A stretch of 64,000 nucleotides of DNA from Flavobacterium sandaracinum (lineage in GTDB: Bacteria; Bacteroidota; Bacteroidia; Flavobacteriales; Flavobacteriaceae). Positions 1 to 64,000 of the stretch are shown here, in pieces. The translations under genes were made by a program, and so were the position numbers. How positions within the stretch are numbered: position 1 is the first letter of the stretch; each line of letters begins with the position of its first letter. Where the stretch lies: assembly GCF_004349135.1 (NCBI RefSeq), contig NZ_SMFN01000011.1, positions 62,001 to 126,000 on the forward strand, in the 5' to 3' direction. The notes under the pieces are model-generated. The model was not told the DNA's origin and made no database searches. It saw only the letters and a list, made by a program, of their open reading frames with translations.

Positions 1-26
1 TTCCCCCTTCGGGGGTTAGGGGGCTT
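1..26. repeat. GC-rich intergenic hairpin after thrA
   Basis: CCCCC-TTC-GGGGG hairpin directly after the thrA stop codon (read on the minus strand). It is far more GC-rich than its surroundings. Palindromes of this kind are scattered between genes in flavobacterial genomes (general knowledge). It may act as a weak terminator, but there is no U-run in view and the window edge hides the next gene. Confidence 0.45.
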
Positions 27-2441
27 TTACCCTTTATCCGATAATCTCAAAATATCTCCAAAAACACCTCTTGCTGTAACAGCTGATCCAGCTCCTGCGC
101 CTTGAATAACAATTGGTCTATCTCCGTAGGATTCAGTATAAATTTCGAAGAAAGAATCAGAACCTTTCAATCCGCCTAGCGCAGTATCTGATGGAACTGA
201 AACTAATTTCACTTCTAGATTTCCTTTATCGTTTTGCAAATCACCTGACAATTCCCCAATGTAACGCAACACGTGATTCGGTTTTTGATCCGCTTTTATT
301 TTAGCATAAATGGGATCAAACTCTGTCAATTTATTCAAGAAATCAGAAACATCTCCTTCACGTAAATGTTCTGGAATCAGATTTTGAATAACAATTTCTT
401 CAAATTCATTTTGCAAGTCTAATTCTCTAGCCAAAATCAATAATTTTCTCCCTACATCATTTCCGCATAAATCTTCTCTTGGATCTGGCTCAGTATAGCC
501 GTTATCGATCGCCTCTTTCAATATTTCGCTAAACGGAGCGTCTTTTGCAGAAAAATTATTGAATAAATAACTCAATGTTCCAGAGAAAACTCCTTTGATC
601 TTCGTGATATTTTCACCTGAAAGATGCAATAATTTAATGGTATCAATCAACGGTAATCCTGCTCCAACATTCGTTTCATAAAGATAACTCTTTTGATTAT
701 CCGCCAATACTTTTCGCAATTTTTTATAAAAACTATAACTTAACGTATTAGCCACTTTGTTAGAAGAAATCAAATCAAAACTGCTTTCTGCTAGCGGAAT
801 GTAATTTTCGACAAATGTGGCACTTGCCGTGTTATCAATCGCAATCAAATTCTCCAAATGATGCTCATTTGCATAAGCAATTACATCATTGATGGTATAC
901 GAAAACCCGTTAGTTTGAATCTCGTTTTTCCAATTTGGAGTAACGCCATTTTTATTTAAAAGCACATTGCTTGAATTCGCAATCGCAAAAACATTCAGTT
1001 TGATGTCTTTTCTTTTTTCGATGGTCGCTGCCGATTCTAAAATTTGATTGATCAGTGTTCCTCCTACCAATCCATGTCCGAAAATAGCAATATTAATTTT
1101 CTTGGATACTCCAAAAATCTCCCCGTGAATCACGTTTAAAGCTTTATTCAGTTGTGATTTTTTAACCACTAAACTGACGTTTTTACCCGTAACGGTATTG
1201 TTGAAAAGAATCGGGACAATTTTATTTTTTATCAACGCCGTATAAGGCTTATGAAACGTACTCAAATCCTGGCCAATGATAGAAATTACCGAAACATCAT
1301 CCGTCACCGTGATTTTATTCACATCTTTCGAATAAAAATCATTCTCGAATTCTTTCTCTAGTTCAATCATGGCTTTCGTTGCTTTGTCAGCAGCTACGAC
1401 TAAACCAATTCCTCTTTCTGATGAACCTTGAGAAATAATGCTTACACTGATATCATTGTCGCCCATCACTCTGAAAATACGGGCATCAACACCGGTTTTT
1501 CCTAGCAATCCTCTTCCTTCGAGATTCACTAATGATACATTTTCAAGCACTGAAAGCGTTTTAATTCCTTCTTTATTTGAACTGGAAGTGATTAATGTTC
1601 CTTTATTTTCATGATTGAAGGTATTCAAAATACGAAGTGGAATGTTTTTTTCCAATAAAGGAATAATCGTTTTGGCATGAAGAATCGTCGCACCAAAATT
1701 GGCTATTTCGTTGGCTTCATTAAATGACAAATGATCAATTTTCTTGGCATCAAGTACTAAATCCGGATTTGCGGTATAAATTCCGTCTACGTGCGTGTAG
1801 TTCTGTAATTCATCTGCATTTAAATAATTAGCAATTAAGGAAGCGGTGTAATTACTGCCGTTTCTTCCTAAAGTGGTCGTGTCATTATTGGTATTAGAAC
1901 CAATAAACCCCGTAACAATATTGACCGTTGTTCCGTTATTTTGTTTGAAATAATTAATGACATTTTTCTTCGAAATTTGTTCCAAAGGTTGTGCATCACC
2001 AAATTTTGAATCGGTTTTTATCAATTCTCTGGTATCGGCAAAACGGGCATTTATTCCATTTTGAACCAAAATAGCCGTCAGTAATTTTGCCGAAAGCAAT
2101 TCTCCTTTTGATAAAATCTGATCTTTTATTTTATTGCTGTAATCCCCAATCAGACTTACGCCTTCGAATAATTTTTCTAAAACTGTAAATTCCTCTGATA
2201 AATCAACGTCTAGATAATCGTCTTGTTGGTATCTTTTAAAATCCTCAAATAACGGTTTATAATCACCATTCTTTGCAGCAACACTTAAAATGTCTTCCAA
2301 TTCATCCGTAGCATTTCCTCTTGCCGAAACTACAATTGCAATTTCTTCTCCTTGATTTACTTTATCGGTAATAATCGCGACCACTTTATTTATTCCGTCG
2401 CCATTCGATAACGATTTACCTCCAAATTTTAATATTTTCAT
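27..2441 (-). CDS. thrA: Bifunctional aspartate kinase / homoserine dehydrogenase I
   Basis: Cytoplasmic fusion enzyme of 804 residues (E. coli ThrA has 820). It phosphorylates aspartate and later reduces aspartate semialdehyde to homoserine, the branch point for threonine and methionine. The kinase domain opens with KFGGKS (residues 5-10; the more usual form is KFGGTS). ACT-type regulatory segments follow at about 300-445. The NAD(P)-binding loop GHGLVGG at about 453-459 starts the dehydrogenase, and the catalytic region with NDVGRK lies near 660. It begins 18 bases after metX stops, so the two are probably co-transcribed behind the SAM-I riboswitch and feed homoserine straight to MetX. The ACT region suggests allosteric control, but the effector cannot be read from sequence. 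Confidence 0.96.
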   Translation of the reverse strand: MKILKFGGKSLSNGDGINKVVAIITDKVNQGEEIAIVVSARGNATDELEDILSVAAKNGDYKPLFEDFKRYQQDDYLDVDLSEEFTVLEKLFEGVSLIGDYSNKIKDQILSKGELLSAKLLTAILVQNGINARFADTRELIKTDSKFGDAQPLEQISKKNVINYFKQNNGTTVNIVTGFIGSNTNNDTTTLGRNGSNYTASLIANYLNADELQNYTHVDGIYTANPDLVLDAKKIDHLSFNEANEIANFGATILHAKTIIPLLEKNIPLRILNTFNHENKGTLITSSSNKEGIKTLSVLENVSLVNLEGRGLLGKTGVDARIFRVMGDNDISVSIISQGSSERGIGLVVAADKATKAMIELEKEFENDFYSKDVNKITVTDDVSVISIIGQDLSTFHKPYTALIKNKIVPILFNNTVTGKNVSLVVKKSQLNKALNVIHGEIFGVSKKINIAIFGHGLVGGTLINQILESAATIEKRKDIKLNVFAIANSSNVLLNKNGVTPNWKNEIQTNGFSYTINDVIAYANEHHLENLIAIDNTASATFVENYIPLAESSFDLISSNKVANTLSYSFYKKLRKVLADNQKSYLYETNVGAGLPLIDTIKLLHLSGENITKIKGVFSGTLSYLFNNFSAKDAPFSEILKEAIDNGYTEPDPREDLCGNDVGRKLLILARELDLQNEFEEIVIQNLIPEHLREGDVSDFLNKLTEFDPIYAKIKADQKPNHVLRYIGELSGDLQNDKGNLEVKLVSVPSDTALGGLKGSDSFFEIYTESYGDRPIVIQGAGAGSAVTARGVFGDILRLSDKG

Positions 2442-2459
2442 TGTGTTGTGTTTTTTGGC

Positions 2460-3428
2460 TTAGAATATATCCTGAAGCAAATTGTGTAATTGTTTGTATT
2501 CTATCAAAAAAGCATCATGTCCGTGAATGGAAACAATTTCCTGATAGCTGACCTTATTTTTATATTTTTTTAATTCCTCGTAGGTTGCTTTATTTTCATT
2601 TGCCGTAAAAAACAAGTCTGAATTGATTCCAATAATATGAATATCAGCTTCAATTCGAGATGTTATTTCTTCGAATGAAGCACTATTTCTGGTAATATCA
2701 ATCGTCTTCAATAATTGATTCATCATTTTGTATGATGAAATTTGAAAACGTTTCTGTAATTTTTCACCATGATGTAACAACCAGCTTTCTACATTAAAAA
2801 TGGCTAATTCCTCATTAATAGTTCGCTGAAATTTTGCCGCAAAAGATTCTGGAGTTCGATAACACAGCATCGCATGAGTTCGAGCATCTTCAATAGGTTT
2901 CGAAGAATTTTTCAAAATTTGTTCTTGCAAAAAGCAATTGGCAATAAGCCAATCCGTCGATTTCCAATCCGTTGCAATAGGAATTAAATGTTGTGTGATT
3001 TTTGGTTCCAATGCAACCATTTCCCAAGCGATTCCTCCGCCTACAGAACCGCCAATAATCGCATACAGTTTTTTAATTTCAAGAAACCGAATCCCTTCAA
3101 TAAAAATTCTGGCAATATCTCTGGTATTAAAATCCGAATAATTTTCGATACTAAAACCATCAAATCCATTTCCGGGAACATTAAACGCGAGAATTGTATA
3201 TTTTGCAGTATCTATAGTTTTGTGTTCTCCAATTAGATCATTCCACCAACCGTTTTCTCCGAGAACTTGCGAATTTCCAGTTAAAGCATGATTCACCAAA
3301 ACGATTGGAGCGCTGAGCAAAGCTGGTCCAAAAACTTGAAAACTTAAGTTTAAGGTAGCATAAAAAGCGCCACTTTCGGTGGTGATATTTTGTAATGTAA
3401 TAGATTCTGGTTTATTTTCCAATTGCAA
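2460..3428 (-). CDS. metX: Homoserine O-acetyltransferase (MetX-type alpha/beta hydrolase)
   Basis: Activates homoserine by acyl transfer, the first committed step of methionine synthesis. It is 322 residues, somewhat short for MetX (about 350-380). Alpha/beta-hydrolase features are clear: NHALTG at 46-51, nucleophile elbow GGSVGG with Ser128, acid Asp271, and base His304 in GHDAFL. It lies between a SAM-I riboswitch upstream and thrA downstream, and O-acetylhomoserine sulfhydrylase is the next large gene upstream, so the pathway context is strong. Acetyl rather than succinyl donor is assumed from the family and from the neighbouring metY. The start at 3428 is about 75 bases from the riboswitch; there is no clear ribosome-binding site, as is usual in this phylum. 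Confidence 0.9.
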   Translation of the reverse strand: MQLENKPESITLQNITTESGAFYATLNLSFQVFGPALLSAPIVLVNHALTGNSQVLGENGWWNDLIGEHKTIDTAKYTILAFNVPGNGFDGFSIENYSDFNTRDIARIFIEGIRFLEIKKLYAIIGGSVGGGIAWEMVALEPKITQHLIPIATDWKSTDWLIANCFLQEQILKNSSKPIEDARTHAMLCYRTPESFAAKFQRTINEELAIFNVESWLLHHGEKLQKRFQISSYKMMNQLLKTIDITRNSASFEEITSRIEADIHIIGINSDLFFTANENKATYEELKKYKNKVSYQEIVSIHGHDAFLIEYKQLHNLLQDIF

Positions 3429-3474
3429 ATCTTTTATGATTTTTGACCTGTGTTTGGAAATATTAGAAAGAAAG

Positions 3475-3489
3475 CTAGAAGTTATCTAG
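3475..3489 (-). promoter_or_regulatory. Small hairpin between SAM-I aptamer and metX
   Basis: CTAGA-N5-TCTAG hairpin. Read on the minus strand its loop region repeats the AGATAAC that closes aptamer helix P1, so it could be part of the expression platform. No run of U follows, so a translational or alternative-pairing switch is likelier than an intrinsic terminator. This is inference. Confidence 0.35.
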
Positions 3490-3502
3490 ACAAATTCTTA
3501 GT

Positions 3503-3606
3503 GTTATCTTTCCACGTTTGGCGTGGTAGAATGCAGCACCTTCTTCGATAAATCGAAGGGTTGCTAAGGCTTCATCGGGTCTAATCCCTCTGCCTTTCTT
3601 TATAAC
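3503..3606 (-). promoter_or_regulatory. SAM-I (S-box) riboswitch upstream of metX-thrA
   Basis: On the minus strand the S-box core is plain: AAGGCAGAGGGA, then GACCCGATGAAGCCTTAGC, then AACC and GGTGCT. P1 is GUUAU/AUAAC (3606-3602 with 3507-3503). P2 is AAGGC/GCCUU. P3 is the CUUCGAU/AUCGAAG hairpin, and P4 is CCACG/CGUGG. The core matches the known SAM-I aptamer, which turns off methionine genes when S-adenosylmethionine is plentiful. It lies about 75 bases ahead of metX. Confidence 0.95.
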
Positions 3607-3635
3607 ATTTCAATACGTTTGTGAACTTAATGACG

Positions 3636-3667
3636 CAAATTAACCACTATTTTTTGTAACAACCAAA
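3636..3667 (-). promoter_or_regulatory. Likely promoter of the SAM-I/metX/thrA transcript
   Basis: On the minus strand TTTGG, a 19-base gap and then TTAATTTG resemble the Bacteroidota -33 (TTTG) and -7 (TAnnTTTG) elements, with one mismatch in the -7 box. It is placed about 30 bases before the aptamer. If used, metX-thrA can be transcribed without passing the upstream leader-peptide modules. Confidence 0.5.
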
Positions 3668-3704
3668 TTTTTATGCGCATTCGATTTTTTTGTTTGGTTT
3701 AAAT

Positions 3705-3823
3705 AAAAACCGGAAACTAATAAACATAGAAATGTTATTTTGACGAAGTGACTCTAAACTATTTGGTATTATTACTTCGCCAAAATAACAATTTTGGACA
3801 TTCTATGGAAAATCTCAAAACCG
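3705..3823. repeat. Long imperfect palindrome (about 110 bases)
   Basis: The core arms GTTATTTTGACGAAGT (3734-3749) and ACTTCGCCAAAATAAC (3774-3789) pair at 15 of 16 positions. Outer CATAGAA/TTCTATG and ACCGG/CCG-like arms extend the symmetry on both sides. It could be a MITE-like remnant or a large terminator for the small ORF on its right. No second copy is present in the window. Confidence 0.5.
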
Positions 3824-3841
3824 AAAATAAATTCGGATTTC

Positions 3842-4051
3842 TTAAATAAAAAGCGCTTCATTCTCTTGTGAATACATTAGAAAAAGCAATGAATTGGGCA
3901 CGGACTTTTGAGCCAGAGGATCGTTTTTTGAAACTTCAAACCTAGGATGAATCAGTTCGTTTTTAGAAACGTTATCCTTCTCTTTTTTAGGTGTTAGGTC
4001 AATCCTTTTTAATAAATCGAAAGTTTTCGGAAAATACTTAGTTGTGCTCAT
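3842..4051 (-). CDS. Small hypothetical protein, 69 residues
   Basis: I do not recognise this gene. It is an uninterrupted 69-codon frame starting MSTTKYFPKTFDLL, lysine-rich and polar, with no signal peptide, membrane segment or cysteine. It lies downstream of two tandem leader-peptide/terminator modules and upstream of the palindrome and SAM-I riboswitch, so it may be the first gene those modules control. A 15-base sequence directly before its start (4054-4068) is repeated inside it at 3985-3999, exactly 69 bases away. No promoter or ribosome site is evident. It may be a real short gene, part of a regulatory leader, or a remnant. Confidence 0.4.
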   Translation of the reverse strand: MSTTKYFPKTFDLLKRIDLTPKKEKDNVSKNELIHPRFEVSKNDPLAQKSVPNSLLFLMYSQENEALFI

Positions 4052-4117
4052 AATTTTAGGTGTTAGGTTATTAAACTCATTTGTGATCGCTACTTATTTT
4101 TAAAATTAATTTTAGAA

Positions 4118-4155
4118 ACAAAAAACCCTTTTAGATCCATATCCAAAAGGGTTTT
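4118..4155 (-). terminator. Terminator 2, after the 29-codon leader
   Basis: On the minus strand AAAACCCTTTT pairs with AAAAGGGTTTT (11 bp), followed by T residues. The 5' arm, read as CTTTTGG (4149-4143), can instead pair with CCAAAAG at 4183-4177, just past the leader stop codon. AAGTT/AACTT inside extends that alternative. This gives mutually exclusive terminator and antiterminator structures. Confidence 0.8.
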
Positions 4156-4185
4156 AAGTTGTGTTATGAACTTATACTTTTGGAA

Positions 4186-4275
4186 TCAACAGACATAAAG
4201 AAACATCATAGCTTGGACCGTTGTCATCTTATTGGCTGTTACTTTAATCGGGTACTGAAATTTTAAATTAATCAT
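4186..4275 (-). CDS. Putative methionine-rich leader peptide, 29 residues
   Basis: A 29-codon frame beginning MINLKFQYPIKV and ending KMTTVQAMMFLYVC before TGA. After the start, Met codons fall at 17, 23 and 24, close to the end. An intrinsic terminator begins 31 bases after the stop. A ribosome finishing the peptide would cover CCAAAAG at 4183-4177 and let the terminator form. One held at Met23-Met24 would leave it free to form the antiterminator with 4149-4143. It has no clear promoter of its own and probably needs readthrough of terminator 1. Leader function is inferred from position, codon content and RNA pairing; there is no recognised family. Confidence 0.6.
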   Translation of the reverse strand: MINLKFQYPIKVTANKMTTVQAMMFLYVC

Positions 4276-4316
4276 GTATGCTTCTCTTTCTGTAAAAATT
4301 AGTCTTTTAGTCTTCA

Positions 4317-4349
4317 AAAAAAAAGCTTCCCGTTATCTGGGAAGCTTTT
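4317..4349 (-). terminator. Terminator 1, after the 22-codon leader
   Basis: On the minus strand AAAGCTTCCC and GGGAAGCTTT form a 10-bp stem followed by eight T. The 5' arm AAGCTTCCC (4347-4339) can alternatively pair with GGGTCGCTT in leader codons 18-20 (4389-4381) at 7 of 9 positions. Confidence 0.85.
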
Positions 4350-4371
4350 GCTATATAATTTGATTTAAAAA

Positions 4372-4440
4372 TTATGCAATAAGCGACCCGCAGGAATTAT
4401 CCTGTGCGACTTTGAACGTATTGCAAATATTAAATTTCAT
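4372..4440 (-). CDS. Putative leader peptide, 22 residues, paralogue of the metY leader
   Basis: A 22-codon frame, MKFNICNTFKVAQ then DNSCGSLIA. It has the same length, promoter, spacing and RNA layout as the leader before metY (6030-6098), although only a few residues are shared (MKF, Asn7, Ser16). Codons 13-17 form a CAGGA/TCCTG hairpin. Codons 18-20 can pair with the 5' arm of terminator 1. Cys codons at 6 and 17 hint at cysteine sensing, but Cys6 is rather far from the hairpin, so the sensed amino acid is unclear. The stop lies 23 bases before the terminator. Confidence 0.6.
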   Translation of the reverse strand: MKFNICNTFKVAQDNSCGSLIA

Positions 4441-4458
4441 TTTTTTTATTTTAAAAAT

Positions 4459-4494
4459 CAAATATGCGAATTATTTTCGGAATTTCCAAATAAA
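4459..4494 (-). promoter_or_regulatory. Promoter of the upstream leader module
   Basis: On the minus strand TTTATTTGG, 18 bases, GCATATTTG, then 18 bases to the leader ATG. The metY leader has the same TTTATTTGG, the same 18-base gap and GCAAATTTG. The boxes fit the Bacteroidota -33/-7 pattern with C for T at the first -7 position. Conservation between the two copies, in sequence that otherwise differs, supports function. Confidence 0.7.
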
Positions 4495-4563
4495 AAGCAG
4501 TAAAATACTTGGATTCAAACTGGTATAATATCCACTCGGTTTTTAGTAGCCAAATAGGAAACT

Positions 4564-5856
4564 TTATGCCAGTTGCCCTTTCTTTATACTTTCAAAAACG
4601 ACTCTCAAATCTGTTTTTAAATCTTCTATATCTTCTAAACCAACAGAAAGACGAATTAAATCCCTAGAAACTCCCGTGGCAACTTGTTCTTCCTCAGATA
4701 ATTGTTGGTGCGTTGTACTGGCGGGATGAATAATTAATGATTTAGTGTCACCAATATTAGCCAAAAGTGAGAATAATTTTGTTTCGTCGGCGACTTTTTT
4801 GGCTGCTTCAAAGCCACCATGCAAACCAAAAGTAACCACGCCACTTTGCCCTTTTGGCAAATAGTGTTGCGCTAAAGCATAATATTTATTGGATTTCAAT
4901 CCTGGATAATTGACCCATGCAACCGCTTCCTGAGTTTCCAACCACTGCGCGAGAGCCAAGGCATTTTCACTGTGTCTTTGAATTCTTATTGGTAAGGTTT
5001 CTAATCCTTGAATGATCTGAAATGCATTAAACGGACTCAGTGCAGCGCCGTAATCACGCAATCCTTCAATTCGAACTTTAGCAATAAAAGCCGCATTTCC
5101 TAACGCCTCGTGATACACTAATCCGTGATAACCTGCAGACGGCTCCGTGAATTCTGGGAACTTTCCATTGGTCCAATCAAAATTTCCTGCATCAATAACT
5201 ACTCCTCCAAGCGAAGTTCCGTTTCCAGTAATGTATTTTGTCAAAGAATGAATAACAATATCAGCCCCGTATTGGATTGGATTTAATAAGTAAGGCGAAG
5301 CAACAGTATTATCTACAATTAATGGCACTTGAGCTGCTTTGGCCTCAGCCGAAATCGCTTCCAAATCCAAAACATCTAATTTTGGATTTCCCAAAGATTC
5401 CACAAAAATTGCTCTGGTATTTTCTTGAACCGCATTTTTAAAATTAGCGGCATCAGATGGATCTACAAATGTGGTTGTAATTCCTAACCGAGGCAACGTA
5501 ACTTTTAATAAATTATAGGTGCCACCATACAAACTATTTGAAGCTACAATGTGATCGCCAGCTTTTAACAGCACTAATAATGTAGTAGCAATGGCTGCCG
5601 TTCCAGAAGCTGTAACTACTGCACCAATTCCACCTTCTAGGATGGCTAAGCGCTGTTCCAGTATATCATTTGTTGGATTATTTAATCTTGTGTAAATAAA
5701 TCCAGGCTCCGCAAGGCCAAAAAGATTAGCGGCATGATCCGAATTATTAAAAACATAAGAACTTGTTTGATAAATAGGAACAGCTCTGGTTCCTGCGTTT
5801 TTTGTTACGTCGTGCCCCGCGTGTAGTGCGTTTGTTGCAAATTTCTGTGTGCTCAT
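4564..5856 (-). CDS. metY: O-acetylhomoserine sulfhydrylase (PLP-dependent)
   Basis: Converts O-acetylhomoserine and sulfide to homocysteine in the cytoplasm. It is 430 residues, the usual length for the family. Cys/Met-metabolism PLP enzyme hallmarks are present: YTRLNNPT at 55-62, the PLP-ring stacking segment SLYGGTYN at 108-115, VDNT with Asp182, and the Schiff-base Lys207 in SLTKY. The long C-terminal half and GNGTSLGG after the lysine fit sulfhydrylases rather than cystathionine synthases. It is transcribed behind a leader-peptide/terminator module (5974-6153) and lies next to metK and metX. No terminator is seen right after its stop. Confidence 0.95.
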   Translation of the reverse strand: MSTQKFATNALHAGHDVTKNAGTRAVPIYQTSSYVFNNSDHAANLFGLAEPGFIYTRLNNPTNDILEQRLAILEGGIGAVVTASGTAAIATTLLVLLKAGDHIVASNSLYGGTYNLLKVTLPRLGITTTFVDPSDAANFKNAVQENTRAIFVESLGNPKLDVLDLEAISAEAKAAQVPLIVDNTVASPYLLNPIQYGADIVIHSLTKYITGNGTSLGGVVIDAGNFDWTNGKFPEFTEPSAGYHGLVYHEALGNAAFIAKVRIEGLRDYGAALSPFNAFQIIQGLETLPIRIQRHSENALALAQWLETQEAVAWVNYPGLKSNKYYALAQHYLPKGQSGVVTFGLHGGFEAAKKVADETKLFSLLANIGDTKSLIIHPASTTHQQLSEEEQVATGVSRDLIRLSVGLEDIEDLKTDLRVVFESIKKGQLA

Positions 5857-5973
5857 AAGATTTAAATTTTAAGATTAGTTGGTTGTTTTTGTTACTAGTA
5901 GTTACTCTTTATGCTTCATTTACAATACTGTTATTAATTTTCGAAATAAAATTTAGCTAAGGTTATTTATTCC

Positions 5974-6003
5974 ATAAAAAAACCCCTGCCAATAGCAGAG
6001 GTC
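5974..6003 (-). terminator. Attenuator terminator before metY
   Basis: On the minus strand ACCTCTGC and GCAGGGGT form an 8-bp stem (one G-U) followed by seven T. It lies between the leader stop (6030) and metY (5856), so it must be read through for metY to be expressed. Its 5' arm CTCTGC (6000-5995) is exactly complementary to GCAGAG in leader codons 17-18. Confidence 0.85.
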
Positions 6004-6029
6004 TTTCGTTTATAATTTATTTTTAAAAA

Positions 6030-6098
6030 CTATACAACAGTGCACTCTGCGGAGAACTCCGGCATCATAAAACACATATTGACAGTAATAAATTTCAT
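6030..6098 (-). CDS. Putative methionine-sensing leader peptide of metY, 22 residues
   Basis: A 22-codon frame, MKFITVNMCFMM then PEFSAECTVV. Met codons sit at 8, 11 and 12 and Cys at 9 and 19. Codons 13-17 form a short CGGA/TCCG hairpin (6061-6050). GCAGAG at codons 17-18 (6050-6045) can pair with CTCTGC of the terminator. A ribosome waiting at Met8-Met12 would cover the first hairpin arm, free GCAGAG, block the terminator and allow metY transcription. This is the classical attenuation layout. The frame is open further upstream, but the promoter at 6118-6153 places the transcript start after those codons. The model is inference; the pairings are read directly. Confidence 0.7.
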   Translation of the reverse strand: MKFITVNMCFMMPEFSAECTVV

Positions 6099-6117
6099 TT
6101 TTTTCTTTTTGATGAAA

Positions 6118-6153
6118 CAAATTTGCAAACTTTTCTTGAAACCACCAAATAAA
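6118..6153 (-). promoter_or_regulatory. Promoter of the metY leader transcript
   Basis: On the minus strand TTTATTTGG, 18 bases, GCAAATTTG, then 19 bases to the leader ATG. This matches the other leader promoter (4459-4494) in both boxes and in spacing, and resembles the Bacteroidota TTTG/TAnnTTTG pattern. Confidence 0.7.
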
Positions 6154-6237
6154 AATAGATTTATTTTTATTGCCCTATAGACCAAGTAGGATATGTTAAA
6201 TTGTCTTTTATTTAAATTAAAAAACACAAAAGATTAA

Positions 6238-6267
6238 TTTGCAATTCAAAATGGTTTCATACCTTTG
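6238..6267 (+). promoter_or_regulatory. metK promoter
   Basis: TTTG (6238-6241), 18 bases, TACCTTTG (6260-6267): a full match to the Bacteroidota -33/-7 consensus. Transcription would start near 6274, just before the SAM-II aptamer. Confidence 0.75.
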
Positions 6268-6274
6268 CACCCGA

Positions 6275-6415
6275 ATACAAGAGGAAAAATTTGAACTGAT
6301 TGCAACCTCTTCATAATGAAATCAATTCATTGTGAATACTGAAAATTTTTCAGTAGAAAAAATGCTAAAGCAGGAACCCTCCTTTAGTCCTTTTCAGCAA
6401 TTATTTTTCCTCGCT
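6275..6415 (+). promoter_or_regulatory. SAM-II riboswitch and expression platform upstream of metK
   Basis: P1 is AGAGG/CCTCT (6280-6284 with 6306-6310). The loop holds ATTTGAACTGATTGCAA, close to the SAM-II consensus, and the downstream pseudoknot strand ATGCTAAAGCAGG lies at 6362-6374. Between P1 and that strand is an insert of about 50 bases with two further hairpins (TTCATAATGAA/TTCATTGTGAA and TACTGAAAA/TTTTCAGTA). GAGGAAAAAT (6281-6290) is perfectly complementary to ATTTTTCCTC (6403-6412), 25 bases before the metK start, and CTAAAG/CTTTAG (6365-6387) can hide the pseudoknot strand. These are candidate alternative pairings for the off/on switch. SAM is the product of MetK, so this is feedback control. 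Confidence 0.85.
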
Positions 6416-6437
6416 TAATTTAAAAATAATAATTATT

Positions 6438-7688
6438 ATGGCCTATTTATTTACGTCAGAATCTGTAAGCGAAGGACATCCAGACAAAATTGCAGATCAA
6501 ATTTCGGACGCATTAATTGATAATTTTTTGGCATTTGATGCTGATTCAAAAGTAGCTTGTGAAACTTTAGTAACAACTGGTCAAGTAATTTTGGCTGGTG
6601 AAGTAAAATCAAATACCTATTTAGATGTACAACATATCGCTCGTGAGGTAATCCGAAAAATTGGTTACACTAAAAGCGAATACATGTTTGAAGCCAATTC
6701 TTGTGGAATCCTTTCTGCTATTCACGAACAATCTGCTGATATCAACCAAGGGGTAGACAGAGCAAATCCGGAAGAACAAGGCGCTGGTGACCAAGGAATG
6801 ATGTTTGGTTACGCAACGAATGAAACCGAAAATTACATGCCATTGGCACTTGATTTATCTCATAAATTATTGCAAGAGTTAGCGATTTTAAGACGTGAAA
6901 ATAACGAAATTACGTATTTGCGTCCTGATGCTAAATCTCAAGTAACTTTAGAATACAGCGATGACAACAAGCCAACTCGTATTGATGCTATCGTAATCTC
7001 GACACAACATGATGATTTTGATGAAGAAGCAACAATGCTGGCTAAAATCAAAAAAGATCTTGTTGAAATATTGATTCCAAGGATTATTGCAAAAAATCCA
7101 ACGCATGCTCATTTATTCAACGATGCAATCCAATACCACATTAACCCAACTGGAAAATTCGTAATTGGTGGACCACACGGAGATACTGGATTGACAGGAA
7201 GAAAAATCATTGTGGATACTTATGGTGGAAAAGGCGCTCACGGTGGTGGTGCATTCTCTGGAAAAGATCCAAGTAAAGTAGATAGAAGTGCGGCTTATGC
7301 TACACGTCATATCGCTAAAAACTTAGTTGCAGCTGGTGTTGCTGATGAAATATTAGTACAAGTTTCGTATGCAATTGGAGTAGCTAAACCAATGGGGATT
7401 TTTATTGATACGTATGGAACTTCAAAAGTGAATTTGACCAATGGTGAAATCGCCAAAAAAGTAGAAGCTATTTTTGACATGCGTCCTTACTTTATTGAGC
7501 AACGCTTGAAGTTAAGAAACCCAATCTATAGCGAAACTGCTGCTTACGGGCACATGGGTCGTACTCCAGAAACGGTTACTAAAACTTTTACTGCTCCAGG
7601 AGGATTAACAAAAACTGTGACAGTTGATTTGTTTACTTGGGAAAAACTAGATTTCGTTGACCAAGTTAAAACTGCTTTTGGATTGTAA
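6438..7688 (+). CDS. metK: S-adenosylmethionine synthetase
   Basis: Makes S-adenosylmethionine from methionine and ATP. It is 416 residues, with the N-terminal signature [11 protein letters not shown] (residues 7-17), [15 protein letters not shown] near 115-129, and the glycine-rich phosphate loop [16 protein letters not shown] near 269-284. All three are hallmark MetK motifs. It is transcribed away from metY behind its own consensus promoter and a SAM-II riboswitch. A strong hairpin follows the stop. The start is the only ATG that gives the canonical N-terminus. Confidence 0.98.
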
Positions 7689-7711
7689 TGTAAAACACTG
7701 TGTTAAATAAA

Positions 7712-7743
7712 AAAGGGGATTTTGTTCAGTCAAAATCCCCTTT
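7712..7743. terminator. Bidirectional terminator between metK and the outer-membrane gene
   Basis: A 13-bp stem AAAGGGGATTTTG/CAAAATCCCCTTT with a six-base loop and A/T runs on both sides. It lies between two converging genes and can serve both. Confidence 0.9.
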
Positions 7744-7751
7744 CTGTTTTA

Positions 7752-10502
7752 TTAAATATTATACTTTAAAATAAACGTTACGAATCGGGGCAAAATAATG
7801 TTTTCATTGGCATTGAAACCATTCACGCTAAACGTATTATTCAATCTTGATCTTGTATCGAGAAGATTATTAGCCTGAATTCTGTATTCAAATTTTGAAT
7901 CTTTTTTGATGTAATTTAAACTCGCCGTCATAATTTTAAAATTATTGGCCACTCCAGTACTTTCATTTTTAAAACGATTAAATGAATAATCCCAATTGAT
8001 ATTCAACCCATTTAAGAAATAATAATTCAGCTTGACACTTGGCGTTTGCGTTGTGAAACGAGTAGAGGCTTGCTCAGAAAAATTAATTCGGTACCCTAAA
8101 TCAATGTTGGGATATTTCTTAAATTGTGTTGCCAAAGCAAGGTTATAGCCGTGATTTACATTTTCAATTCCTTGAATGAATTCCTGTGTATTGCCACCTA
8201 CTATTCTTCGGTTTAAAACAAAATTTTTGTTCCAACTGGCATTAATACCAGCTGTTGCTTTGTAATACTTTTGAAAACTTTTGGAGTAAAATAAATTACC
8301 GTTTACACTTTCATTTTCTGCATCTAAATTTAAACGGTCTGACGTAGAATAAATACTTTGGAATGAAATTCCATTTACCACTGGATTTTTTGTTGTCGTA
8401 TACCCAATATTCCCAAAAATTGTTGTGAAGTTGTATAAATTATATTTGGAATAATTCAATCTATGCGAAGTAACAAGAGAATTTTCCAGTTGTGCATTAC
8501 CTCTTGCAATGCTGTTGAAATTAGTAAAAATATTACCTTCAACTAACGAATTTACATCATTGAATCCGTTTCTTACATTAAAATTATACGTTACATTTTC
8601 AGATTTTTTCAAATCCCAACGCGCAAACATATCCGGTAAAAAACGAGTGAAATTTAATTGAAACGGATTAGCAAACTGTTGATTGTTTGTGTTGTATTGA
8701 TGAATTGAAAAACCTGGATTAAAAGTAAACTTGCCCACAATAAATTTATAATGCACCCCTAAAAACACATCATTAAAAGTATAGCGAACATCATTGTTAT
8801 AGGCCGCTTGTTCTACAGGATTAACAGAATTGTCTTCTAAAATTTGTAAAATACTTGAATTATAGGTTTGGAAAGCATTTGTATTTCCTGCCGTTAGATT
8901 CAGTATACTTTTATTTGAAATTTGATAGTAATAATCAACTTTAGCATCTAATTTATTGGTTTTAACAAACCTTGACTGTTCAATATTTAAAGTGTTTTCA
9001 TTTACAAAAACAGCACTTGGATCATTCGGATCCTGCGAGGTACTATTTTGATAGGGATTAACAGATAGCTGCGGATTATAAAAAGGATCTTCATCCTCAT
9101 ATTGATGCTGCATCTCGATTACCCATGTACTTTTTGGATTTTGCGTATAGAATAAATTAAGACTCTGATTGAATGATACCGGAGCTTGTTTCTGAAAAGC
9201 AATAACCGTATTAGAATTTGACACCATTGAACCATTGTTCATCGAACTAAAATCCGTTTGGCTATTATCCACATCTTGTTGATCATTTTTTCTAAAGAAC
9301 GCATCATAATCCAACTGAAAGTTATCATTTGCTTTGTACTTAGACCCGAATTTGGCAATAAATGCATTATTTCTAGAATCCGTTTTATTTTTTCTATTTT
9401 CTAAGGTCGCTATATTTGTGGTATTAGGTTCAAAAATACCTCTTTCAGAATTTGTAATAGACTGATTAAATGTAGCCGAATAGGCAGCAAAACCAGATAA
9501 AGTCCATTTTTTAGAAACGGAATGATTCAAATTTAAAGCACCAAATTTATCGCTGGCCTTGGCAACATTATCGCCGCCAGAAAGCCCAAAGAAATTTCGA
9601 TTTAAGTTCAATGTAGTTCCACTTCTACCAATTGTATTTCTAGCACCACCAGTTATTCTAAAAAAATCAGCAGAAGTTAGGGAGACTTCTCCAATAGTAT
9701 TCAAATTGACAATGGAGTTGATACTCGTCTTTGGGGAATAATAAAATAATTTTGGATTAAAAATATACCCTTTGTCATTCGCTAAACCACCGCTTACATC
9801 ACCAAACCAAAACTTATCTTTTCCTTTTTTAAGTTTGATATTTAGCGCAATATCATCGTTATTGTTCTCAAGGCCTTTCATTTGAGAAACCTCATTGAAA
9901 TTGCGCATTACTTGAATTTTATCTACAGCATCCGAAGGTATATTTTTTGAGCCTAATTTGGTATCTCCCTCCATAAATGGCTTTCCGTTAACAAATAGTT
10001 TAGCCACTTTTTTTCCCTCCACTTGTACTTGACCATCCGCCATTACTTCAAATCCTGGCAATTTTTTAAAAACATCTTCTAGTTTTCGCTCTTCACCTGT
10101 TTTAAAAGAATCGGCATTATAAACAATCGTATCGCCTTTTATAGAAACGGGCATTTCGCGCACAATTTCGACGCCATCTAATTCAATCCCGCCAGATTCC
10201 ATAGTAATATTTTGCACCATGTTTTCTGATAGTGTTGTCACAGTGACTTCTTTATTTTGCATTCCAAGGTAACTCAACTTAATCACATAAGCAGTATTGG
10301 GCTTTAAGTTCAAAACATACTTCCCTTTATCCGTAGTGATTGCATAGCCATCCATAGCTTTGGTGGCTTGATTGACCGCCATAACATTTGCCATTTCTAA
10401 AGGCGATTTACCTATATCTTGAATTACACCTTCTAAACGAATGTTTTGTGCGTAAGTAATTGATGCTACAATAAGGGCAATAAACAATAAAATTTTCTTC
10501 AT
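7752..10502 (-). CDS. Outer membrane beta-barrel protein with carboxypeptidase-like regulatory domain (TonB receptor-like)
   Basis: 916 residues. Signal peptide 1-18 ends ITYAQ. A CarboxypepD_reg-like Ig fold (about 20-105) holds KGKYVLNLKPNTAYVIKLSY. A plug-like segment follows (about 135-200) with KKLPGFEV, VNGKPF and IPSDAVDKIQV, then a long barrel rich in alternating aromatic strands ending FVTFILKYNI. It resembles TonB-dependent receptors but is shorter than SusC proteins, and no SusD partner is present. It is transcribed after two GLPGLI genes on the same strand, 31 bases after the nearer one, a pairing repeated at 25375-28709. The cargo is unknown; peptide or metal handling is possible. 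Confidence 0.85.
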   Translation of the reverse strand: MKKILLFIALIVASITYAQNIRLEGVIQDIGKSPLEMANVMAVNQATKAMDGYAITTDKGKYVLNLKPNTAYVIKLSYLGMQNKEVTVTTLSENMVQNITMESGGIELDGVEIVREMPVSIKGDTIVYNADSFKTGEERKLEDVFKKLPGFEVMADGQVQVEGKKVAKLFVNGKPFMEGDTKLGSKNIPSDAVDKIQVMRNFNEVSQMKGLENNNDDIALNIKLKKGKDKFWFGDVSGGLANDKGYIFNPKLFYYSPKTSINSIVNLNTIGEVSLTSADFFRITGGARNTIGRSGTTLNLNRNFFGLSGGDNVAKASDKFGALNLNHSVSKKWTLSGFAAYSATFNQSITNSERGIFEPNTTNIATLENRKNKTDSRNNAFIAKFGSKYKANDNFQLDYDAFFRKNDQQDVDNSQTDFSSMNNGSMVSNSNTVIAFQKQAPVSFNQSLNLFYTQNPKSTWVIEMQHQYEDEDPFYNPQLSVNPYQNSTSQDPNDPSAVFVNENTLNIEQSRFVKTNKLDAKVDYYYQISNKSILNLTAGNTNAFQTYNSSILQILEDNSVNPVEQAAYNNDVRYTFNDVFLGVHYKFIVGKFTFNPGFSIHQYNTNNQQFANPFQLNFTRFLPDMFARWDLKKSENVTYNFNVRNGFNDVNSLVEGNIFTNFNSIARGNAQLENSLVTSHRLNYSKYNLYNFTTIFGNIGYTTTKNPVVNGISFQSIYSTSDRLNLDAENESVNGNLFYSKSFQKYYKATAGINASWNKNFVLNRRIVGGNTQEFIQGIENVNHGYNLALATQFKKYPNIDLGYRINFSEQASTRFTTQTPSVKLNYYFLNGLNINWDYSFNRFKNESTGVANNFKIMTASLNYIKKDSKFEYRIQANNLLDTRSRLNNTFSVNGFNANENIILPRFVTFILKYNI

Positions 10503-10533
10503 CTGATAGTATTTAATGGATAGTGATTTCTAG

Positions 10534-11445
10534 TTAATTTCCAAAACGAATTTGCATTCCACCATCTCTACCGCCTCGACCTTGGTTCATTTCCCTAAAC
10601 TCTTCCATTTTTTTCACTACTGCTTCGTCATATTCTTTTTGAGAAATCACTTTTCCTTTAGTTGAAGGTTTAATTTCTCCTTTTTCTTTGGGATTTAAAA
10701 CGACTTTAGAACACAAAATAATTGTTTTACCATCATTCACTTCCAAAATCAATCCCGGCAATCCCCAATATCCTTCTGGACCTTGATTTACCGGGATTTC
10801 TGGTGTATACCAAGCCGTAATCGTAATTTCTTTTGGCAATTCTACAGCATCAAGAAAATTAGTTTTCTTCTCAGCTGTAGGCTTGTCTGATTCTTTTTTA
10901 TCTTCCTCTTTCTTGGCCTCTTCTCTTTTAGGTCTAAAGTTTCTAAAGTCAGTTGCACTTGGCGCTTTTACAGCCTTTGCTTTGTAACACGTGTAACCAC
11001 CAATCACTCTGGTCTCCCCTTCCATCTTCCATTGTAAATTGGGTAATGAATCCTTTATAAGAAACTCTTTTCCCATAAACTCTTTATCAATAGTATAGGA
11101 TTTCTCTTTTACGTTTTTGTAATAGGTTCCGCCACCGCCAGTCATCGAACTCATCATTCGCATTCCACCACCAGCTTGTGCGGTAGCGTCAAGTTTTTCT
11201 TCTTCTTTGTAAATTGATGCCGATTTATTAAAATTAAGAATAAACGTTTTTTCAAACATTTTCTTCATTCTTTCTTCAATCATTTTTTGCATATCTGGAG
11301 TCATATTTTTATTACCCTCCATTCGAGTTTTAAAATCGGAAGTACTCGTTTTCGATTCATAAACCGCCATTCCTTGAAATTCCTGAGCTTGAAGTCCCAT
11401 GAATGATGCCACTGCTAATACTAATGTGAAAATTACTTTATACAT
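10534..11445 (-). CDS. GLPGLI family protein (secreted)
   Basis: Start chosen at 11445 so that the protein begins MYKVIFTLVLAVASFMGLQAQ, a clean signal peptide; an upstream ATG at 11481 would bury it. It has 303 residues. The family motif GLPGLILEV is present about two-thirds along, preceded by the usual ITAWYTPEIPV, and the C-terminus is lysine-rich then RGGRDGG. It is an exported protein of unknown function found widely in Bacteroidota. It lies between a second GLPGLI gene and the outer-membrane protein gene, so the three probably act together at the cell envelope. Confidence 0.9.
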   Translation of the reverse strand: MYKVIFTLVLAVASFMGLQAQEFQGMAVYESKTSTSDFKTRMEGNKNMTPDMQKMIEERMKKMFEKTFILNFNKSASIYKEEEKLDATAQAGGGMRMMSSMTGGGGTYYKNVKEKSYTIDKEFMGKEFLIKDSLPNLQWKMEGETRVIGGYTCYKAKAVKAPSATDFRNFRPKREEAKKEEDKKESDKPTAEKKTNFLDAVELPKEITITAWYTPEIPVNQGPEGYWGLPGLILEVNDGKTIILCSKVVLNPKEKGEIKPSTKGKVISQKEYDEAVVKKMEEFREMNQGRGGRDGGMQIRFGN

Positions 11446-11538
11446 AACTATTGGATTTTGATAAATAAGACTGAGAAACACTATTTTTGTTACAACTGTC
11501 TAGAATTATCCATTAAGACACGAAAAATTATAAATGGT

Positions 11539-12369
11539 TTAATCCTCCTGAATTTGCAATTGAATCACACCGTCTTCGTCTTTCATCGTTTCTAGTTGTT
11601 TTTCAACTAAAATATCATATTCCATTTTAAAAATGAATTTTCCTTTTGTTGGAATTTTGACAATAATCTTTTTTAACGGATTTAAAATTAATTTTGAACA
11701 TGACCAAATAGCACCATCATCAATGACCTCTAAAATCAATCCAGGCAGCCCTTGATATTTTTCCGGACCATGACTCACTGAAATAGCAGGTGCATACCAA
11801 GCAATAATAATTTTCTCTTTTGGTGGCACTGCAGCTAATAAATTTACACTCTTTGAATTATTATTTGAAATTTGATCTACATAATCAGTAAGATCTTTTT
11901 CTGAAACTTTCACAATAGCAATTGCTTTATAGCATTCATAGTCACCTATTTTTTTTGTGCTATTTTCTAGTGTCCAATTGTAACTTGACAAACTATCTCT
12001 CACCAAATATTTCTTGGAGTCCCACTCGTTTTCAACTTCTTCAATCATTACCTTTTGAAACAAGTTTGAATACAACTTATCAACTGTAGCGTTATCTGAA
12101 CCGTTTTTCATAGCAACCTTTTGAAGCTCTTGGTAAACTGCTTCTGTTTGATTAAAACGTAATTCAAAAGTTTTTTCAAAACTCTTTTGAATTTTTTGCA
12201 TTATATCTTGATCCAATGCTTCAGAACCATTTGAAGTCTGAAAAGTAACCTTCCCAGCCATATCTTTTTTGTATTCATAATGTGCAATCCCTTGAAAATT
12301 TTGAGAGCATATTGAAGTAGAAAATGCAAAATTCAAGACAACCATACATAAGCTAAATATTCGTTTCAT
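11539..12369 (-). CDS. GLPGLI family protein (secreted), second copy
   Basis: 276 residues with an N-terminal signal peptide (about 1-22, ending STSICSQ). It shares the layout of its neighbour: NFQGIAHYEYKKD near the mature N-terminus, KKIGDYECYKAIAI in the middle, IIIAWYAPAISV and YQGLPGLILEV toward the C-terminus. Two cysteines recur in both copies (ECYKA and WSCSKL-type positions). It is first in the minus-strand GLPGLI-GLPGLI-outer membrane set and is divergent from the sensor kinase gene across a 117-base gap with three GTTAA repeats, so the response regulator probably controls it. The biochemical function is not known. Confidence 0.9.
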   Translation of the reverse strand: MKRIFSLCMVVLNFAFSTSICSQNFQGIAHYEYKKDMAGKVTFQTSNGSEALDQDIMQKIQKSFEKTFELRFNQTEAVYQELQKVAMKNGSDNATVDKLYSNLFQKVMIEEVENEWDSKKYLVRDSLSSYNWTLENSTKKIGDYECYKAIAIVKVSEKDLTDYVDQISNNNSKSVNLLAAVPPKEKIIIAWYAPAISVSHGPEKYQGLPGLILEVIDDGAIWSCSKLILNPLKKIIVKIPTKGKFIFKMEYDILVEKQLETMKDEDGVIQLQIQED

Positions 12370-12422
12370 AGTATTTTTTTTTGTTTAGAATACAAAGCAA
12401 ACACTATTATTCATGGCAAATG

Positions 12423-12449
12423 GTTAATGAAAGTTAACGTTTGTTAACC
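12423..12449. promoter_or_regulatory. Triple GTTAA direct repeat, likely response-regulator operator
   Basis: GTTAATG, GTTAACG and GTTAACC start at 12423, 12433 and 12443, exactly 10 bases apart. Tandem repeats at about one helical turn are typical OmpR/PhoB-type binding sites. The array ends 25 bases before the -7 box of the sensor kinase promoter, where an activator would sit, and also lies upstream of the divergent GLPGLI gene. Confidence 0.65.
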
Positions 12450-12474
12450 ACATTTATATTGATCAATAAGTCAC

Positions 12475-12482
12475 TATTTTTG
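12475..12482 (+). promoter_or_regulatory. -7 box of the two-component operon
   Basis: TATTTTTG matches TAnnTTTG. It ends only 4 bases before the kinase ATG, so the message would be leaderless or nearly so. No -33 TTTG is found at the usual distance, which fits dependence on an activator bound at the GTTAA repeats. Confidence 0.5.
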
Positions 12483-12486
12483 TGAA

Positions 12487-14013
12487 ATGAAAAATGTAAA
12501 ATCCAATTTTGTAGTTTATTTTATAACTGTTGTAATAGTTGTAACAATTGCCATTCAATTGTTTTGGAATATAAAAAACTACGAAGAAAACAAGCAAATA
12601 CTGCTTAATGACGTGCAAACAGCATTTGAAAAAAGTGTTGCAAATTATTATGAATTGGACATTAAAGATGATTACGTGATCTTTATCAATCAAGATACAA
12701 CCCAGAGTGAGTCTGATTTTTTTGAGCAGGTAATTAAAAGCGATGTTTTTAAGGAGGAAATCTCCAAGCGCAAAATGAAGGCTACAAATAAGCCCATTAA
12801 AACGAAGCCAAACCTGACGGTAAGTTATGATGTTACTGCGGATTCCCTTCCATCATCACATAATGATTTGATGAAAAACAAGGTTCAAACAAAAATAAAA
12901 ACCCACAACAAAAATTTAAAAACAAGAATACTAAAAGGCATTAAAAATTTTGACAGCATTACAAACCTTAAAAACAAAAAAAACATTATTTCATTTGCAA
13001 CTGTAAGAGATTCTATCGATTTCCTCTTGGTAAGCAAATCATTCGATAATCAACTTAAAGATAAGGATATTAAACTTTCCTATACAATAGAACACTACCG
13101 CTCAAACGCCCTTTTTGATCATTACAAAAATGATAGTAATTCTATTTTACCTTTAAAAATAAAGTCGAACTCAAAATACCTGCCTAAAAACGAAGAACTT
13201 GTTGTACGCTTTTCAAATCCAAAATATGTATTGTTTAAATACAGTTTAGCAGGAATACTGTTATCACTCATTCTATCATTATCTGTTATAAGCTGCCTAC
13301 TATATTTAGTTCAAATTATAAGAAAACAGAAAAAAATTGACGCCATTAAAAACGATTTAATCAGTAATATAACTCATGAATTTAAAACACCAATAACAAC
13401 TGCCTCTGCCGCATTAGAAGGAGTAAAGTTTTTTAACAATGAAAAGGATCTTGACAAAACAAATCGCTACATTGAAATCTCGCAAAATCAATTAAAAAAA
13501 CTTGAAATATTAGTCGAAAAATTTTTAGAAACTGCTTACCTAGAGAATGAACAATTACAATTAGAGAAACAAAGGGAAAACATTGTAACACTATTGTACG
13601 AGCTAGTTGATACTTTTGCAAAGTCAAATCCTAATAAAATTTTCACATTCGAAACCAACCATGATAGCATCTTACTTGATATTGACCTCTTTCATTTTGA
13701 AAATGCTATTTCAAATTTAATTGATAATGCCGTAAAACATGGAGGCGATGCTATAAAAATTAATCTGGACAAGATCCATGATGAATTAAAAATAAGTGTG
13801 AGCGACAATGGAAATGGTATTAAAAAGAAAAATTTATCTTATATTTTCGACAAATTTTTTAGAGAAGCGCAGGGGAACATTCACACTGTAAAAGGATTTG
13901 GAATTGGCCTTTTCTACACTAAAAAAATCATAGAAAAACACGGCGGAAACATTCAAGTTGAATGTAGTCCTGCTCTAACCACTTTTAGCATCTACTTCAA
14001 TGACACAAAATAA
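12487..14013 (+). CDS. Two-component sensor histidine kinase
   Basis: 508 residues. One membrane segment at about 8-28 and a second at about 253-277 frame a periplasmic sensor region of about 220 residues, lysine- and asparagine-rich and not recognised. The cytoplasmic part has the H box with His297 in ITHEFKTPITT, an N box (SNLIDNAVKHGG), G1 (SDNGNGI), F box (IFDKFFRE) and G2 (GFGIGLFYTKK). All residues for autophosphorylation are present. There is no HAMP-like linker of full length. It overlaps the response regulator gene by 14 bases, a typical co-expressed pair. The neighbouring GLPGLI genes suggest an envelope signal. Confidence 0.93.
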   Translation: MKNVKSNFVVYFITVVIVVTIAIQLFWNIKNYEENKQILLNDVQTAFEKSVANYYELDIKDDYVIFINQDTTQSESDFFEQVIKSDVFKEEISKRKMKATNKPIKTKPNLTVSYDVTADSLPSSHNDLMKNKVQTKIKTHNKNLKTRILKGIKNFDSITNLKNKKNIISFATVRDSIDFLLVSKSFDNQLKDKDIKLSYTIEHYRSNALFDHYKNDSNSILPLKIKSNSKYLPKNEELVVRFSNPKYVLFKYSLAGILLSLILSLSVISCLLYLVQIIRKQKKIDAIKNDLISNITHEFKTPITTASAALEGVKFFNNEKDLDKTNRYIEISQNQLKKLEILVEKFLETAYLENEQLQLEKQRENIVTLLYELVDTFAKSNPNKIFTFETNHDSILLDIDLFHFENAISNLIDNAVKHGGDAIKINLDKIHDELKISVSDNGNGIKKKNLSYIFDKFFREAQGNIHTVKGFGIGLFYTKKIIEKHGGNIQVECSPALTTFSIYFNDTK

Positions 14014-14686
14014 AATAACAGCCTTGCTTGCAGAAGATGAAGAAACGCTGGCTCAAATTATAAAAGAAAGTCTTGAAACAAGGAATTTTAAAGTTTTACA
14101 TTGTCATAACGGACAAGAAGCCATGGATACTTTTTACAAAGTCAAACCTGATGTATTAATCCTAGATGTGATGATGCCTATAAAAGATGGCTATAGTGTT
14201 GCGTTAGAAATCCGAAAAACAAATAAACATATTCCAATAATTTTCCTTACCGCGAAATCACAGACACAAGATGTAATTGAAGGATTTAAAAGTGGAGGAA
14301 ATGATTACCTAAAAAAACCATTTAGCATGGAAGAATTAATTGTCAGAATACATGCTTTATTGAACAGAGAGGAAATAGCTTCAGAGGATACAATCTTTGC
14401 CATTGGGCAGTACAATTTTAGTAGGACAAAACAAGAGTTAGTTTTTCAAAATACAATACAAAAGCTAACCAATCGAGAATCTGAACTTTTACATTGCTTG
14501 TATCAAAACAAAAATCGCATAATTGAACGGTCTATTATATTGAATCTTTTATGGGGAAATGAAGATTTTTTCACCACTCGCAGCATGGATGTTTTTATAA
14601 CTAAACTAAGAAAAAAATTAGATCAAGATGGCTCAATAGAAATTATAAACATTCGAAATCAAGGGTACAAACTACTCTGCCCTTAG
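14000..14686 (+). CDS. OmpR/PhoB-family response regulator
   Basis: 228 residues. The receiver domain (1-120) has the acidic pair EDEE near 11-14, phosphoacceptor Asp56 in LILDVMMP, Thr in FLTAKS, and the conserved Lys near 104 before Pro. The C-terminal winged helix (about 130-228) has the family pattern KLTNRESELLHCLYQN and TRSMDVFITKLRKKL ending with the wing INIRNQGYKL. It is the cognate partner of the overlapping kinase gene. The GTTAA repeats upstream of the kinase are the best candidate binding site, implying autoregulation and control of the divergent GLPGLI set. Confidence 0.94.
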   Translation: MTQNKITALLAEDEETLAQIIKESLETRNFKVLHCHNGQEAMDTFYKVKPDVLILDVMMPIKDGYSVALEIRKTNKHIPIIFLTAKSQTQDVIEGFKSGGNDYLKKPFSMEELIVRIHALLNREEIASEDTIFAIGQYNFSRTKQELVFQNTIQKLTNRESELLHCLYQNKNRIIERSIILNLLWGNEDFFTTRSMDVFITKLRKKLDQDGSIEIINIRNQGYKLLCP

Positions 14687-14776
14687 GAATTATATATTTT
14701 TTATCAACTCCTATTGAATAATAGAATAAATGTGGTCTTTGGAATTAAGAAAAGATTTAATTGTACTTTTACCTTC

Positions 14777-15568
14777 ATGAAATATGGAATACTTTGGATT
14801 TTTATCTGCTGTTCAGCAATCGTTTTGGGTCAAAACCCAAAGCCATCCCTTGTAAAAATGGACTCTATTCGTTTTAATGGAGATGCCTTTTTAGGATACG
14901 ATTCTTTTGGTTTTTATTACACGATTAATAACAATGTTTTTTCTAAGATAAATAAAAGAGAAACTTTAGAATATAAAAATGTTTCATTAGGCAAAATCAC
15001 TAAAGTTGACCTACAAAATCCGCTTAAAATTGTCTTGTTTTATGAAAATTTCAACACCGTTGTCACTTTAGACAATCAATTGAATGAAACACAAAAAATT
15101 AATTTTTCAGAAAATCCAATTCCAATCGTAGCAACGGCCATTGGAATAGCCTCTCAAAATCAGCTTTGGGTATACAACAGTATGAATCAGCAGCTGGGAC
15201 TTTATGATTATTTAAGTGCTACTTACAAAACCATTTCGGTACCTTTTACAGAAAGCATCAAGAATTATGTTTCTGACTTCAATGTTTTTCATTGGATTGA
15301 CATTAAAAACAACTGGTACATGAGTGATATTTTTGGAAAAATAACCAGTAATGGGAAGGTTCCTGATTTTGATTCCATTTCCATTATTAATCAAAATCAA
15401 TTTATGTATTCTAAGAACTCCGTTTTGATTTTACATGATTTAGAAAAAGAGACCAAAACTCGAATTGAAATTTCAGAAAAAACGTTTAAAAAATTCTATT
15501 ACAAGGACCAAATTTTATCTATTTTTACAGCAACAGGAATTACAAATTATAAAATCACAATACCATAA
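14777..15568 (+). CDS. Secreted hypothetical protein
   Basis: I do not recognise a named family. The start at 14777 gives MKYGILWIFICCSAIVLGQ, a good signal peptide; the longer frame from 14714 adds 21 residues that would bury it. The mature part is about 245 residues with repeated short strands and motifs such as LWVYNSMNQQLGLYDY and KTRIEISEKTFKKFYY, which suggests a small beta-propeller-like fold. Its stop codon shares a base with the start of the deoxynucleoside kinase gene, so the two are probably co-transcribed. TACTTTTA at about 14764 may be the -7 box. Confidence 0.7.
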   Translation: MKYGILWIFICCSAIVLGQNPKPSLVKMDSIRFNGDAFLGYDSFGFYYTINNNVFSKINKRETLEYKNVSLGKITKVDLQNPLKIVLFYENFNTVVTLDNQLNETQKINFSENPIPIVATAIGIASQNQLWVYNSMNQQLGLYDYLSATYKTISVPFTESIKNYVSDFNVFHWIDIKNNWYMSDIFGKITSNGKVPDFDSISIINQNQFMYSKNSVLILHDLEKETKTRIEISEKTFKKFYYKDQILSIFTATGITNYKITIP

Positions 15569-16182
15569 TGCACATAGCAATAGCAGGAAATATAGGTTCT
15601 GGAAAAACAACTTTGACACGTTTATTAGCGAAACATTTTAAGTGGGAACCGCATTATGAAGATGTGGTTGACAACCCCTACTTGGATGATTTTTACCATC
15701 AAATGGAGCGCTGGTCTTTTAATTTACAAATTTATTTCTTGAATAGTCGGTTCCGTCAGGTGATGCAAATTCGCGAAAGCGGTAAAAAAATCATTCAGGA
15801 CCGAACTATTTATGAAGATGCACATATTTTTGCACCTAACTTATATGCAATGGGCTTGATGACCAATCGCGATTTTCAGAATTATTCTTCTCTTTTTGAA
15901 TTAATGGAATCTACTGTAAAAGCGCCTGATTTATTGATTTACCTAAGAAGTTCCATTCCTAATCTAGTAGGGCAAATTCATAAACGTGGTCGTGAATACG
16001 AGAACTCCATTTCTATTGACTATTTGAGTCGCTTGAACGAACGCTATGAGGGCTGGATTCAAACGTATGACAAAGGAAAATTAATGATTATTGATGTGGA
16101 TAACATCAATTTTGTGGACAATCCAGAAGATTTAGGAACCATTTTTAATCGCATTGATGCTGAGTTGAATGGGTTGTTTTAG
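15568..16182 (+). CDS. Deoxynucleoside kinase
   Basis: 204 residues. It phosphorylates salvaged deoxynucleosides using ATP. The Walker A loop GNIGSGKT is at residues 7-14. The substrate-site ERW lies near 47-50, DRTIYEDAHIF near 85-95, and a lid-like arginine stretch HKRGREYE near 140-147, all typical of the dNK/dGK-dAK family. The exact base preference cannot be read. Translationally coupled to the upstream secreted protein by a TAATG overlap. Confidence 0.92.
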   Translation: MHIAIAGNIGSGKTTLTRLLAKHFKWEPHYEDVVDNPYLDDFYHQMERWSFNLQIYFLNSRFRQVMQIRESGKKIIQDRTIYEDAHIFAPNLYAMGLMTNRDFQNYSSLFELMESTVKAPDLLIYLRSSIPNLVGQIHKRGREYENSISIDYLSRLNERYEGWIQTYDKGKLMIIDVDNINFVDNPEDLGTIFNRIDAELNGLF

Positions 16183-16249
16183 AATCGTCTCCCCAATCCT
16201 CTACGAAGGAGAGGGAGCAATAACGGAATAAAAATACATACAAACAATA

Positions 16250-16271
16250 ATGCCTCGCAATTGCGGGGCAT
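16250..16271. terminator. Terminator left of higBA
   Basis: ATGCCTCGCAA/TTGCGGGGCAT hairpin 67 bases after the kinase stop. The sequence TGCCTCGCAA recurs in the terminator right of higBA (17081-17109). Confidence 0.7.
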
Positions 16272-16349
16272 AATTGTTTATGAGGTTTTCCAAAAATCTA
16301 CATCCGTTTCGCATCTCAATAAGTATAAATTAAAAGGTAAAAATTACTT

Positions 16350-16380
16350 TTCCCAAATAGGGAATTTTTAGCTATCTTTG
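16350..16380 (+). promoter_or_regulatory. higBA promoter with overlapping operator
   Basis: TATCTTTG (16373-16380) is a perfect -7 box. The inverted repeat TTCCC-AAATA-GGGAA (16350-16364) lies in the spacer just upstream, where a bound HigA dimer would block RNA polymerase. This fits autoregulation as known for such systems. Confidence 0.65.
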
Positions 16381-16396
16381 ACGTAGAAAATAACGT

Positions 16397-16693
16397 ATGA
16401 GAATAATCGCAAAAAGAACCTTACAAAATTTTTGGGAACAATATCCAAACTCAAAACAGCAATTATTAGCTTGGTATCAGGTATTTGATAAAAAAGTATT
16501 TGAGAATTCGAATTCTATAAAATCCATTTTTGGTTCAGCTGATTTTATTGGAAATAATAAAGTCATATTTAATATTTGTGGCAACCATTATCGATTAATC
16601 GTGAAAATTAATTATGTAACACAAATTGTCTATATTTTGTTTATTGGAACTCATGTTGAATATGACAATTTGAAAGATATTAAAAACTTATAA
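16397..16693 (+). CDS. higB: HigB-family toxin (mRNA interferase)
   Basis: 98 residues. The small basic RelE/HigB fold is indicated by MRIIAKRTLQNFWEQYPNSKQ at the N-terminus, then FNICGNHYRLIVKINYV and VYILFIGTHVEYD, which is the HigB_toxin family pattern. The toxin precedes the antitoxin, the reverse of most type II systems and typical of higBA. Such toxins cleave mRNA on the ribosome. The start is 17 bases after the -7 box. Confidence 0.9.
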   Translation: MRIIAKRTLQNFWEQYPNSKQQLLAWYQVFDKKVFENSNSIKSIFGSADFIGNNKVIFNICGNHYRLIVKINYVTQIVYILFIGTHVEYDNLKDIKNL

Positions 16694-16694
16694 A

Positions 16695-17063
16695 ATGGAA
16701 ATAAATCCTATAAAAACAGAAAAAGATTATGATTTAGCTCTAGAGAGAATAAACATTCTTTTTGATGCTAAACCAAACACGAATGAGGGTGATGAATTAG
16801 ATATTCTAGTTACCCTTATAGAAAAATATGAACAAATACATTATCCTATTCCTGAGCCAGATCCTATTGAAGCAATAAAGTTCATGATGGAGCAAAACGG
16901 ACTTACAGATGCTGATTTAGGGGTGATTTTAAACAGTCGTTCTAGAGTTACTGAAATTTTCAAACGTAAAAGAGCTTTAACAATTAAACAAATTAGAGTT
17001 TTAACAGAAACACTTCATATTCCAGCTTCAACTTTAATCAAAGAATATGCATTAGAACATTAA
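16695..17063 (+). CDS. higA: HigA-family antitoxin (Xre-type HTH)
   Basis: 122 residues, starting one base after higB ends. An acidic N-terminal half probably wraps the toxin. The C-terminal helix-turn-helix region (about 62-115) has AIKFMMEQNGLTDADLGVIL then SRSRVTEIFKRKRALTIKQI, the HigA/Xre pattern. It should neutralise HigB and repress the promoter at 16350-16380. Confidence 0.92.
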   Translation: MEINPIKTEKDYDLALERINILFDAKPNTNEGDELDILVTLIEKYEQIHYPIPEPDPIEAIKFMMEQNGLTDADLGVILNSRSRVTEIFKRKRALTIKQIRVLTETLHIPASTLIKEYALEH

Positions 17064-17080
17064 ATTTATAATTTGAAACA

Positions 17081-17109
17081 CAAATGCCTCGCAAAATTTG
17101 CGAGGCATT
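17081..17109. terminator. Terminator right of higBA
   Basis: AAATGCCTCGCAAA/ATTTGCGAGGCATTT, a nearly perfect 14-bp stem, followed by T-rich sequence. It can serve higBA and the converging hppA. Shares TGCCTCGCAA with the terminator at 16250-16271. Confidence 0.85.
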
Positions 17110-17130
17110 TATTATTTACAAGACTTTATA

Positions 17131-19590
17131 TTATTTCAAAGAATCAATCTTAGCTTGAACTTCTGCATCAGTTCCTTCAAAACTTTGAATATTTTCTTTC
17201 CCGTTAATGGTTGTTTTGATTGTAGCTTTTACTTTTCCATCAACATTTGTTTTTTCGATAGAAACTTCTTTTGACATCATATGATTTGGCATTGCTGCTG
17301 CATCCATAAATTTACATGTTTTACTGACACAACCATTGGCCATACATTCTTCTTTAGACATAGACGTGCAGATTTCAGTCGAAGCGCAGCAAGCCGCTTT
17401 ATCAGAAATGGTATGACTTCCATTCCCTAAAATCGGAGCAATAACCAATCCTATCAAACACGTTAATTTAATCAAAATATTCATTGATGGTCCAGAAGTG
17501 TCTTTGAACGGATCTCCAACAGTATCTCCGGTTACCGCTGCTTTGTGTGCATCAGAACCTTTATAGGTCATTTCGCCATTGATCATCACTCCTGCTTCAA
17601 AAGATTTTTTGGCATTGTCCCAAGCACCACCAGCATTATTTTGGAACACTGCCCAAAGTACACCGGATACGGTAACTCCAGCCATGTAACCACCTAACAT
17701 TTCAGCAATTAATTGGTTGTTATCCGCGTAAACTAATTTCCCAAGCAACACAATGGCAATTGGGAAACCAATAGTTAAAATTCCTGGCAACATCATTTCA
17801 CGCAAAGCGGCTTTGGTAGAAATATCAACACATTTAGCGTATTCTGGTTTTCCAGTTCCTTCCATAATTCCAGGAATCTCTCTGAACTGACGACGTACTT
17901 CATACACCATATCCATTGCAGCTTTTCCAACAGAGTTCATCGCTAAAGCTGAGAAAACTACTGGTATCATTCCGCCCACAAACAACATCGCTAAAACAGG
18001 TGCTTTAAAAATATTGATCCCGTCAATTCCTGTAAACGTAACATACGCCGCGAATAAAGCCAATGAAGTCAAAGCTGCCGAAGCAATTGCAAATCCTTTC
18101 CCTGTTGCTGCCGTTGTGTTCCCTACAGAATCTAAAATATCTGTTCTAGTACGCACTTCTTTAGGTAATTCGCTCATCTCCGCAATTCCTCCCGCATTAT
18201 CGGATATAGGTCCAAAAGCGTCGATTGCCAATTGCATTGCCGTTGTAGCCATCATTGCTGAAGCCGCCAAAGCCACACCATAAAATCCTGCTAATGCGTA
18301 TGAAATCCAGATTGCAGCTGCAAATAATAAGACGGTTGGGAATGTAGAAATCATTCCCGTAGCTAAACCTGCAATTACATTTGTTCCTGCACCTGTACTT
18401 GATTTTTGCACAATTGCCATAACAGGTTTTGTTCCCAAACCAGTATAATATTCGGTTACCGATGAAATAACAGCTCCAACCACTAGTCCAACGATGGTCG
18501 CATAGAAAACGCGCATAGACGAAATTTCTTTAGTCCCTTCGCCAAAGAAATCCATTTTCATGGTTTCTGGTAACATATATTGCACTAAGAAGAAACAAGC
18601 GACAGCAGTTAATAGAATAGAAACCCAGTTTCCTATATTCAATGCTTTTTGAACTTGTGCTTCTTTGGCATTATCATCCGTAATTTTTACCAACATTGTC
18701 CCGATGATCGAAAATAAAATTCCAAAACCAGCGATTGCCATTGGTAATAAAATAGGTCCAATTCCGCCAAAAGCATCTTGAATATTTCCACCCATATCTT
18801 TGATAACATAATTACCAAGAACCATCGCCGCCAAAACAGTCGCTACATAAGAACCAAATAAATCGGCACCCATTCCGGCAACATCACCCACATTATCACC
18901 CACATTATCCGCAATTGTAGCAGGATTACGAGGATCATCTTCAGGAATTCCAGCTTCAACTTTACCAACTAAATCCGCTCCAACATCGGCAGCTTTAGTA
19001 TAAATTCCGCCTCCAACACGAGCAAACAAAGCGATAGATTCTGCACCAAGAGAAAATCCAGCCAGTGTTTCAAGAACAATAGTCATGTCTTCTGTTGAAG
19101 TCCAAACGCCATTCATAAAAAAATGAAAGAAAAATATAAAGAAAGTAGTTAAACCTAAAACAGCCAAACCCGCAACTCCCAATCCCATAACGGTTCCACC
19201 GCCAAAAGAAACTTTAAGCGCTTGAGGTAAACTTGTGCGTGCAGCTTGCGTAGTTCTAACATTTGTTTTTGTTGCTATTTTCATTCCCATATTCCCCGCT
19301 AAAGCCGAGAAGAATGCACCGAAAACAAAAGCAACTACAATTAATATGTGTGTAGTAGGAACGATAAATGAAATTCCCGCCAAAACAATACTGGCACCAA
19401 TAACAAAGAACGTTAATAAGCGATATTCCGCATTAAGAAAGGCCAAGGCGCCCTCGTAAATGTAATCCGAAATTTCTTTCATTTTACCATCACCTGGATC
19501 TTGCTTTAAAACCCATGCTCGTTTTGTAAACATAAATGCCAGTCCAATAAATGCCATGGCTATTGGCAAATAAATCATTATTGTATTCAT
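17131..19590 (-). CDS. hppA: Membrane-bound ion-pumping pyrophosphatase with cysteine-rich C-terminal tail
   Basis: 819 residues, about 90-100 more than typical HppA. It couples pyrophosphate hydrolysis to H+ and/or Na+ export across the inner membrane. The core has many membrane helices and the catalytic motifs [37 protein letters not shown] and [11 protein letters not shown]; Ala in the last motif fits the K+-dependent subclass. The core ends near residue 722. The remaining 97 residues are soluble, with six cysteines in about 30 residues (AACC, EIC, EEC, NGC, KTC) and then a charged domain with EVSIEKTN and [13 protein letters not shown]. The tail is unexplained. Soluble pyrophosphatase is the next gene. 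Confidence 0.95.
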
Positions 19591-19644
19591 AATTTTGGTT
19601 TGGTTTTTGGTTAATATTAATAGTGTAACGAAACGAATTTAAAC

Positions 19645-19681
19645 AAAAAAGCAATACTCTTAACAGAATATTGCTTTTTTT
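19645..19681 (-). terminator. Terminator of ppa
   Basis: AAAAAGCAATA/TATTGCTTTTT stem with a 12-base loop and T-run, between ppa and hppA. It implies that the two pyrophosphatases are separate transcripts. Confidence 0.8.
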
Positions 19682-19701
19682 GTAAAAATTATGATGTAAA
19701 A

Positions 19702-20232
19702 TTATTTGATGCTAAATAATCCTTCTGGTTTATTTTCAATTTGATTAAAACGCTCCGTACATTCTTTAATAATTGCATACGCTTCATTTACATCTCCCCA
19801 ACCACCTACATCAACTTTTTTGTTTTCAAGGTCTTTGTACACTTGGAAAAAGTGCTCAATTTCTTTTAATAAATGAGGATTCATGTCTGATAAGTCATTT
19901 AGTGAATTCCAAATTGGATCTGAAACTGGCACACAAATTACTTTTTCATCTGGTCCTTTATCATCTGCCATGTGAAAAACACCGATAGGTTTTACTTCCA
20001 TTACACATCCAGGAAAAGTAGGTTCGTTTACTAAAACCAGAACGTCTAATGGATCTCCGTCTAATGCTAATGTTTCCGGGATAAATCCGTAATCAGCAGG
20101 ATACATCATCGAAGAAAATAACATTCGGTCAAAACGCATTCTTTTTATTTCGAAATCATATTCGTATTTATTTCTACTTCCTCTTGGTATTTCGATTAAG
20201 ACATCGAAAGTTGTTAATTTGTCTGCAGTCAT
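19702..20232 (-). CDS. ppa: Soluble inorganic pyrophosphatase (family I)
   Basis: 176 residues, the usual length of bacterial family I enzymes. It hydrolyses cytoplasmic pyrophosphate. The signature DGDPLDVLVL is near 64-73, with YPADYGFIPETL before it and KGPDEKVICVPVSDP after it; the Asp residues bind the catalytic Mg2+. It sits beside the membrane pyrophosphatase, so the cell holds both a heat-releasing and an energy-conserving route. Confidence 0.97.
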   Translation of the reverse strand: MTADKLTTFDVLIEIPRGSRNKYEYDFEIKRMRFDRMLFSSMMYPADYGFIPETLALDGDPLDVLVLVNEPTFPGCVMEVKPIGVFHMADDKGPDEKVICVPVSDPIWNSLNDLSDMNPHLLKEIEHFFQVYKDLENKKVDVGGWGDVNEAYAIIKECTERFNQIENKPEGLFSIK

Positions 20233-20263
20233 TTTAGTTTTTTCTTTTCTATATTTATGGGTG

Positions 20264-20271
20264 CAAAAGTA
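20264..20271 (-). promoter_or_regulatory. ppa -7 promoter box
   Basis: TACTTTTG on the minus strand, a full TAnnTTTG match, 31 bases before the ppa ATG. Confidence 0.65.
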
Positions 20272-20339
20272 AGGAAACTATCTCTTTTTACAATAAATAA
20301 TTACTGTTATCTCTACATTAAATTTTAACAATGAGTACT

Positions 20340-20942
20340 TTAGTACACTACGGTTCTATTTCTTTTATTCAAATAATGATGCCACAAAAGATAGGTAGCC
20401 ATAGAACGATAGGGACTCCACTGCTTTGAATGAACTTCCATAGCTTCTTTATCATGAATATCCAGCAGTTCCTTAATGGTATTTACGACCGCAATATCTC
20501 CCAATGGCAATAAATCCGGGTCTTGCAGACAAAACATTAAATAGACATCAATGGTCCAGTTGCCTATTCCTTTGATTTTGATAAGTTCTTCACGCACTTG
20601 TACTGCTGTTTTTGAAGGCAAACTTTCTAAATCAAGCTCTTTATTTAATATGGCTGTCGCCAAAGCTTTGATATAAGACGTTTTTTGACGGCTTACGCCA
20701 AAATTCCTATATTCCTCCTCCGAAATAGGAAGCAAAATCTCTGGTTCTAGGACTTTTAGACTGGCTTTTATTTTTAAAAAGGTAGCCTTAGCGGAATCAA
20801 TGGACACTTGTTGCTCCAAGATCAATAAGACTAAAGTTTCAAAACCTTGTGGTCTTCTCGGGATGACAGGCATTCCATATTGGTCGATAATAGACTTGAA
20901 AATAGCGTCTTTACTTATAAGATAATTGATGGCTTCTTTCAT
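20340..20942 (-). CDS. DNA-3-methyladenine glycosylase (AlkA-type, HhH-GPD)
   Basis: 200 residues from the ATG at 20942 (MKEAINYLIS); another ATG at 20978 would add 12 residues. It removes alkylated bases in base-excision repair. The helix-hairpin-helix IKGIGNWTIDVYLM and the following catalytic Asp in LPLGDIAVV form the HhH-GPD signature. LEQQVSIDSAKATFLKIKA near 35-55 is also typical. No Fe-S cysteine cluster is present, which fits AlkA rather than endonuclease III. Confidence 0.9.
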   Translation of the reverse strand: MKEAINYLISKDAIFKSIIDQYGMPVIPRRPQGFETLVLLILEQQVSIDSAKATFLKIKASLKVLEPEILLPISEEEYRNFGVSRQKTSYIKALATAILNKELDLESLPSKTAVQVREELIKIKGIGNWTIDVYLMFCLQDPDLLPLGDIAVVNTIKELLDIHDKEAMEVHSKQWSPYRSMATYLLWHHYLNKRNRTVVY

Positions 20943-21052
20943 AATTTCATCTTTTTTTAGCCCGGAGGGGAACGACATCCTTTTTAGAATGTGATTTTTA
21001 TTCGCTTTTTAAAAAGACATCGTATATACTAGAGCTTAGGTAGGAATAGCTC

Positions 21053-23539
21053 CTAAAAATTAAACCCAAACGATCCTTTTACCGTAAAACGATTCGTATC
21101 CGGCGTGTTGAGATAATTCCCCCGCCAGGCAAAATCGATACGGATCAGCTTAAAGATATTTCCAATCCCGGCACTATATTCCCAATACACTTTTTCGGGT
21201 GCATTGTAGGCTAAACCAGAGGCATTAATCGCTCTGTTTTCATCCGAAATAGTACCATAAACCCCTTTTACCGATACAATTTCTCTCCAATTAAGTTTGC
21301 GCATGAATGGAATTCTCGAGAAAAGACGCCCATTAAAGTTGTGATTCCACTGTAAAGTAGCATATTGATCTGATAAGAATTCATAAAAATTAAGATTACT
21401 GAACGTATTTTCCAGCGTAAAAAAAGTTTGATTTCCTGGAATAACGCTCATTAATCCCAAAGGAACAGTGCCAAACGTTTTTCCCACTTCCATAATAATA
21501 TTCGTGCGACCTAAAGGCCCTATGATAATAGGCTGTTTGTAGTATAATTGCAATTTATCATATTTGAAATCGCTATCCAATAACCCTTTAAAACCATGAC
21601 TATAATTGACAAAAAAGCGACTGTACGGACTATCGACATTCTCCCGTTCTACCGCAAATCCAATGGTTTTTCTTTTAGGAGTGTATTCAACCTGGAAATT
21701 AACTTCTGATTGTTTGACATCGCTTTTTGTTACAGCATTTGCAATATCGGTGTAATAATCTAAACTAAAGGTAGGAGAAGCAGACTCGAGCGTGCGATAG
21801 GAAATTCCAGTTTGGAAAATCAAATTTTTAACCGGCTCTATTTCAACTGCAATATTGCTAAGATTAATGTTTGTCAATTTTCCGTTATTACCTGATGAAA
21901 ATACAGAAGAAGAGGCAAAGCTTCGTCCCAAAATATCATAGGTAGTCGTCAAACTCGCACCAATTTGCTCGATATCCCGTCTGTTTCCTCCAGACAAAAT
22001 GATTCGTTTTTTCTTATCGACCATCCATTTTCCAGACAATCCGTATTTGAATTTCTCATCTTTAAAACCATACGCAGTATACCCTTGCAAACGCCAAGTG
22101 TCATTGGTTCCAAAATACGTCCTTCCTCCCGCTCGCAAACGAACCCCTTCAACTTCGTTATAACCAAATGTGGAAAAAATAGGTCCATAATCAAAATTTC
22201 CAAACTGTAAAAAGCCGCTTGCCAAAACTTGCACTGTGCTATAAATTTGTTTGAATTTCTTGACCGTTTGCAACGTATCGAGCATTTTATACACGCCCAA
22301 TTCATCTTTAGTCAAATTCTCAAATCGATTTTCATCCCAATATTCCTCTGATTTATTAAAAACATCGGCATCCATGTAATTGACCTCCTCTTTATAAAAA
22401 GCAACCGGTTTTTCTTTATTAAACTGATGGTTTCTGTAAAAAGTGGTTCGTTTTCCATAAACTCCTTTGGAATTTTCTTTTTTATTTAAAGCAAAATCCG
22501 ACATCAAATAATCCTTTGTCAATAAAAAAACAGAATCGCTGACTACCTCAAATTCTTGCTCTAAATAAATATCTTTTACCCAGTTAATATTGGCACTTTT
22601 GGTCACCGCCATATTTATTTTCTTGATAGCGAAAGTGGAATCATTGACCCAAAAATCACCTTTGAAAGTCAACTCGTTTTTACGTCTTGGATAGAAAACA
22701 ATATTAAAACACCATTTATCATCAATATAAGCACTGTCTTTCAACACGTAATTGTACACATCAATCCCTGTTTTAGATAACGGACTGGTGAAACTTTTAT
22801 CAAAAAAAGTCAAGTAATTATTGTAAATATCATAATTGGAATACAAGTCCTTTACAAAAGTCAGAATTTGCTGGTTTCCGTTAAAACCAGATGTTTTACT
22901 GGCTTTTATTTTCTCTTTCAGTTTCTTGAGTTTGTTATCTCCAAAAACATCAGTCAAGGATTCGTTGACAAAAATGGGCAGGTACGTCTTACCCGTAATT
23001 CTTGAAGTATCCATTTGATTGAAAATAAATTCCATCCCTTTGAAAAGTTTGCTTTTCATGAAAGCACTGTCAATAGAATTCATGTCAAATTCTATTTTCT
23101 CATACTTCTCCATTTGGTATTGATCGTACAAATACAGTCCATTTTTGCGTTTTCTTTCCCAAATTTTTCTTAGAATATCTAGCGCTGGATTATCTTTTTT
23201 TGATGTTTTCCCTGCAAAAACAACAACTTCGTTTAAGCTTTCGGCTTCACTTAACTGAATTTTAAAATTATAATTTACTGCCTTGTCTAACGTTATTTCT
23301 TTTTCAGAAAATCCAACTGAGGAAATAATCAAGGTGAAGTATGCTTTTTGCGATTCAAGATAGAACTTACCATCCTCATTTGTCACAATTCCTTCACTGG
23401 AACCTTTGAAAACTACATTAGCAAAAGGAATCGGCTGATTTTGCTTATCAACCACAACACCGCTTACTTTTGTTTGTGCAAATACGGCATTTGCGGAAAC
23501 AAACAAAAAAACCAAGAGAAACAAGACATTCTTTTTCAT
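21053..23539 (-). CDS. DUF5686 / carboxypeptidase-like regulatory domain outer membrane protein
   Basis: 828 residues from the ATG at 23539 (MKKNVLFLLVFLFV; another Met lies two codons upstream). Signal peptide to about residue 22 (VFAQ). A CarboxypepD_reg-like domain (about 25-105) has KVSGVVVDKQNQPIPFANVV. Then comes DUF5686, with ILRKIWERKRKNGLYLYDQY near 125-145, and a barrel-like C-terminal half ending TVKGSFGFNF. The family is common and uncharacterised in Bacteroidota; an outer-membrane role is inferred from signal peptide and strands. It appears to be monocistronic. Confidence 0.88.
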   Translation of the reverse strand: MKKNVLFLLVFLFVSANAVFAQTKVSGVVVDKQNQPIPFANVVFKGSSEGIVTNEDGKFYLESQKAYFTLIISSVGFSEKEITLDKAVNYNFKIQLSEAESLNEVVVFAGKTSKKDNPALDILRKIWERKRKNGLYLYDQYQMEKYEKIEFDMNSIDSAFMKSKLFKGMEFIFNQMDTSRITGKTYLPIFVNESLTDVFGDNKLKKLKEKIKASKTSGFNGNQQILTFVKDLYSNYDIYNNYLTFFDKSFTSPLSKTGIDVYNYVLKDSAYIDDKWCFNIVFYPRRKNELTFKGDFWVNDSTFAIKKINMAVTKSANINWVKDIYLEQEFEVVSDSVFLLTKDYLMSDFALNKKENSKGVYGKRTTFYRNHQFNKEKPVAFYKEEVNYMDADVFNKSEEYWDENRFENLTKDELGVYKMLDTLQTVKKFKQIYSTVQVLASGFLQFGNFDYGPIFSTFGYNEVEGVRLRAGGRTYFGTNDTWRLQGYTAYGFKDEKFKYGLSGKWMVDKKKRIILSGGNRRDIEQIGASLTTTYDILGRSFASSSVFSSGNNGKLTNINLSNIAVEIEPVKNLIFQTGISYRTLESASPTFSLDYYTDIANAVTKSDVKQSEVNFQVEYTPKRKTIGFAVERENVDSPYSRFFVNYSHGFKGLLDSDFKYDKLQLYYKQPIIIGPLGRTNIIMEVGKTFGTVPLGLMSVIPGNQTFFTLENTFSNLNFYEFLSDQYATLQWNHNFNGRLFSRIPFMRKLNWREIVSVKGVYGTISDENRAINASGLAYNAPEKVYWEYSAGIGNIFKLIRIDFAWRGNYLNTPDTNRFTVKGSFGFNF

Positions 23540-23547
23540 AGTCATTC

Positions 23548-23585
23548 AAAAAAAAAACTTCATCAAAGATATTGATGAAGTTTCA
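23548..23585 (-). terminator. Terminator of pdhB
   Basis: AAACTTCATCAA/TTGATGAAGTTT 12-bp stem with a 5-base loop. On the minus strand it is followed by nine T, 87 bases after the pdhB stop. Confidence 0.9.
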
Positions 23586-23671
23586 AATATAGTTAATTAC
23601 AGTATTTGATTATTCGTGGTTTAACATGCCAATTGTTAAATTGTAGCTAAAGCAGAATGCATCAAAAACAG

Positions 23672-24652
23672 TTATTTTTTATACATTACTTTTTTAACCG
23701 CTTTTACAACGTCACCCGCATTTGGCAACCATTCTTTCAATAAAACTGGAGAATAAGGTGCTGGAGTATCCGCAGTTGTAATCCGTTGAATAGGCGCATC
23801 CAAGAAATCAAAAGCGCGCTCTTGAACAATATACGTAATCTCCGAAGCGACACTAGCAAAAGGCCAAGCTTCCTCAAGAACTACCAATCTATTTGTTTTT
23901 TTAACCGACGTTAAAATCGTTTCATAATCCATAGGACGTACGGTTCTCAAATCGATAATTTCACATGAAATTCCTTCTTTGGCTAATTCATCAGCAGCAA
24001 TATGAGCTTCTTTGATGATTTTTCCAAAAGAAACAATAGTTACATCAGTACCTTCACGTTTGATATCAGCCACTCCAAGCGGAATTACATATTCGCCATC
24101 TGGCACTTCTCCTTTATCACCATACATTTGTTCTGATTCCATGAAAATCACAGGATCATTATCACGAATAGCCGCTTTCAACAATCCTTTTGCATCATAA
24201 ACAGTAGATGGAACCACCACTTTAAGACCTGGAGTGTTAGCAAACCAGTTTTCAAGAGCTTGTGAGTGTGTCGCTCCTAATTGTCCTGCCGAAGCTGTTG
24301 GACCACGAAAAACGATTGGCACATTAAATTGTCCACCAGTCATCTGACGCATTTTGGCAGCGTTATTTATGATTTGGTCAATACCTACCAAACAAAAGTT
24401 GAACGTCATGTATTCCACAATCGGTCTGCATCCGTTCATTGCTGATCCTACTGCAATACCAGTAAAACCAAGCTCTGCGATAGGAGTGTCAATTACTCTT
24501 TTCTCACCAAATTCAGCAAGCATTCCTTTAGATGCTTTGTAGGCACCATTATATTCAGCAACTTCTTCACCCATTAAGTATATGGACTCATCGTGACGCA
24601 TTTCTTCACTCATCGCTTCGCAAATGGCCTCTCTAAATTGTATCGTTCTCAT
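23672..24652 (-). CDS. pdhB: Pyruvate dehydrogenase E1 component, beta subunit
   Basis: 326 residues, the usual length. It is half of the thiamine-diphosphate-dependent E1 that feeds pyruvate into acetyl-CoA. Motifs include MRTIQFREAICEAM, MGEEVAEYNGAYKASKGM, DTPIAELGFTGIAVG and RGPTASAGQLGATHSQ, all typical of E1 beta. No alpha subunit gene lies in the window; in flavobacteria it is often encoded elsewhere or fused to E2. It stands alone here with its own -7 box and terminator. A branched-chain 2-oxo acid E1 beta is the alternative, less likely reading. Confidence 0.92.
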   Translation of the reverse strand: MRTIQFREAICEAMSEEMRHDESIYLMGEEVAEYNGAYKASKGMLAEFGEKRVIDTPIAELGFTGIAVGSAMNGCRPIVEYMTFNFCLVGIDQIINNAAKMRQMTGGQFNVPIVFRGPTASAGQLGATHSQALENWFANTPGLKVVVPSTVYDAKGLLKAAIRDNDPVIFMESEQMYGDKGEVPDGEYVIPLGVADIKREGTDVTIVSFGKIIKEAHIAADELAKEGISCEIIDLRTVRPMDYETILTSVKKTNRLVVLEEAWPFASVASEITYIVQERAFDFLDAPIQRITTADTPAPYSPVLLKEWLPNAGDVVKAVKKVMYKK

Positions 24653-24705
24653 ATTTTTTTATATTTTGTCCTCCTGAGCGCAGTCGAAGGATAATTTTCG
24701 AAAAG

Positions 24706-24713
24706 CAAAAATA
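24706..24713 (-). promoter_or_regulatory. pdhB -7 promoter box
   Basis: TATTTTTG on the minus strand, a full TAnnTTTG match, 53 bases before the pdhB ATG. Confidence 0.55.
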
Positions 24714-24780
24714 AATATTTTATATCACTTAAAAGCATAAATCACGCTAAATTAATTTAGCATTTACTATGATAATTTTC

Positions 24781-24865
24781 AGGAGCTATTTCCGGCTATC
24801 CGCTGTATCTTCCTGTGGCTAAAGGAGCCACAGGAAGGATGCCGCTACTATCCGGGCTACGAAAT
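24781..24865. repeat. Palindromic intergenic element (REP-like)
   Basis: A GC-rich island in an AT-rich gap. The central perfect 12-bp stem CTTCCTGTGGCT/AGCCACAGGAAG (24809-24820 with 24826-24837) is flanked by partly symmetrical CCGGCTATCCGCTGTATC and GGATGCCGCTACTATCCGG. I recall similar GGAGCTATTTCC...GCTATCCGC...CCGCT elements as a dispersed family in flavobacteria. Function unknown; a structured RNA or REP element is possible. Confidence 0.6.
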
Positions 24866-25045
24866 CGATGTAATAAACCTTAATTATTTTAGTATGATAG
24901 TTTTACTAGAACTGACAAATGATTATAAACGATTTTAAAAACACAACTAACTTGAATTTAAAATTATAAAAAAAATCAAGTTTTTTCTTGCAAGAGTTGT
25001 TTTTTTTTTTTTTATTTAGCATGTATAACCTTAAAACATTATACT

Positions 25046-25306
25046 ATGAAAAAATTATTATTTACAGCAGTTGCATTAATTGCTTTTTCTGGATTAGCGG
25101 TAGCCAATAACGAGTCAAAAACTGTTAGCAACACTGAAAAATTACCAATAACAAGAGAAGAAAATACAAAAACGAACACTTTAGAAGAGAAAGATGTTTG
25201 GTTTTGCTATAAAGTTTCAGAATCTACAAGTTATAATGGTTTAAATGGCGTAACAACCGTTACAACTACTTATCATTGCACTTGGTATTCCTTAGCGGCT
25301 GAATAA
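25046..25306 (+). CDS. Small secreted peptide of unknown function, 86 residues
   Basis: A signal peptide at about 1-20 (MKKLLFTAVALIAFSGLAVA) is followed by a short polar, Thr/Lys/Glu-rich stretch and a C-terminal core with two cysteines (VWFCYKV and YHCTWY) that could form one disulfide. Its own terminator follows. Small secreted proteins with this MKKLLFTAVALIAFSG start are common in Flavobacterium and seldom characterised. It precedes a GLPGLI/outer-membrane pair, which may be its partner, but the terminator between them argues against one transcript. Confidence 0.75.
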   Translation: MKKLLFTAVALIAFSGLAVANNESKTVSNTEKLPITREENTKTNTLEEKDVWFCYKVSESTSYNGLNGVTTVTTTYHCTWYSLAAE

Positions 25307-25332
25307 ACCGAACATTTTAAATATACAAATAC

Positions 25333-25361
25333 GAAAGGGTGAAACTCCCTTTCATTTTTTT
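25333..25361 (+). terminator. Terminator of the small secreted peptide gene
   Basis: GAAAGGG-tgaaact-CCCTTTC followed by ATTTTTTT. It overlaps the ATG at 25339, which is one reason to start the next gene at 25375. Confidence 0.8.
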
Positions 25362-25374
25362 AATCAAACCACAT

Positions 25375-26061
25375 ATGAATTATAATTTTTTTTCAATCGT
25401 ACTTATATTGTTTTTTAATTTTACAACTGCACAAACTCTAAAGGCAATTCTTATAGAAAAACCAATTAAAGGAATTGGAGACGAGACAACACTTTCTGAC
25501 AAAGCACTTAAACCAATGATTTTTTCCTATCTATATTCAGAAAATAAATCAATACAAAATTTAATTTCTAACGAAAAATCCTCAATTGATACAACCTATA
25601 TTGAAAAATATGGAATAAAACACCAAACAACTTCGTCCATAAGTCGACCTTCCTCTTTCAATAGATTTAAAGATTTCAACTTAAAAAAATTAAAAATTGT
25701 TTTTACTCAAGATAATAAGGACATAAATATAAAAGAATCATTACCCGTATTTAAATGGAAATTAATTAGCGAAAGCCAAACTATTAACGGTTATGTTTGT
25801 AAAAAAGCAACAACAATCAATACCACATTCAACTCCAATCAATCCATCGTTGCTTGGTACACTGAAGATATACCAATTAACGATGGACCCATGCACTACA
25901 GCGGCTTACCCGGATTCATAATACAAGTGGAGATTAGTGACATTACAGTTTTAACTTTTGACAAATTGGTTTTCAACAAAGAAAACACACCAATCGAAGA
26001 ACCTAACAACAGAGCTACAGAAATGAGTTTCAGTGACTATTCGAAACAAAGTAACAAATAA
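25375..26061 (+). CDS. GLPGLI family protein (secreted), variant GLPGFI
   Basis: 228 residues from the ATG at 25375 (MNYNFFSIVLILFFNFTTAQ, signal peptide). It carries the family region SIVAWYTEDIPIN then YSGLPGFIIQVEI, and NGYVCKKATTI in the middle. The motif has Phe for the usual Leu. The protein is shorter than the copies at 10534-12369. Its stop overlaps the start of the outer-membrane protein gene (TAATG), so the two are translationally coupled. Function unknown. Confidence 0.85.
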   Translation: MNYNFFSIVLILFFNFTTAQTLKAILIEKPIKGIGDETTLSDKALKPMIFSYLYSENKSIQNLISNEKSSIDTTYIEKYGIKHQTTSSISRPSSFNRFKDFNLKKLKIVFTQDNKDINIKESLPVFKWKLISESQTINGYVCKKATTINTTFNSNQSIVAWYTEDIPINDGPMHYSGLPGFIIQVEISDITVLTFDKLVFNKENTPIEEPNNRATEMSFSDYSKQSNK

Positions 26062-28709
26062 TGATTCATTTTTTTCAGGATATTTGTTCACTAAAAAAGC
26101 AGTTTCTCTGCTTTTTTTTATTGTTTGCTGTACCTATATTTTCTCAAAATAACGTGACCGGTTCAGTCGTGGACATCTCCAGTAAACCAATAAGTCAGGC
26201 AACTATACAATTAAAAGATATTAAAAATGATCAAATTTTCGCTTTTTCCTTTTCTGACACTTCAGGAAATTTTCGCCTAGTGGTATACAAGAAAGGTTTA
26301 TATATACTAAAAATAAGTTATTTGGGTTTAAAGTCTTTCACAAAGGAAATTGAAATAACAAATAATTTGCTAGACGTAGGCAAAATTACACTCGAAGAAA
26401 ACAAAATTGATCTGGAAAATGTAATCATTAAGAACGAGGCTGCGGGAATGACTGAAATTGGCGATACACTAAGATACCGGATTGAAAAATTTCTAAATGG
26501 TACCGAAGAAACTTTGAAAGATGTCATCAAAAAATTACCCGGCTTAGACATAGACTCGCAAGGCAAAATCAAGGCAAATGGAAAAGAAGTAGACAAACTG
26601 TTAATTGATGGAGAGGAATTTTTTATTAATCAACAAAAAATAGCCACCGAAAACATCACTGCTGAAATGGTTAAAAATATTGAATTAATAAAAAACTATA
26701 CTGAATTTAATACTATTAAAAAAAACAATAAATCTGAGATTACTGCATTAAACATCAACATCAAAGAACAATTTAAAAATAAACTTACAGGAAACGTATC
26801 CGCGGGAGCTGGCGATAACAAATATAAAGTACACGCCACACTATTCAATTTTAGCAAAAAAACGTTATTTAGTCTGATTAGCGATTCTAATAATACGGGG
26901 GAACTTTCCATGAACATTGACGATTACACCAAATTTACAAACCAAAAAGAAGAGGGTACTATTGGTGAAACCACATTTTCGAAAAATGATAATTTACCTC
27001 GGTTTTTAACTATTGGCAATAATGTAAAAGAACGATCCTCCTATTTCACTGGTTTAAATCTGAAGTATTCACCCAATAAAAAAACGCAGGTAAACTTCTA
27101 CTCGATTTTTAATAGTGTAGATCAAATTGAACAACAGTCAAATACGCAATTCTACTCCTCCAACTCTGGTGTTTTCTCCAATAAAGACAGCAGATTTAGT
27201 ACTGAAGAAACCGTTTTTACTAATTCCTCTATAGATATTGCCCATAAACCAAATGAAAAAACATTAATCAGCTATAAAGGGTTCTTTTCGGGCATAAATA
27301 AAACCAATTCAATTGAAATTGACAACAACGCTAACCAATTAAATAATGCGACAGAACTAACAGACTACACATTCAATCATCAATTGAATTTCGCTACTCT
27401 TTTCGAAAATAACAGAGGCTTTACTTTTTCTTTAAAACAGCAAATTCTCAAAAAATCAAACCTTTTAAATATCAAATCCAACCTTCCTTTTTTAGCTTTA
27501 AACTTTGAGAATAATGCTTACAAAATCATTCAGAATAGCGACTTAAACAAGAACAATATAGATGTGAATGCCAATTACACCTTCAATGTAAAAAAAACAG
27601 CTAACTCACTTTTCATGGAGTCCTCTTCAAGAAAAGATAATTATAAAAGTACCGAAAAGCAGTTTTCGCAATTTGAAAATGACGTAGTCACAGAAAACAG
27701 CATTCAAAGTTTTGGATTACAAACTAAATTTAAATTTTCAGCCAAAACGACATTCTCATCTGCTTTATCCTACTCCAGAATTCAATTTAAAATGGATAAT
27801 TCAACCGATACAAAGTGGTTATTTACACCCAAAATAAGCTTAAAAACAGACTTTAGCTCCAATCATTATATCAAATTATCTTTTTCTAGAAACATCGGCC
27901 TCATACAAGCAGAAAATCTAATACCAAACAGTGTTATTAGTGATTACAGAACCATTTACTCAAATGTAAATCTTAGATTAAACAGTGTATCACCAAACAA
28001 TCAAGTAGGAATTGATTATTTCTATTTTGACAATAAAAGAAAATTATCCATTATTTCTAATCTTTCATATTATAAGGCAACAAATATCATTTCCAATAAC
28101 TCCAGTGCCGATGCAGCGGTAAATTTGATTCAATATCAGCTGGCTCCATTTGAGAACCATTTTAACTCGATGCTTTATTCAGAGAAAACACTTTCTTTCG
28201 TTCCCTTTTCAATTAGAGCAAGTGCTTCCTATTCCTCTAGTTCTAAAATTTTATTTTCAAATAACCTTAATCAAAATTTAAAAACAGAATCGACTTCTGG
28301 ATATATATCTTTTATCTCAAGATTAAGACAAACCAGTTTACAATTTGAAACCGGAGTGGCTGTATCAAAAGACGTATATAAAGATGTCTTTTTTAATAAT
28401 CATATTACAATATTAAATCCATTTATTGAAACAAGTTTTAAAATCTCCAATACTATATCATTCGTAAATAAATTCTCTTACAAAAAAATAAGCGCTTCCA
28501 CTTCATCTAACGAAATTTATCAGCTCAGTCCCAGACTCCGTATAAATTTCCCAAAGTCAAAAGTCGAATTAAGCATAATAGCACACGATATTTTGAACAT
28601 TAAAAATTACGAACAAATCTCGCTAACTCGATTTGATAATTTTACAGAGGAAAGAATTTCACAATCACTAACAGGTTATTATTTACTAAATATTAAATTT
28701 AAACTGTAA
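26061..28709 (+). CDS. Outer membrane beta-barrel protein with carboxypeptidase-like regulatory domain
   Basis: 882 residues. A hydrophobic signal (about 12-28, FLCFFLLFAVPIFSQ) is followed by a CarboxypepD_reg-like domain (about 30-115, VTGSVVDISSKPISQATIQL), a plug-like region with IKKLPGLDID, GKEVDKLLIDGEEFF and AEMVKNIELIKNY, then many barrel strands to YYLLNIKFKL. Same architecture as the protein at 7752-10502, with an upstream coupled GLPGLI gene. This recurrence argues that the GLPGLI and barrel proteins work together. No SusD or TonB gene is nearby. Confidence 0.85.
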   Translation: MIHFFQDICSLKKQFLCFFLLFAVPIFSQNNVTGSVVDISSKPISQATIQLKDIKNDQIFAFSFSDTSGNFRLVVYKKGLYILKISYLGLKSFTKEIEITNNLLDVGKITLEENKIDLENVIIKNEAAGMTEIGDTLRYRIEKFLNGTEETLKDVIKKLPGLDIDSQGKIKANGKEVDKLLIDGEEFFINQQKIATENITAEMVKNIELIKNYTEFNTIKKNNKSEITALNINIKEQFKNKLTGNVSAGAGDNKYKVHATLFNFSKKTLFSLISDSNNTGELSMNIDDYTKFTNQKEEGTIGETTFSKNDNLPRFLTIGNNVKERSSYFTGLNLKYSPNKKTQVNFYSIFNSVDQIEQQSNTQFYSSNSGVFSNKDSRFSTEETVFTNSSIDIAHKPNEKTLISYKGFFSGINKTNSIEIDNNANQLNNATELTDYTFNHQLNFATLFENNRGFTFSLKQQILKKSNLLNIKSNLPFLALNFENNAYKIIQNSDLNKNNIDVNANYTFNVKKTANSLFMESSSRKDNYKSTEKQFSQFENDVVTENSIQSFGLQTKFKFSAKTTFSSALSYSRIQFKMDNSTDTKWLFTPKISLKTDFSSNHYIKLSFSRNIGLIQAENLIPNSVISDYRTIYSNVNLRLNSVSPNNQVGIDYFYFDNKRKLSIISNLSYYKATNIISNNSSADAAVNLIQYQLAPFENHFNSMLYSEKTLSFVPFSIRASASYSSSSKILFSNNLNQNLKTESTSGYISFISRLRQTSLQFETGVAVSKDVYKDVFFNNHITILNPFIETSFKISNTISFVNKFSYKKISASTSSNEIYQLSPRLRINFPKSKVELSIIAHDILNIKNYEQISLTRFDNFTEERISQSLTGYYLLNIKFKL

Positions 28710-28777
28710 AGTAACGAAAACGTAGTAGTTAACTAAAAATATTATGCACGCATAGTATATTATTCAAATTAATATTT

Positions 28778-28785
28778 TAAATTTG
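28778..28785 (+). promoter_or_regulatory. etfB -7 promoter box
   Basis: TAAATTTG, a full TAnnTTTG match, 33 bases before the etfB ATG. Confidence 0.5.
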
Positions 28786-28818
28786 TAAAAGAAATTACGA
28801 ATAATTAAATATATAGGT

Positions 28819-29565
28819 ATGAAAATATTAGTTTGCATCAGTCACGTTCCTGATACTACTTCAAAAATTAACTTTGTCAACGGCGATTCTGAATTTGACA
28901 CAAACGGCGTTCAATATGTGATTAATCCAAATGACGAATTTGGTTTAACACGTGCAATTTGGTTTCAAGAACAACAAGGCGCAACCGTTACTGTTGTCAA
29001 TGTTGGAGGACCAGAAACAGAACCAACTTTAAGAAAAGCATTAGCAATAGGCGCTAACGAAGCCATTCGTGTGAACGCAACTCCTACTGACGGATTTTTC
29101 GTTGCCAAACAACTTGCCGAAGTAATCAAAAATGGAGGATACGATGTAATTATCGCCGGAAAAGAATCTTTAGATTATAATGGCGGAATGGTTCCTGGAA
29201 TGATCGCTGGAATTCTTGGATACAATTTCCTAAACTCTTGTACAAGTCTTACTGTGGATGGAACTAATGTAAAAGCAGTTCGTGAAATTGACGGAGGAAA
29301 AGAAACTGTCGCTACGTCTTTGCCTTTAATTATTGGTGGACAAAAAGGATTAGTAGAGGAAAAAGACTTGCGTATTCCAAACATGAGAGGAATTATGACT
29401 GCAAGAACAAAAGCATTGACAATTCTGGAACCAGTTGACGCTACTGTAAATACGAAAGCAGTAAAGTTTGAAAAACCAGCTCCTAAATCAGCGGTGACAT
29501 TAATTGCTGCTGACAATTTAGATGAGTTAATCAATTTATTACACAACGAAGCGAAAGTAATATAA
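28819..29565 (+). CDS. etfB: Electron transfer flavoprotein, beta subunit
   Basis: 248 residues, the usual length. It forms a heterodimer with EtfA that shuttles electrons from acyl-CoA and other dehydrogenases to the quinone pool. Typical stretches are MKILVCISHVPDT, YVINPNDEFGLTRAI, and LIIGGQKGLVEEKDLRIPNM with the NMRGIMTARTK signature. Followed by etfA after 81 bases. Confidence 0.96.
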   Translation: MKILVCISHVPDTTSKINFVNGDSEFDTNGVQYVINPNDEFGLTRAIWFQEQQGATVTVVNVGGPETEPTLRKALAIGANEAIRVNATPTDGFFVAKQLAEVIKNGGYDVIIAGKESLDYNGGMVPGMIAGILGYNFLNSCTSLTVDGTNVKAVREIDGGKETVATSLPLIIGGQKGLVEEKDLRIPNMRGIMTARTKALTILEPVDATVNTKAVKFEKPAPKSAVTLIAADNLDELINLLHNEAKVI

Positions 29566-29646
29566 TTAGGAATTAAAAATTACGAATTACGAATTTTTGA
29601 AATCTTTAAATTTTTCAATTATTTAATCTTTAAATCTAAAATCATT

Positions 29647-30612
29647 ATGTCAATATTAATATACGCGGAATACGCAGAAGGTAAATTCAAGAAAGTAGCA
29701 TTCGAACTAGCTTCTTATGCGAAAAAAGTAGCTGAAACGTTAGGAACAACGGTTACTGCTGTAACGGTAAATGCAGGAGATGTTTCGGAATTATCAAAAT
29801 ATGGAGTAGACAAAGTTTTAAAAGTAAACAATGATAAATTATCAGGATTTACAGCAAAAGCTTACGCTGATGTCATCAAACAAGCCGCAGAAAAAGAAAA
29901 CGTAAAATTAGTTTTGCTTTCATCTACAACGGATAGTATTTACCTTTCGTCACTTGTTTCAGTAGCTTTAGAAGCTGGATATGCATCAAATGTGGTTGGA
30001 TTACCACTTTCAACCTCTCCTTTTCAGGTAAAAAGAACGGCGTTCTCCAACAAAGCATTCAATATTACTGAAATCGCAACAGAAGTAAAAGTGCTTGGAC
30101 TTGCTAAAAACTCTTATGGAATTTTTGAAACACCTTCAACATTAACGGAAGAAGATTTTAACCCAACCATTGGAGATAATGATTTTGGTGTAAAAGTAGA
30201 ATCAGTTGAAAAAGTTTCTGGAAAAGTTTCCATTGCTGATGCTGATATTGTAGTTTCGGCAGGTCGTGGATTAAAAGGTCCAGAAAATTGGGGAATGGTA
30301 GAGGAATTAGCTACAGTTCTTGGAGCTGCAACGGCTTGTTCAAAACCAGTTTCTGATTTAGGATGGAGACCTCATGGAGAACACGTAGGACAAACTGGAA
30401 AACCAGTAGCGACAAACCTTTATATTGCAATTGGAATTTCTGGAGCAATACAACACATTGCAGGAATCAACTCTTCTAAAGTAAAAGTCGTTATCAACAG
30501 CGATCCAGAAGCACCATTTTTCAAAGTGGCTGACTACGGAATTGTGGGAGATGCGTTTGAAATTGTTCCACAATTAATTGAAAAATTCAAAGCTTTCAAG
30601 GCTCAGAATTAA
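29647..30612 (+). CDS. etfA: Electron transfer flavoprotein, alpha subunit
   Basis: 321 residues. The C-terminal FAD domain is clear: VSAGRGLKGPENWGMVEELA, then SDLGWRPHGEHVGQTGKPV, YIAIGISGAIQHIAGI and INSDPEAPFFKVADYGIVGD. It binds FAD and pairs with EtfB. The gap to etfB is AT-rich with short direct repeats (AATTACGAATT). A terminator with a 15-bp stem follows. Confidence 0.97.
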   Translation: MSILIYAEYAEGKFKKVAFELASYAKKVAETLGTTVTAVTVNAGDVSELSKYGVDKVLKVNNDKLSGFTAKAYADVIKQAAEKENVKLVLLSSTTDSIYLSSLVSVALEAGYASNVVGLPLSTSPFQVKRTAFSNKAFNITEIATEVKVLGLAKNSYGIFETPSTLTEEDFNPTIGDNDFGVKVESVEKVSGKVSIADADIVVSAGRGLKGPENWGMVEELATVLGAATACSKPVSDLGWRPHGEHVGQTGKPVATNLYIAIGISGAIQHIAGINSSKVKVVINSDPEAPFFKVADYGIVGDAFEIVPQLIEKFKAFKAQN

Positions 30613-30640
30613 TAAGGAAAAATATATCATTACATTATTT

Positions 30641-30692
30641 AAAATGCTACTTAAATCAAGATATTTGTATCTTTGCTTTTAAGTAGCATTTT
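30641..30692 (+). terminator. etfBA terminator with the next promoter in its loop
   Basis: A perfect 15-bp stem AAAATGCTACTTAAA/TTTAAGTAGCATTTT is followed by T residues. The 22-base loop contains most of TATCTTTG (30668-30675), the best -7 box for the bifunctional nuclease gene. Confidence 0.8.
30668..30675 (+). promoter_or_regulatory. -7 promoter box inside a terminator loop
   Basis: TATCTTTG, a full TAnnTTTG match, 84 bases before the ATG at 30760. Confidence 0.55.
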
Positions 30693-30759
30693 TTTTACTC
30701 AAATTGCTACTTACTTTTTATTAAAAAAAAGTACGTTGTACTTTTCCATCAAAACAATT

Positions 30760-31383
30760 ATGAGCTTAGTTAAATTATCTATAAAAGGAATTTCATACAG
30801 TCAAACTCAAAACGGAGCCTACGCTTTGATCTTGAATGAGGTTGACGGTGAAAGAAAATTACCCATTGTCATTGGTGCTTTTGAAGCCCAATCCATCGCC
30901 ATTGCCTTGGAAAAAGAAATAAAACCACCACGTCCTTTGACTCATGATTTGTTCAAAAACTTCGCAGAACGTTTTGATATCGTAGTCAAACAAGTCATTA
31001 TTCATAAATTAGTTGACGGTGTTTTTTATTCCAGTATCATTTGTGAAAGAGATAAAATTGAAGAGATTATTGATGCAAGAACTTCCGATGCCATTGCGCT
31101 AGCATTGCGTTTTAATGCTCCCATTTTTACATACAAAAACATTTTGGACAAAGCCGGCATTTATTTGAAGTCAAATCCGTTAGATCCAAATAAAGATTCT
31201 CAGGAAATTGACGATGTACTTTCTAATCCAGATACTTTTGGACGAGAAGAAGAAAGCAATCAGTCTGGAGAAACCTACTCGAAACACAGTTTACAGGAAT
31301 TAAATGAACTGCTTGATCAGGCCGTTTCCCATGAAGATTATGAGAAAGCCGCTAAGATTAGAGATGAAATTTCGAAAAGATAA
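30760..31383 (+). CDS. Bifunctional nuclease (BFN/DUF151) family protein with UVR motif
   Basis: 207 residues from the ATG at 30760 (MSLVKLSIKGISYSQTQNGA); an upstream in-frame start would add 29 poorly conserved residues and lies in the promoter/terminator region. The BFN domain (about 5-135) has LPIVIGAFEAQSIAIALE and RTSDAIALALRFNAPIF. The C-terminal UvrB/UvrC-type motif covers LDQAVSHEDYEKAAKIRDEI. The family has been linked to nuclease activity in plants; its bacterial role is uncertain. Confidence 0.9.
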   Translation: MSLVKLSIKGISYSQTQNGAYALILNEVDGERKLPIVIGAFEAQSIAIALEKEIKPPRPLTHDLFKNFAERFDIVVKQVIIHKLVDGVFYSSIICERDKIEEIIDARTSDAIALALRFNAPIFTYKNILDKAGIYLKSNPLDPNKDSQEIDDVLSNPDTFGREEESNQSGETYSKHSLQELNELLDQAVSHEDYEKAAKIRDEISKR

Positions 31384-31508
31384 CTGTAGTCTTGATTTTA
31401 CGATTGTATTATTTGACAAATATAACGATTAACTACAAAAAGATTCACTTGTAGCTTATGTTCAATTTTTTACTGTATTTTTATGGTCAACTGTTTTAAA
31501 ACTAATCT

Positions 31509-32792
31509 ATGAAAACCAAATTTGTCTTAACCGCCGTTACCTTATTTATTTCTACAGTCATATTCGCTCAAGATTATTATTTACACTGCGGGAAAATTCT
31601 AAACACACAGTCTGGCAAAGAGTTATCCAACCAAACCATAGTTGTTTCTAAAAATAAAATCGTAAGAATCCAAGAGGGGTTTGTGCTTAAAACAAATTCT
31701 GAAGACATAGAAGTAGATTTGAAAAACAAATATGTCCTCCCTGGTCTTATCGATTTGCATGTTCACATTGAAGGCGAACACGACACAAGAAGTTACATGT
31801 CAAAATACTTAGACAATGAAGCAGACATTGCATTTCAAGCCGTTCGTTGTGCAGAAATAACCCTTTTAGCCGGATTCACCACCGTACGTGATTTAGGAGG
31901 AACTGGCGTTAATATCTCCATAAGAAATGCTATTAATAAAGGAATCGTAAAAGGTCCAAGAATATTTACTGCAGGAAAGTCTATTGCTACAACAGGTGGC
32001 CACGCTGATCCAACCAACGGAAGCAACCGAAAACTCGTAGGCGATCCAGGACCACATGAAGGCGTAATCAATTCACCTGAAGAAGCAGTAAAAGCAGTAA
32101 GAGAACGCTACAAAGAAGGGGCTGATGTTATTAAAATCACCGCTACTGGTGGCGTTTTAAGTGTTGCAAAAAGCGGTAAAAACCCTCAGTTTTCTTTAGA
32201 CGAAATCAAAGCAATAACAACAACTGCCAAAGATTACAATATGCTTACTGCCGCACATGCCCATGGTGATGAAGGAATGCAACGAGCCATATTAGGCGGT
32301 ATAAAAACCATTGAACACGGCACCTTTATGAGTGAAGAGACTATGGAATTAATGAAAAAATACGATGCTTATTTAGTTCCTACTTTAACGGCGGGAAAAG
32401 AAGTTGAAAAAAATGCAGAAATTAATGGTTTTTATCCTGAAATAGTGGTTCCTAAAGCCCGAGAAGTTGGACCACAAATTAAAGCTACTTTTGCAAAAGC
32501 ATACAAAAAAGGAGTGAAAATTGCTTTTGGAACCGATGCTGGAGTTTTTGCTCACGGTACAAATGCAAAAGAATTTGGCTACATGGTTGACGCTGGAATG
32601 CCTGCATTAGCTGCTATTCAATCAGCAACCACAACTAATGCTATGTTATTAGGCATTGGAAATGAAGTAGGTCAAATCAAAGAAAACTTTTTGGCAGATA
32701 TTATAGCTGTTGATGAAAACCCTTTAACAACTATCAAAACACTAGAAAAGATAGTATTTGTAATGAAGGACGGAAAAATATACAAAAACTAA
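31509..32792 (+). CDS. Secreted metal-dependent amidohydrolase (imidazolonepropionase/prolidase-like)
   Basis: 427 residues with a signal peptide (1-20, ending IFAQ), so it acts outside the inner membrane. Amidohydrolase metal ligands are visible: His84 and His86 in DLHVH, a probable carbamylated Lys near 211 in [10 protein letters not shown], His in AAHAHGD, His in IEHGTF and Asp in FGTDAG. This matches the Xaa-Pro dipeptidase-like/imidazolonepropionase-related branch. A dipeptide or cyclic amide substrate is likely but cannot be fixed. It lies directly before thyA. Confidence 0.88.
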
Positions 32793-32824
32793 AACCGTTT
32801 ACGGAACAACAGAATAAAGATACA

Positions 32825-33649
32825 ATGAAGCAATATTTAGATTTAGTGCAACACGTAATGGAAAACGGTTGTCAAAAAGGTGACCGTACTGGAACGGGTA
32901 CAAAAAGTGTATTTGGTTACCAAATGCGTTTTGACCTGTCTGAGGGTTTCCCAATGGTTACCACTAAAAAACTACACCTGAAATCTATAATCTATGAATT
33001 ACTTTGGTTCTTAAAAGGGGATACCAATATTAAATATCTTCAAGAAAACGGCGTTAAAATTTGGGATGCTTGGGCTGATGCCAATGGCGATTTAGGTCCT
33101 GTTTATGGGCACCAATGGCGCAATTGGAATAGTGAAGAAATTGACCAAATCTCCGATCTAATTAAAGAACTAAAGACCAATCCAAACAGCCGCAGAATGT
33201 TGGTTTCGGCTTGGAATCCTTCGGTGCTTCCTGACACTACAAAATCATTTGATGAAAATGTAGCCAATAATAAAGCCGCTTTACCTCCTTGTCACGCCTT
33301 TTTTCAGTTTTATGTTTCGGATGGTAAGTTATCCTGTCAGTTGTACCAGCGAAGTGCTGATATTTTCTTAGGCGTTCCTTTTAATATTGCTTCATACGCA
33401 TTACTAACCATGATGATTGCACAGGTTTGCGACTTACAGCCCGGCGAATTCATTCACACTTTTGGTGACGCACACATTTACAACAATCATTTTGAACAAC
33501 TTGATTTGCAATTGTCTCGTGAACCTAAACCATTACCAAAAATGATTTTGAATCCCAATATAAAAGACATCTTCGCCTTTGATTATGAAGACTTCACACT
33601 AGAAGGTTATGACCCACATCCTCCAATAAAAGGCAGTGTTGCAGTATAA
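32825..33649 (+). CDS. thyA: Thymidylate synthase
   Basis: 274 residues. It makes dTMP from dUMP using methylene-tetrahydrofolate. The catalytic Cys156 is in [24 protein letters not shown] near 20-31, [10 protein letters not shown], and [19 protein letters not shown] are signature blocks. folA, which regenerates tetrahydrofolate, follows about 900 bases downstream. The start is 33 bases after the amidohydrolase stop. Confidence 0.98.
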
Positions 33650-33660
33650 TATAACAAATA

Positions 33661-33696
33661 AAACGGTGTTTTAGTTAAACTACTAAAACACCGTTT
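33661..33696. terminator. Terminator between thyA and the glycogen-binding-like gene
   Basis: AAACGGTGTTTTAGT/ACTAAAACACCGTTT, a perfect 15-bp stem with a 6-base loop. The stop codon and last codons of the converging gene lie inside it. Confidence 0.85.
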
Positions 33697-33971
33697 TCAT
33701 TTCCGGCAAACTCATTCCACTTAAAAGAATCTGCTTCTGGCTCGTTAACAAAGGTTCCATCAATCAGGTATTTGAATTCATAAGCAGCATCTTTATCTAT
33801 ATCAAAAACTCCTTTAAAAGTTCCATTTTTTAATTTACTTAAAACACCTTCGGCTACATTCCAATTGTTGAAATCTCCAATAACAGAGGCGTGATTTGCA
33901 CCTTCTGCTTTCACTGAAAAGGTAACTTTACAAACGGGTTTTGTTTTTACAAATTGTTTTTTAATCGACAT
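33675..33971 (-). CDS. Small CBM48/isoamylase-early-set-like domain protein
   Basis: 98 residues from the ATG at 33971 (MSIKKQFVKTKPVCKVTFSV); an ATG ten codons upstream is possible. A single beta-sandwich like the AMPK glycogen-binding domain: ASVIGDFNNWN, then FKGVFDIDKDAAYEFKYLIDG and FVNEPEADSFKWNEFAGNENGVL. Aromatic residues for carbohydrate binding are in place. No enzyme domain is attached, so it may bind glycogen or assist a partner encoded elsewhere. Confidence 0.85.
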   Translation of the reverse strand: MSIKKQFVKTKPVCKVTFSVKAEGANHASVIGDFNNWNVAEGVLSKLKNGTFKGVFDIDKDAAYEFKYLIDGTFVNEPEADSFKWNEFAGNENGVLVV

Positions 33972-34209
33972 AACTATTTCATTTTTAAGTTTCTGAAACA
34001 AAGTAAATAAAACATATTGAAGTTACAATAGACAGCGCGACGATTTAATAGAATACCCTAAACTATGTTAATTTATAGATAAATTAAGAATTTAAAGCAG
34101 CTAAAATTTACTATTCGAAAATCAAAAAACACATCCTCCCAAAATAATACAGAGCCAAAATAGCGACTTTCAAAAATAAATTTTATCTTTATAAACTAAA
34201 ATTAGATTG

Positions 34210-34557
34210 ATGGAAAAAGAAATACACGAACAATATGAGTATGCGAGAAGAAGAATAAAACAAAAGAAACGATTGTATTATCATTTTGTTCTTTTCGTTT
34301 TAGGAAGTTTACTATTGTTTGTAGCCCATAATTTCCTTGATAGTACTGTGGTTACTGACTGGTATCTTTGGATTATTACAATATGGTTGTTTCTCTTTAT
34401 TCTACATTTTATCAAAATTTTCATCACCGATCGATTTATGAATAAAGATTGGGAAAGAGAACAAATAGACCGCCTTGTGGCTTTGCAGAAAAAGAAAGTA
34501 GAAAAATTACAGATTCAGATAGAAAACGACGAATCAAATAATAGTACAAAACTATGA
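34210..34557 (+). CDS. 2TM domain-containing membrane protein
   Basis: 115 residues from the ATG at 34210. The layout is charged helix, two membrane segments (about 24-42 YYHFVLFVLGSLLLFVAH and 54-74 YLWIITIWLFLFILHFIKI), then a charged coiled-coil tail (LVALQKKKVEKLQIQIE). It matches the 2TM family common in Bacteroidota, sometimes linked to regulators. Function unknown. Overlaps folA by 4 bases. TATCTTTA at 34184 may be the -7 box. Confidence 0.8.
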   Translation: MEKEIHEQYEYARRRIKQKKRLYYHFVLFVLGSLLLFVAHNFLDSTVVTDWYLWIITIWLFLFILHFIKIFITDRFMNKDWEREQIDRLVALQKKKVEKLQIQIENDESNNSTKL

Positions 34558-35036
34558 TTATAATGATTGCGGCAGCTGCCGAGAATAACGCATTAGGAAA
34601 AGATAATAAAATAGTCTGGCACTTGCCAAATGATTACAAAAGATTTAAGTTACTGACATCTGGCCATCATATTATAATGGGACGGAAGACTTTTGAGAGC
34701 CTCCAAAAACCATTACCAGACAGAACTCATATTATTGTTACAAGACAAAAAGACTATCAAGCCGAAGGCTGTATAATTGTTGACAATATTGAAAAAGCAC
34801 TGAAGGCATGCCCTGAAGACCAAGATTCGTTTATTATAGGAGGTGGCGAAATTTATACTATAGGACTTCCTTATGCGGATAAAATAGAACTTACGAGAGT
34901 ACATGCACGTTTTGAAGCTGATGCTTTTTTTCCTGAAATTAGTGATACACAATGGAAAATTGAAGCTTCCGAAATTAATGAAAAGGACGAAAAGCACAAA
35001 TATGATTATACCTATTTAACTTTCATTAGAAAATAA
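34554..35036 (+). CDS. folA: Dihydrofolate reductase
   Basis: 160 residues. It reduces dihydrofolate with NADPH and supports thymidylate synthesis by ThyA nearby. The N-terminus MIIMIAAAAENNALGKDNKIVW carries the substrate-loop pattern, then LPNDYKRFK with the acidic active-site position, HHIIMGRKTFESL for NADPH binding and FIIGGGEIY. The start overlaps the upstream membrane protein gene (ATGA), indicating coupling. A second ATG three codons later is possible. Confidence 0.96.
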   Translation: MIIMIAAAAENNALGKDNKIVWHLPNDYKRFKLLTSGHHIIMGRKTFESLQKPLPDRTHIIVTRQKDYQAEGCIIVDNIEKALKACPEDQDSFIIGGGEIYTIGLPYADKIELTRVHARFEADAFFPEISDTQWKIEASEINEKDEKHKYDYTYLTFIRK

Positions 35037-35040
35037 AACA

Positions 35041-35074
35041 AAAAAAACATCCTTTTTACGGGATGTTTTTGTTT
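35041..35074. terminator. Terminator of folA
   Basis: AAAACATCC/GGATGTTTT stem with T-run, directly after the folA stop; also A-flanked on the other strand. Confidence 0.85.
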
Positions 35075-35098
35075 TAACCACTGATTTAAAGAAATGAC

Positions 35099-35398
35099 CT
35101 AGTCTTGGAAGAGTATTTGATAACATAAAATAAAAATTACAAATACTAATAGTGCTCCAGAAATGGAGATTATAATATTTGATGTTTTTTGAGAATACAT
35201 CTCAAAAAAGCCCTTAATACCAAATACCACGAAGGTACTAAAGACGAAAAAAATTAAAATTTCCAAAAACAAATTTAATCCTAAGAACGTATGTTGCGCT
35301 TTAAATACAATACTATTTTGTAAAACAGTACTTTCAAAACAACTTACAAGAACAAATGAGATAACTAGCGCTAAAAATATCCATTTGATTTGGCTCAT
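35099..35398 (-). CDS. Small hypothetical membrane protein
   Basis: 99 residues from the ATG at 35398 (MSQIKWIFLALVISFVLVSC). Three hydrophobic stretches (about 5-20, 40-63, 75-96) suggest an integral membrane protein; the first, with Cys in LVSC, might instead be a lipoprotein signal. I recognise no family. It converges with folA and is divergent from ubiE. Confidence 0.55.
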   Translation of the reverse strand: MSQIKWIFLALVISFVLVSCFESTVLQNSIVFKAQHTFLGLNLFLEILIFFVFSTFVVFGIKGFFEMYSQKTSNIIISISGALLVFVIFILCYQILFQD

Positions 35399-35612
35399 CG
35401 ACTCTTTTTTAATCATATAATATGGTTACTTTCTTGAACACCAAAATTGATTAATAAAAACCAGAGTTACAATACCCACTTTTAGTGATATTTCAATTAA
35501 AACCCGTTTTTTTTTAAGTACCTTATTTTAGCCCTATAAAACCTAAAAACGGAGTGTGAATAAAACTTAATTCTAATTTTTAAAACCCATTTTAAGTTTA
35601 TCAAGTTTATCC

Positions 35613-35620
35613 TATCTTTG
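35613..35620 (+). promoter_or_regulatory. ubiE -7 promoter box
   Basis: TATCTTTG, a full TAnnTTTG match, 15 bases before the ubiE ATG at 35636. This rules out the in-frame TTG at 35618 as start. Confidence 0.7.
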
Positions 35621-35635
35621 TACAAACAAAAAAAG

Positions 35636-36367
35636 ATGTCCCAAAAGATAACTCCCTATAAAGATTCAGCCTTAGGCAAAAAAGAACAGGTTGCGCAAAT
35701 GTTTGACACAATTTCTGGAAATTATGACAATTTAAATCGTGTCATTTCTTTTGGAATTGACCTAAAATGGCGAAAAAAAGTATTACAAATAGTCTCTAAA
35801 TCCAATCCAAAAATAATTTTAGATATTGCAACCGGAACAGGAGATTTAGCAATCCTAATGGCACAGACTAAGGCCGAAAGAATAATTGGCTTAGATATTT
35901 CTGCTGGAATGCTGGACGTAGGTAAGAAAAAAATTATTCAAAAAAATCTATCTTCTACTATTGAAATGGTGCTTGGCGACTCCGAAAACATGTCTTTTGA
36001 AGACAACTACTTTGATGCCATCACAGTTGCCTTTGGCGTTCGTAATTTTGAAACATTAGAAAAAGGATTAGCTGAAATTTTAAGAGTTTTGAAACCAAAT
36101 GGTGTTTTTGTAATTTTAGAAACATCGGTACCAGATAAAACACCTTACAAACAAGGGTATAATTTTTACAGTAAAAATATCTTACCTATAATTGGGAAAT
36201 TATTTTCTAAGGATGACGTTGCTTACGGATATTTATCAGAATCTGCGGCGGCTTTTCCTTATGGAGAGGCTTTAAACAATATTTTAAGAAAAACTGGGTT
36301 TATAGATGTTGTAGCCTTACCTCAAACTTTTGGAGTAGCTACTATTTATTCCGCTACTAAAAAATAA
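35636..36367 (+). CDS. ubiE: Demethylmenaquinone methyltransferase
   Basis: 243 residues from the ATG at 35636. A SAM-dependent methyltransferase that finishes menaquinone. Motif I is [14 protein letters not shown], followed by [37 protein letters not shown] and the C-terminal block [13 protein letters not shown], a strong UbiE/MenG set. Bacteroidota use menaquinone, so the MenG role is the likely one. Followed after 22 bases by porT, a gene order I know from flavobacteria. Confidence 0.95.
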
Positions 36368-36389
36368 TACAGAAGATTTTAGTCTAAAC

Positions 36390-37094
36390 ATGAAAAAAAT
36401 ATTTGCCTTACTCTTTTTTGCCTGTATGCTAAATGGATATGCTCAAAGGTCTAAAAACATCTTTAGTAGAGATCCTATTGTTAATTTAGAGAATTTTCAA
36501 AAAAAAAGAGTCTACTATGGCTTTTATTTGGGTTTCAATTCTTATGATTTTAAGATCGATTATAAAACAGAAACCCCGGATATTCTCGTTACAAAAACCA
36601 CGGGTTTCAATGTAGGAATCATAGGTGATTTAAAATTACAGGAATACATTAACTTGCGATTTGAACCCGGACTATATTACACCAAAAGAGATTTAAATTA
36701 TCCGAATTTTGCCAATAGTGGAGATGCGTTAAGAGAAATAAACAGCACGTACATCCATTTCCCCTTATTATTGAAACTCTCCTCGCTTAGAACTGGAAAT
36801 ATCCGTCCTTACGCATTGGGAGGATTGTCTGCTACTTTAAATTTATCCAGCAATGCAAAAATAATGGATGATAATTTACAGCAACGTTTTCGTGTAAAAT
36901 CATGGACCACTAACTACGAACTGGGTTTTGGAATTGATCTTTTTTCAGAGTACTTTATATTTTCACCGTCAATAAGAGGTGTTTTTGGCATCAATGATGA
37001 ATTAATTCGAGATAACGATCCTAACAGTCCTTGGACAGGAAACATAGAATCGCTAAAAACCAGAGCCGTATTTATCAATTTTTCTTTCCATTAG
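36390..37094 (+). CDS. porT: PorT-family protein of the type IX secretion system
   Basis: 234 residues with a signal peptide (1-18, ending NGYAQ). The mature part is a small beta-barrel: RVYYGFYLGFNSYDFKI, then LRFEPGLYYTKRDLNY, IHFPLLLKLSS and IRPYALGGLSATLNL, ending in an aromatic strand FINFSFH. The length, sequence pattern and position after ubiE match PorT/SprT, an outer-membrane protein required for type IX secretion and gliding. No other T9SS gene is in the window. Confidence 0.85.
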   Translation: MKKIFALLFFACMLNGYAQRSKNIFSRDPIVNLENFQKKRVYYGFYLGFNSYDFKIDYKTETPDILVTKTTGFNVGIIGDLKLQEYINLRFEPGLYYTKRDLNYPNFANSGDALREINSTYIHFPLLLKLSSLRTGNIRPYALGGLSATLNLSSNAKIMDDNLQQRFRVKSWTTNYELGFGIDLFSEYFIFSPSIRGVFGINDELIRDNDPNSPWTGNIESLKTRAVFINFSFH

Positions 37095-37143
37095 GAAGTA
37101 AATTCTAGTAGACTGGCAAAAGCATTCGTTTCATCAAAACCAA

Positions 37144-37869
37144 CTAAGCTCGGCGAAATTCACTTAATACTATAGCCGTTGCGGTTGCTACATTCAAACT
37201 TTCTGTTTTTTGAAGATTCCCAAAACGAGGAATTGTAAGGCGGTTTTGAACTAATTTTTCAAGAGAAGCAGAAATCCCATTGGCTTCATTACCCATAATT
37301 ATAACTCCTTGCTCTGGCAAGACCGATTTATAGATATTGGCACCATCCATAAAAGTTCCAAAAACTGGCAGTGTAGTCTTCGTCAAAAAAGCATCCAAAT
37401 TAATATAATTTACATTGACTCTAGCTATAGATCCCATAGTAGCCTGAACCACTTTTGGATTAAATAAATCTACTGTTTCTTTTGAACATAAAACTTGCTG
37501 AATACCAAACCAGTCACACAAGCGCAATATGGTTCCTAAATTTCCTGGATCCCTTATTGAGTCTAGTGCTACGATCAAACCGGTTTCCTGAATTGGTTTT
37601 TCTAAAGGCATTTTAAAAAGGGCTAAACAGGTATTAGACGTCGTCAACGCACTGATTTTTTTTAAATCGGATTCTAGAATGATGGTTTTTTTTTCCTTGA
37701 ATACTTGGTCGAAATCGTTTTGAGTCGTGTACAAATGTTCCAATTCAAAATTAGAATCCAGTAGCTCCTGAATTCCTTTTACACCTTCGGCAAAAAATAA
37801 TTTATTGGCAATTCTATATTTTTTTTGCTGCAAACTCGTTATAAGCTTTATTTGGTTTTTACTAACCAT
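37144..37869 (-). CDS. TrmH/SpoU-family RNA 2'-O-methyltransferase
   Basis: 241 residues. An N-terminal substrate-binding segment (LQQKKYRIANKLFFAEGVKG, about 14-33) precedes the SPOUT knot. Motif 1 is ALDSIRDPGNLGTILRLCDW, motif 2 VIIMGNEANGIS, motif 3 IPRFGNLQKTESLNVATATA. These are the conserved Asn/Arg, Glu and Ser-Leu-Asn of the family. It methylates a ribose in rRNA or tRNA; which one is unknown. Divergent from the BamA-like gene across 37 bases. Confidence 0.92.
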   Translation of the reverse strand: MVSKNQIKLITSLQQKKYRIANKLFFAEGVKGIQELLDSNFELEHLYTTQNDFDQVFKEKKTIILESDLKKISALTTSNTCLALFKMPLEKPIQETGLIVALDSIRDPGNLGTILRLCDWFGIQQVLCSKETVDLFNPKVVQATMGSIARVNVNYINLDAFLTKTTLPVFGTFMDGANIYKSVLPEQGVIIMGNEANGISASLEKLVQNRLTIPRFGNLQKTESLNVATATAIVLSEFRRA

Positions 37870-37878
37870 AAAATAATG

Positions 37879-37886
37879 TACTTTTG
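37879..37886 (+). promoter_or_regulatory. -7 promoter box of the BamA/TamA-like gene
   Basis: TACTTTTG, a full TAnnTTTG match, 20 bases before the TTG start at 37907. Confidence 0.65.
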
Positions 37887-37906
37887 AATTAAATATTTTA
37901 GAACAC

Positions 37907-40474
37907 TTGAAAAAAATTTATACAAAAATAACTGCATTTATCGTAATTGCAATACTAATTTGTGCATGTAACGCTGTAAAAAGAGTTCCGGAAGGAAAAC
38001 TACTGCTTACGAAAAACGAAATTACTGTAAACGACAAAGTAATCAAAGAAGAAAATATTTTTAATCAACTGTCCCAGAAACCCAATAGCACTTTACTAGG
38101 ATATCGCTTGCGTTTAAATCTGTATAACCTAGCCAATCTGAATCCAGATTCAACCTACCAGGCTAAGTTTATAAATAATCCTGAAAAATTTAAAAGAAAA
38201 TCAAAATGGTTGTCAGAGAAGCAGGTCAATCGCTTGGGCAAATCATTCTGGTATCACGGAATCCATGATTTTTTGAGAAAAACTGGGGAACCTCCTATAA
38301 TTATTGACAAGGAAAGGGCAGACAAATCATTGCTCCGTTTAAAATACTACTATTTCAACAATGGTTTTTTCAATGTACAAACCGCTTACACAATAGATAC
38401 TTTGAAGGTAAAAAAGGCTACAATTAAATATGCAATAACACCTGGAAATGCTTATTTTTTAGATTCGTTACGAGCGACTATTGCAACCCCGGTTTTAGAT
38501 TCCTTGTATCAAATAAATAAATTTAACACTTTTGTAAAATCTGGTAATCAATATAAAACAGAAGATTTCGACAATGAAAAAAACCGTATTACCACAAATT
38601 TCAGAAATAATGGTGTTTACAACTTCCAGCCAAATTATGTAACTTTTGATATTGATACTATTAAAAAAATGAATCAGGCAAACATAACCTTAATGATCGC
38701 TAATTATTCCTATCAAGACGGCGATTCTACTAAAACCGAACCTTTTAAAATATACAAAATAAGCGATGTGAATATATATACTGATTATTCTCCCAGTAGT
38801 AGCTCATTGAATATTAAAGACAGCACCACCTATAAAAACTTTAATCTGTACAGTCAGGAAAAGTTGAAATACAAACCAAAAGCAATTACTAATGCGATTT
38901 TCATCACTAAAGGAGGCTTATATGCAGACAATAAAACCGTTTTAACAACGCGCTATCTGAATAATCTTAAAATTTTCAATTATCCGTCGATACAATACGA
39001 AGTTGACAAAAGAGACACCACCGCGCAGTCATTAATTGCCAAAGTATATTTGACTCCAAGAAAAAAATACAGTTTTGGAACTACGCTGGACGTAACGCAT
39101 TCAAACATTCAAGATTTTGGTATTGGACTAAGTGTATCAGAGACGATTCGAAATGTATTTAATGGTGCTGAAACTTTGGAAATTGCAGCCCGTGGCAACA
39201 TTGGTTCTTCAAAAGATTTAGCAAATCCAAAAAATAATTTCTTCAATGTTTCCGAATATGGTTTGGATTTAAAACTAAATATTCCAAGAATTTTTATGCC
39301 ATTTAATACCGATAAAATCATTGCCAAAAGTATGATTCCCTCTACTTTAATAACCGTTGGTTTTGCAAAACAAAGAAATATTGGTCTAGATAAAGAAAAT
39401 TTCACAGGAGGACTTTCCTATAATTGGACTCCAAAAATAAATCAAACAGCACGATTTGATCTTTTTAATACACAATTTGTACGAAATTTAAATCCTACCA
39501 ATTATTTTAATGTTTACGGATCTTCCTACAATGCTTTGAATGAAATAAGCAAAGCATACAATACGAATACATCTTATTACAACAATGCCATTGACAAAGA
39601 TTTACTAATTGAGCAAGGCACACGCGGTTTTACAAATGATGTCCTTTCTGGTAATGCAACTTTTTTAAAACCATTAGAAGCCGCAGATGTCGAGTCCGTA
39701 AAAAGTATTGAAGAACGAAGACTGAGACTTACAGAGAATGATTTCATTTTAGCAACCAGTTTTACTTTTTCAAAAACAACAAAAAAAGATTTAACAGATA
39801 ATAATTTTTACCTTTTCAAAACCAAAATAGAATCTGCAGGAACCATTCTATCTGCTTTTGCAAAAAGTACAAATCAAAAGAAAAACGTTAGTGGCAATTA
39901 CGAAATATTCAATTTAGAATATTCCGAATATATAAAAACGGAATTTGACTATATTAAGCATTGGGATTTATCGAAAGAAAAAATTCTAGCCTTCAGATCC
40001 TTTTTTGGAATTGCTATTCCGTTTGGGAATTCTAATTATATTCCGTTTTCTAGGAGTTACTTTTCCGGAGGATCAAATGACAACAGAGCCTGGCAACCCT
40101 ATGGTTTAGGGCCTGGTAGCAGTGGTGCTTTGGATGATTTTAATGAAGCAAACATGAAGATAGCTATTAGTGGCGAATTCCGCTTTAAACTTTTAGGAAG
40201 TTTAAAAGGAGCTATTTTTGCCGATGCCGGAAACATCTGGAACGTATTGGATAATGTCGTGGATGAGAAGTCCACATTTACGAGCTTCAGTGACTTGAAA
40301 GATATGGCTTTGGGAACCGGATTTGGAATTCGGTATGATTTAAGCTTTTTTGTGATTCGTTTTGATTTAGGATTTAAAACGTACAATCCAGCTAATGAAA
40401 CCAACAAAAGATGGTTTAGAGAATACAACTTTTCGAACTCCGTTTTAAATTTTGGAATAAATTATCCATTCTAA
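37907..40474 (+). CDS. BamA/TamA-family outer membrane lipoprotein
   Basis: 855 residues beginning at TTG (37907). No in-frame ATG gives the signal sequence, and the TTG follows a good promoter box at the right distance. Lipoprotein signal MKKIYTKITAFIVIAILICAC (lipid Cys near 21). Then repeated POTRA-like segments (about 25-370, for example YKTEDFDNEKNRITTNFRNNG) and a surface-antigen barrel ending FSNSVLNFGINYPF. GGSNDNRAWQPYGLGPG is the conserved loop region. It likely helps insert or export outer-membrane proteins. A lipid-anchored Omp85 form is common in Bacteroidota. Confidence 0.88.
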   Translation: MKKIYTKITAFIVIAILICACNAVKRVPEGKLLLTKNEITVNDKVIKEENIFNQLSQKPNSTLLGYRLRLNLYNLANLNPDSTYQAKFINNPEKFKRKSKWLSEKQVNRLGKSFWYHGIHDFLRKTGEPPIIIDKERADKSLLRLKYYYFNNGFFNVQTAYTIDTLKVKKATIKYAITPGNAYFLDSLRATIATPVLDSLYQINKFNTFVKSGNQYKTEDFDNEKNRITTNFRNNGVYNFQPNYVTFDIDTIKKMNQANITLMIANYSYQDGDSTKTEPFKIYKISDVNIYTDYSPSSSSLNIKDSTTYKNFNLYSQEKLKYKPKAITNAIFITKGGLYADNKTVLTTRYLNNLKIFNYPSIQYEVDKRDTTAQSLIAKVYLTPRKKYSFGTTLDVTHSNIQDFGIGLSVSETIRNVFNGAETLEIAARGNIGSSKDLANPKNNFFNVSEYGLDLKLNIPRIFMPFNTDKIIAKSMIPSTLITVGFAKQRNIGLDKENFTGGLSYNWTPKINQTARFDLFNTQFVRNLNPTNYFNVYGSSYNALNEISKAYNTNTSYYNNAIDKDLLIEQGTRGFTNDVLSGNATFLKPLEAADVESVKSIEERRLRLTENDFILATSFTFSKTTKKDLTDNNFYLFKTKIESAGTILSAFAKSTNQKKNVSGNYEIFNLEYSEYIKTEFDYIKHWDLSKEKILAFRSFFGIAIPFGNSNYIPFSRSYFSGGSNDNRAWQPYGLGPGSSGALDDFNEANMKIAISGEFRFKLLGSLKGAIFADAGNIWNVLDNVVDEKSTFTSFSDLKDMALGTGFGIRYDLSFFVIRFDLGFKTYNPANETNKRWFREYNFSNSVLNFGINYPF

Positions 40475-40488
40475 TGCTAATTAATTCT

Positions 40489-40496
40489 TATTTTTG
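40489..40496 (+). promoter_or_regulatory. fbaA -7 promoter box
   Basis: TATTTTTG, a full TAnnTTTG match, 38 bases before the fbaA ATG. Confidence 0.6.
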
Positions 40497-40534
40497 CAAA
40501 ACTAAAAACTAAAAAAATAACTAAAAAAAGTACA

Positions 40535-41602
40535 ATGGCACACAATATAAAACCAGGCGTAGCTACAGGAGATCAGGTTCAAGAAATTTTTAATTATGCA
40601 AAAGAAAAAGGATTTGCACTTCCGGCAGTAAACGTTACGGGATCAAATACTATCAATGGCGTTCTTGAAACTGCAGCAAAGTTAAACGCACCAGTGATCA
40701 TTCAATTTTCTAATGGAGGAGCACAATTTAACGCTGGAAAAGGACTTTCGAATGCTGGTGAAAAAGCAGCAATCGCTGGCGGAATAGCAGGTGCATTACA
40801 CATTCATACTTTGGCAGAAGCTTACGGAGCAACCGTAATCTTGCATACTGACCACTGTGCAAAAAAATTATTGCCTTGGATTGATGGTTTGTTAGATGCT
40901 TCAGAAGCGCATTTTGCTAAAACCGGAAAACCTTTGTTCTCTTCTCACATGATTGATTTATCTGAAGAACCAATCGAAGAAAATATCGAAATCTGTAAAG
41001 GATATTTAGAAAGAATGAGCAAAATGGGAATGACATTAGAAATTGAACTGGGTATCACTGGTGGTGAAGAAGATGGTGTTGACAATTCAGATGTAGACAG
41101 CTCAAAATTATACACACAACCAGAAGAAGTTGCTTATGCATACGAGGAACTTTCTAAAGTAAGTCCAAGATTTACAATTGCTGCTGCTTTTGGTAATGTA
41201 CATGGAGTTTACAAACCAGGAAATGTAAAATTGACTCCAAAAATCTTAAAAAATTCTCAAGATTTCGTTCAAAATAAATTCAACACAGGACACAATCCAG
41301 TTGATTTCGTTTTTCACGGTGGATCAGGTTCTACATTGGAGGAAATTAGAGAAGGCATTAGCTACGGTGTAATAAAAATGAATATTGATACTGATTTACA
41401 ATTTGCATTTACAGAAGGTATTCGTGACTATATGGTAAAAAACATCGACTATTTGAAAACTCAAATTGGAAATCCAGAAGGTGCTGATGCTCCAAACAAA
41501 AAACATTACGATCCGAGAAAATGGTTACGTGAAAGTGAAATTACTTTCAACACACGACTAGAACAAGCATTTGCTGACTTGAACAACGTGAATACATTAT
41601 AA
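40535..41602 (+). CDS. fbaA: Fructose-bisphosphate aldolase, class II
   Basis: 355 residues. A zinc-dependent glycolytic and gluconeogenic aldolase. Metal-site block ILHTDHCAKK with His and the catalytic Asp near 108-113, then EIELGITGGEEDGVDN, AAFGNVHGVYKPGNVKL and FHGGSGSTLEEI with the phosphate-binding glycines, and NIDTDLQ. The length fits the class IIA group. It is followed by a perfect hairpin and accD, a gene order typical of flavobacteria. Confidence 0.97.
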   Translation: MAHNIKPGVATGDQVQEIFNYAKEKGFALPAVNVTGSNTINGVLETAAKLNAPVIIQFSNGGAQFNAGKGLSNAGEKAAIAGGIAGALHIHTLAEAYGATVILHTDHCAKKLLPWIDGLLDASEAHFAKTGKPLFSSHMIDLSEEPIEENIEICKGYLERMSKMGMTLEIELGITGGEEDGVDNSDVDSSKLYTQPEEVAYAYEELSKVSPRFTIAAAFGNVHGVYKPGNVKLTPKILKNSQDFVQNKFNTGHNPVDFVFHGGSGSTLEEIREGISYGVIKMNIDTDLQFAFTEGIRDYMVKNIDYLKTQIGNPEGADAPNKKHYDPRKWLRESEITFNTRLEQAFADLNNVNTL

Positions 41603-41615
41603 TAAAAAGTTTAAA

Positions 41616-41660
41616 GTTTCAGGTTTAAGGTTTCAAAACTTTAAACCTTAAACCTGAAAC
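41616..41660. repeat. 18-bp perfect inverted repeat between fbaA and accD
   Basis: GTTTCAGGTTTAAGGTTT pairs with AAACCTTAAACCTGAAAC across a 9-base loop. It stops 16 bases before the accD ATG. T-poor on the 3' side, so it is not a standard terminator for either strand. AGTTTCAGGTTT-type repeats are frequent between flavobacterial genes. Confidence 0.7.
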
Positions 41661-41676
41661 AACAAAAACAATAAAT

Positions 41677-42531
41677 ATGGCTTGGTTTAAAAGAAAAGAA
41701 AAAGGGATTACCACTGCTACCGAAGACAAAATGGATATTCCAAAAGGACTTTGGTACAAATCGCCTACTGGAAAAATTATTGATGCCGACGAACTCGCCC
41801 GCAACTTATTTGTAAGTCCCGAAGATGGTTTTCACGTTAGAATAGGGAGTGCTGAATATTTCCAAATTTTATTTGACAATAATGAATTTGTTGAATTGGA
41901 TAAAAACATGACTTCCAAAGATCCTTTACATTTTGTAGATACCAAGAAATATGCGGATCGCTTAAAAGATGTTATGGAGAAAACCAAACTGAAGGATGCA
42001 GTACGCACCGCAGTTGGAAAATCAAAAGGAAAAGAGGTAGTTATTTGCTGTATGGATTTTGCCTTTATTGGTGGTTCTATGGGAGCAGTGGTAGGAGAGA
42101 AAATCGCAAGAGGTATAGATCACGCCATTAAAAACAAGTTGCCTTTTGTAATGATTTCAAAATCAGGAGGAGCCCGAATGATGGAAGCAGCTTATTCGTT
42201 AATGCAATTAGCCAAAACATCTGTAAAGCTAGCTCAACTTGCCGAAGCTAAACTTCCTTACATTTCACTTTGTACGGATCCAACCACAGGAGGAACTACC
42301 GCTTCCTACGCAATGTTAGGAGACATCAACATCTCTGAACCCGGAGCATTAATAGGATTTGCAGGACCCAGAGTAGTTCGTGACACCACTGGTAAAGATT
42401 TACCGGAAGGCTTCCAGACTGCTGAGTTCTTACTTGAACATGGTTTCTTAGACTTTATAACTCCTAGAAAAGAATTGAAAGATAAGATTAACTTATACAT
42501 CGACTTGATTCAAAACAACGTTATTAGATAA
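41677..42531 (+). CDS. accD: Acetyl-CoA carboxylase carboxyltransferase, beta subunit
   Basis: 284 residues. It transfers the carboxyl group from biotin to acetyl-CoA with AccA to start fatty acid synthesis. The crotonase-like core is complete: [54 protein letters not shown] and IGFAGPRVV. At the N-terminus the four zinc-ribbon cysteines of the E. coli protein are absent: KSPTGKI and SPEDGF stand where CxxC pairs would be. A hairpin terminator follows. Confidence 0.95.
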
Positions 42532-42533
42532 AT

Positions 42534-42559
42534 AAAATCCCGAGCAATCGGGATTTTTT
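42534..42559 (+). terminator. Terminator of accD
   Basis: AAATCCCGA-gcaa-TCGGGATTT followed by T residues, directly after the accD stop. Confidence 0.9.
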
Positions 42560-42581
42560 GATTAAAATAAGCTACAAATTA

Positions 42582-42613
42582 AAACGGCTTTCAATTAAAT
42601 TTGAAAGCCGTTT
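42582..42613 (-). terminator. Terminator of the ABC permease gene
   Basis: AAACGGCTTTCAA/TTTGAAAGCCGTTT stem of 13 bp with a short AT loop. It serves the minus-strand gene and lies next to the accD terminator between converging genes. Confidence 0.8.
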
Positions 42614-42643
42614 GTATATAAAATTTAGAAATTAGATTAGAAT

Positions 42644-43894
42644 TTACATCCCGGTTCTAATTGCTTCCACCGGATCTAATTTAGATGCTGCAATAGCAGG
42701 AAGTATCCCTGAGATCAATCCAATTATAGCCGCTAATCCAGTTCCTAATATAACATTACCCATACCTAAAACGAATTCAAAATCTAATGCTTTTGTTAAA
42801 ACAACAGAAATAATCCAAACCAATAAAAGTCCAATTACACCTCCAATAACTGAAAGGATAACTGCCTCAAATAAAAATTGAAACAAAATAAATCTATTTT
42901 TAGCCCCTAATGATTTCTGGATCCCAATAAGATTAGTCCTTTCTTTTACAGAAACAAACATAATATTAGCAATCCCAAAACCCCCTACAAGTAAGGAAAA
43001 ACCGCTTATAATCCATCCTACAAGGTTCATTTGTCCCAAAATACCATCAATAAGATCGGTAAAACCGGAGAACACATTAATAAAAAAATTGTCAATCTCT
43101 CCTGCTTTCAAACCCCTAAAGCTTCTTAATTTTTGAGATATCTCTCCTTTATAAGCTTCCATATCTACTCCTTTTTGTGGCTTGAAAATAATAACATTGG
43201 TTAAAGACGTATTATTATCTCCATACAATTGTCGGACAAAATTGACCGGAATATAAGCAGACGTATCATTACTATCACCAAATAAACCAGAACCTTCTTT
43301 TTTAAGAACCCCTATTACCGTAAAACGTTTGCCATACAAACGCACATTTTTCCCAATGGGCTCCGCATCTTCAAATAAGGATTTTGCAATTTCATTTCCC
43401 AAAACAATGACCGTAGCTCCCGAATTAGCTTCGGATTCATTGTAAAAACGTCCTTTTTCGAATTCAAGACCCTGAATGTCTATAAATTCATGAGAAACCG
43501 GAACAATATTAATAGCACTAACCGTTTTAGAATCATATTTAATAGACTCTCTTCTAGTAAATATTTGATAGGCCATTTGATCTGTATTAGTCATACTTCC
43601 TTTCATATAAGTATATTCATCGTACTTAACATTAGGGAATTGTTCTCTTTTCCATTGTGGAATTTCAGAAGGGCCAAAAGAAAACTTGATTAAATAAATA
43701 GTATTTTTATCCAAACCGCTCAAATCTTTTGAGATTTTCCTATCTAATGAATCTACCGCAGCAAGTACTGCAATAATCGAAAAAATTCCTATGGTAACTC
43801 CTAACAAAGAAAGCAAGGTTCTTAACTTGTTATTTGTCAATGCATTCATTGCAAAACCAAAACTCTCTTTTAATAATCGAAGGTAAACTAGCAT
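42644..43894 (-). CDS. MacB/FtsX-like ABC transporter permease
   Basis: 416 residues. One membrane helix near 22-48 (LLSLLGVTIGIFSIIAVLAAV), a periplasmic MacB-type domain (about 50-270, with IDIQGLEFEKGRFY and VIVLGNEIAKSLF), then three helices in the FtsX domain ending KLDPVEAIRTGM. The ATPase partner is not in the window. Probably part of a tripartite efflux or lipoprotein-related exporter; the substrate is unknown. Confidence 0.92.
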   Translation of the reverse strand: MLVYLRLLKESFGFAMNALTNNKLRTLLSLLGVTIGIFSIIAVLAAVDSLDRKISKDLSGLDKNTIYLIKFSFGPSEIPQWKREQFPNVKYDEYTYMKGSMTNTDQMAYQIFTRRESIKYDSKTVSAINIVPVSHEFIDIQGLEFEKGRFYNESEANSGATVIVLGNEIAKSLFEDAEPIGKNVRLYGKRFTVIGVLKKEGSGLFGDSNDTSAYIPVNFVRQLYGDNNTSLTNVIIFKPQKGVDMEAYKGEISQKLRSFRGLKAGEIDNFFINVFSGFTDLIDGILGQMNLVGWIISGFSLLVGGFGIANIMFVSVKERTNLIGIQKSLGAKNRFILFQFLFEAVILSVIGGVIGLLLVWIISVVLTKALDFEFVLGMGNVILGTGLAAIIGLISGILPAIAASKLDPVEAIRTGM

Positions 43895-44060
43895 ACAATC
43901 TGTTTTGTGTTAAAGTAAAATTGAATAAATATTAATCAAAAACCTAATGAAAAAGCGTTTCGTTACCGTGTTACGCTACTATTTTGATCGTGCCTATGAA
44001 ATAGCTACAAAAATTATAATTATCTCAATTTCAAATGGCTTTATTTTGACATTAAAAAAC

Positions 44061-44068
44061 TATTTTTG
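44061..44068 (+). promoter_or_regulatory. purH -7 promoter box
   Basis: TATTTTTG, a full TAnnTTTG match, 23 bases before the purH ATG. Confidence 0.65.
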
Positions 44069-44091
44069 CATTTTATAACTATAACTACATA

Positions 44092-45618
44092 ATGAGCACA
44101 ACTAAAACAATTCAATCGGCCTTAATCTCTGTTTTTTCAAAAGAGGGATTAGAACCTATAGTAAGACAACTAAACAGTCAAAATGTTACACTTTATTCTA
44201 CCGGTGGGACAGAAGATTTCATAAAAAACTTAGGAATTCCTGTAATCCCAGTAGAAGATGTGACCTCCTACCCTTCAATACTAGGTGGTAGAGTCAAGAC
44301 GTTGCATCCTAAAGTTTTTGGAGGAATATTAAATCGTCAAGATAATGAAAGTGATGTTCAACAAATGCAAGAGTTCAACATTCCCCAAATTGACTTGGTT
44401 ATCGTTGACTTATATCCTTTTGAAAAAACGGTTGCTTCAGGAGCAGCTGAAGCCGATATCATTGAAAAAATTGATATTGGTGGTATATCGTTAATTCGCG
44501 CTGCTGCAAAAAATTTCAAAGACACTGTCATCGTAGCATCAGTAGATCAATATAGTTTACTACTAGACATGATTACGGAGCAAAATGGCGCAACGACATT
44601 GGAAGACAGAAAACTGTTGGCAACTAAAGCATTTCATGTTTCTTCTCACTATGACACCGCTATCTTTAATTACTTCAACACTGACGAAACCATTTATAAA
44701 GAAAGTATCGCAGGTGGCCAAGTTTTAAGATATGGAGAAAACCCACATCAAAAAGGATTTTTCTTTGGCGATTTTGATGCTATGTTCAACAAAGTTCACG
44801 GAAAAGAATTATCATACAACAATTTATTAGATGTAGATGCTGCCGTAAATTTGATTAATGAATTCAAAAATGACGGACCCACATTTGCCATATTAAAACA
44901 CAACAATGCTTGTGGTTTAGCTACAAGAACTACAATTAACGAAGCGTACTTAGCAGCACTTGCTTGTGATCCAACTTCAGCTTTTGGTGGTGTTTTGATT
45001 TCCAATACCAAAATTGATATCGCAACTGCTACTGAAATAAACAAACTGTTTTGTGAAGTTGTAATTGCTCCAGAATATGATGCTGAAGCTACAACGATTT
45101 TACAAGAAAAGAAAAACCGAATTATATTAGTGCAAAATGAGGTGGCTTTGCCACAAAAACAAGTAAGAACGTGCTTAAACGGAGTCTTAGTTCAGGAAAG
45201 AAACAACATCACTGACAATAAACAAGCGTTAACAACCGTTACTATAACTACGCCTTCAGATCAAGAGATTCAAGATTTAATATTTGCCTCAAAAATCTGT
45301 AAAAACACAAAATCCAACACGATTGTTTTTGCAAAAAACGGTACACTTATTGCTTCAGGCACAGGACAAACATCCAGAGTTGATGCCTTACTTCAAGCCA
45401 TTGAAAAAGCTAGAAATTTTGGATTTGATTTACAAGGAGCATCAATGGCCAGTGACGCCTTTTTTCCTTTCCCAGACTGTGTGGAAATAGCTAAAAATGC
45501 AGGAATAACAGCGGTAATTCAACCTGGTGGATCTATTAAAGATGAATTGAGCATCAACTATTGCAACGAAAATAAAGTTGCAATGGTATTTACGGGAACG
45601 CGTCATTTTAAACATTAA
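44092..45618 (+). CDS. purH: Bifunctional AICAR transformylase / IMP cyclohydrolase
   Basis: 508 residues. It carries out the last two steps of IMP synthesis. The N-terminal cyclohydrolase (about 1-195) has ALISVFSKEGLEPIV, STGGTEDFI, GGRVKTLHPKVFGGIL and VDLYPFEKTV. The transformylase part has LRYGENPHQKGFFF, LKHNNACGLA with the catalytic Lys-His, AFGGVLIS and GIAVIQPGG-like TAVIQPGGSIKD near the end. It is monocistronic with its own -7 box. Confidence 0.97.
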   Translation: MSTTKTIQSALISVFSKEGLEPIVRQLNSQNVTLYSTGGTEDFIKNLGIPVIPVEDVTSYPSILGGRVKTLHPKVFGGILNRQDNESDVQQMQEFNIPQIDLVIVDLYPFEKTVASGAAEADIIEKIDIGGISLIRAAAKNFKDTVIVASVDQYSLLLDMITEQNGATTLEDRKLLATKAFHVSSHYDTAIFNYFNTDETIYKESIAGGQVLRYGENPHQKGFFFGDFDAMFNKVHGKELSYNNLLDVDAAVNLINEFKNDGPTFAILKHNNACGLATRTTINEAYLAALACDPTSAFGGVLISNTKIDIATATEINKLFCEVVIAPEYDAEATTILQEKKNRIILVQNEVALPQKQVRTCLNGVLVQERNNITDNKQALTTVTITTPSDQEIQDLIFASKICKNTKSNTIVFAKNGTLIASGTGQTSRVDALLQAIEKARNFGFDLQGASMASDAFFPFPDCVEIAKNAGITAVIQPGGSIKDELSINYCNENKVAMVFTGTRHFKH

Positions 45619-45624
45619 TTTGTT

Positions 45625-45632
45625 TAACTTTG
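45625..45632 (+). promoter_or_regulatory. mre operon -7 promoter box
   Basis: TAACTTTG, a full TAnnTTTG match, 40 bases before mreB and only 6 bases after the purH stop. Confidence 0.6.
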
Positions 45633-45672
45633 CTCGTTTCAAATTTATAACATTTTAACCCTTAAAAAACTT

Positions 45673-46701
45673 ATGGGATTTTTTGATTTCATGACCGAGG
45701 ATATTGCGATAGACCTTGGTACCGCTAATACTTTAATCATACACAATGATAAAGTAGTAATTGACAGCCCTTCAATAGTTGCCCGCGATAGAATATCGGG
45801 CAAAATCATTGCTGTAGGTAAAGAAGCCAGCATGATGCAGGGTAAAACACATGAAAACATTAAGACGATTAGACCTTTGAAGGATGGTGTAATTGCTGAT
45901 TTTGATGCTTCCGAAAAAATGATAAGCTTATTCATAAAAAGCATTCCAGCATTAAAGAAAAGAATGTTTACTCCCGCACTGAGAATGGTGGTTTGTATTC
46001 CTTCTGGAATTACCGAAGTGGAAATGAGAGCGGTAAAAGAATCCTGCGAAAGAGTGAATGGTAAAGAAGTTTATTTGATACACGAACCTATGGCTGCGGC
46101 AATAGGTATTGGAATTGACATTATGCAACCTAAAGGAAATATGATTGTTGATATTGGTGGTGGAACAACTGAAATCGCAGTAATAGCGTTAGGAGGAATT
46201 GTATGTGACAAGTCAGTAAAAATTGCTGGTGATGTGTTTACAAATGATATCGTTTATTACATGCGTACTCAACACAATCTTTTTGTTGGAGAAACAACTG
46301 CTGAAAAAATAAAAATTCAAATTGGTGCTGCTATCGAAGATTTAGAAACTCCCCCAGAGGACATGTCTGTTCAAGGTAGAGATTTATTGACTGGTAAACC
46401 AAAACAAGTAGAAGTTTCGTACCGAGAAATTGCAAAAGCACTAGATAAGTCTATTCAACGTATTGAAGATGCCGTTATGGAAACCTTATCTCAAACACCC
46501 CCAGAATTAGCTGCAGATATCTACAATACAGGTATTTATCTTGCTGGCGGAGGATCAATGTTAAGAGGTCTTGATAAAAGAATTTCGCAAAAAACAGATT
46601 TACCTGTATACATTGCTGAAGATCCATTAAGAGCTGTTGTCAGAGGAACCGGTATGGCACTTAAAAACATAGTAAAATTTAAAAGTATCCTGATAAAATA
46701 A
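45673..46701 (+). CDS. mreB: Rod shape-determining actin homologue
   Basis: 342 residues. It forms membrane-bound filaments that guide the elongasome. Actin-fold phosphate loops: IAIDLGTANTLI near 11-22 and IVDIGGGTTEIAVIAL near 156-171. HENIKTIRPLKDGVIADF is the MreB-specific block, and YLAGGGSMLRGLD the adenosine motif. First gene of mreB-mreC-mreD-mrdA-rodA. Confidence 0.97.
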   Translation: MGFFDFMTEDIAIDLGTANTLIIHNDKVVIDSPSIVARDRISGKIIAVGKEASMMQGKTHENIKTIRPLKDGVIADFDASEKMISLFIKSIPALKKRMFTPALRMVVCIPSGITEVEMRAVKESCERVNGKEVYLIHEPMAAAIGIGIDIMQPKGNMIVDIGGGTTEIAVIALGGIVCDKSVKIAGDVFTNDIVYYMRTQHNLFVGETTAEKIKIQIGAAIEDLETPPEDMSVQGRDLLTGKPKQVEVSYREIAKALDKSIQRIEDAVMETLSQTPPELAADIYNTGIYLAGGGSMLRGLDKRISQKTDLPVYIAEDPLRAVVRGTGMALKNIVKFKSILIK

Positions 46702-46710
46702 CAAAAAAAG

Positions 46711-46763
46711 AATTCTAAATTCGAATTTTACTACATTTTGTCAGTAGAATGGAATTTAGAATT
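46711..46763 (+). repeat. Hairpin between mreB and mreC
   Basis: AATTCTAAATTC/GAATTTAGAATT 12-bp outer stem with an inner ACT/AGT-type pairing. It is AT-rich and followed by TTTGATTTTTGATTT, so it could be a weak terminator or a processing site that lowers mreC relative to mreB. Confidence 0.5.
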
Positions 46764-46799
46764 TGATTTTTGATTTATTTAAATATTTAACTTTAAACA

Positions 46800-47624
46800 A
46801 TGCAGCAAATATTTAATTTTATTTTTAAAAACAGTAACAGAATACTGTTTTTGCTGCTTTTGGGTACATCGTTAGCACTTACGATTCAATCCCATTCCTT
46901 CCACAGAAGCAAAATTATAAGTTCTGCTAATTTCTTAAGTGGCGGCGTTTATGAAAAAGTGAATAACCTAAATGAGTATTTAAATTTAAAAACGCAAAAT
47001 GAAGCTCTTGCATTGGAAAACGCAAAGCTAAAAAGTCTTTTATTTAATCAAAAAGATACTTTCGCTCTAAAAAAACTAGACAGTCTGAAAGGAGTGAAAT
47101 CAGAAGATATAGTTGTTTCTAAAGTCATAAAAAACTCCTATAACGTTTATGAAAACTACCTGACATTAAACTCAGGAGAATTAGAGGGTATAAAACCAGA
47201 CATGGGAGTAATAAACGATTTAGGGATCATAGGAATCATTGAAAACACCTCCGCAAAATACTCGACAGTAATAAGTATTTTGAATAAAAGAACACAAATT
47301 AATGCTAAAATTAAAAAGTCAAACCATTTTGGTTCATTAAATTGGAATGGCAAAAGCACCGGTTTTGTGCAACTAACAGATCTTCCTAGATTAGCGTTGA
47401 TAAAGATTGGGGACACCATTGTTACTGGTGGACAATCAGTTATTTTTCCTGAAAACATCAACATTGGAACTATCGCAAAAATCTATAGAGATACGCAAAC
47501 CAACTTTTATACCTTAGATGTAAAACTTTTTAACGACATGACCAATTTAGGCCATGTGTACATTCTAAAAAGTAAAGATCGCGAAGAAATTAAGAATCTA
47601 GAAAAAAGAGAAAAAGATGAATAG
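46800..47624 (+). CDS. mreC: Rod shape-determining protein MreC
   Basis: 274 residues. One N-terminal membrane helix (about 12-29), a periplasmic coiled coil (about 50-85, with LNEYLNLKTQNEALALENAKLK), then the two beta-domains with VINDLGIIGIIENTS and GDTIVTGGQSVIFPENINIGTI. The extreme C-terminus is charged (KSKDREEIKNLEKREKDE). It links MreB to PBP2 and RodA. Overlaps mreD by 8 bases. Confidence 0.95.
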   Translation: MQQIFNFIFKNSNRILFLLLLGTSLALTIQSHSFHRSKIISSANFLSGGVYEKVNNLNEYLNLKTQNEALALENAKLKSLLFNQKDTFALKKLDSLKGVKSEDIVVSKVIKNSYNVYENYLTLNSGELEGIKPDMGVINDLGIIGIIENTSAKYSTVISILNKRTQINAKIKKSNHFGSLNWNGKSTGFVQLTDLPRLALIKIGDTIVTGGQSVIFPENINIGTIAKIYRDTQTNFYTLDVKLFNDMTNLGHVYILKSKDREEIKNLEKREKDE

Positions 47625-48123
47625 CACCTTGTTAGTCAATATTTTCCGATTTATTCTGCTGCTGGCTATTCAGATCATCATATTCAACAATATGAATTTT
47701 TTGGGGTACATCAGCCCATTTCCATATATTTTATTCATTATATTATACCCGGTAAATGGCAACAAATCAGGCTTGGTGGCTGCCAGTTTTTTACTTGGAA
47801 TCATCATGGATTTATTCAGTAATTCTGGAGGAACGCACGCTACGGCTTGTTTAGTTTTAGCCTATTTCAGGCCTTCAATTTTTAAATTTGCGTTCGGATT
47901 AAGTTATGAATATCAAACTATAAAGTTAAATGATGTTTTGACACCACAACGATTTTCATTTATATTACTATCGGTCATTATTCATCACTTTACCTTGTTT
48001 TTACTGGAAGCATTTCAAATATCTTACATCTTAGACACCTTAATTACCACATTATTAAGTACTGTTTTTACGATTATTATTTGTATCATCATCATATATC
48101 TTATTAAGCCAAATAAAAGATGA
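47617..48123 (+). CDS. mreD: Rod shape-determining protein MreD
   Basis: 168 residues, almost wholly hydrophobic with about five membrane segments. Typical motif LLGIIMDLFSNSGGTHATAC near 63-82. It completes the MreCD membrane complex. Its stop overlaps the mrdA start (ATGA), so translation is coupled. The family is assigned from composition, length and position. Confidence 0.92.
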   Translation: MNSTLLVNIFRFILLLAIQIIIFNNMNFLGYISPFPYILFIILYPVNGNKSGLVAASFLLGIIMDLFSNSGGTHATACLVLAYFRPSIFKFAFGLSYEYQTIKLNDVLTPQRFSFILLSVIIHHFTLFLLEAFQISYILDTLITTLLSTVFTIIICIIIIYLIKPNKR

Positions 48124-50057
48124 GAAAAGCCTTACTGCCGTCTTTAATAATTCTAGCTACTACGCTACTTGTGATGCGAATATTTTATTTGCAGGTGGTT
48201 GACGATACCTTGAAATTAAAATCGGAAAATAATGCAATTAAAAAGAAATTTGAATATCCCGAAAGAGGTTACATCTACGATAGAAAAGGAAAGTTATTAG
48301 TAGCCAATCAGGCATCCTATGACATTATGGTAATCCCTAGAGAAGTAAAAAAAATAGATACTTTGGAATTTTGCCAATTACTAAATATTACCAAAGAATC
48401 TTTTATCAAAAATATTAAAAAAGCTAAAATATATAGCCCGCGCCTTCCCTCTGTTTTTCTATCACAGTTAAACAAAAGTGAATTTGCTGCATTTCAAGAA
48501 AAAATAAGAAAATACGAAGGATTTTATGTTCAAAAACGTTCTCTTAGAGATTACGAAGTCACCTTTGGAGCAAATATTTTTGGATTTATCACTCAGGTGA
48601 ATGAAAAATTAGTCACTAAAAACCCCTACTACAACAGTGGGGATTTAATAGGACGACAAGGCGTTGAAGAAAGTTATGAAGATCTTTTACGTGGAATAAA
48701 AGGCGTAAAATACATTCAAAAAGACAAATACAATAGGGAAATTGGCTCTTATAAAGATGGAAAATATGACACTATCGCAGTTCAAGGAGAAGATATTAAT
48801 CTCACTATCGATGCTGAAATTCAAAAGTACGGCGAAGAGTTAATGATCAATAAACGAGGTGGAATTGTTGCAATCGAACCAAGAACTGGCGAAATATTAG
48901 CCCTTGTTACTGCTCCTTCTTATGACCCAGGAATATTAGTGGGAAGACAACGATCTAAAAATTATACTGAACTGTACCGTGATTCTATAGCAAAACCACT
49001 TTATGACAGAGGCTTACTGGCCGAATACCCCCCTGGTTCGCCATTCAAAATTTTAACTGGACTTGTAGCGCTACAAGAAGGCGTTATTGATGCCAATTCT
49101 ACTGTGTTTTGCAATCGAGGTTTTAGCTATGCGAGAGGCCGTTTTATGGGATGCCATTGTCATGGAGGTGCGCTTCAATTGCATAGAGGTATTTTTGAGT
49201 CTTGCAACTCTTATTTCGCAACCGCTTACATGAAAACGATAAATAAGTATGCAAAACCCGCACAAGCAGTTGATATTTGGAGTAATCATGTGAAAAGTTT
49301 TGGATTGGGACAATTCATGGGGTACGATTTACCGACTGGGAAAAGAGGAAAAGTACCAGATTCAAAAACGTACAAACGCATCTATCCTAACGGAGGCTGG
49401 CGAAGCACTACTATTGTTTCTAATTCTATTGGACAAGGTGAAGTGCTTATGACACCTATTCAACTGGCAAATATGATGGCAACAGTAGCTAACGAAGGAT
49501 ACTATTATACGCCTCATATCATCAAAAAAATTGAAGGTCATAAAATTGACGAAAAATTTACCACAAAACATGTAACGACAATTGATAAAAAATTTTTCGC
49601 ACCAATTATCAGCGGTTTATTTGATGTTTACAACTTAGGGACAGCTAGATCATTGCGAGTTGAAGGAATTGATATTTGCGGAAAAACAGGTACAGCAGAA
49701 AATTTTGCTAAAATTGGCGGAATTCGAGTAAAAATGGAAGATCATTCGATTTTTGTAGCTTTTGCCCCAAAAGACAATCCAAAAATTGCAATAGCTGTAA
49801 TGGTAGAAAACGGAGGTTATGGAGCAACAATTGCAGGACCAATTGCAAGCTTAATGATCGAAAAATACCTCAGACAAAAAATCACTAGACTAGATTTAGA
49901 AAAAAGAATACTTACAACAAGTTTACAAGGTCGATATGCCAAATTAGGCGGACTTTCTGAAGCGGTAAAATTACAATTGAGAATTAGTGATTCTCTTCTA
50001 AAAAAGAAAACAATAATTCCAACTGTAAAAGTAAAAATAGACTCTACCAAAGTATAA
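48120..50057 (+). CDS. mrdA: Penicillin-binding protein 2 (elongation transpeptidase)
   Basis: 645 residues. It cross-links peptidoglycan during cell elongation. N-terminal membrane helix (about 5-22), dimerisation domain with YPERGYIYDRKGKLLVAN, then the transpeptidase. The active-site SxxK is in YPPGSPFKI (Ser at about 308), SxN in ESCNSYFATAY and KTG in CGKTGTAEN. An unusual GCHCHGG segment lies between the first two motifs. Works with RodA, encoded 20 bases downstream. Confidence 0.96.
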   Translation: MRKALLPSLIILATTLLVMRIFYLQVVDDTLKLKSENNAIKKKFEYPERGYIYDRKGKLLVANQASYDIMVIPREVKKIDTLEFCQLLNITKESFIKNIKKAKIYSPRLPSVFLSQLNKSEFAAFQEKIRKYEGFYVQKRSLRDYEVTFGANIFGFITQVNEKLVTKNPYYNSGDLIGRQGVEESYEDLLRGIKGVKYIQKDKYNREIGSYKDGKYDTIAVQGEDINLTIDAEIQKYGEELMINKRGGIVAIEPRTGEILALVTAPSYDPGILVGRQRSKNYTELYRDSIAKPLYDRGLLAEYPPGSPFKILTGLVALQEGVIDANSTVFCNRGFSYARGRFMGCHCHGGALQLHRGIFESCNSYFATAYMKTINKYAKPAQAVDIWSNHVKSFGLGQFMGYDLPTGKRGKVPDSKTYKRIYPNGGWRSTTIVSNSIGQGEVLMTPIQLANMMATVANEGYYYTPHIIKKIEGHKIDEKFTTKHVTTIDKKFFAPIISGLFDVYNLGTARSLRVEGIDICGKTGTAENFAKIGGIRVKMEDHSIFVAFAPKDNPKIAIAVMVENGGYGATIAGPIASLMIEKYLRQKITRLDLEKRILTTSLQGRYAKLGGLSEAVKLQLRISDSLLKKKTIIPTVKVKIDSTKV

Positions 50058-50077
50058 AAACAAGCTATTAAATCCTG

Positions 50078-51313
50078 ATGAAAAACCAAAGTATAACAAA
50101 TAATATTGACTGGATAAGCATCATCATTTATGCGCTATTAGTTATTTTGGGTTGGCTAAACATCTATTCGTCTTCCTTATCATCAATGGAAGATACTTAT
50201 GAAAAACAATTGATTTTCATCGTATTAACGATTCCTTTAATTTTCGTTGTGCTGTCGGTTGACGGGAAATTCTACGAGAAATATGCGAGTATCATTTTTG
50301 GGATTTCATTATTAACATTAGCGGGTTTATTTTTATTTGGAAAAACGATCGCAGGACAACGTTGTTGGTATGCCATAGGAAGTTTTACGATACAGCCCTC
50401 TGAATTTGCAAAAGCAGCAACTGCATTAGCATTGGCAAAATATTTAAGCGATACCCAAATCAATCTTAAAGATGTTGCCCGACAATGGCAGGCGCTAGCA
50501 ATTATCATATTACCAATTTTACTTATCTTGCCCCAACCCGATCCAGGGAGTGCATTAATCTATAGTATATTCATCATCGTTCTATACCGTGAAGGACTTC
50601 CTTCTTGGTATGTTTGGACTGGATTTGTAACTATTTTTCTGTTTGTACTAACATTGGTATTAGAACCCCAATATGTAATTCTCATTGCATTAGCGGTACT
50701 AATTATGGTCCACTTTAAATCTCGATTAGCAGATAGAAATATCATTTTGAGCAGCATTCTATTAGTGTTAATTTCAGGATTCGTTCTCTCCGTGGACTAT
50801 GTATTCGACAATATATTTAAACAACATCACAGGGATCGTTTTAATATCCTTTTAGGGAAGACGGTCGACATGAAAGGCATTGGATATAATACCAATCAAT
50901 CTGAAATTGCCATAGGTTCAGGCGGATGGTTGGGAAAAGGATTTCTGGAAGGGACACAAACTAAAGGAGGTTTTGTTCCTGAGCAACACACCGATTATAT
51001 TTTCACAACAGTGGGCGAAGAATGGGGTTTTGCAGGTTCTTTGGTAGTCATAGCACTTTTTGCTGGTTTGCTACTTAGAATAATCTATTTGGCCGAAAGG
51101 CAAAAAACAAAATTCAGTAGGGTGTACGGCTATTGTGTTGCAGGAATTTTATTTATGCACTTTTTTGTAAATATCGCTATGGTTGTGGGTATTTTTCCAA
51201 CGATTGGCGTTCCGCTGCCCTTCTTTTCATACGGAGGTTCAGGACTTTGGGGATTTACAATTTTGTTATTTATATTTATAAAAATGGATGCCAATAAAGT
51301 AAACGAGTGGTAA
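50078..51313 (+). CDS. rodA: Rod shape glycosyltransferase RodA (SEDS family)
   Basis: 411 residues with about ten membrane segments. A peptidoglycan polymerase partner of PBP2. SEDS features are RCWYAIGSFTIQPSEFAKAA, LPQPDPGSALIYS, the loop EQHTDYIFTTVGEEWGFAG with the essential acidic residue, and GVPLPFFSYGGSGL. Last gene of the mre operon. Confidence 0.97.
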   Translation: MKNQSITNNIDWISIIIYALLVILGWLNIYSSSLSSMEDTYEKQLIFIVLTIPLIFVVLSVDGKFYEKYASIIFGISLLTLAGLFLFGKTIAGQRCWYAIGSFTIQPSEFAKAATALALAKYLSDTQINLKDVARQWQALAIIILPILLILPQPDPGSALIYSIFIIVLYREGLPSWYVWTGFVTIFLFVLTLVLEPQYVILIALAVLIMVHFKSRLADRNIILSSILLVLISGFVLSVDYVFDNIFKQHHRDRFNILLGKTVDMKGIGYNTNQSEIAIGSGGWLGKGFLEGTQTKGGFVPEQHTDYIFTTVGEEWGFAGSLVVIALFAGLLLRIIYLAERQKTKFSRVYGYCVAGILFMHFFVNIAMVVGIFPTIGVPLPFFSYGGSGLWGFTILLFIFIKMDANKVNEW

Positions 51314-51656
51314 TTCAACAGCTTTAACTTAAAATAAATTATACAGTAACTAATCTTATTTGTTGCTGTGTTTCCTTAGAACAAAAGATAGAAATAATAA
51401 ATGTATTCATCTAATTGCTAATTTAACGCAATCTACAAGTGTAGATTTTCGTTTAAAATTAAATGGTAATTTACAATTAACACGGTCTTTAATAGCTACC
51501 ATTAAGCCAAGCTACATTTTAAATTCACAACATCAACTTACTTTTTTAATTCTAAACAATGTGCCTTACAATCTTAAAAAGATAAATGCCCAATACATTC
51601 TTCAAGATGTATTGGGCATTTTTAGTATTAAGACTTAAACCTTCTATAAAAACTAC
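51314..51656. other. 343-base gap between rodA and prc
   Basis: Holds one strong terminator at 51584-51623. An ATG-initiated 92-codon frame at 51360-51638 ends inside that terminator and has no family pattern, so it is not called. Nothing else is seen. Confidence 0.6.
51584..51623. terminator. Bidirectional terminator between rodA and prc
   Basis: AAATGCCCAATACAT/ATGTATTGGGCATTT, a perfect 15-bp stem with an 8-base loop and T-run, between converging genes. Confidence 0.92.
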
Positions 51657-53834
51657 TTAAGATTTAGCCAGTTTATCTTTTTTAATCTTAACAGGTATAC
51701 TGTTTTTAGAAACTGATTTCGATTGTAAATCATCTAAAACATTAAGGGCTTCTTCAACATAAATATCCTTAGACAAAGCTTCATGCCATCTCTCTCTCTT
51801 TTCTTTCAAAGTAACATCTTTATTCATCGCATCCGTCTCATAAGGCAATGATGTAAAAGTCAATGAATTTTTATAGTCTACAATAGGTTTGTATTTTTTT
51901 GCTTTCTCTTCAATTTCAGATTGAGCGATTTTGAATTTATCAATATTCAAACTATAAACATTCTCTTCGCTTCTACTGTCTATCCATTTCGCATTTTCTT
52001 CAATTAATTGAAATTGGGAGTTAGCACTAATTCTGCTTTTACTATTCGCAATGGCTTTATTAAAGTTGGTATTTTTTTCCCAAACAGTATATTCTGCTTG
52101 ATCAATTTTATCCCAAGGCATTGCATTATCTACATCACGCTCACCCATTTTTAGATAAGCATAACGATCCGGCATAACAATATCGCTGCGTACGCCTTCT
52201 AATTGAGTTGAGCCACCATTTATTCTATAGAATTTTTGAGTGGTCGTTTTAATAGCACCTAAATCACCAACAGAACTACTACGCACAAATTGATTCAAAT
52301 CAATCACATTTTGCACCGTTCCTTTACCATAGGTTTGTTTGCTTCCAATAATGATTCCTCGTTTATAATCTTGAATGGCTGCTGCCAAGATCTCAGAAGC
52401 GGAAGCAGAAAAACTATTCACCATGATCACTAATGGGCCGTCCCATTCAATTTTTTTATCTCGATCGTACAATACTTCTTTTTTTCTACCTGCTGATTTA
52501 ATCTGAACAATTGGTCCTTGTTCGATAAATAATCCTGCAATATCAACAACAGTAGACAAAGATCCACCACCATCATCCCGAACATCCAATACGATTCCGT
52601 TTACACCTGCATTCTTTAATCGATCGACTTCAATGGCAATATCTTTTCCGGCATCTCTTCCATCTGCATTTTCAAAATCAATATAAAATTTAGGCAAATA
52701 AATCACTCCGTACTTTAATCCATTTTTGTTTACAATACTGGATTTTGCATACGTTTCTTCGATTTCTACAATGTCTCTAACTATTGAAATAATTTTGATG
52801 GTTCCGTCCACTTTTTTAACGGTAAGACGAACTTCTGACCCTTTTGGTCCTTTTATTTTTTTCACCACATCATCAAGACGCATCCCAACAACATCTACAG
52901 CTTCGCCATTTCCTTGTGCCACTTTCATAATTAAATCACCGGCTTCCAACTGCTTTCCTCTCCACGCTGGACCGCCAGAAATAAGCTCTGAAATCTCCGT
53001 TAAATCATTTTTCTTTTGTAAACGCGCACCTATACCTTCTAACTTACCGCTTATACTCACATCAAAACGCTCTTTCTCTTCAGCCGCAAAGTAGTTTGTA
53101 TGCGGGTCAAAACGGGCCGTTATAGAATTTATATAAACTGAAAACCAATCGTTTCTATCCAAATCTTTTATAAAACCAAAATACTCATCAAGCGATTTAG
53201 CTGAACTTTCTCTCGTTTCTTTCTCTAAAACATCAAAGGATTTTATACTATATTTAGGATCATTTTTTTTCTTGTCCTCCTCTAATTTTTGTTTATCAAT
53301 AAGAGAAGAAAGTGTAGACAATTTGATTTGTTTTCTCCATTTATCATTTAGTTCGTTAGCGTTTTTAGGATAAGGCGCTTTCTCATAATCAATATTGAAG
53401 CTTTCATCAATACTGTAGTCAAAAGGCTTACTTAGAACCTCTTTATAGATGTTCGTACTTTCCTTCATTCTTTTCATTAAACGATCATAAGTCAGATTGA
53501 AAAAAGACAAATCTTTATTCAATAACTGATCGTCCAATTGCAACTCAAATTTTGAAAATTCATCAATATCAGCTTGCATAAAGAATCTTTTGGATGGGTC
53601 CAATGCTTCTATATAATCCTTATAAATGCCTTTCGAAAAAGCATCGTCAATTGTTGCTGGGCTATAATGTCCTTTTTCAATAACAAAAGTTAACAATTCC
53701 AAAAGTAGTTTGTCTTTTTCAGGATCATTTGCTTTTGGCGAATTCATTTTAAATGCAAACAAAGTCACCGAAATAAATACGACAACGAGTATAATTTTAT
53801 AATTTCTTTTCATAAAGTTAAGAATAGTATTCAT
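51657..53834 (-). CDS. prc: Tail-specific carboxy-terminal processing protease
   Basis: 725 residues; a second ATG at 53813 (MKRNYKIILVVVF) is an equally good start. An N-terminal membrane anchor or signal is followed by a Prc N-terminal region, a PDZ domain (about 240-330, SISGKLEGIGARLQKK to GPKGSEVRLTVKKV) and the S41 serine protease core with the catalytic Ser near 476 in NSFSASASEIL and Lys near 500 in GSKQTYGKGTVQ. The C-terminal third matches the DUF3340-type tail. It degrades or trims periplasmic proteins, including cell-wall enzymes. Confidence 0.95.
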   Translation of the reverse strand: MNTILNFMKRNYKIILVVVFISVTLFAFKMNSPKANDPEKDKLLLELLTFVIEKGHYSPATIDDAFSKGIYKDYIEALDPSKRFFMQADIDEFSKFELQLDDQLLNKDLSFFNLTYDRLMKRMKESTNIYKEVLSKPFDYSIDESFNIDYEKAPYPKNANELNDKWRKQIKLSTLSSLIDKQKLEEDKKKNDPKYSIKSFDVLEKETRESSAKSLDEYFGFIKDLDRNDWFSVYINSITARFDPHTNYFAAEEKERFDVSISGKLEGIGARLQKKNDLTEISELISGGPAWRGKQLEAGDLIMKVAQGNGEAVDVVGMRLDDVVKKIKGPKGSEVRLTVKKVDGTIKIISIVRDIVEIEETYAKSSIVNKNGLKYGVIYLPKFYIDFENADGRDAGKDIAIEVDRLKNAGVNGIVLDVRDDGGGSLSTVVDIAGLFIEQGPIVQIKSAGRKKEVLYDRDKKIEWDGPLVIMVNSFSASASEILAAAIQDYKRGIIIGSKQTYGKGTVQNVIDLNQFVRSSSVGDLGAIKTTTQKFYRINGGSTQLEGVRSDIVMPDRYAYLKMGERDVDNAMPWDKIDQAEYTVWEKNTNFNKAIANSKSRISANSQFQLIEENAKWIDSRSEENVYSLNIDKFKIAQSEIEEKAKKYKPIVDYKNSLTFTSLPYETDAMNKDVTLKEKRERWHEALSKDIYVEEALNVLDDLQSKSVSKNSIPVKIKKDKLAKS

Positions 53835-54041
53835 GAATTTTTATTCTAATGTACGGTAAAAACTATGCCAACAGTAGCAGAGCTCCCCTAATTTTTTGTT
53901 AAAGATATAAAATAGTTTTTTTTTATTAAGCTAAATGATTCAAGATAACAAATTTTTATCTTTTGTTTACTTAATCCCATTCTGTGTCATTACATTTGCT
54001 ATCAATATCATAAAAATTAATCTTTTTTTGCCAAAATACCA

Positions 54042-54821
54042 ATGAAAAAATCTAGACCTTTAATTTTAATAACAAATGACGATGGTGTATCTGCGCCAGG
54101 ACTTAGAGCTTTAATATCGGTTATGGCTGAATTAGGAGAAATTGTTGTGGTTGCGCCTGATACACCACAAAGCGCCATGGGTCACGCCATTACCATCAAC
54201 AGCACGTTATATTTGAATAAATTATCTAAAGACAACGATCCTTTCTTAGAATATAGTTGCTCCGGAACCCCTGTTGATTGTGTAAAACTGGCTGTTAACG
54301 AAATTTTAAAACGAAAACCAGATTTATGTGTTTCGGGTGTGAATCATGGTTCAAATTCATCCATAAACGTGATTTATTCCGGGACAATGAGTGCCGCCGT
54401 TGAAGCAGGAATTGAAGGAATTCCCGCTATTGGGTTCTCGTTATTGGATTACGATTGGAATGCGGATTTCGACGCCATAAAATCTTTTATACGTAAAATA
54501 TCGGTAGAGGTTCTTGAAAACGGACTTCCGGAAAGCGTAGTTTTGAATGTTAATTTTCCAAAATTAAAAGAAGAAGACATCAAAGGGATTCGGATTTGCC
54601 GTCAAGCGAAAGCAATCTGGGTAGAGAAATTTGATAAAAGAAAAACACCGCAAGGAAGAGACTATTACTGGCTTGCAGGCGAATTTGTAAACCAAGACAA
54701 AGGAGAAGATACAGATGAATGGGCTTTAGAAAATGGTTTTGTATCTGTAGTACCTGTGCAATTTGACTTGACTGCGCATCACGCTATTCAGCAACTTAAT
54801 ACCTGGAAATGGAATGAATAA
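54042..54821 (+). CDS. surE: 5'/3'-nucleotidase SurE
   Basis: 259 residues. A divalent-metal phosphatase acting on nucleoside monophosphates under stress. ILITNDDGVSAPGL near 9-22 holds the metal Asp pair (13-14), APDTPQSAMGHAI the conserved Ser, SGTPVDCVKLAV and SGVNHGSNSSINVIYSGTMSAAVEA the metal-binding Asn. It overlaps the next ORF by 8 bases. Confidence 0.96.
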   Translation: MKKSRPLILITNDDGVSAPGLRALISVMAELGEIVVVAPDTPQSAMGHAITINSTLYLNKLSKDNDPFLEYSCSGTPVDCVKLAVNEILKRKPDLCVSGVNHGSNSSINVIYSGTMSAAVEAGIEGIPAIGFSLLDYDWNADFDAIKSFIRKISVEVLENGLPESVVLNVNFPKLKEEDIKGIRICRQAKAIWVEKFDKRKTPQGRDYYWLAGEFVNQDKGEDTDEWALENGFVSVVPVQFDLTAHHAIQQLNTWKWNE

Positions 54822-55086
54822 AAAAGACGTATTGCTCGGATTTTTAATCGGGATTGCAACAACTTTGATTGGATCGTATCTCTTTATAACCTTTTTTACG
54901 GAGTTCACATTTATCGGTGGAATTGAAATCATGAAATCTCAAGGTAATTTAGGAAAGCTAATCACATTGGGATCGATCTTGACGCTGATAGCATTTGGAA
55001 TTTTACTCAAAATGAATAAAGAAATCATGGCTCGCGGGGTAGTTTTGGCAGTCATTGCCTTGGCGATACTCACTTTATTTATTTAA
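54814..55086 (+). CDS. Small membrane protein of unknown function
   Basis: 90 residues, overlapping surE by 8 bases. Three hydrophobic segments (about 6-32, 46-65, 70-89) separated by short charged loops. I recognise no family. Coupling to surE and the lpxB promoter shortly after suggest it is translated as the second gene of the surE unit. Confidence 0.7.
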   Translation: MNKKDVLLGFLIGIATTLIGSYLFITFFTEFTFIGGIEIMKSQGNLGKLITLGSILTLIAFGILLKMNKEIMARGVVLAVIALAILTLFI

Positions 55087-55089
55087 GTT

Positions 55090-55097
55090 TATCTTTG
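55090..55097 (+). promoter_or_regulatory. lpxB -7 promoter box
   Basis: TATCTTTG, a full TAnnTTTG match, 71 bases before the lpxB ATG. Confidence 0.6.
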
Positions 55098-55168
55098 CAA
55101 CTGTATAAAATGATTCCAACAAAAATGATTTTATCCGTTTGATCTTAAAAATTCCAAATCGAAAAAAC

Positions 55169-56281
55169 ATGAAATATTATATAATTGCGGGAGAAGCTTC
55201 AGGTGATTTACACGGTTCAAATTTGATGAAAGAGCTGTACAAAAAAGATCCCACTGCTGACATCCGGTTTTGGGGCGGTGATTTAATGAAAAATGTCGGC
55301 GGAACTTTAGTGAAACACTATCGTGAATTAGCATTCATGGGATTTATTGAAGTGATTTTTAATTTAAAAACGATTCTGAACAACATTAAAATATGTAAAA
55401 AAGACATTCTTGCATTTCAGCCTGACGTTCTTATATTCATTGATTATCCTGGTTTTAATTTGCGAATTGCCAAATGGGCCAAAACATTGGGAATGAAAAC
55501 TCATTACTATATTTCTCCACAAATTTGGGCTTGGAAAGAAAGTAGAATTACAGATATTAAGCGCGATATTGATAAAATGTATGTGATTTTGCCTTTCGAA
55601 AAAAAGTTTTACGAAGACAAACATCATTTCCCAGTGGAATTTGTTGGTCATCCACTGATTGATGCCATTCACAACCAACCAGCAGTTGATCCCATTCTTT
55701 TCAGAAAAGAAAATCAATTAAACGACAAACCAATTATCGCTATTTTACCCGGCAGCCGAAAGCAGGAAATCACTAAAATGCTAAGTGTAATGTTAAGCGT
55801 TGTAAAAGATTTTCCCGAATATCAATTTGTAATTGCGGGTGCGCCTAGTCAGGAATTTTCTTTTTATAAAGATTTTATCACGCAAGAAAACATAAAATTC
55901 ATCTCAAACAAAACCTATGATTTATTGCGAAATGCAACTGCAGCGTTAGTCACATCCGGAACCGCAACACTGGAAACGGCATTATTCAAAGTTCCTGAAG
56001 TTGTTTGTTATAAAGGCAGTTGGGCTTCCTACCAAATCGCGAAACGAATCATCACGTTGAAATACATCTCATTAGTGAATTTGATCCTAGATGAAGAAGT
56101 GGTAACTGAGTTAATTCAAGACGAATGCACTACAAAACGCATTCGGGAAGAACTCGAAAAAATATTAAAAACGGACCATCGCAATACGCTTTTAGAAAAA
56201 TATGCGTTACTAGAAGAGCAATTAGGCGGAATTGGAGCCAGTGAAAAAACAGCTGTACTGATTGTAAATGATTTAAATTAA
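55169..56281 (+). CDS. lpxB: Lipid-A-disaccharide synthase
   Basis: 370 residues from the ATG at 55169 (MKYYIIAGEASGDLHGSNLM); the in-frame TTG at 55139 would add ten unlikely residues. It condenses UDP-2,3-diacylglucosamine with lipid X at the inner membrane. GEASGDLHG, FWGGDLMKNVGG, LIFIDYPGFNLRIAK, YISPQIWAWKESRI and ILPGSRKQEI are diagnostic LpxB blocks; SGTATLETAL is the sugar-nucleotide site. Confidence 0.96.
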   Translation: MKYYIIAGEASGDLHGSNLMKELYKKDPTADIRFWGGDLMKNVGGTLVKHYRELAFMGFIEVIFNLKTILNNIKICKKDILAFQPDVLIFIDYPGFNLRIAKWAKTLGMKTHYYISPQIWAWKESRITDIKRDIDKMYVILPFEKKFYEDKHHFPVEFVGHPLIDAIHNQPAVDPILFRKENQLNDKPIIAILPGSRKQEITKMLSVMLSVVKDFPEYQFVIAGAPSQEFSFYKDFITQENIKFISNKTYDLLRNATAALVTSGTATLETALFKVPEVVCYKGSWASYQIAKRIITLKYISLVNLILDEEVVTELIQDECTTKRIREELEKILKTDHRNTLLEKYALLEEQLGGIGASEKTAVLIVNDLN

Positions 56282-56327
56282 GCTCAAATTTATTTCCGAA
56301 TTTTAATATCAACTTAAAAAAACTCTT

Positions 56328-56846
56328 TTGAAACGTATTGCATTCCTACTCTTCATTATCATTTTTTTTACGGCTTGTAAATCGACATCGCCAATAGTAA
56401 CTTCGAAAAAGGGAGAGCCAATAGAGAAATTATCTCGATCTGAAAAGAGAAAAACAAACCAATTAGCAGAACAATTAATTGACACAGCTGCCGATAACTT
56501 GGGTGTGAAATATAAATATGCAGGAACAACTAAAGCGGGTTATGACTGTTCCGGATTAGTTTTTACCGTCTTTAATTCAGAAAATATTAGTCTACCGCGC
56601 AACTCGTTTCAACAATCGAAAATAGGTATTGTTTTAAATCCAAAAAAAGATCAAGCTCAAAAAGGCGATTTGATATTCTTTAAAACCGATAAAAACAAAA
56701 CAATAAATCACGTTGGAATCGTAATTGAAGCCACCGATGAAGAAATAAAATTCATTCATTCCTCGACCTCAAAAGGAGTAATTATTTCCTCGACCAAAGA
56801 ACCGTATTACCAAAAAACCTTTGTTCAGATTAACAGAGTACTTTAA
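56328..56846 (+). CDS. NlpC/P60-family lipoprotein peptidase (C40)
   Basis: 172 residues starting at TTG (56328); no in-frame ATG precedes the signal. Lipoprotein signal MKRIAFLLFIIIFFTAC with lipid Cys17. The NlpC/P60 domain (about 45-172) has catalytic Cys74 in YDCSGL, His128 in INHVGIV and a third polar residue near His144. It probably cleaves peptidoglycan stem peptides at the outer membrane. A separate transcription unit between lpxB and comEC. Confidence 0.92.
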   Translation: MKRIAFLLFIIIFFTACKSTSPIVTSKKGEPIEKLSRSEKRKTNQLAEQLIDTAADNLGVKYKYAGTTKAGYDCSGLVFTVFNSENISLPRNSFQQSKIGIVLNPKKDQAQKGDLIFFKTDKNKTINHVGIVIEATDEEIKFIHSSTSKGVIISSTKEPYYQKTFVQINRVL

Positions 56847-56941
56847 CTAGTACTCTTTTTGGGGAAAATTTAGCTTTTGGAATTATAAAAATCTAAAAAG
56901 AAATAAATCCGTTTCTTACTAAAAATGTGTACTTTAGATTC

Positions 56942-58978
56942 ATGAAAGTACTACAATTCCCACTGGCAAGAATTACGATCGGGTTTCTATTGGGTTTACT
57001 TTTTGCTTTTTACCTGCAACCTTCCACATCGGCAGTTTTTATTGCGCTTGTCACATCGACCACTATTTTTGGTGTACTTTATTTTTTGTCAAAAAACAGA
57101 AAACAGTTAACGCTCTATTTTGGAATTGGGACATATTTTTTGTCTTTTATCATCGGAATTGCAACCCAAATAGCACATACTGATTATTTCCAAAGAAGCA
57201 ATTATATTCACAACACGGCAGTTTTTGAACAACCGCAATTCATTTCTTTAACGATTCGAGAAAAAATGAAAAGTGCTGCTTTTAGCGATCGCTACCTTGC
57301 TATTATCAATCATATTGATCAGAAAGAACAAACCGGCAGAATCATATTGAACATCCAAAATGACAGTTTGCATCACGTTCTTGAAGTTGGGAATTCTTTG
57401 TTGATCAAAGGGACCTTAACAAAAAACAAACCTCCCAATAATCCGAACCAATTTGATTACAGCAAATACCTTGAAATCAAACAAATCTATGCGCAACTGT
57501 ATGCTGATGTTGACGAAATAAAAATTGGAACAGAAGTAGAGAAAAATATCTGGTATTATTCTTCTAAATTGAGAAAACGGATTATTCGAAATTTAGAAAA
57601 AAACAACTTCAACAAAACAGAACTAAACGTTGCCATTGCCTTAATAATGGGACAACAACAAGATATTTCACCAGACATTATTCGGGATTATCAATTTGCA
57701 GGAGCGGTTCATATTTTATCTGTTTCCGGATTACACATCGGCTTTATATTGCTTTTTGTAACCTTTATTCTAAAACCAATTCCCAATAGCAAGCGGGGTT
57801 CATTTATTAAATTAATCATTATTCTCCTATCGTTATCCATGTTCGGGATAATTGCCGGATTAGCACCTTCGGTAGTGCGCTCTGTAACGATGTTTTCGTT
57901 TGTCGCCATTGGAAATCATCTTCGCAGAAAAGTCAATATTTACCACACCTTATTGGTTTCAGTACTGTTAATTCTACTAGTCGAACCTTCGTTCTTATTT
58001 GATGTTGGTTTTCAATTAAGCTATATTGCGTTGTTTTTCATCATTTGGTTGCAACCGCTTTTATCCTCCATTTGGAAACCAAAATACAAGGTTTCAAAAT
58101 ATATTTGGGATATTCTAACGGTATCCTTTGCTGCCCAAATTGGTACTTTACCACTCAGCATTTATTATTTCCATCAGTTTCCCGGTTTGTTTTTTATAAC
58201 TAATCTAATTATTATTCCACTACTGAGTATCATTATGATTTTAGGAGTTTTGGTGATGCTTTTGGCCGCGTTCAACATGATTCCCGCATTCTTGTCCCAA
58301 CTGTTGGAATGGAGTATTTATTATTTAAACAAAATCATCAATGCAATTGCTTCTTTGGAACAGTTCATCATTCAGGATATTCCACTTCATATTTACCTGT
58401 TAATCAGTGGTTATTTATTATTGTTTACGGTAATCCTTTGGTTCAAAAAACCGAGTTTCACTAAATTGGCTTTGGTCTTGATTTCCATTCTCATTTTACA
58501 ATTTTCCTATTTTAAAATACAGTGGAAAATTCAAACAGAACAAGAATTAGTGGTTTTCAACAGCAAAAAAAATACCTTAATTACAGAAAGAAAAGGCGAA
58601 AACATTTTGGTTTATGCCAACGACAGCATTTTGAAAACTGCTCAAAAAAACAGCATTTTAAAATCCTATCGAATTGGAAACTTTAGCATTTTGGAACAGA
58701 AAAAACGACTTCGAAATTTCATATTCTTTAATGGAAAAAAGATTTTTATTTTAGACAGTTCGGGGGTATATCCCAAAAACATCAACCCTGATATTATCGT
58801 ATTGACACAATCCGTAAAAATAAACGCAGACCGTATGCTTGAAGAAATGAAACCCAAATTAGTTGTAGCTGATGCATCCAACTTTAAAAACATACAAAAA
58901 CTATGGAAAGCCAGTTGTGAAAAACAGAAAATCCCTTTTCACGCAACTGGCGAAAAGGGATTTTATAAATTGAATTAA
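56942..58978 (+). CDS. comEC: ComEC/Rec2-family membrane protein without a recognisable nuclease domain
   Basis: 678 residues from the ATG at 56942 (MKVLQFPLARITIGFLLGL); an in-frame GTG five codons upstream is rejected because TACTTTAG, a near -7 box, lies there. Membrane helices at the N-terminus, the OB-like DUF4131 region (about 60-190), then the competence domain with HILSVSGLHIGFILLF and FDVGFQLSYIALFF. The last ~180 residues do not show the HxHxDH metallo-beta-lactamase signature seen in many ComEC proteins. It forms the inner-membrane DNA uptake channel in competent species; competence here is unproven. Confidence 0.88.
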   Translation: MKVLQFPLARITIGFLLGLLFAFYLQPSTSAVFIALVTSTTIFGVLYFLSKNRKQLTLYFGIGTYFLSFIIGIATQIAHTDYFQRSNYIHNTAVFEQPQFISLTIREKMKSAAFSDRYLAIINHIDQKEQTGRIILNIQNDSLHHVLEVGNSLLIKGTLTKNKPPNNPNQFDYSKYLEIKQIYAQLYADVDEIKIGTEVEKNIWYYSSKLRKRIIRNLEKNNFNKTELNVAIALIMGQQQDISPDIIRDYQFAGAVHILSVSGLHIGFILLFVTFILKPIPNSKRGSFIKLIIILLSLSMFGIIAGLAPSVVRSVTMFSFVAIGNHLRRKVNIYHTLLVSVLLILLVEPSFLFDVGFQLSYIALFFIIWLQPLLSSIWKPKYKVSKYIWDILTVSFAAQIGTLPLSIYYFHQFPGLFFITNLIIIPLLSIIMILGVLVMLLAAFNMIPAFLSQLLEWSIYYLNKIINAIASLEQFIIQDIPLHIYLLISGYLLLFTVILWFKKPSFTKLALVLISILILQFSYFKIQWKIQTEQELVVFNSKKNTLITERKGENILVYANDSILKTAQKNSILKSYRIGNFSILEQKKRLRNFIFFNGKKIFILDSSGVYPKNINPDIIVLTQSVKINADRMLEEMKPKLVVADASNFKNIQKLWKASCEKQKIPFHATGEKGFYKLN

Positions 58979-58984
58979 GAATTT

Positions 58985-59443
58985 CTATTTTTTTAGAAAA
59001 CCATTTGCGACAGCCAACCAAGCTGTAGGTCCACCGGCAACATAACCTGTACTTCCAATGCCTTCAAAATTGACTTTACCCTCTTTTGTGGTAGCATTTG
59101 CCAAGATAATGGTCGGGAATCCTTGAATTCCAAAAGCCATTTGCAATTCGTTATTTTGTTTTTTAATATCTTCTGACTGTGGCGCTTTCCTTGGATAATC
59201 CAGTTCGACTAAAACCACATTTTCGTTGGCCCAAGCTGCAAATTCAGGTGTTCTCAAAACTTCTTTTTGCAAACGAATACACCATCCGCACCAATCACTT
59301 CCCGTGAAAAATAGCAATAGTGGTTTCTTGGTTTCAGTAGAAATTGCCATTGCCTTCATGACATTGGTTTCCCAAACTAATTCTTGTGCTTCGGCGGCAA
59401 ATGAGCCAGCAAACAATAACAAAGCAACTATGATTTTCTTCAT
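58985..59443 (-). CDS. Periplasmic thioredoxin-family protein
   Basis: 152 residues with a signal peptide (1-19, ending AAEAQ). Redox site Cys52-Gly-Trp-Cys55 in GSDWCGWC, and a cis-Pro in GFPTII. The fold matches thioredoxin_7/DUF255-like small periplasmic thiol proteins. It likely reduces or isomerises disulfides. Transcribed on the same strand as the peptide transporter genes, 44 bases after the first, so it may be the last gene of that operon. Confidence 0.9.
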   Translation of the reverse strand: MKKIIVALLLFAGSFAAEAQELVWETNVMKAMAISTETKKPLLLFFTGSDWCGWCIRLQKEVLRTPEFAAWANENVVLVELDYPRKAPQSEDIKKQNNELQMAFGIQGFPTIILANATTKEGKVNFEGIGSTGYVAGGPTAWLAVANGFLKK

Positions 59444-59487
59444 ATTTATAATTTTATTGATTCAAAATCAAAAATGATGCCTAACGT

Positions 59488-61296
59488 TTAACGAACCCCG
59501 TGCATCAATTTTTTAATAACCGGAGTCATGGCTACAGAGAATAAAGCAACTACAATGGAGATGATAGTCAACATCCAAAAGAAGTAACTCAGTCCGTGTT
59601 CATTGGCAATTTTATCAATATTTTCTCCAAACATACCGGCACCTTTCATCCCGATTGCTACCGCTAAATACCAAACACCAAACATAAATGCAATCATACG
59701 AGCCGGAACTAGCTTACTCACATAAGACAATCCAACTGGAGAGATACACAATTCAGCCATAGTATGGAAAAGATACACTAGAATCAACCAAATCATACTT
59801 ACAGATGCTGTTTTCGCACCTGCTTCGATTCCGCTTGCGCCAAAAGCTACACAAGCCATTCCAAGGGCTAATAATCCCATTCCGATTCCGTATTTCAAAT
59901 TCGCAGAAGGATTGTATTTACTTTCCCACCATTTAGAGAATAACGGTGCTAACGAAATAATAAACAAAGAGTTTAGGGTAGAAAACCAAGTGGCTGGAAC
60001 TTCCGTTAAGGCCGTGGTAACTTTGTCAATTTTCAATGCTTGCAAGGTTGAATCTGACAATGATAAATAGCCTGCTGTATAATAATCTTTTGTCAACATC
60101 CAGATTGCTATAGCCCAAATAATGATAAAACTTATACTTAAAATAATATTTGCAAGGGCATAGAATTTAAAGGTCTGTTTGAATAATAAAATCAATACCC
60201 AAGTAATAATTACCAAAGGTAAAATGGTAATCAATGAATTCATCACTAAAAACACCACACTCCAATTACCTGTTAAAACACGATCCGTATAATCACTGGC
60301 AAAAATGGTTAAACTGTTTGGCGACTGTTCAAAAATTGCCCAAAAGAAAATAGTTAAAAATGCGAAAAATGTAACGGCTATTAATTTTTCTTTGGTGATT
60401 TTAGAATATTGAGTAAATCTGTAAATCAACAATATAATAAATACGACTAAAGCAGAAAGAATAGCAATAGCGTTTCCATTAGGACCTAAGAATGAAAAAA
60501 TATTCACTTTGCCTCCTGATATTTTTGAAGCGGGATCATTTACAAGCCATAATAAAGCTAAAATAGAGGAGAAAGCTATTGCTGCTAATTGTATTGGAGA
60601 AAAAGGATTTCTTTTATCTGTATCCAATGCTTCCGCTTTTGCTTTGCTTTCTTTATTTGGTTTCAAACCAATGTCACCAAAGATATCTTGAGACAACCAA
60701 AACTGTAACATTCCAAAGAACATAAAGATTCCGGCTAAACCAAATCCGTAGGTCCAACCTACTTTTTCACCTAAATAACCACAAAGTAAAATCCCGAAGA
60801 ACGCTCCGGCATTTACACCCATATAAAATAAAGTGTACGCACCATCTTTCTTTTCTGGACGGTCTTTGTACATTTCCGATACGATTGATGTCATGTTTGG
60901 TTTAAAGAAACCATTTCCAAAAACCAACAATACTAATCCCAAATAAATAGAAAACTCAGTCTCGACAGCCATAGAAGCGTGTCCTAAAGTCATTAAAGTG
61001 GCTCCAACAACAACAACAGCCCATCTAAAACCAATTACTTTATCGGCAAAATAACCCCCTAACATGGTAGATAAATAAACCAAACCTACATAAGATCCAA
61101 ATAATGCAGACGCATTTTCACGAGTCCATTCCCAACCACCATCTGTAAAGGAAGCTGTTAAAAATAAAATCAATAAAGAACGCATTCCGTAGAATGAGAA
61201 ACGCTCCCACATCTCTGTGAAAAACAAAACGAATAATCCCGCTGGATGCCCTAAAACGGTACTTTTAAAAAATTGATCTGTAGTATTTTGATTCAT
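59488..61296 (-). CDS. POT-family proton-coupled di-/tripeptide transporter (first)
   Basis: 602 residues with 12-14 membrane helices. POT signature FFTEMWERFSFYGMRSLL (about 24-41) with the proton-coupling ExxER-like cluster, and FYMGVNAGAFFGILLCGYLG for motif 2. FEQSPNSLTIFA is the PTR-type helix 7 region. Long hydrophilic loop in the middle (SKAKAEALDTDKRNPFSP). It imports short peptides. It starts only 4 bases after the second POT gene. Confidence 0.93.
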   Translation of the reverse strand: MNQNTTDQFFKSTVLGHPAGLFVLFFTEMWERFSFYGMRSLLILFLTASFTDGGWEWTRENASALFGSYVGLVYLSTMLGGYFADKVIGFRWAVVVVGATLMTLGHASMAVETEFSIYLGLVLLVFGNGFFKPNMTSIVSEMYKDRPEKKDGAYTLFYMGVNAGAFFGILLCGYLGEKVGWTYGFGLAGIFMFFGMLQFWLSQDIFGDIGLKPNKESKAKAEALDTDKRNPFSPIQLAAIAFSSILALLWLVNDPASKISGGKVNIFSFLGPNGNAIAILSALVVFIILLIYRFTQYSKITKEKLIAVTFFAFLTIFFWAIFEQSPNSLTIFASDYTDRVLTGNWSVVFLVMNSLITILPLVIITWVLILLFKQTFKFYALANIILSISFIIIWAIAIWMLTKDYYTAGYLSLSDSTLQALKIDKVTTALTEVPATWFSTLNSLFIISLAPLFSKWWESKYNPSANLKYGIGMGLLALGMACVAFGASGIEAGAKTASVSMIWLILVYLFHTMAELCISPVGLSYVSKLVPARMIAFMFGVWYLAVAIGMKGAGMFGENIDKIANEHGLSYFFWMLTIISIVVALFSVAMTPVIKKLMHGVR

Positions 61297-61300
61297 ATTA

Positions 61301-62845
61301 TTAATTGTTTAATTCTTTATCTACTCCGTGCATTAATTTTTTTATTACTGGCGAAAGTACTAATAGTAACAGTCCGAAACCAAGTCCTGTGTAAAATAAG
61401 TATTCAAAAAGCACTAAATAACTCTGTTTTGCTAAGTTCAAATCAGGCGCTGTACCATTTGATGTATCGACAGAAGCGATATTTGCTAAAATGGAAGCAA
61501 TAAATTCAGAACTGGCTGTTGCCAAAAACCAAACACCCATCATAAAACCAACTATTTTTGCTGGAGATAATTTAGTCACTGCAGAAAGTCCTACCGGTGA
61601 CAAACTCAATTCCCCACAAGTATGTAAAAAATAAGCTAATATTAACCAGATCGCTGCTACTTTTCCTGCACCAGAAAGATTAATACCCATCACTAATGCA
61701 CCAAAACCTAAACCAACGAAAGCTAATGCGAAAGCAAATTTTACTGCTGTATTCGGATTGTATTTTCCTAATTTCGGCCATATCCAAGCAAAAACTGGAG
61801 CTAATAAAATTATAAACAACGCATTAAAACTTAAGAATTGTCCAGCAGATACTTCATAACCAAAGATTGTTCGGTCTAAAATCCGGTCCGCAAATAAATT
61901 CATGGAAGTATACGCTTGTTCAAACAATGCCCAGAAGACTATTGTAAAAACAATCAGAATTGTTAAAGCAATCAATTGGTGACGCGCTTTTCCATCTAAC
62001 TGTGTAATGGCAAAGTAAACAATATAAATAAAGGAGATTCCACCTGCAATTTTTAAAGCCCATGAAACCGCATCGTGATTTTGAACCATTTGCCAAAACA
62101 ATAACGTTGACAAAACACTTGCTGCATAAATCAACCATTCATTTTTAAGTCCAAACGATTTGTTTTCTAAGAAAGATGGATTGTTCGATTCTCCTTTTCC
62201 CATCAATAATTTCCTTCCGGAAATAAAAGTCAGCAATCCAAAAAACATTCCGACACCAGCTGCACCAAAACCATAGCTCCAGCCGTATTTTTCCCCAAGC
62301 CAAACGCAAATCAAAGTAGCCATAAACGACCCTAAGTTGATCCCCATATAAAACAAAGTGAATCCGGAATCCCTTCTTTTGTCACCCGTTTCATATAACT
62401 CACCCACTAAGGACGAAATATTGGCTTTTAGAAAACCAACTCCAACAATAATTAACGATAGGGAAAAGTAAAATATTTGCAAGGCGGTTTCGTCCCGCGT
62501 AATTTCGCCTGTTATGGATTCTGTTGCGGCATTTCCTTCATATGCCATTCCTATATGACCCAAAACCAACATAATACCACCAAAAACAATTGCTTTTCTA
62601 AATCCAAGGTATTTATCGGCTATGAAACCACCTATTACTGGCACAGCATATACTAAAGCAGCATAACTACCAATTAATAAGTTCCCTGAAGAATCCGAAA
62701 ACAAATGGTATTTTGTCAGATAAAAAATCAATAAAGCTTTCATTCCGTAGAACGAAAACCGTTCCCACATTTCGGTAAAAAACAATATAAAAAGCGCCTT
62801 TGGATGTCCAAAAAATTCTTCCTTATTCAATGCGTCGTTTGTCAT
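61301..62845 (-). CDS. POT-family proton-coupled di-/tripeptide transporter (second)
   Basis: 514 residues. Same signature FFTEMWERFSFYGMKALL (about 22-39), FYMGINLGSFMATLICVWLG and FEQAYTSMNLFADRILDR. It is shorter than its neighbour, with which it shares both ends (VIKKLMHGV at the C-terminus). The pair is a tandem duplication that has diverged. Nine bases separate it from the DPP4-like peptidase, so peptide release and uptake are co-expressed. Confidence 0.94.
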   Translation of the reverse strand: MTNDALNKEEFFGHPKALFILFFTEMWERFSFYGMKALLIFYLTKYHLFSDSSGNLLIGSYAALVYAVPVIGGFIADKYLGFRKAIVFGGIMLVLGHIGMAYEGNAATESITGEITRDETALQIFYFSLSLIIVGVGFLKANISSLVGELYETGDKRRDSGFTLFYMGINLGSFMATLICVWLGEKYGWSYGFGAAGVGMFFGLLTFISGRKLLMGKGESNNPSFLENKSFGLKNEWLIYAASVLSTLLFWQMVQNHDAVSWALKIAGGISFIYIVYFAITQLDGKARHQLIALTILIVFTIVFWALFEQAYTSMNLFADRILDRTIFGYEVSAGQFLSFNALFIILLAPVFAWIWPKLGKYNPNTAVKFAFALAFVGLGFGALVMGINLSGAGKVAAIWLILAYFLHTCGELSLSPVGLSAVTKLSPAKIVGFMMGVWFLATASSEFIASILANIASVDTSNGTAPDLNLAKQSYLVLFEYLFYTGLGFGLLLLVLSPVIKKLMHGVDKELNN

Positions 62846-62854
62846 AAAGCGCTG

Positions 62855-64000
62855 TTATAAATTTTCTTTGATAAAATTAGTCATTTTTGTGTACAACTGA
62901 ACTCTGGTTTTTCCGCCATAAATCCCATGATTATTGTCTGGATAAATTTGCGAATCAAATTGTTTGTTGGCCTGAATCAAAGCTTCCATCATTTGCATGG
63001 AGTTTTGAACATGCACATTATCATCTCCTGAACCGTGAATCAAAAGGAATTTTCCTTTCAATTTATCCACATGATTTATGGGTGAGTTATCATCGTAACC
63101 GCTCGCATTTTCCTGTGGTGTTGTCATGTAACGTTCCGTGTACACACTGTCATAAAAACGCCAGTTCGTCACTGGAGCTACAGCAATTGCCATTTTGAAA
63201 ACATCATTCCCTTTCATGATACAATTAGATGCCATAAATCCACCATACGACCAGCCAAATATACCAATTCTAGCTTTATCCACAAATGCGTAATTTCCTA
63301 ATACTTTAGCAGCGTCTATTTGGTCTTCTACTTCGTATTTTCCTAATTGCAATTGCGTCACTTTTTTGAAATCAGCTCCTTTAAAACCAGTTCCGCGTCC
63401 GTCAACACAAGCTACAATATACCCTTGTTGTGACAACATCATAAACCAGTAATCATCAGTACTATTCCATTCATTATTTACTTGTTGCGAACCAGGACCC
63501 GAATATTGGTACATGAAAACTGGATATTTTTTTGCTGGATCAAAATCTTTCGGTTTAATCATCCAAGCATTTAGTTCATTTCCTTTTGCTGTTTTCAAAA
63601 CAAAAAACTCTTTTGCCGGTAAATCATAGCTTTTTAGCTTTACAACCAAGGTTTCATTGTTCTCAATAACTTGGACTTGTTTTCCAAATTTAGCATCGTT
63701 CAATGTATACGTCGTAGGTTGAGCCGCGCTAGAAAACGTGTTAATGTAATATTGAAAATTCGGGCTGAAGGTCGCCGCATTCGTTCCTGTAAATTGAGAT
63801 AAACGCACTTTGTTTTTTCCGTCAAGACCTATTTTGTAAACATCTCTGTTGATCGATCCATTCTCAACAGACTGATAGAAAACCGTATTTGTCTTTTGGT
63901 CTAAACCATAATAATTAGTTACTTCCCATTTTCCTTTGGTAATTTGGTTTTTCAATTTTCCAGTTTTGTCATATAAATAAATATGGTTGAAACCGTCTTT
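62855..64000 (-). CDS. Dipeptidyl-peptidase IV-like serine peptidase (S9), 5' end outside window
   Basis: The frame runs unbroken to the window end, so the N-terminal part of the protein is missing here; about 380 C-terminal residues are visible. The end of the beta-propeller (DGFNHIYLYDKTGK, then VNRDVYKIGLDGKNKVRL-like repeats) leads into the alpha/beta-hydrolase with nucleophile GWSYGGFM, acid GSGDDNVH and base NHGIYGG. This is the DPP4/S9B pattern: it removes Xaa-Pro dipeptides in the periplasm, which the two POT transporters then import. Confidence 0.93.
   Translation of the reverse strand, partial: KDGFNHIYLYDKTGKLKNQITKGKWEVTNYYGLDQKTNTVFYQSVENGSINRDVYKIGLDGKNKVRLSQFTGTNAATFSPNFQYYINTFSSAAQPTTYTLNDAKFGKQVQVIENNETLVVKLKSYDLPAKEFFVLKTAKGNELNAWMIKPKDFDPAKKYPVFMYQYSGPGSQQVNNEWNSTDDYWFMMLSQQGYIVACVDGRGTGFKGADFKKVTQLQLGKYEVEDQIDAAKVLGNYAFVDKARIGIFGWSYGGFMASNCIMKGNDVFKMAIAVAPVTNWRFYDSVYTERYMTTPQENASGYDDNSPINHVDKLKGKFLLIHGSGDDNVHVQNSMQMMEALIQANKQFDSQIYPDNNHGIYGGKTRVQLYTKMTNFIKENL

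Follow-up and report, generated by a model that had tools for sequence, protein, structure and literature searches.

Transcription attenuators of the trp, his and phe type consist of a leader ORF with regulatory codons, the alternative pairings 1:2, 2:3 and 3:4, and a terminator, all placed before a gene of the pathway concerned. For methionine genes, the usual examples of control are repressors, SAM riboswitches and T-boxes. Judging by its title, a study by Canestrari et al. from 2020 reportedly deals with cysteine leader peptides of Actinobacteria, and a paper by Lopatovskaya et al. from 2010 is said to be one that could include methionine leader cases of the kind described below. A search of the open-access literature, with most subscription papers and supplements outside its scope, found no methionine leader-peptide attenuator. 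To this extent the preliminary description of the locus, which knew of no such attenuator in Bacteroidota, holds, but leader-peptide attenuation as such has already been suggested for Flavobacterium psychrophilum, where strong clues for it were reported upstream of amino-acid operons and where the pheA and hisG elements are common to the family; in the main text of that study on a member of the same genus the word methionine is absent (PMC9723704, accessible part). The accessible portion of another paper describes leader peptides as known in Proteobacteria and Actinobacteria and adds Firmicutes, with no mention of Bacteroidetes (PMC2965389), and leader-like sORFs have been reported in Bacteroides (PMC7366714, in the part at hand). 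In Actinobacteria, leader ORFs with runs of Cys codons precede cys genes without conserved terminator hairpins, and the methionine operons have no conserved RNA structures upstream, as far as the accessible text goes (PMC1262725); compared with these cysteine leaders, the metY leaders described here add terminators, conserved antiterminators and frequent Met codons. The 5'UTR of the Xanthomonas met operon is methionine-responsive too, with a control reported to be mainly translational and the term leader peptide absent from the main text (PMC6230763, accessible part). Two attenuators and short ORFs are combined in one leader also in Salmonella mgtCBR, which responds to a different signal and, going by the accessible text, has no known relation to metY leaders (PMC3641672).

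The element considered here precedes metY in a stretch of 64,000 nt from Flavobacterium sandaracinum (NZ_SMFN01000011.1, 62,001-126,000), the window, to which all coordinates refer (Table 1). Like the trp, his and phe attenuators, the metY leader has putative regulatory codons, alternative pairings, an intrinsic terminator and a gene of the pathway behind it, and unlike them, it has Met and Cys codons together, its strand 2 lies inside the ORF near the stop codon, the arrangement is in tandem in 46 of 61 related loci (from the best 80 of 566), and the hosts are Flavobacteriales, which initiate without Shine-Dalgarno pairing. The Met/Cys-rich short ORF, the pairings 2:3 and 3:4 with a weak candidate hairpin 1:2, the near-constant spacing from the last Met/Cys codon to strand 2 and the intrinsic terminator can be read directly from the sequence and its comparison with relatives, and it is very likely, though at the level of sequence, that they constitute a classical, ribosome-mediated transcription attenuator of metY. 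With strong comparative support, the element would thus be a conserved attenuator of classical type, with an unusual combination of sensed amino acids and a frequent tandem arrangement. A conserved methionine leader-peptide attenuator would be a further sensor for the same gene, in a phylum that initiates without Shine-Dalgarno pairing and for which there are few studies of attenuation.

Table 1. Features of the metY region, in window positions
Feature	Position	Strand	Remarks
metX-like gene	3428-2460	-	MetX models match, below cut-offs
SAM-I riboswitch before metX-like gene	3501..3608	-	RF00162, 78.5 bits
69-aa ORF behind second attenuator pair	3842..4051	-	
Second pair, attenuator B	4115..4275	-	leader 4275-4186 MINLKFQYPIKVTANKMTTVQAMMFLYVC, CCAAAAG strand 2, terminator ~4155-4115
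Second pair, attenuator A (type X)	4313..4440	-	leader 4440-4372 MKFNICNTFKVAQDNSCGSLIA, terminator ~4349-4313
metY	4564..5856	-	O-acetylhomoserine/O-acetylserine sulfhydrylase family; PF01053 and TIGR01326
Intrinsic terminator 3:4 with T-tract	about 5976..6004	-	strand 4 GCAGGG 5989-5984
Strand 3 CTCTGC, common to antiterminator and terminator	5995..6000	-	
AT-rich stem between strands 2 and 3	6011..6034	-	6034-6027 with 6018-6011, fold prediction
Strand 2 GCAGAG, antiterminator 5' side	6045..6050	-	
Hairpin 1:2	6050..6061	-	CGGA 6061-6058 with TCCG 6053-6050
Codons Met8, Cys9, Phe10, Met11, Met12	6063..6077	-	
Leader ORF, 22 codons	6030..6098	-	MKFITVNMCFMMPEFSAECTVV; ATG at 6098, stop ending 6030
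Putative Bacteroidota-type promoter	6118..6149	-	TTTG 6149-6146 (-33), CAAATTTG 6125-6118 (-7)
SAM-II riboswitch before metK	6275-6378	+	opposite attenuator strand; 47.3 bits, Rfam
metK	6438-7688	+	TIGR01034 match; divergent from metY

That the downstream gene is metY, as had been proposed, is borne out by TIGR01326 (O-acetylhomoserine aminocarboxypropyltransferase/cysteine synthase; 641 bits at a cut-off of 495). With SAM-I before the metX-like gene and SAM-II before metK, a single methionine locus would, provided that the metY attenuator is real, contain three distinct RNA-based solutions in about 3 kb. SAM-II is matched as well in 12 of the 15 attenuator loci and in 7 of the 15 SAM-I loci that were searched for it. 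In the same genome (L181, C3:55500-62027), cysH and cysD-like genes (PF01507) lie a few kb past the metY-metX-thrA cluster on the same strand, which makes the region look like a single sulfur amino-acid locus.

The 22-codon ORF with Met at codons 8, 11 and 12 of the preliminary description is found on the minus strand as it had been given; besides these and the start codon, the leader has Cys at codons 9 and 19. Five of the 302 short ATG ORFs of the window (18-35 codons) have at least five Met and Cys codons after the start, as the metY leader has. The proposed CGGA/TCCG hairpin is in place as well, with a weak fold (-3.3 kcal/mol, shuffle p = 0.13), the GCAGAG and CTCTGC of strands 2 and 3 are exact complements at the positions named before, and the intrinsic terminator is present, with a predicted fold of -15.3 kcal/mol (5972-6005), although it was missed by a generic terminator scan. 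Compared with dinucleotide shuffles, the whole leader RNA has a folding z of -4.5, which is due to this terminator; the segment between hairpin 1:2 and the terminator alone reaches z = -0.9, and 35 of 200 shuffles are equally good. In this segment, the AT-rich stem is predicted to be the apical part of the antiterminator. As to the promoter, a generic sigma-70 scan gave none at the leader (in the window 2 promoter-like sites versus 4.3 in shuffles), but a Bacteroidota-type -7 box (NAnnTTTG) is found 12-35 nt 5' of the leader ATG in 50 of the 52 elements of the attenuator-1 set defined below, in 41 of the 52 together with an upstream TTG, and transcription of the metY leader would, on the basis of these boxes, start near 6112. 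The published promoter consensus is TAnnTTTG (PMC9723704, accessible part). An A at -3 of the leader ATG is found in 46 of the 52 elements.

Relatives of MetY were taken as the best 80 of 566 confirmed stretches. In 61 of these 80 loci, a single Met/Cys-rich leader ORF or a pair of them precedes metY, with a terminator behind each, and in the other 19 a SAM-I-like pattern does so instead, whereas both or neither were seen in none of the 80. The SAM-I pattern was confirmed with Rfam in 15 of 15 tested of the 19 loci, and SAM-I was found before metY in 0 of 15 tested of the 61 leader loci, in which ten SAM-I matches lie downstream of metY. SAM-I (S-box) precedes the same gene in other Flavobacteriaceae, where control by methionine status is expected, but it is an aptamer for SAM, has no leader ORF, and among these best 80 of 566 loci never accompanies attenuators before metY; this mutual exclusion would amount to a natural experiment in which sensing of SAM and sensing of charged tRNA can be compared by lineage. 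Attenuator 1 is present in 56 of the 61 leader loci (counting L004, with a leader that has no stop, and four loci where it is of the divergent type X described below), attenuator 2 in 51, and both in 46; holders include Flavobacterium, Kordia, Salegentibacter, Christiangramia and Mesonia. By sequence, the window element corresponds to the first of these two tandem attenuators, and the metY of the window has kept the first only. What the preliminary description lacked is that Cys codons appear about as conspicuous as Met codons, and that the element seems to be one half of a frequent tandem pair.

Attenuator 1 was collected as 54 matches, of which 52 were retained as elements, including that of the window; L004 (wrong ORF picked, the leader being without a stop) and a chance match in L055 at -2234 were dropped. 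The leader length and the Met codons, for both of which conservation had been named as a check, are indeed kept: 32 of the 52 leaders have 22 codons (range 18-26), and all 52 have at least four Met and Cys codons after the start. The last Met/Cys codon, which is Met in 46 and Cys in 6 of the 52, starts 15 nt before strand 2 in 33 elements, 14 nt in 18 and 17 nt in one. Strand 2 itself is read in frame 0 in 33 of the 52 elements (e.g. as SAE) and in frame 2 in 19 (e.g. as PQR) with the ORF staying open, so that it is the RNA and not the peptide that is kept there, and constraint on RNA, towards the stop codon, can be told apart in these sequences from constraint on codons, at the Met/Cys run. 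That the element is a chance arrangement or decayed sequence of this one genome is hardly conceivable, as every part of the attenuator is preserved both in the window and in L001 (F. xanthum DSM 3661), its nearest relative, although the second attenuator is missing at the metY of the window and a leader without a stop does occur in L004. In this record of F. psychrophilum, the first leader, unlike that of the window, lacks a stop codon ahead of the terminator, through which the reading frame continues, and the first attenuator looks defective there.

The pairings were assessed in an alignment (A2) of 39 diverse sequences, consisting of 24 of the 52 elements and 15 of the 17 strong loci from the family search described below (L089 and L091 were left out, being on the same contigs as L017 and L047). 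For the 2:3 helix, 96.6% of 234 cells are paired, compared with at most 47.8% in slid structures, and the 8 unpaired cells are in six rows (L097, L101-L105). There are 14 double-changed cells in this helix, a number reached by 0 of 500 shuffles (mean 2.6), whereas its 3 pairs with a double change were reached by 17 and its 7 further pair types by 57 of 500 shuffles; shuffle controls on related sequences overstate significance. The 3:4 helix is paired in 99.6% of 273 cells, 19 of them double-changed (shuffle mean 2.6). GCAGAG thus covaries with CTCTGC, as had been suggested as a way to check the pairing, and also with strand 4, and the three strands vary together (GCAGCG/CGCTGC/GCAGCG, ACAGCG/CGCTGT/ACAGCG, GCAAGG/CCTTGC/GCAAGG), just as alternative pairings that share one strand predict. 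A count of 312 paired out of 312 in the 52 elements is partly built in, because the strands were found with consensus-shaped patterns, and the counts from the alignment are the independent test. Hairpin 1:2 was examined by folding of single sequences and not by column counting, because its register is shifted by one base from one species to another. It has a negative energy in all 31 distinct segments, with weak folds of -0.1 to -4.6 kcal/mol and p at most 0.05 in 17 of the 31. In Kordia, where it nearly vanishes in L047, and in Mesonia it is built from other bases.

In the proposed mechanism, a ribosome would reach the stop codon and cover strand 2 when Met-tRNA, and probably also Cys-tRNA, is well charged, strand 3 would then pair with strand 4, and transcription would end about 140 nt after the start. 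A shortage of charged Met-tRNA or Cys-tRNA would stall the ribosome on codons 8-12, where it would cover strand 1 and leave strand 2 free, so that 2:3 could form before strand 4 is made and the polymerase would enter metY. Without any ribosome, 1:2 and other leader pairings would compete with 2:3, with termination favoured in the window. For a model of this geometry, every leader was folded as far as strand 3, and the bases within the ribosome footprint were barred from pairing; this is an equilibrium calculation and not a kinetic one. When the last Met/Cys codon occupied the A site, the probability of the 2:3 pairing had a mean of 1.00 and a minimum of 0.98 in all 52 elements; the mean was 0.90 one codon later, 0.03 two codons later and 0.08 at the stop codon. 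Without a ribosome the mean was 0.39 and the median 0.12, and species were mixed in this respect. For the window, the probability stayed at 0.95-1.00 over codons 3-13, fell to 0.01 at codon 14 and was 0.00 for codon 15 and all later ones up to the stop; in the absence of a ribosome it was 0.09. The stall region Met8-Met12 proposed before is thus one from which a modelled ribosome leaves strand 2 free. For 3' edges of the footprint between +12 and +17, the last codon that still permits 2:3 is 0-2 codons past the last Met/Cys codon (3 in one case). With a ribosome at the stop codon, strand 3 partly pairs with other leader sequence (0.78 in the window, mean 0.40), and termination in the fed state may therefore be leaky.

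As to the amino acid that is sensed, Met makes up 16.5% and Cys 11.1% of the in-frame residues after the start in the 43 distinct leaders of attenuator 1, and 20.3% and 16.5% in the 46 distinct leaders of attenuator 2, while short ORFs of the window have 2.2% Met and 2.6% Cys, and long ORFs 2.2% and 0.5%. Met and Cys together reach 27.6% in frame in attenuator 1, compared with 11.5% and 4.6% when it is read off frame; the short ORFs of the window have 4.8%. The signal would be methionine, probably with cysteine as a second input, as judged from codon content, and because the Cys codons are about as conspicuous as the Met codons, the signal may be sulfur amino acids. A sensor of the same architecture that responds to cysteine, with the Met codons mattering little, would be a sub-version of the attenuator reading, with which its probability overlaps, and is in itself unlikely: the Cys contents of both leaders far above the 0.5% of the long ORFs, the cysteine synthase in the name of the MetY family, and pairs before cysH in two genomes, one with nine Cys in a leader (see below), speak for it, but the last Met/Cys codon before strand 2 is predominantly Met, the window has Met8, Met11 and Met12 with one Cys (codon 9) before strand 2, and Met is the more frequent residue of the two in attenuator 1.

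Another alternative is that attenuation depends on translation without being specific to an amino acid, and reports its general speed or initiation at clustered AUGs. Bacteroidota initiate without Shine-Dalgarno pairing and avoid extra AUGs near start codons (PMC6847099, accessible part), so that an AUG cluster could itself affect initiation. However, off-frame AUGs are rare, with 163 AUGs after the start in frame versus 8 and 1 off frame in attenuator 1 (46 distinct ORFs) and 277 versus 0 and 18 in attenuator 2, and the enrichment of Met and Cys (the only residues compared), the near-constant distance to strand 2 and the position before methionine genes likewise make this alternative quite improbable. 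Codons 1-12 of close relatives differ by 10 synonymous and 41 non-synonymous changes, a count in which no purifying selection on the leader peptide as a whole is seen.

Even less probable is that the terminator belongs to an independent small RNA, or that SAM is sensed by an undescribed aptamer. A short terminated transcript would look identical in RNA-seq, and SAM-I does precede metY in other genera, but the conserved features are codons and alternative pairings, and no Rfam aptamer is found in the leader at gathering scores. The candidate of a SAM riboswitch or other Rfam element was thus set aside; the best match of the relaxed search is the model of a Brucella sRNA, which reaches 34 bits where gathering would require 114. 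This model, BSnc120, matches at 5959-6046 (-) with E 2.3e-6, probably on terminator-like sequence. No T-box match was listed in the metY leader in the gathering and relaxed Rfam searches, and none of the Rfam amino-acid leader families reached its gathering score (Phe_leader had 19.9 bits, gathering 55).

In attenuator 2, a leader of the form ...TATTGCCAA(AAG) pairs with (CTT)TTGGTAATA..., and the pairing extends into the terminator loop. Its helix is paired in 91.0% of 233 cells from 23 sequences, versus at most 55.8% for slides, with 11 double-changed cells (shuffle mean 3.1), and its number of pairs with a double change was reached by 16 of 500 shuffles. In the model, attenuator 2 antiterminates without a ribosome (mean 0.80, n = 48) and is blocked from doing so by a ribosome at the stop (0.13), so that translation seems to be needed for termination at this attenuator. 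In ten loci (L005, L007, L008, L010, L012, L013, L018, L020, L021, L053), attenuator 1 lies about 3.6 kb upstream of metY. The ORF between the attenuators encodes a TonB-dependent receptor in L005 according to Pfam, and that of L007 looks alike; the receptor in L005 may have a role in uptake related to sulfur or methionine and be subject to the same switch.

The window has a second, divergent pair, which is located after metY and ahead of the 69-aa ORF, the SAM-I riboswitch and metX. Attenuator A reached 54.0 bits with model R1, which was built without it, and attenuator B 92.3 bits with model R2, whose alignment contains it. Leader A has no Met after the start and two Cys, leader B three Met and one Cys. 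In relatives, type X is found directly before metY (L015, L016, L027) or before a metY paralogue (L009). Met/Cys make up 14.4% of its first leaders versus 10.7% and 10.4% off frame, which is little excess, and 18.8% of its second leaders versus 6.9% and 6.5%, which is some. Small ORFs of 61-69 aa that end like SLLFxMYSxENExLFI are found 3' of the attenuators before metX or metY at several Flavobacterium loci, for example at 4051-3842 (-) in the window and at 3734-3919 in L005. Neither of the two tested has a Pfam match, and the 69-aa ORF of the window has no NCBIfam match either.

With model R1, the metY copy of the own genome scored 112.3 bits and the type X copy 54.0, and the other 18 of the 20 matches there scored at most 32.9; at six of the latter (L083-L088), tblastn found no metY, metX or metK nearby. 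R1 matches at E 0.01 or better occur in 170 of 199 genomes of the family, but those below about 45 bits are mostly ordinary terminators and were set aside, since the scores form two groups (at least 54 and at most 44.6 bits). Among the 199, 17 others reach at least 54 bits, one from the same genus and 16 from other genera, and the latter number is a lower bound because a weak match (L110, 42.5 bits) also precedes metY. Of these 17 strong loci, two of which are on contigs already in the sample, 14 precede metY, 2 precede metX and 1 ends at a contig edge. A search of the order gave matches at E 1e-6 in 21 of 196 genomes. In 13 further loci of the same genus (L118-L130), metY was found within the 1.5 kb fetched in 4 (L118, L121, L122, L125), and in the others metK alone, or metK and metX, adjoin the element.

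In other families of the order, the element is found before metY (L135), before metX (L132) and before a cysH operon (L131), where the leaders MIQIQKNMCCMCMCRNYTEAYYAL and MRTISGIQILTCCCTMTMCCCNCCCLKLPFLRR, the latter with nine Cys, are arranged in tandem with terminators (1501-1800); a fourth match in another family is in genome G233. Also in a genome of the window's genus (G243; L182 497-780), a pair with mixed Met and Cys, likewise with terminators, lies directly before cysH. A scan for Met/Cys leaders in about 1.5 kb upstream of 30 PF01507 loci from 81 genomes found 2, the operon start being out of reach where the match is a later gene of an operon. All this may belong to one sulfur amino-acid regulon of Flavobacteriales, in which tandem Met/Cys leaders of dual input would stall ribosomes upon either shortage, attenuators in series would multiply the response, SAM-I would be replaced before metY, and the device would in some lineages have come to control cysH and a TonB-dependent receptor, a scenario towards which belief and doubt are about balanced. 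Among 198 genomes of the phylum, one R1 match outside the genus was found at E 1e-6 (L150, from another class of the phylum). It was rejected as a metY-type element, as it is another system, with a His-rich leader (MTAKKLNTTHMHWHHIITFELAGG) and a terminator before a hisG-like gene.
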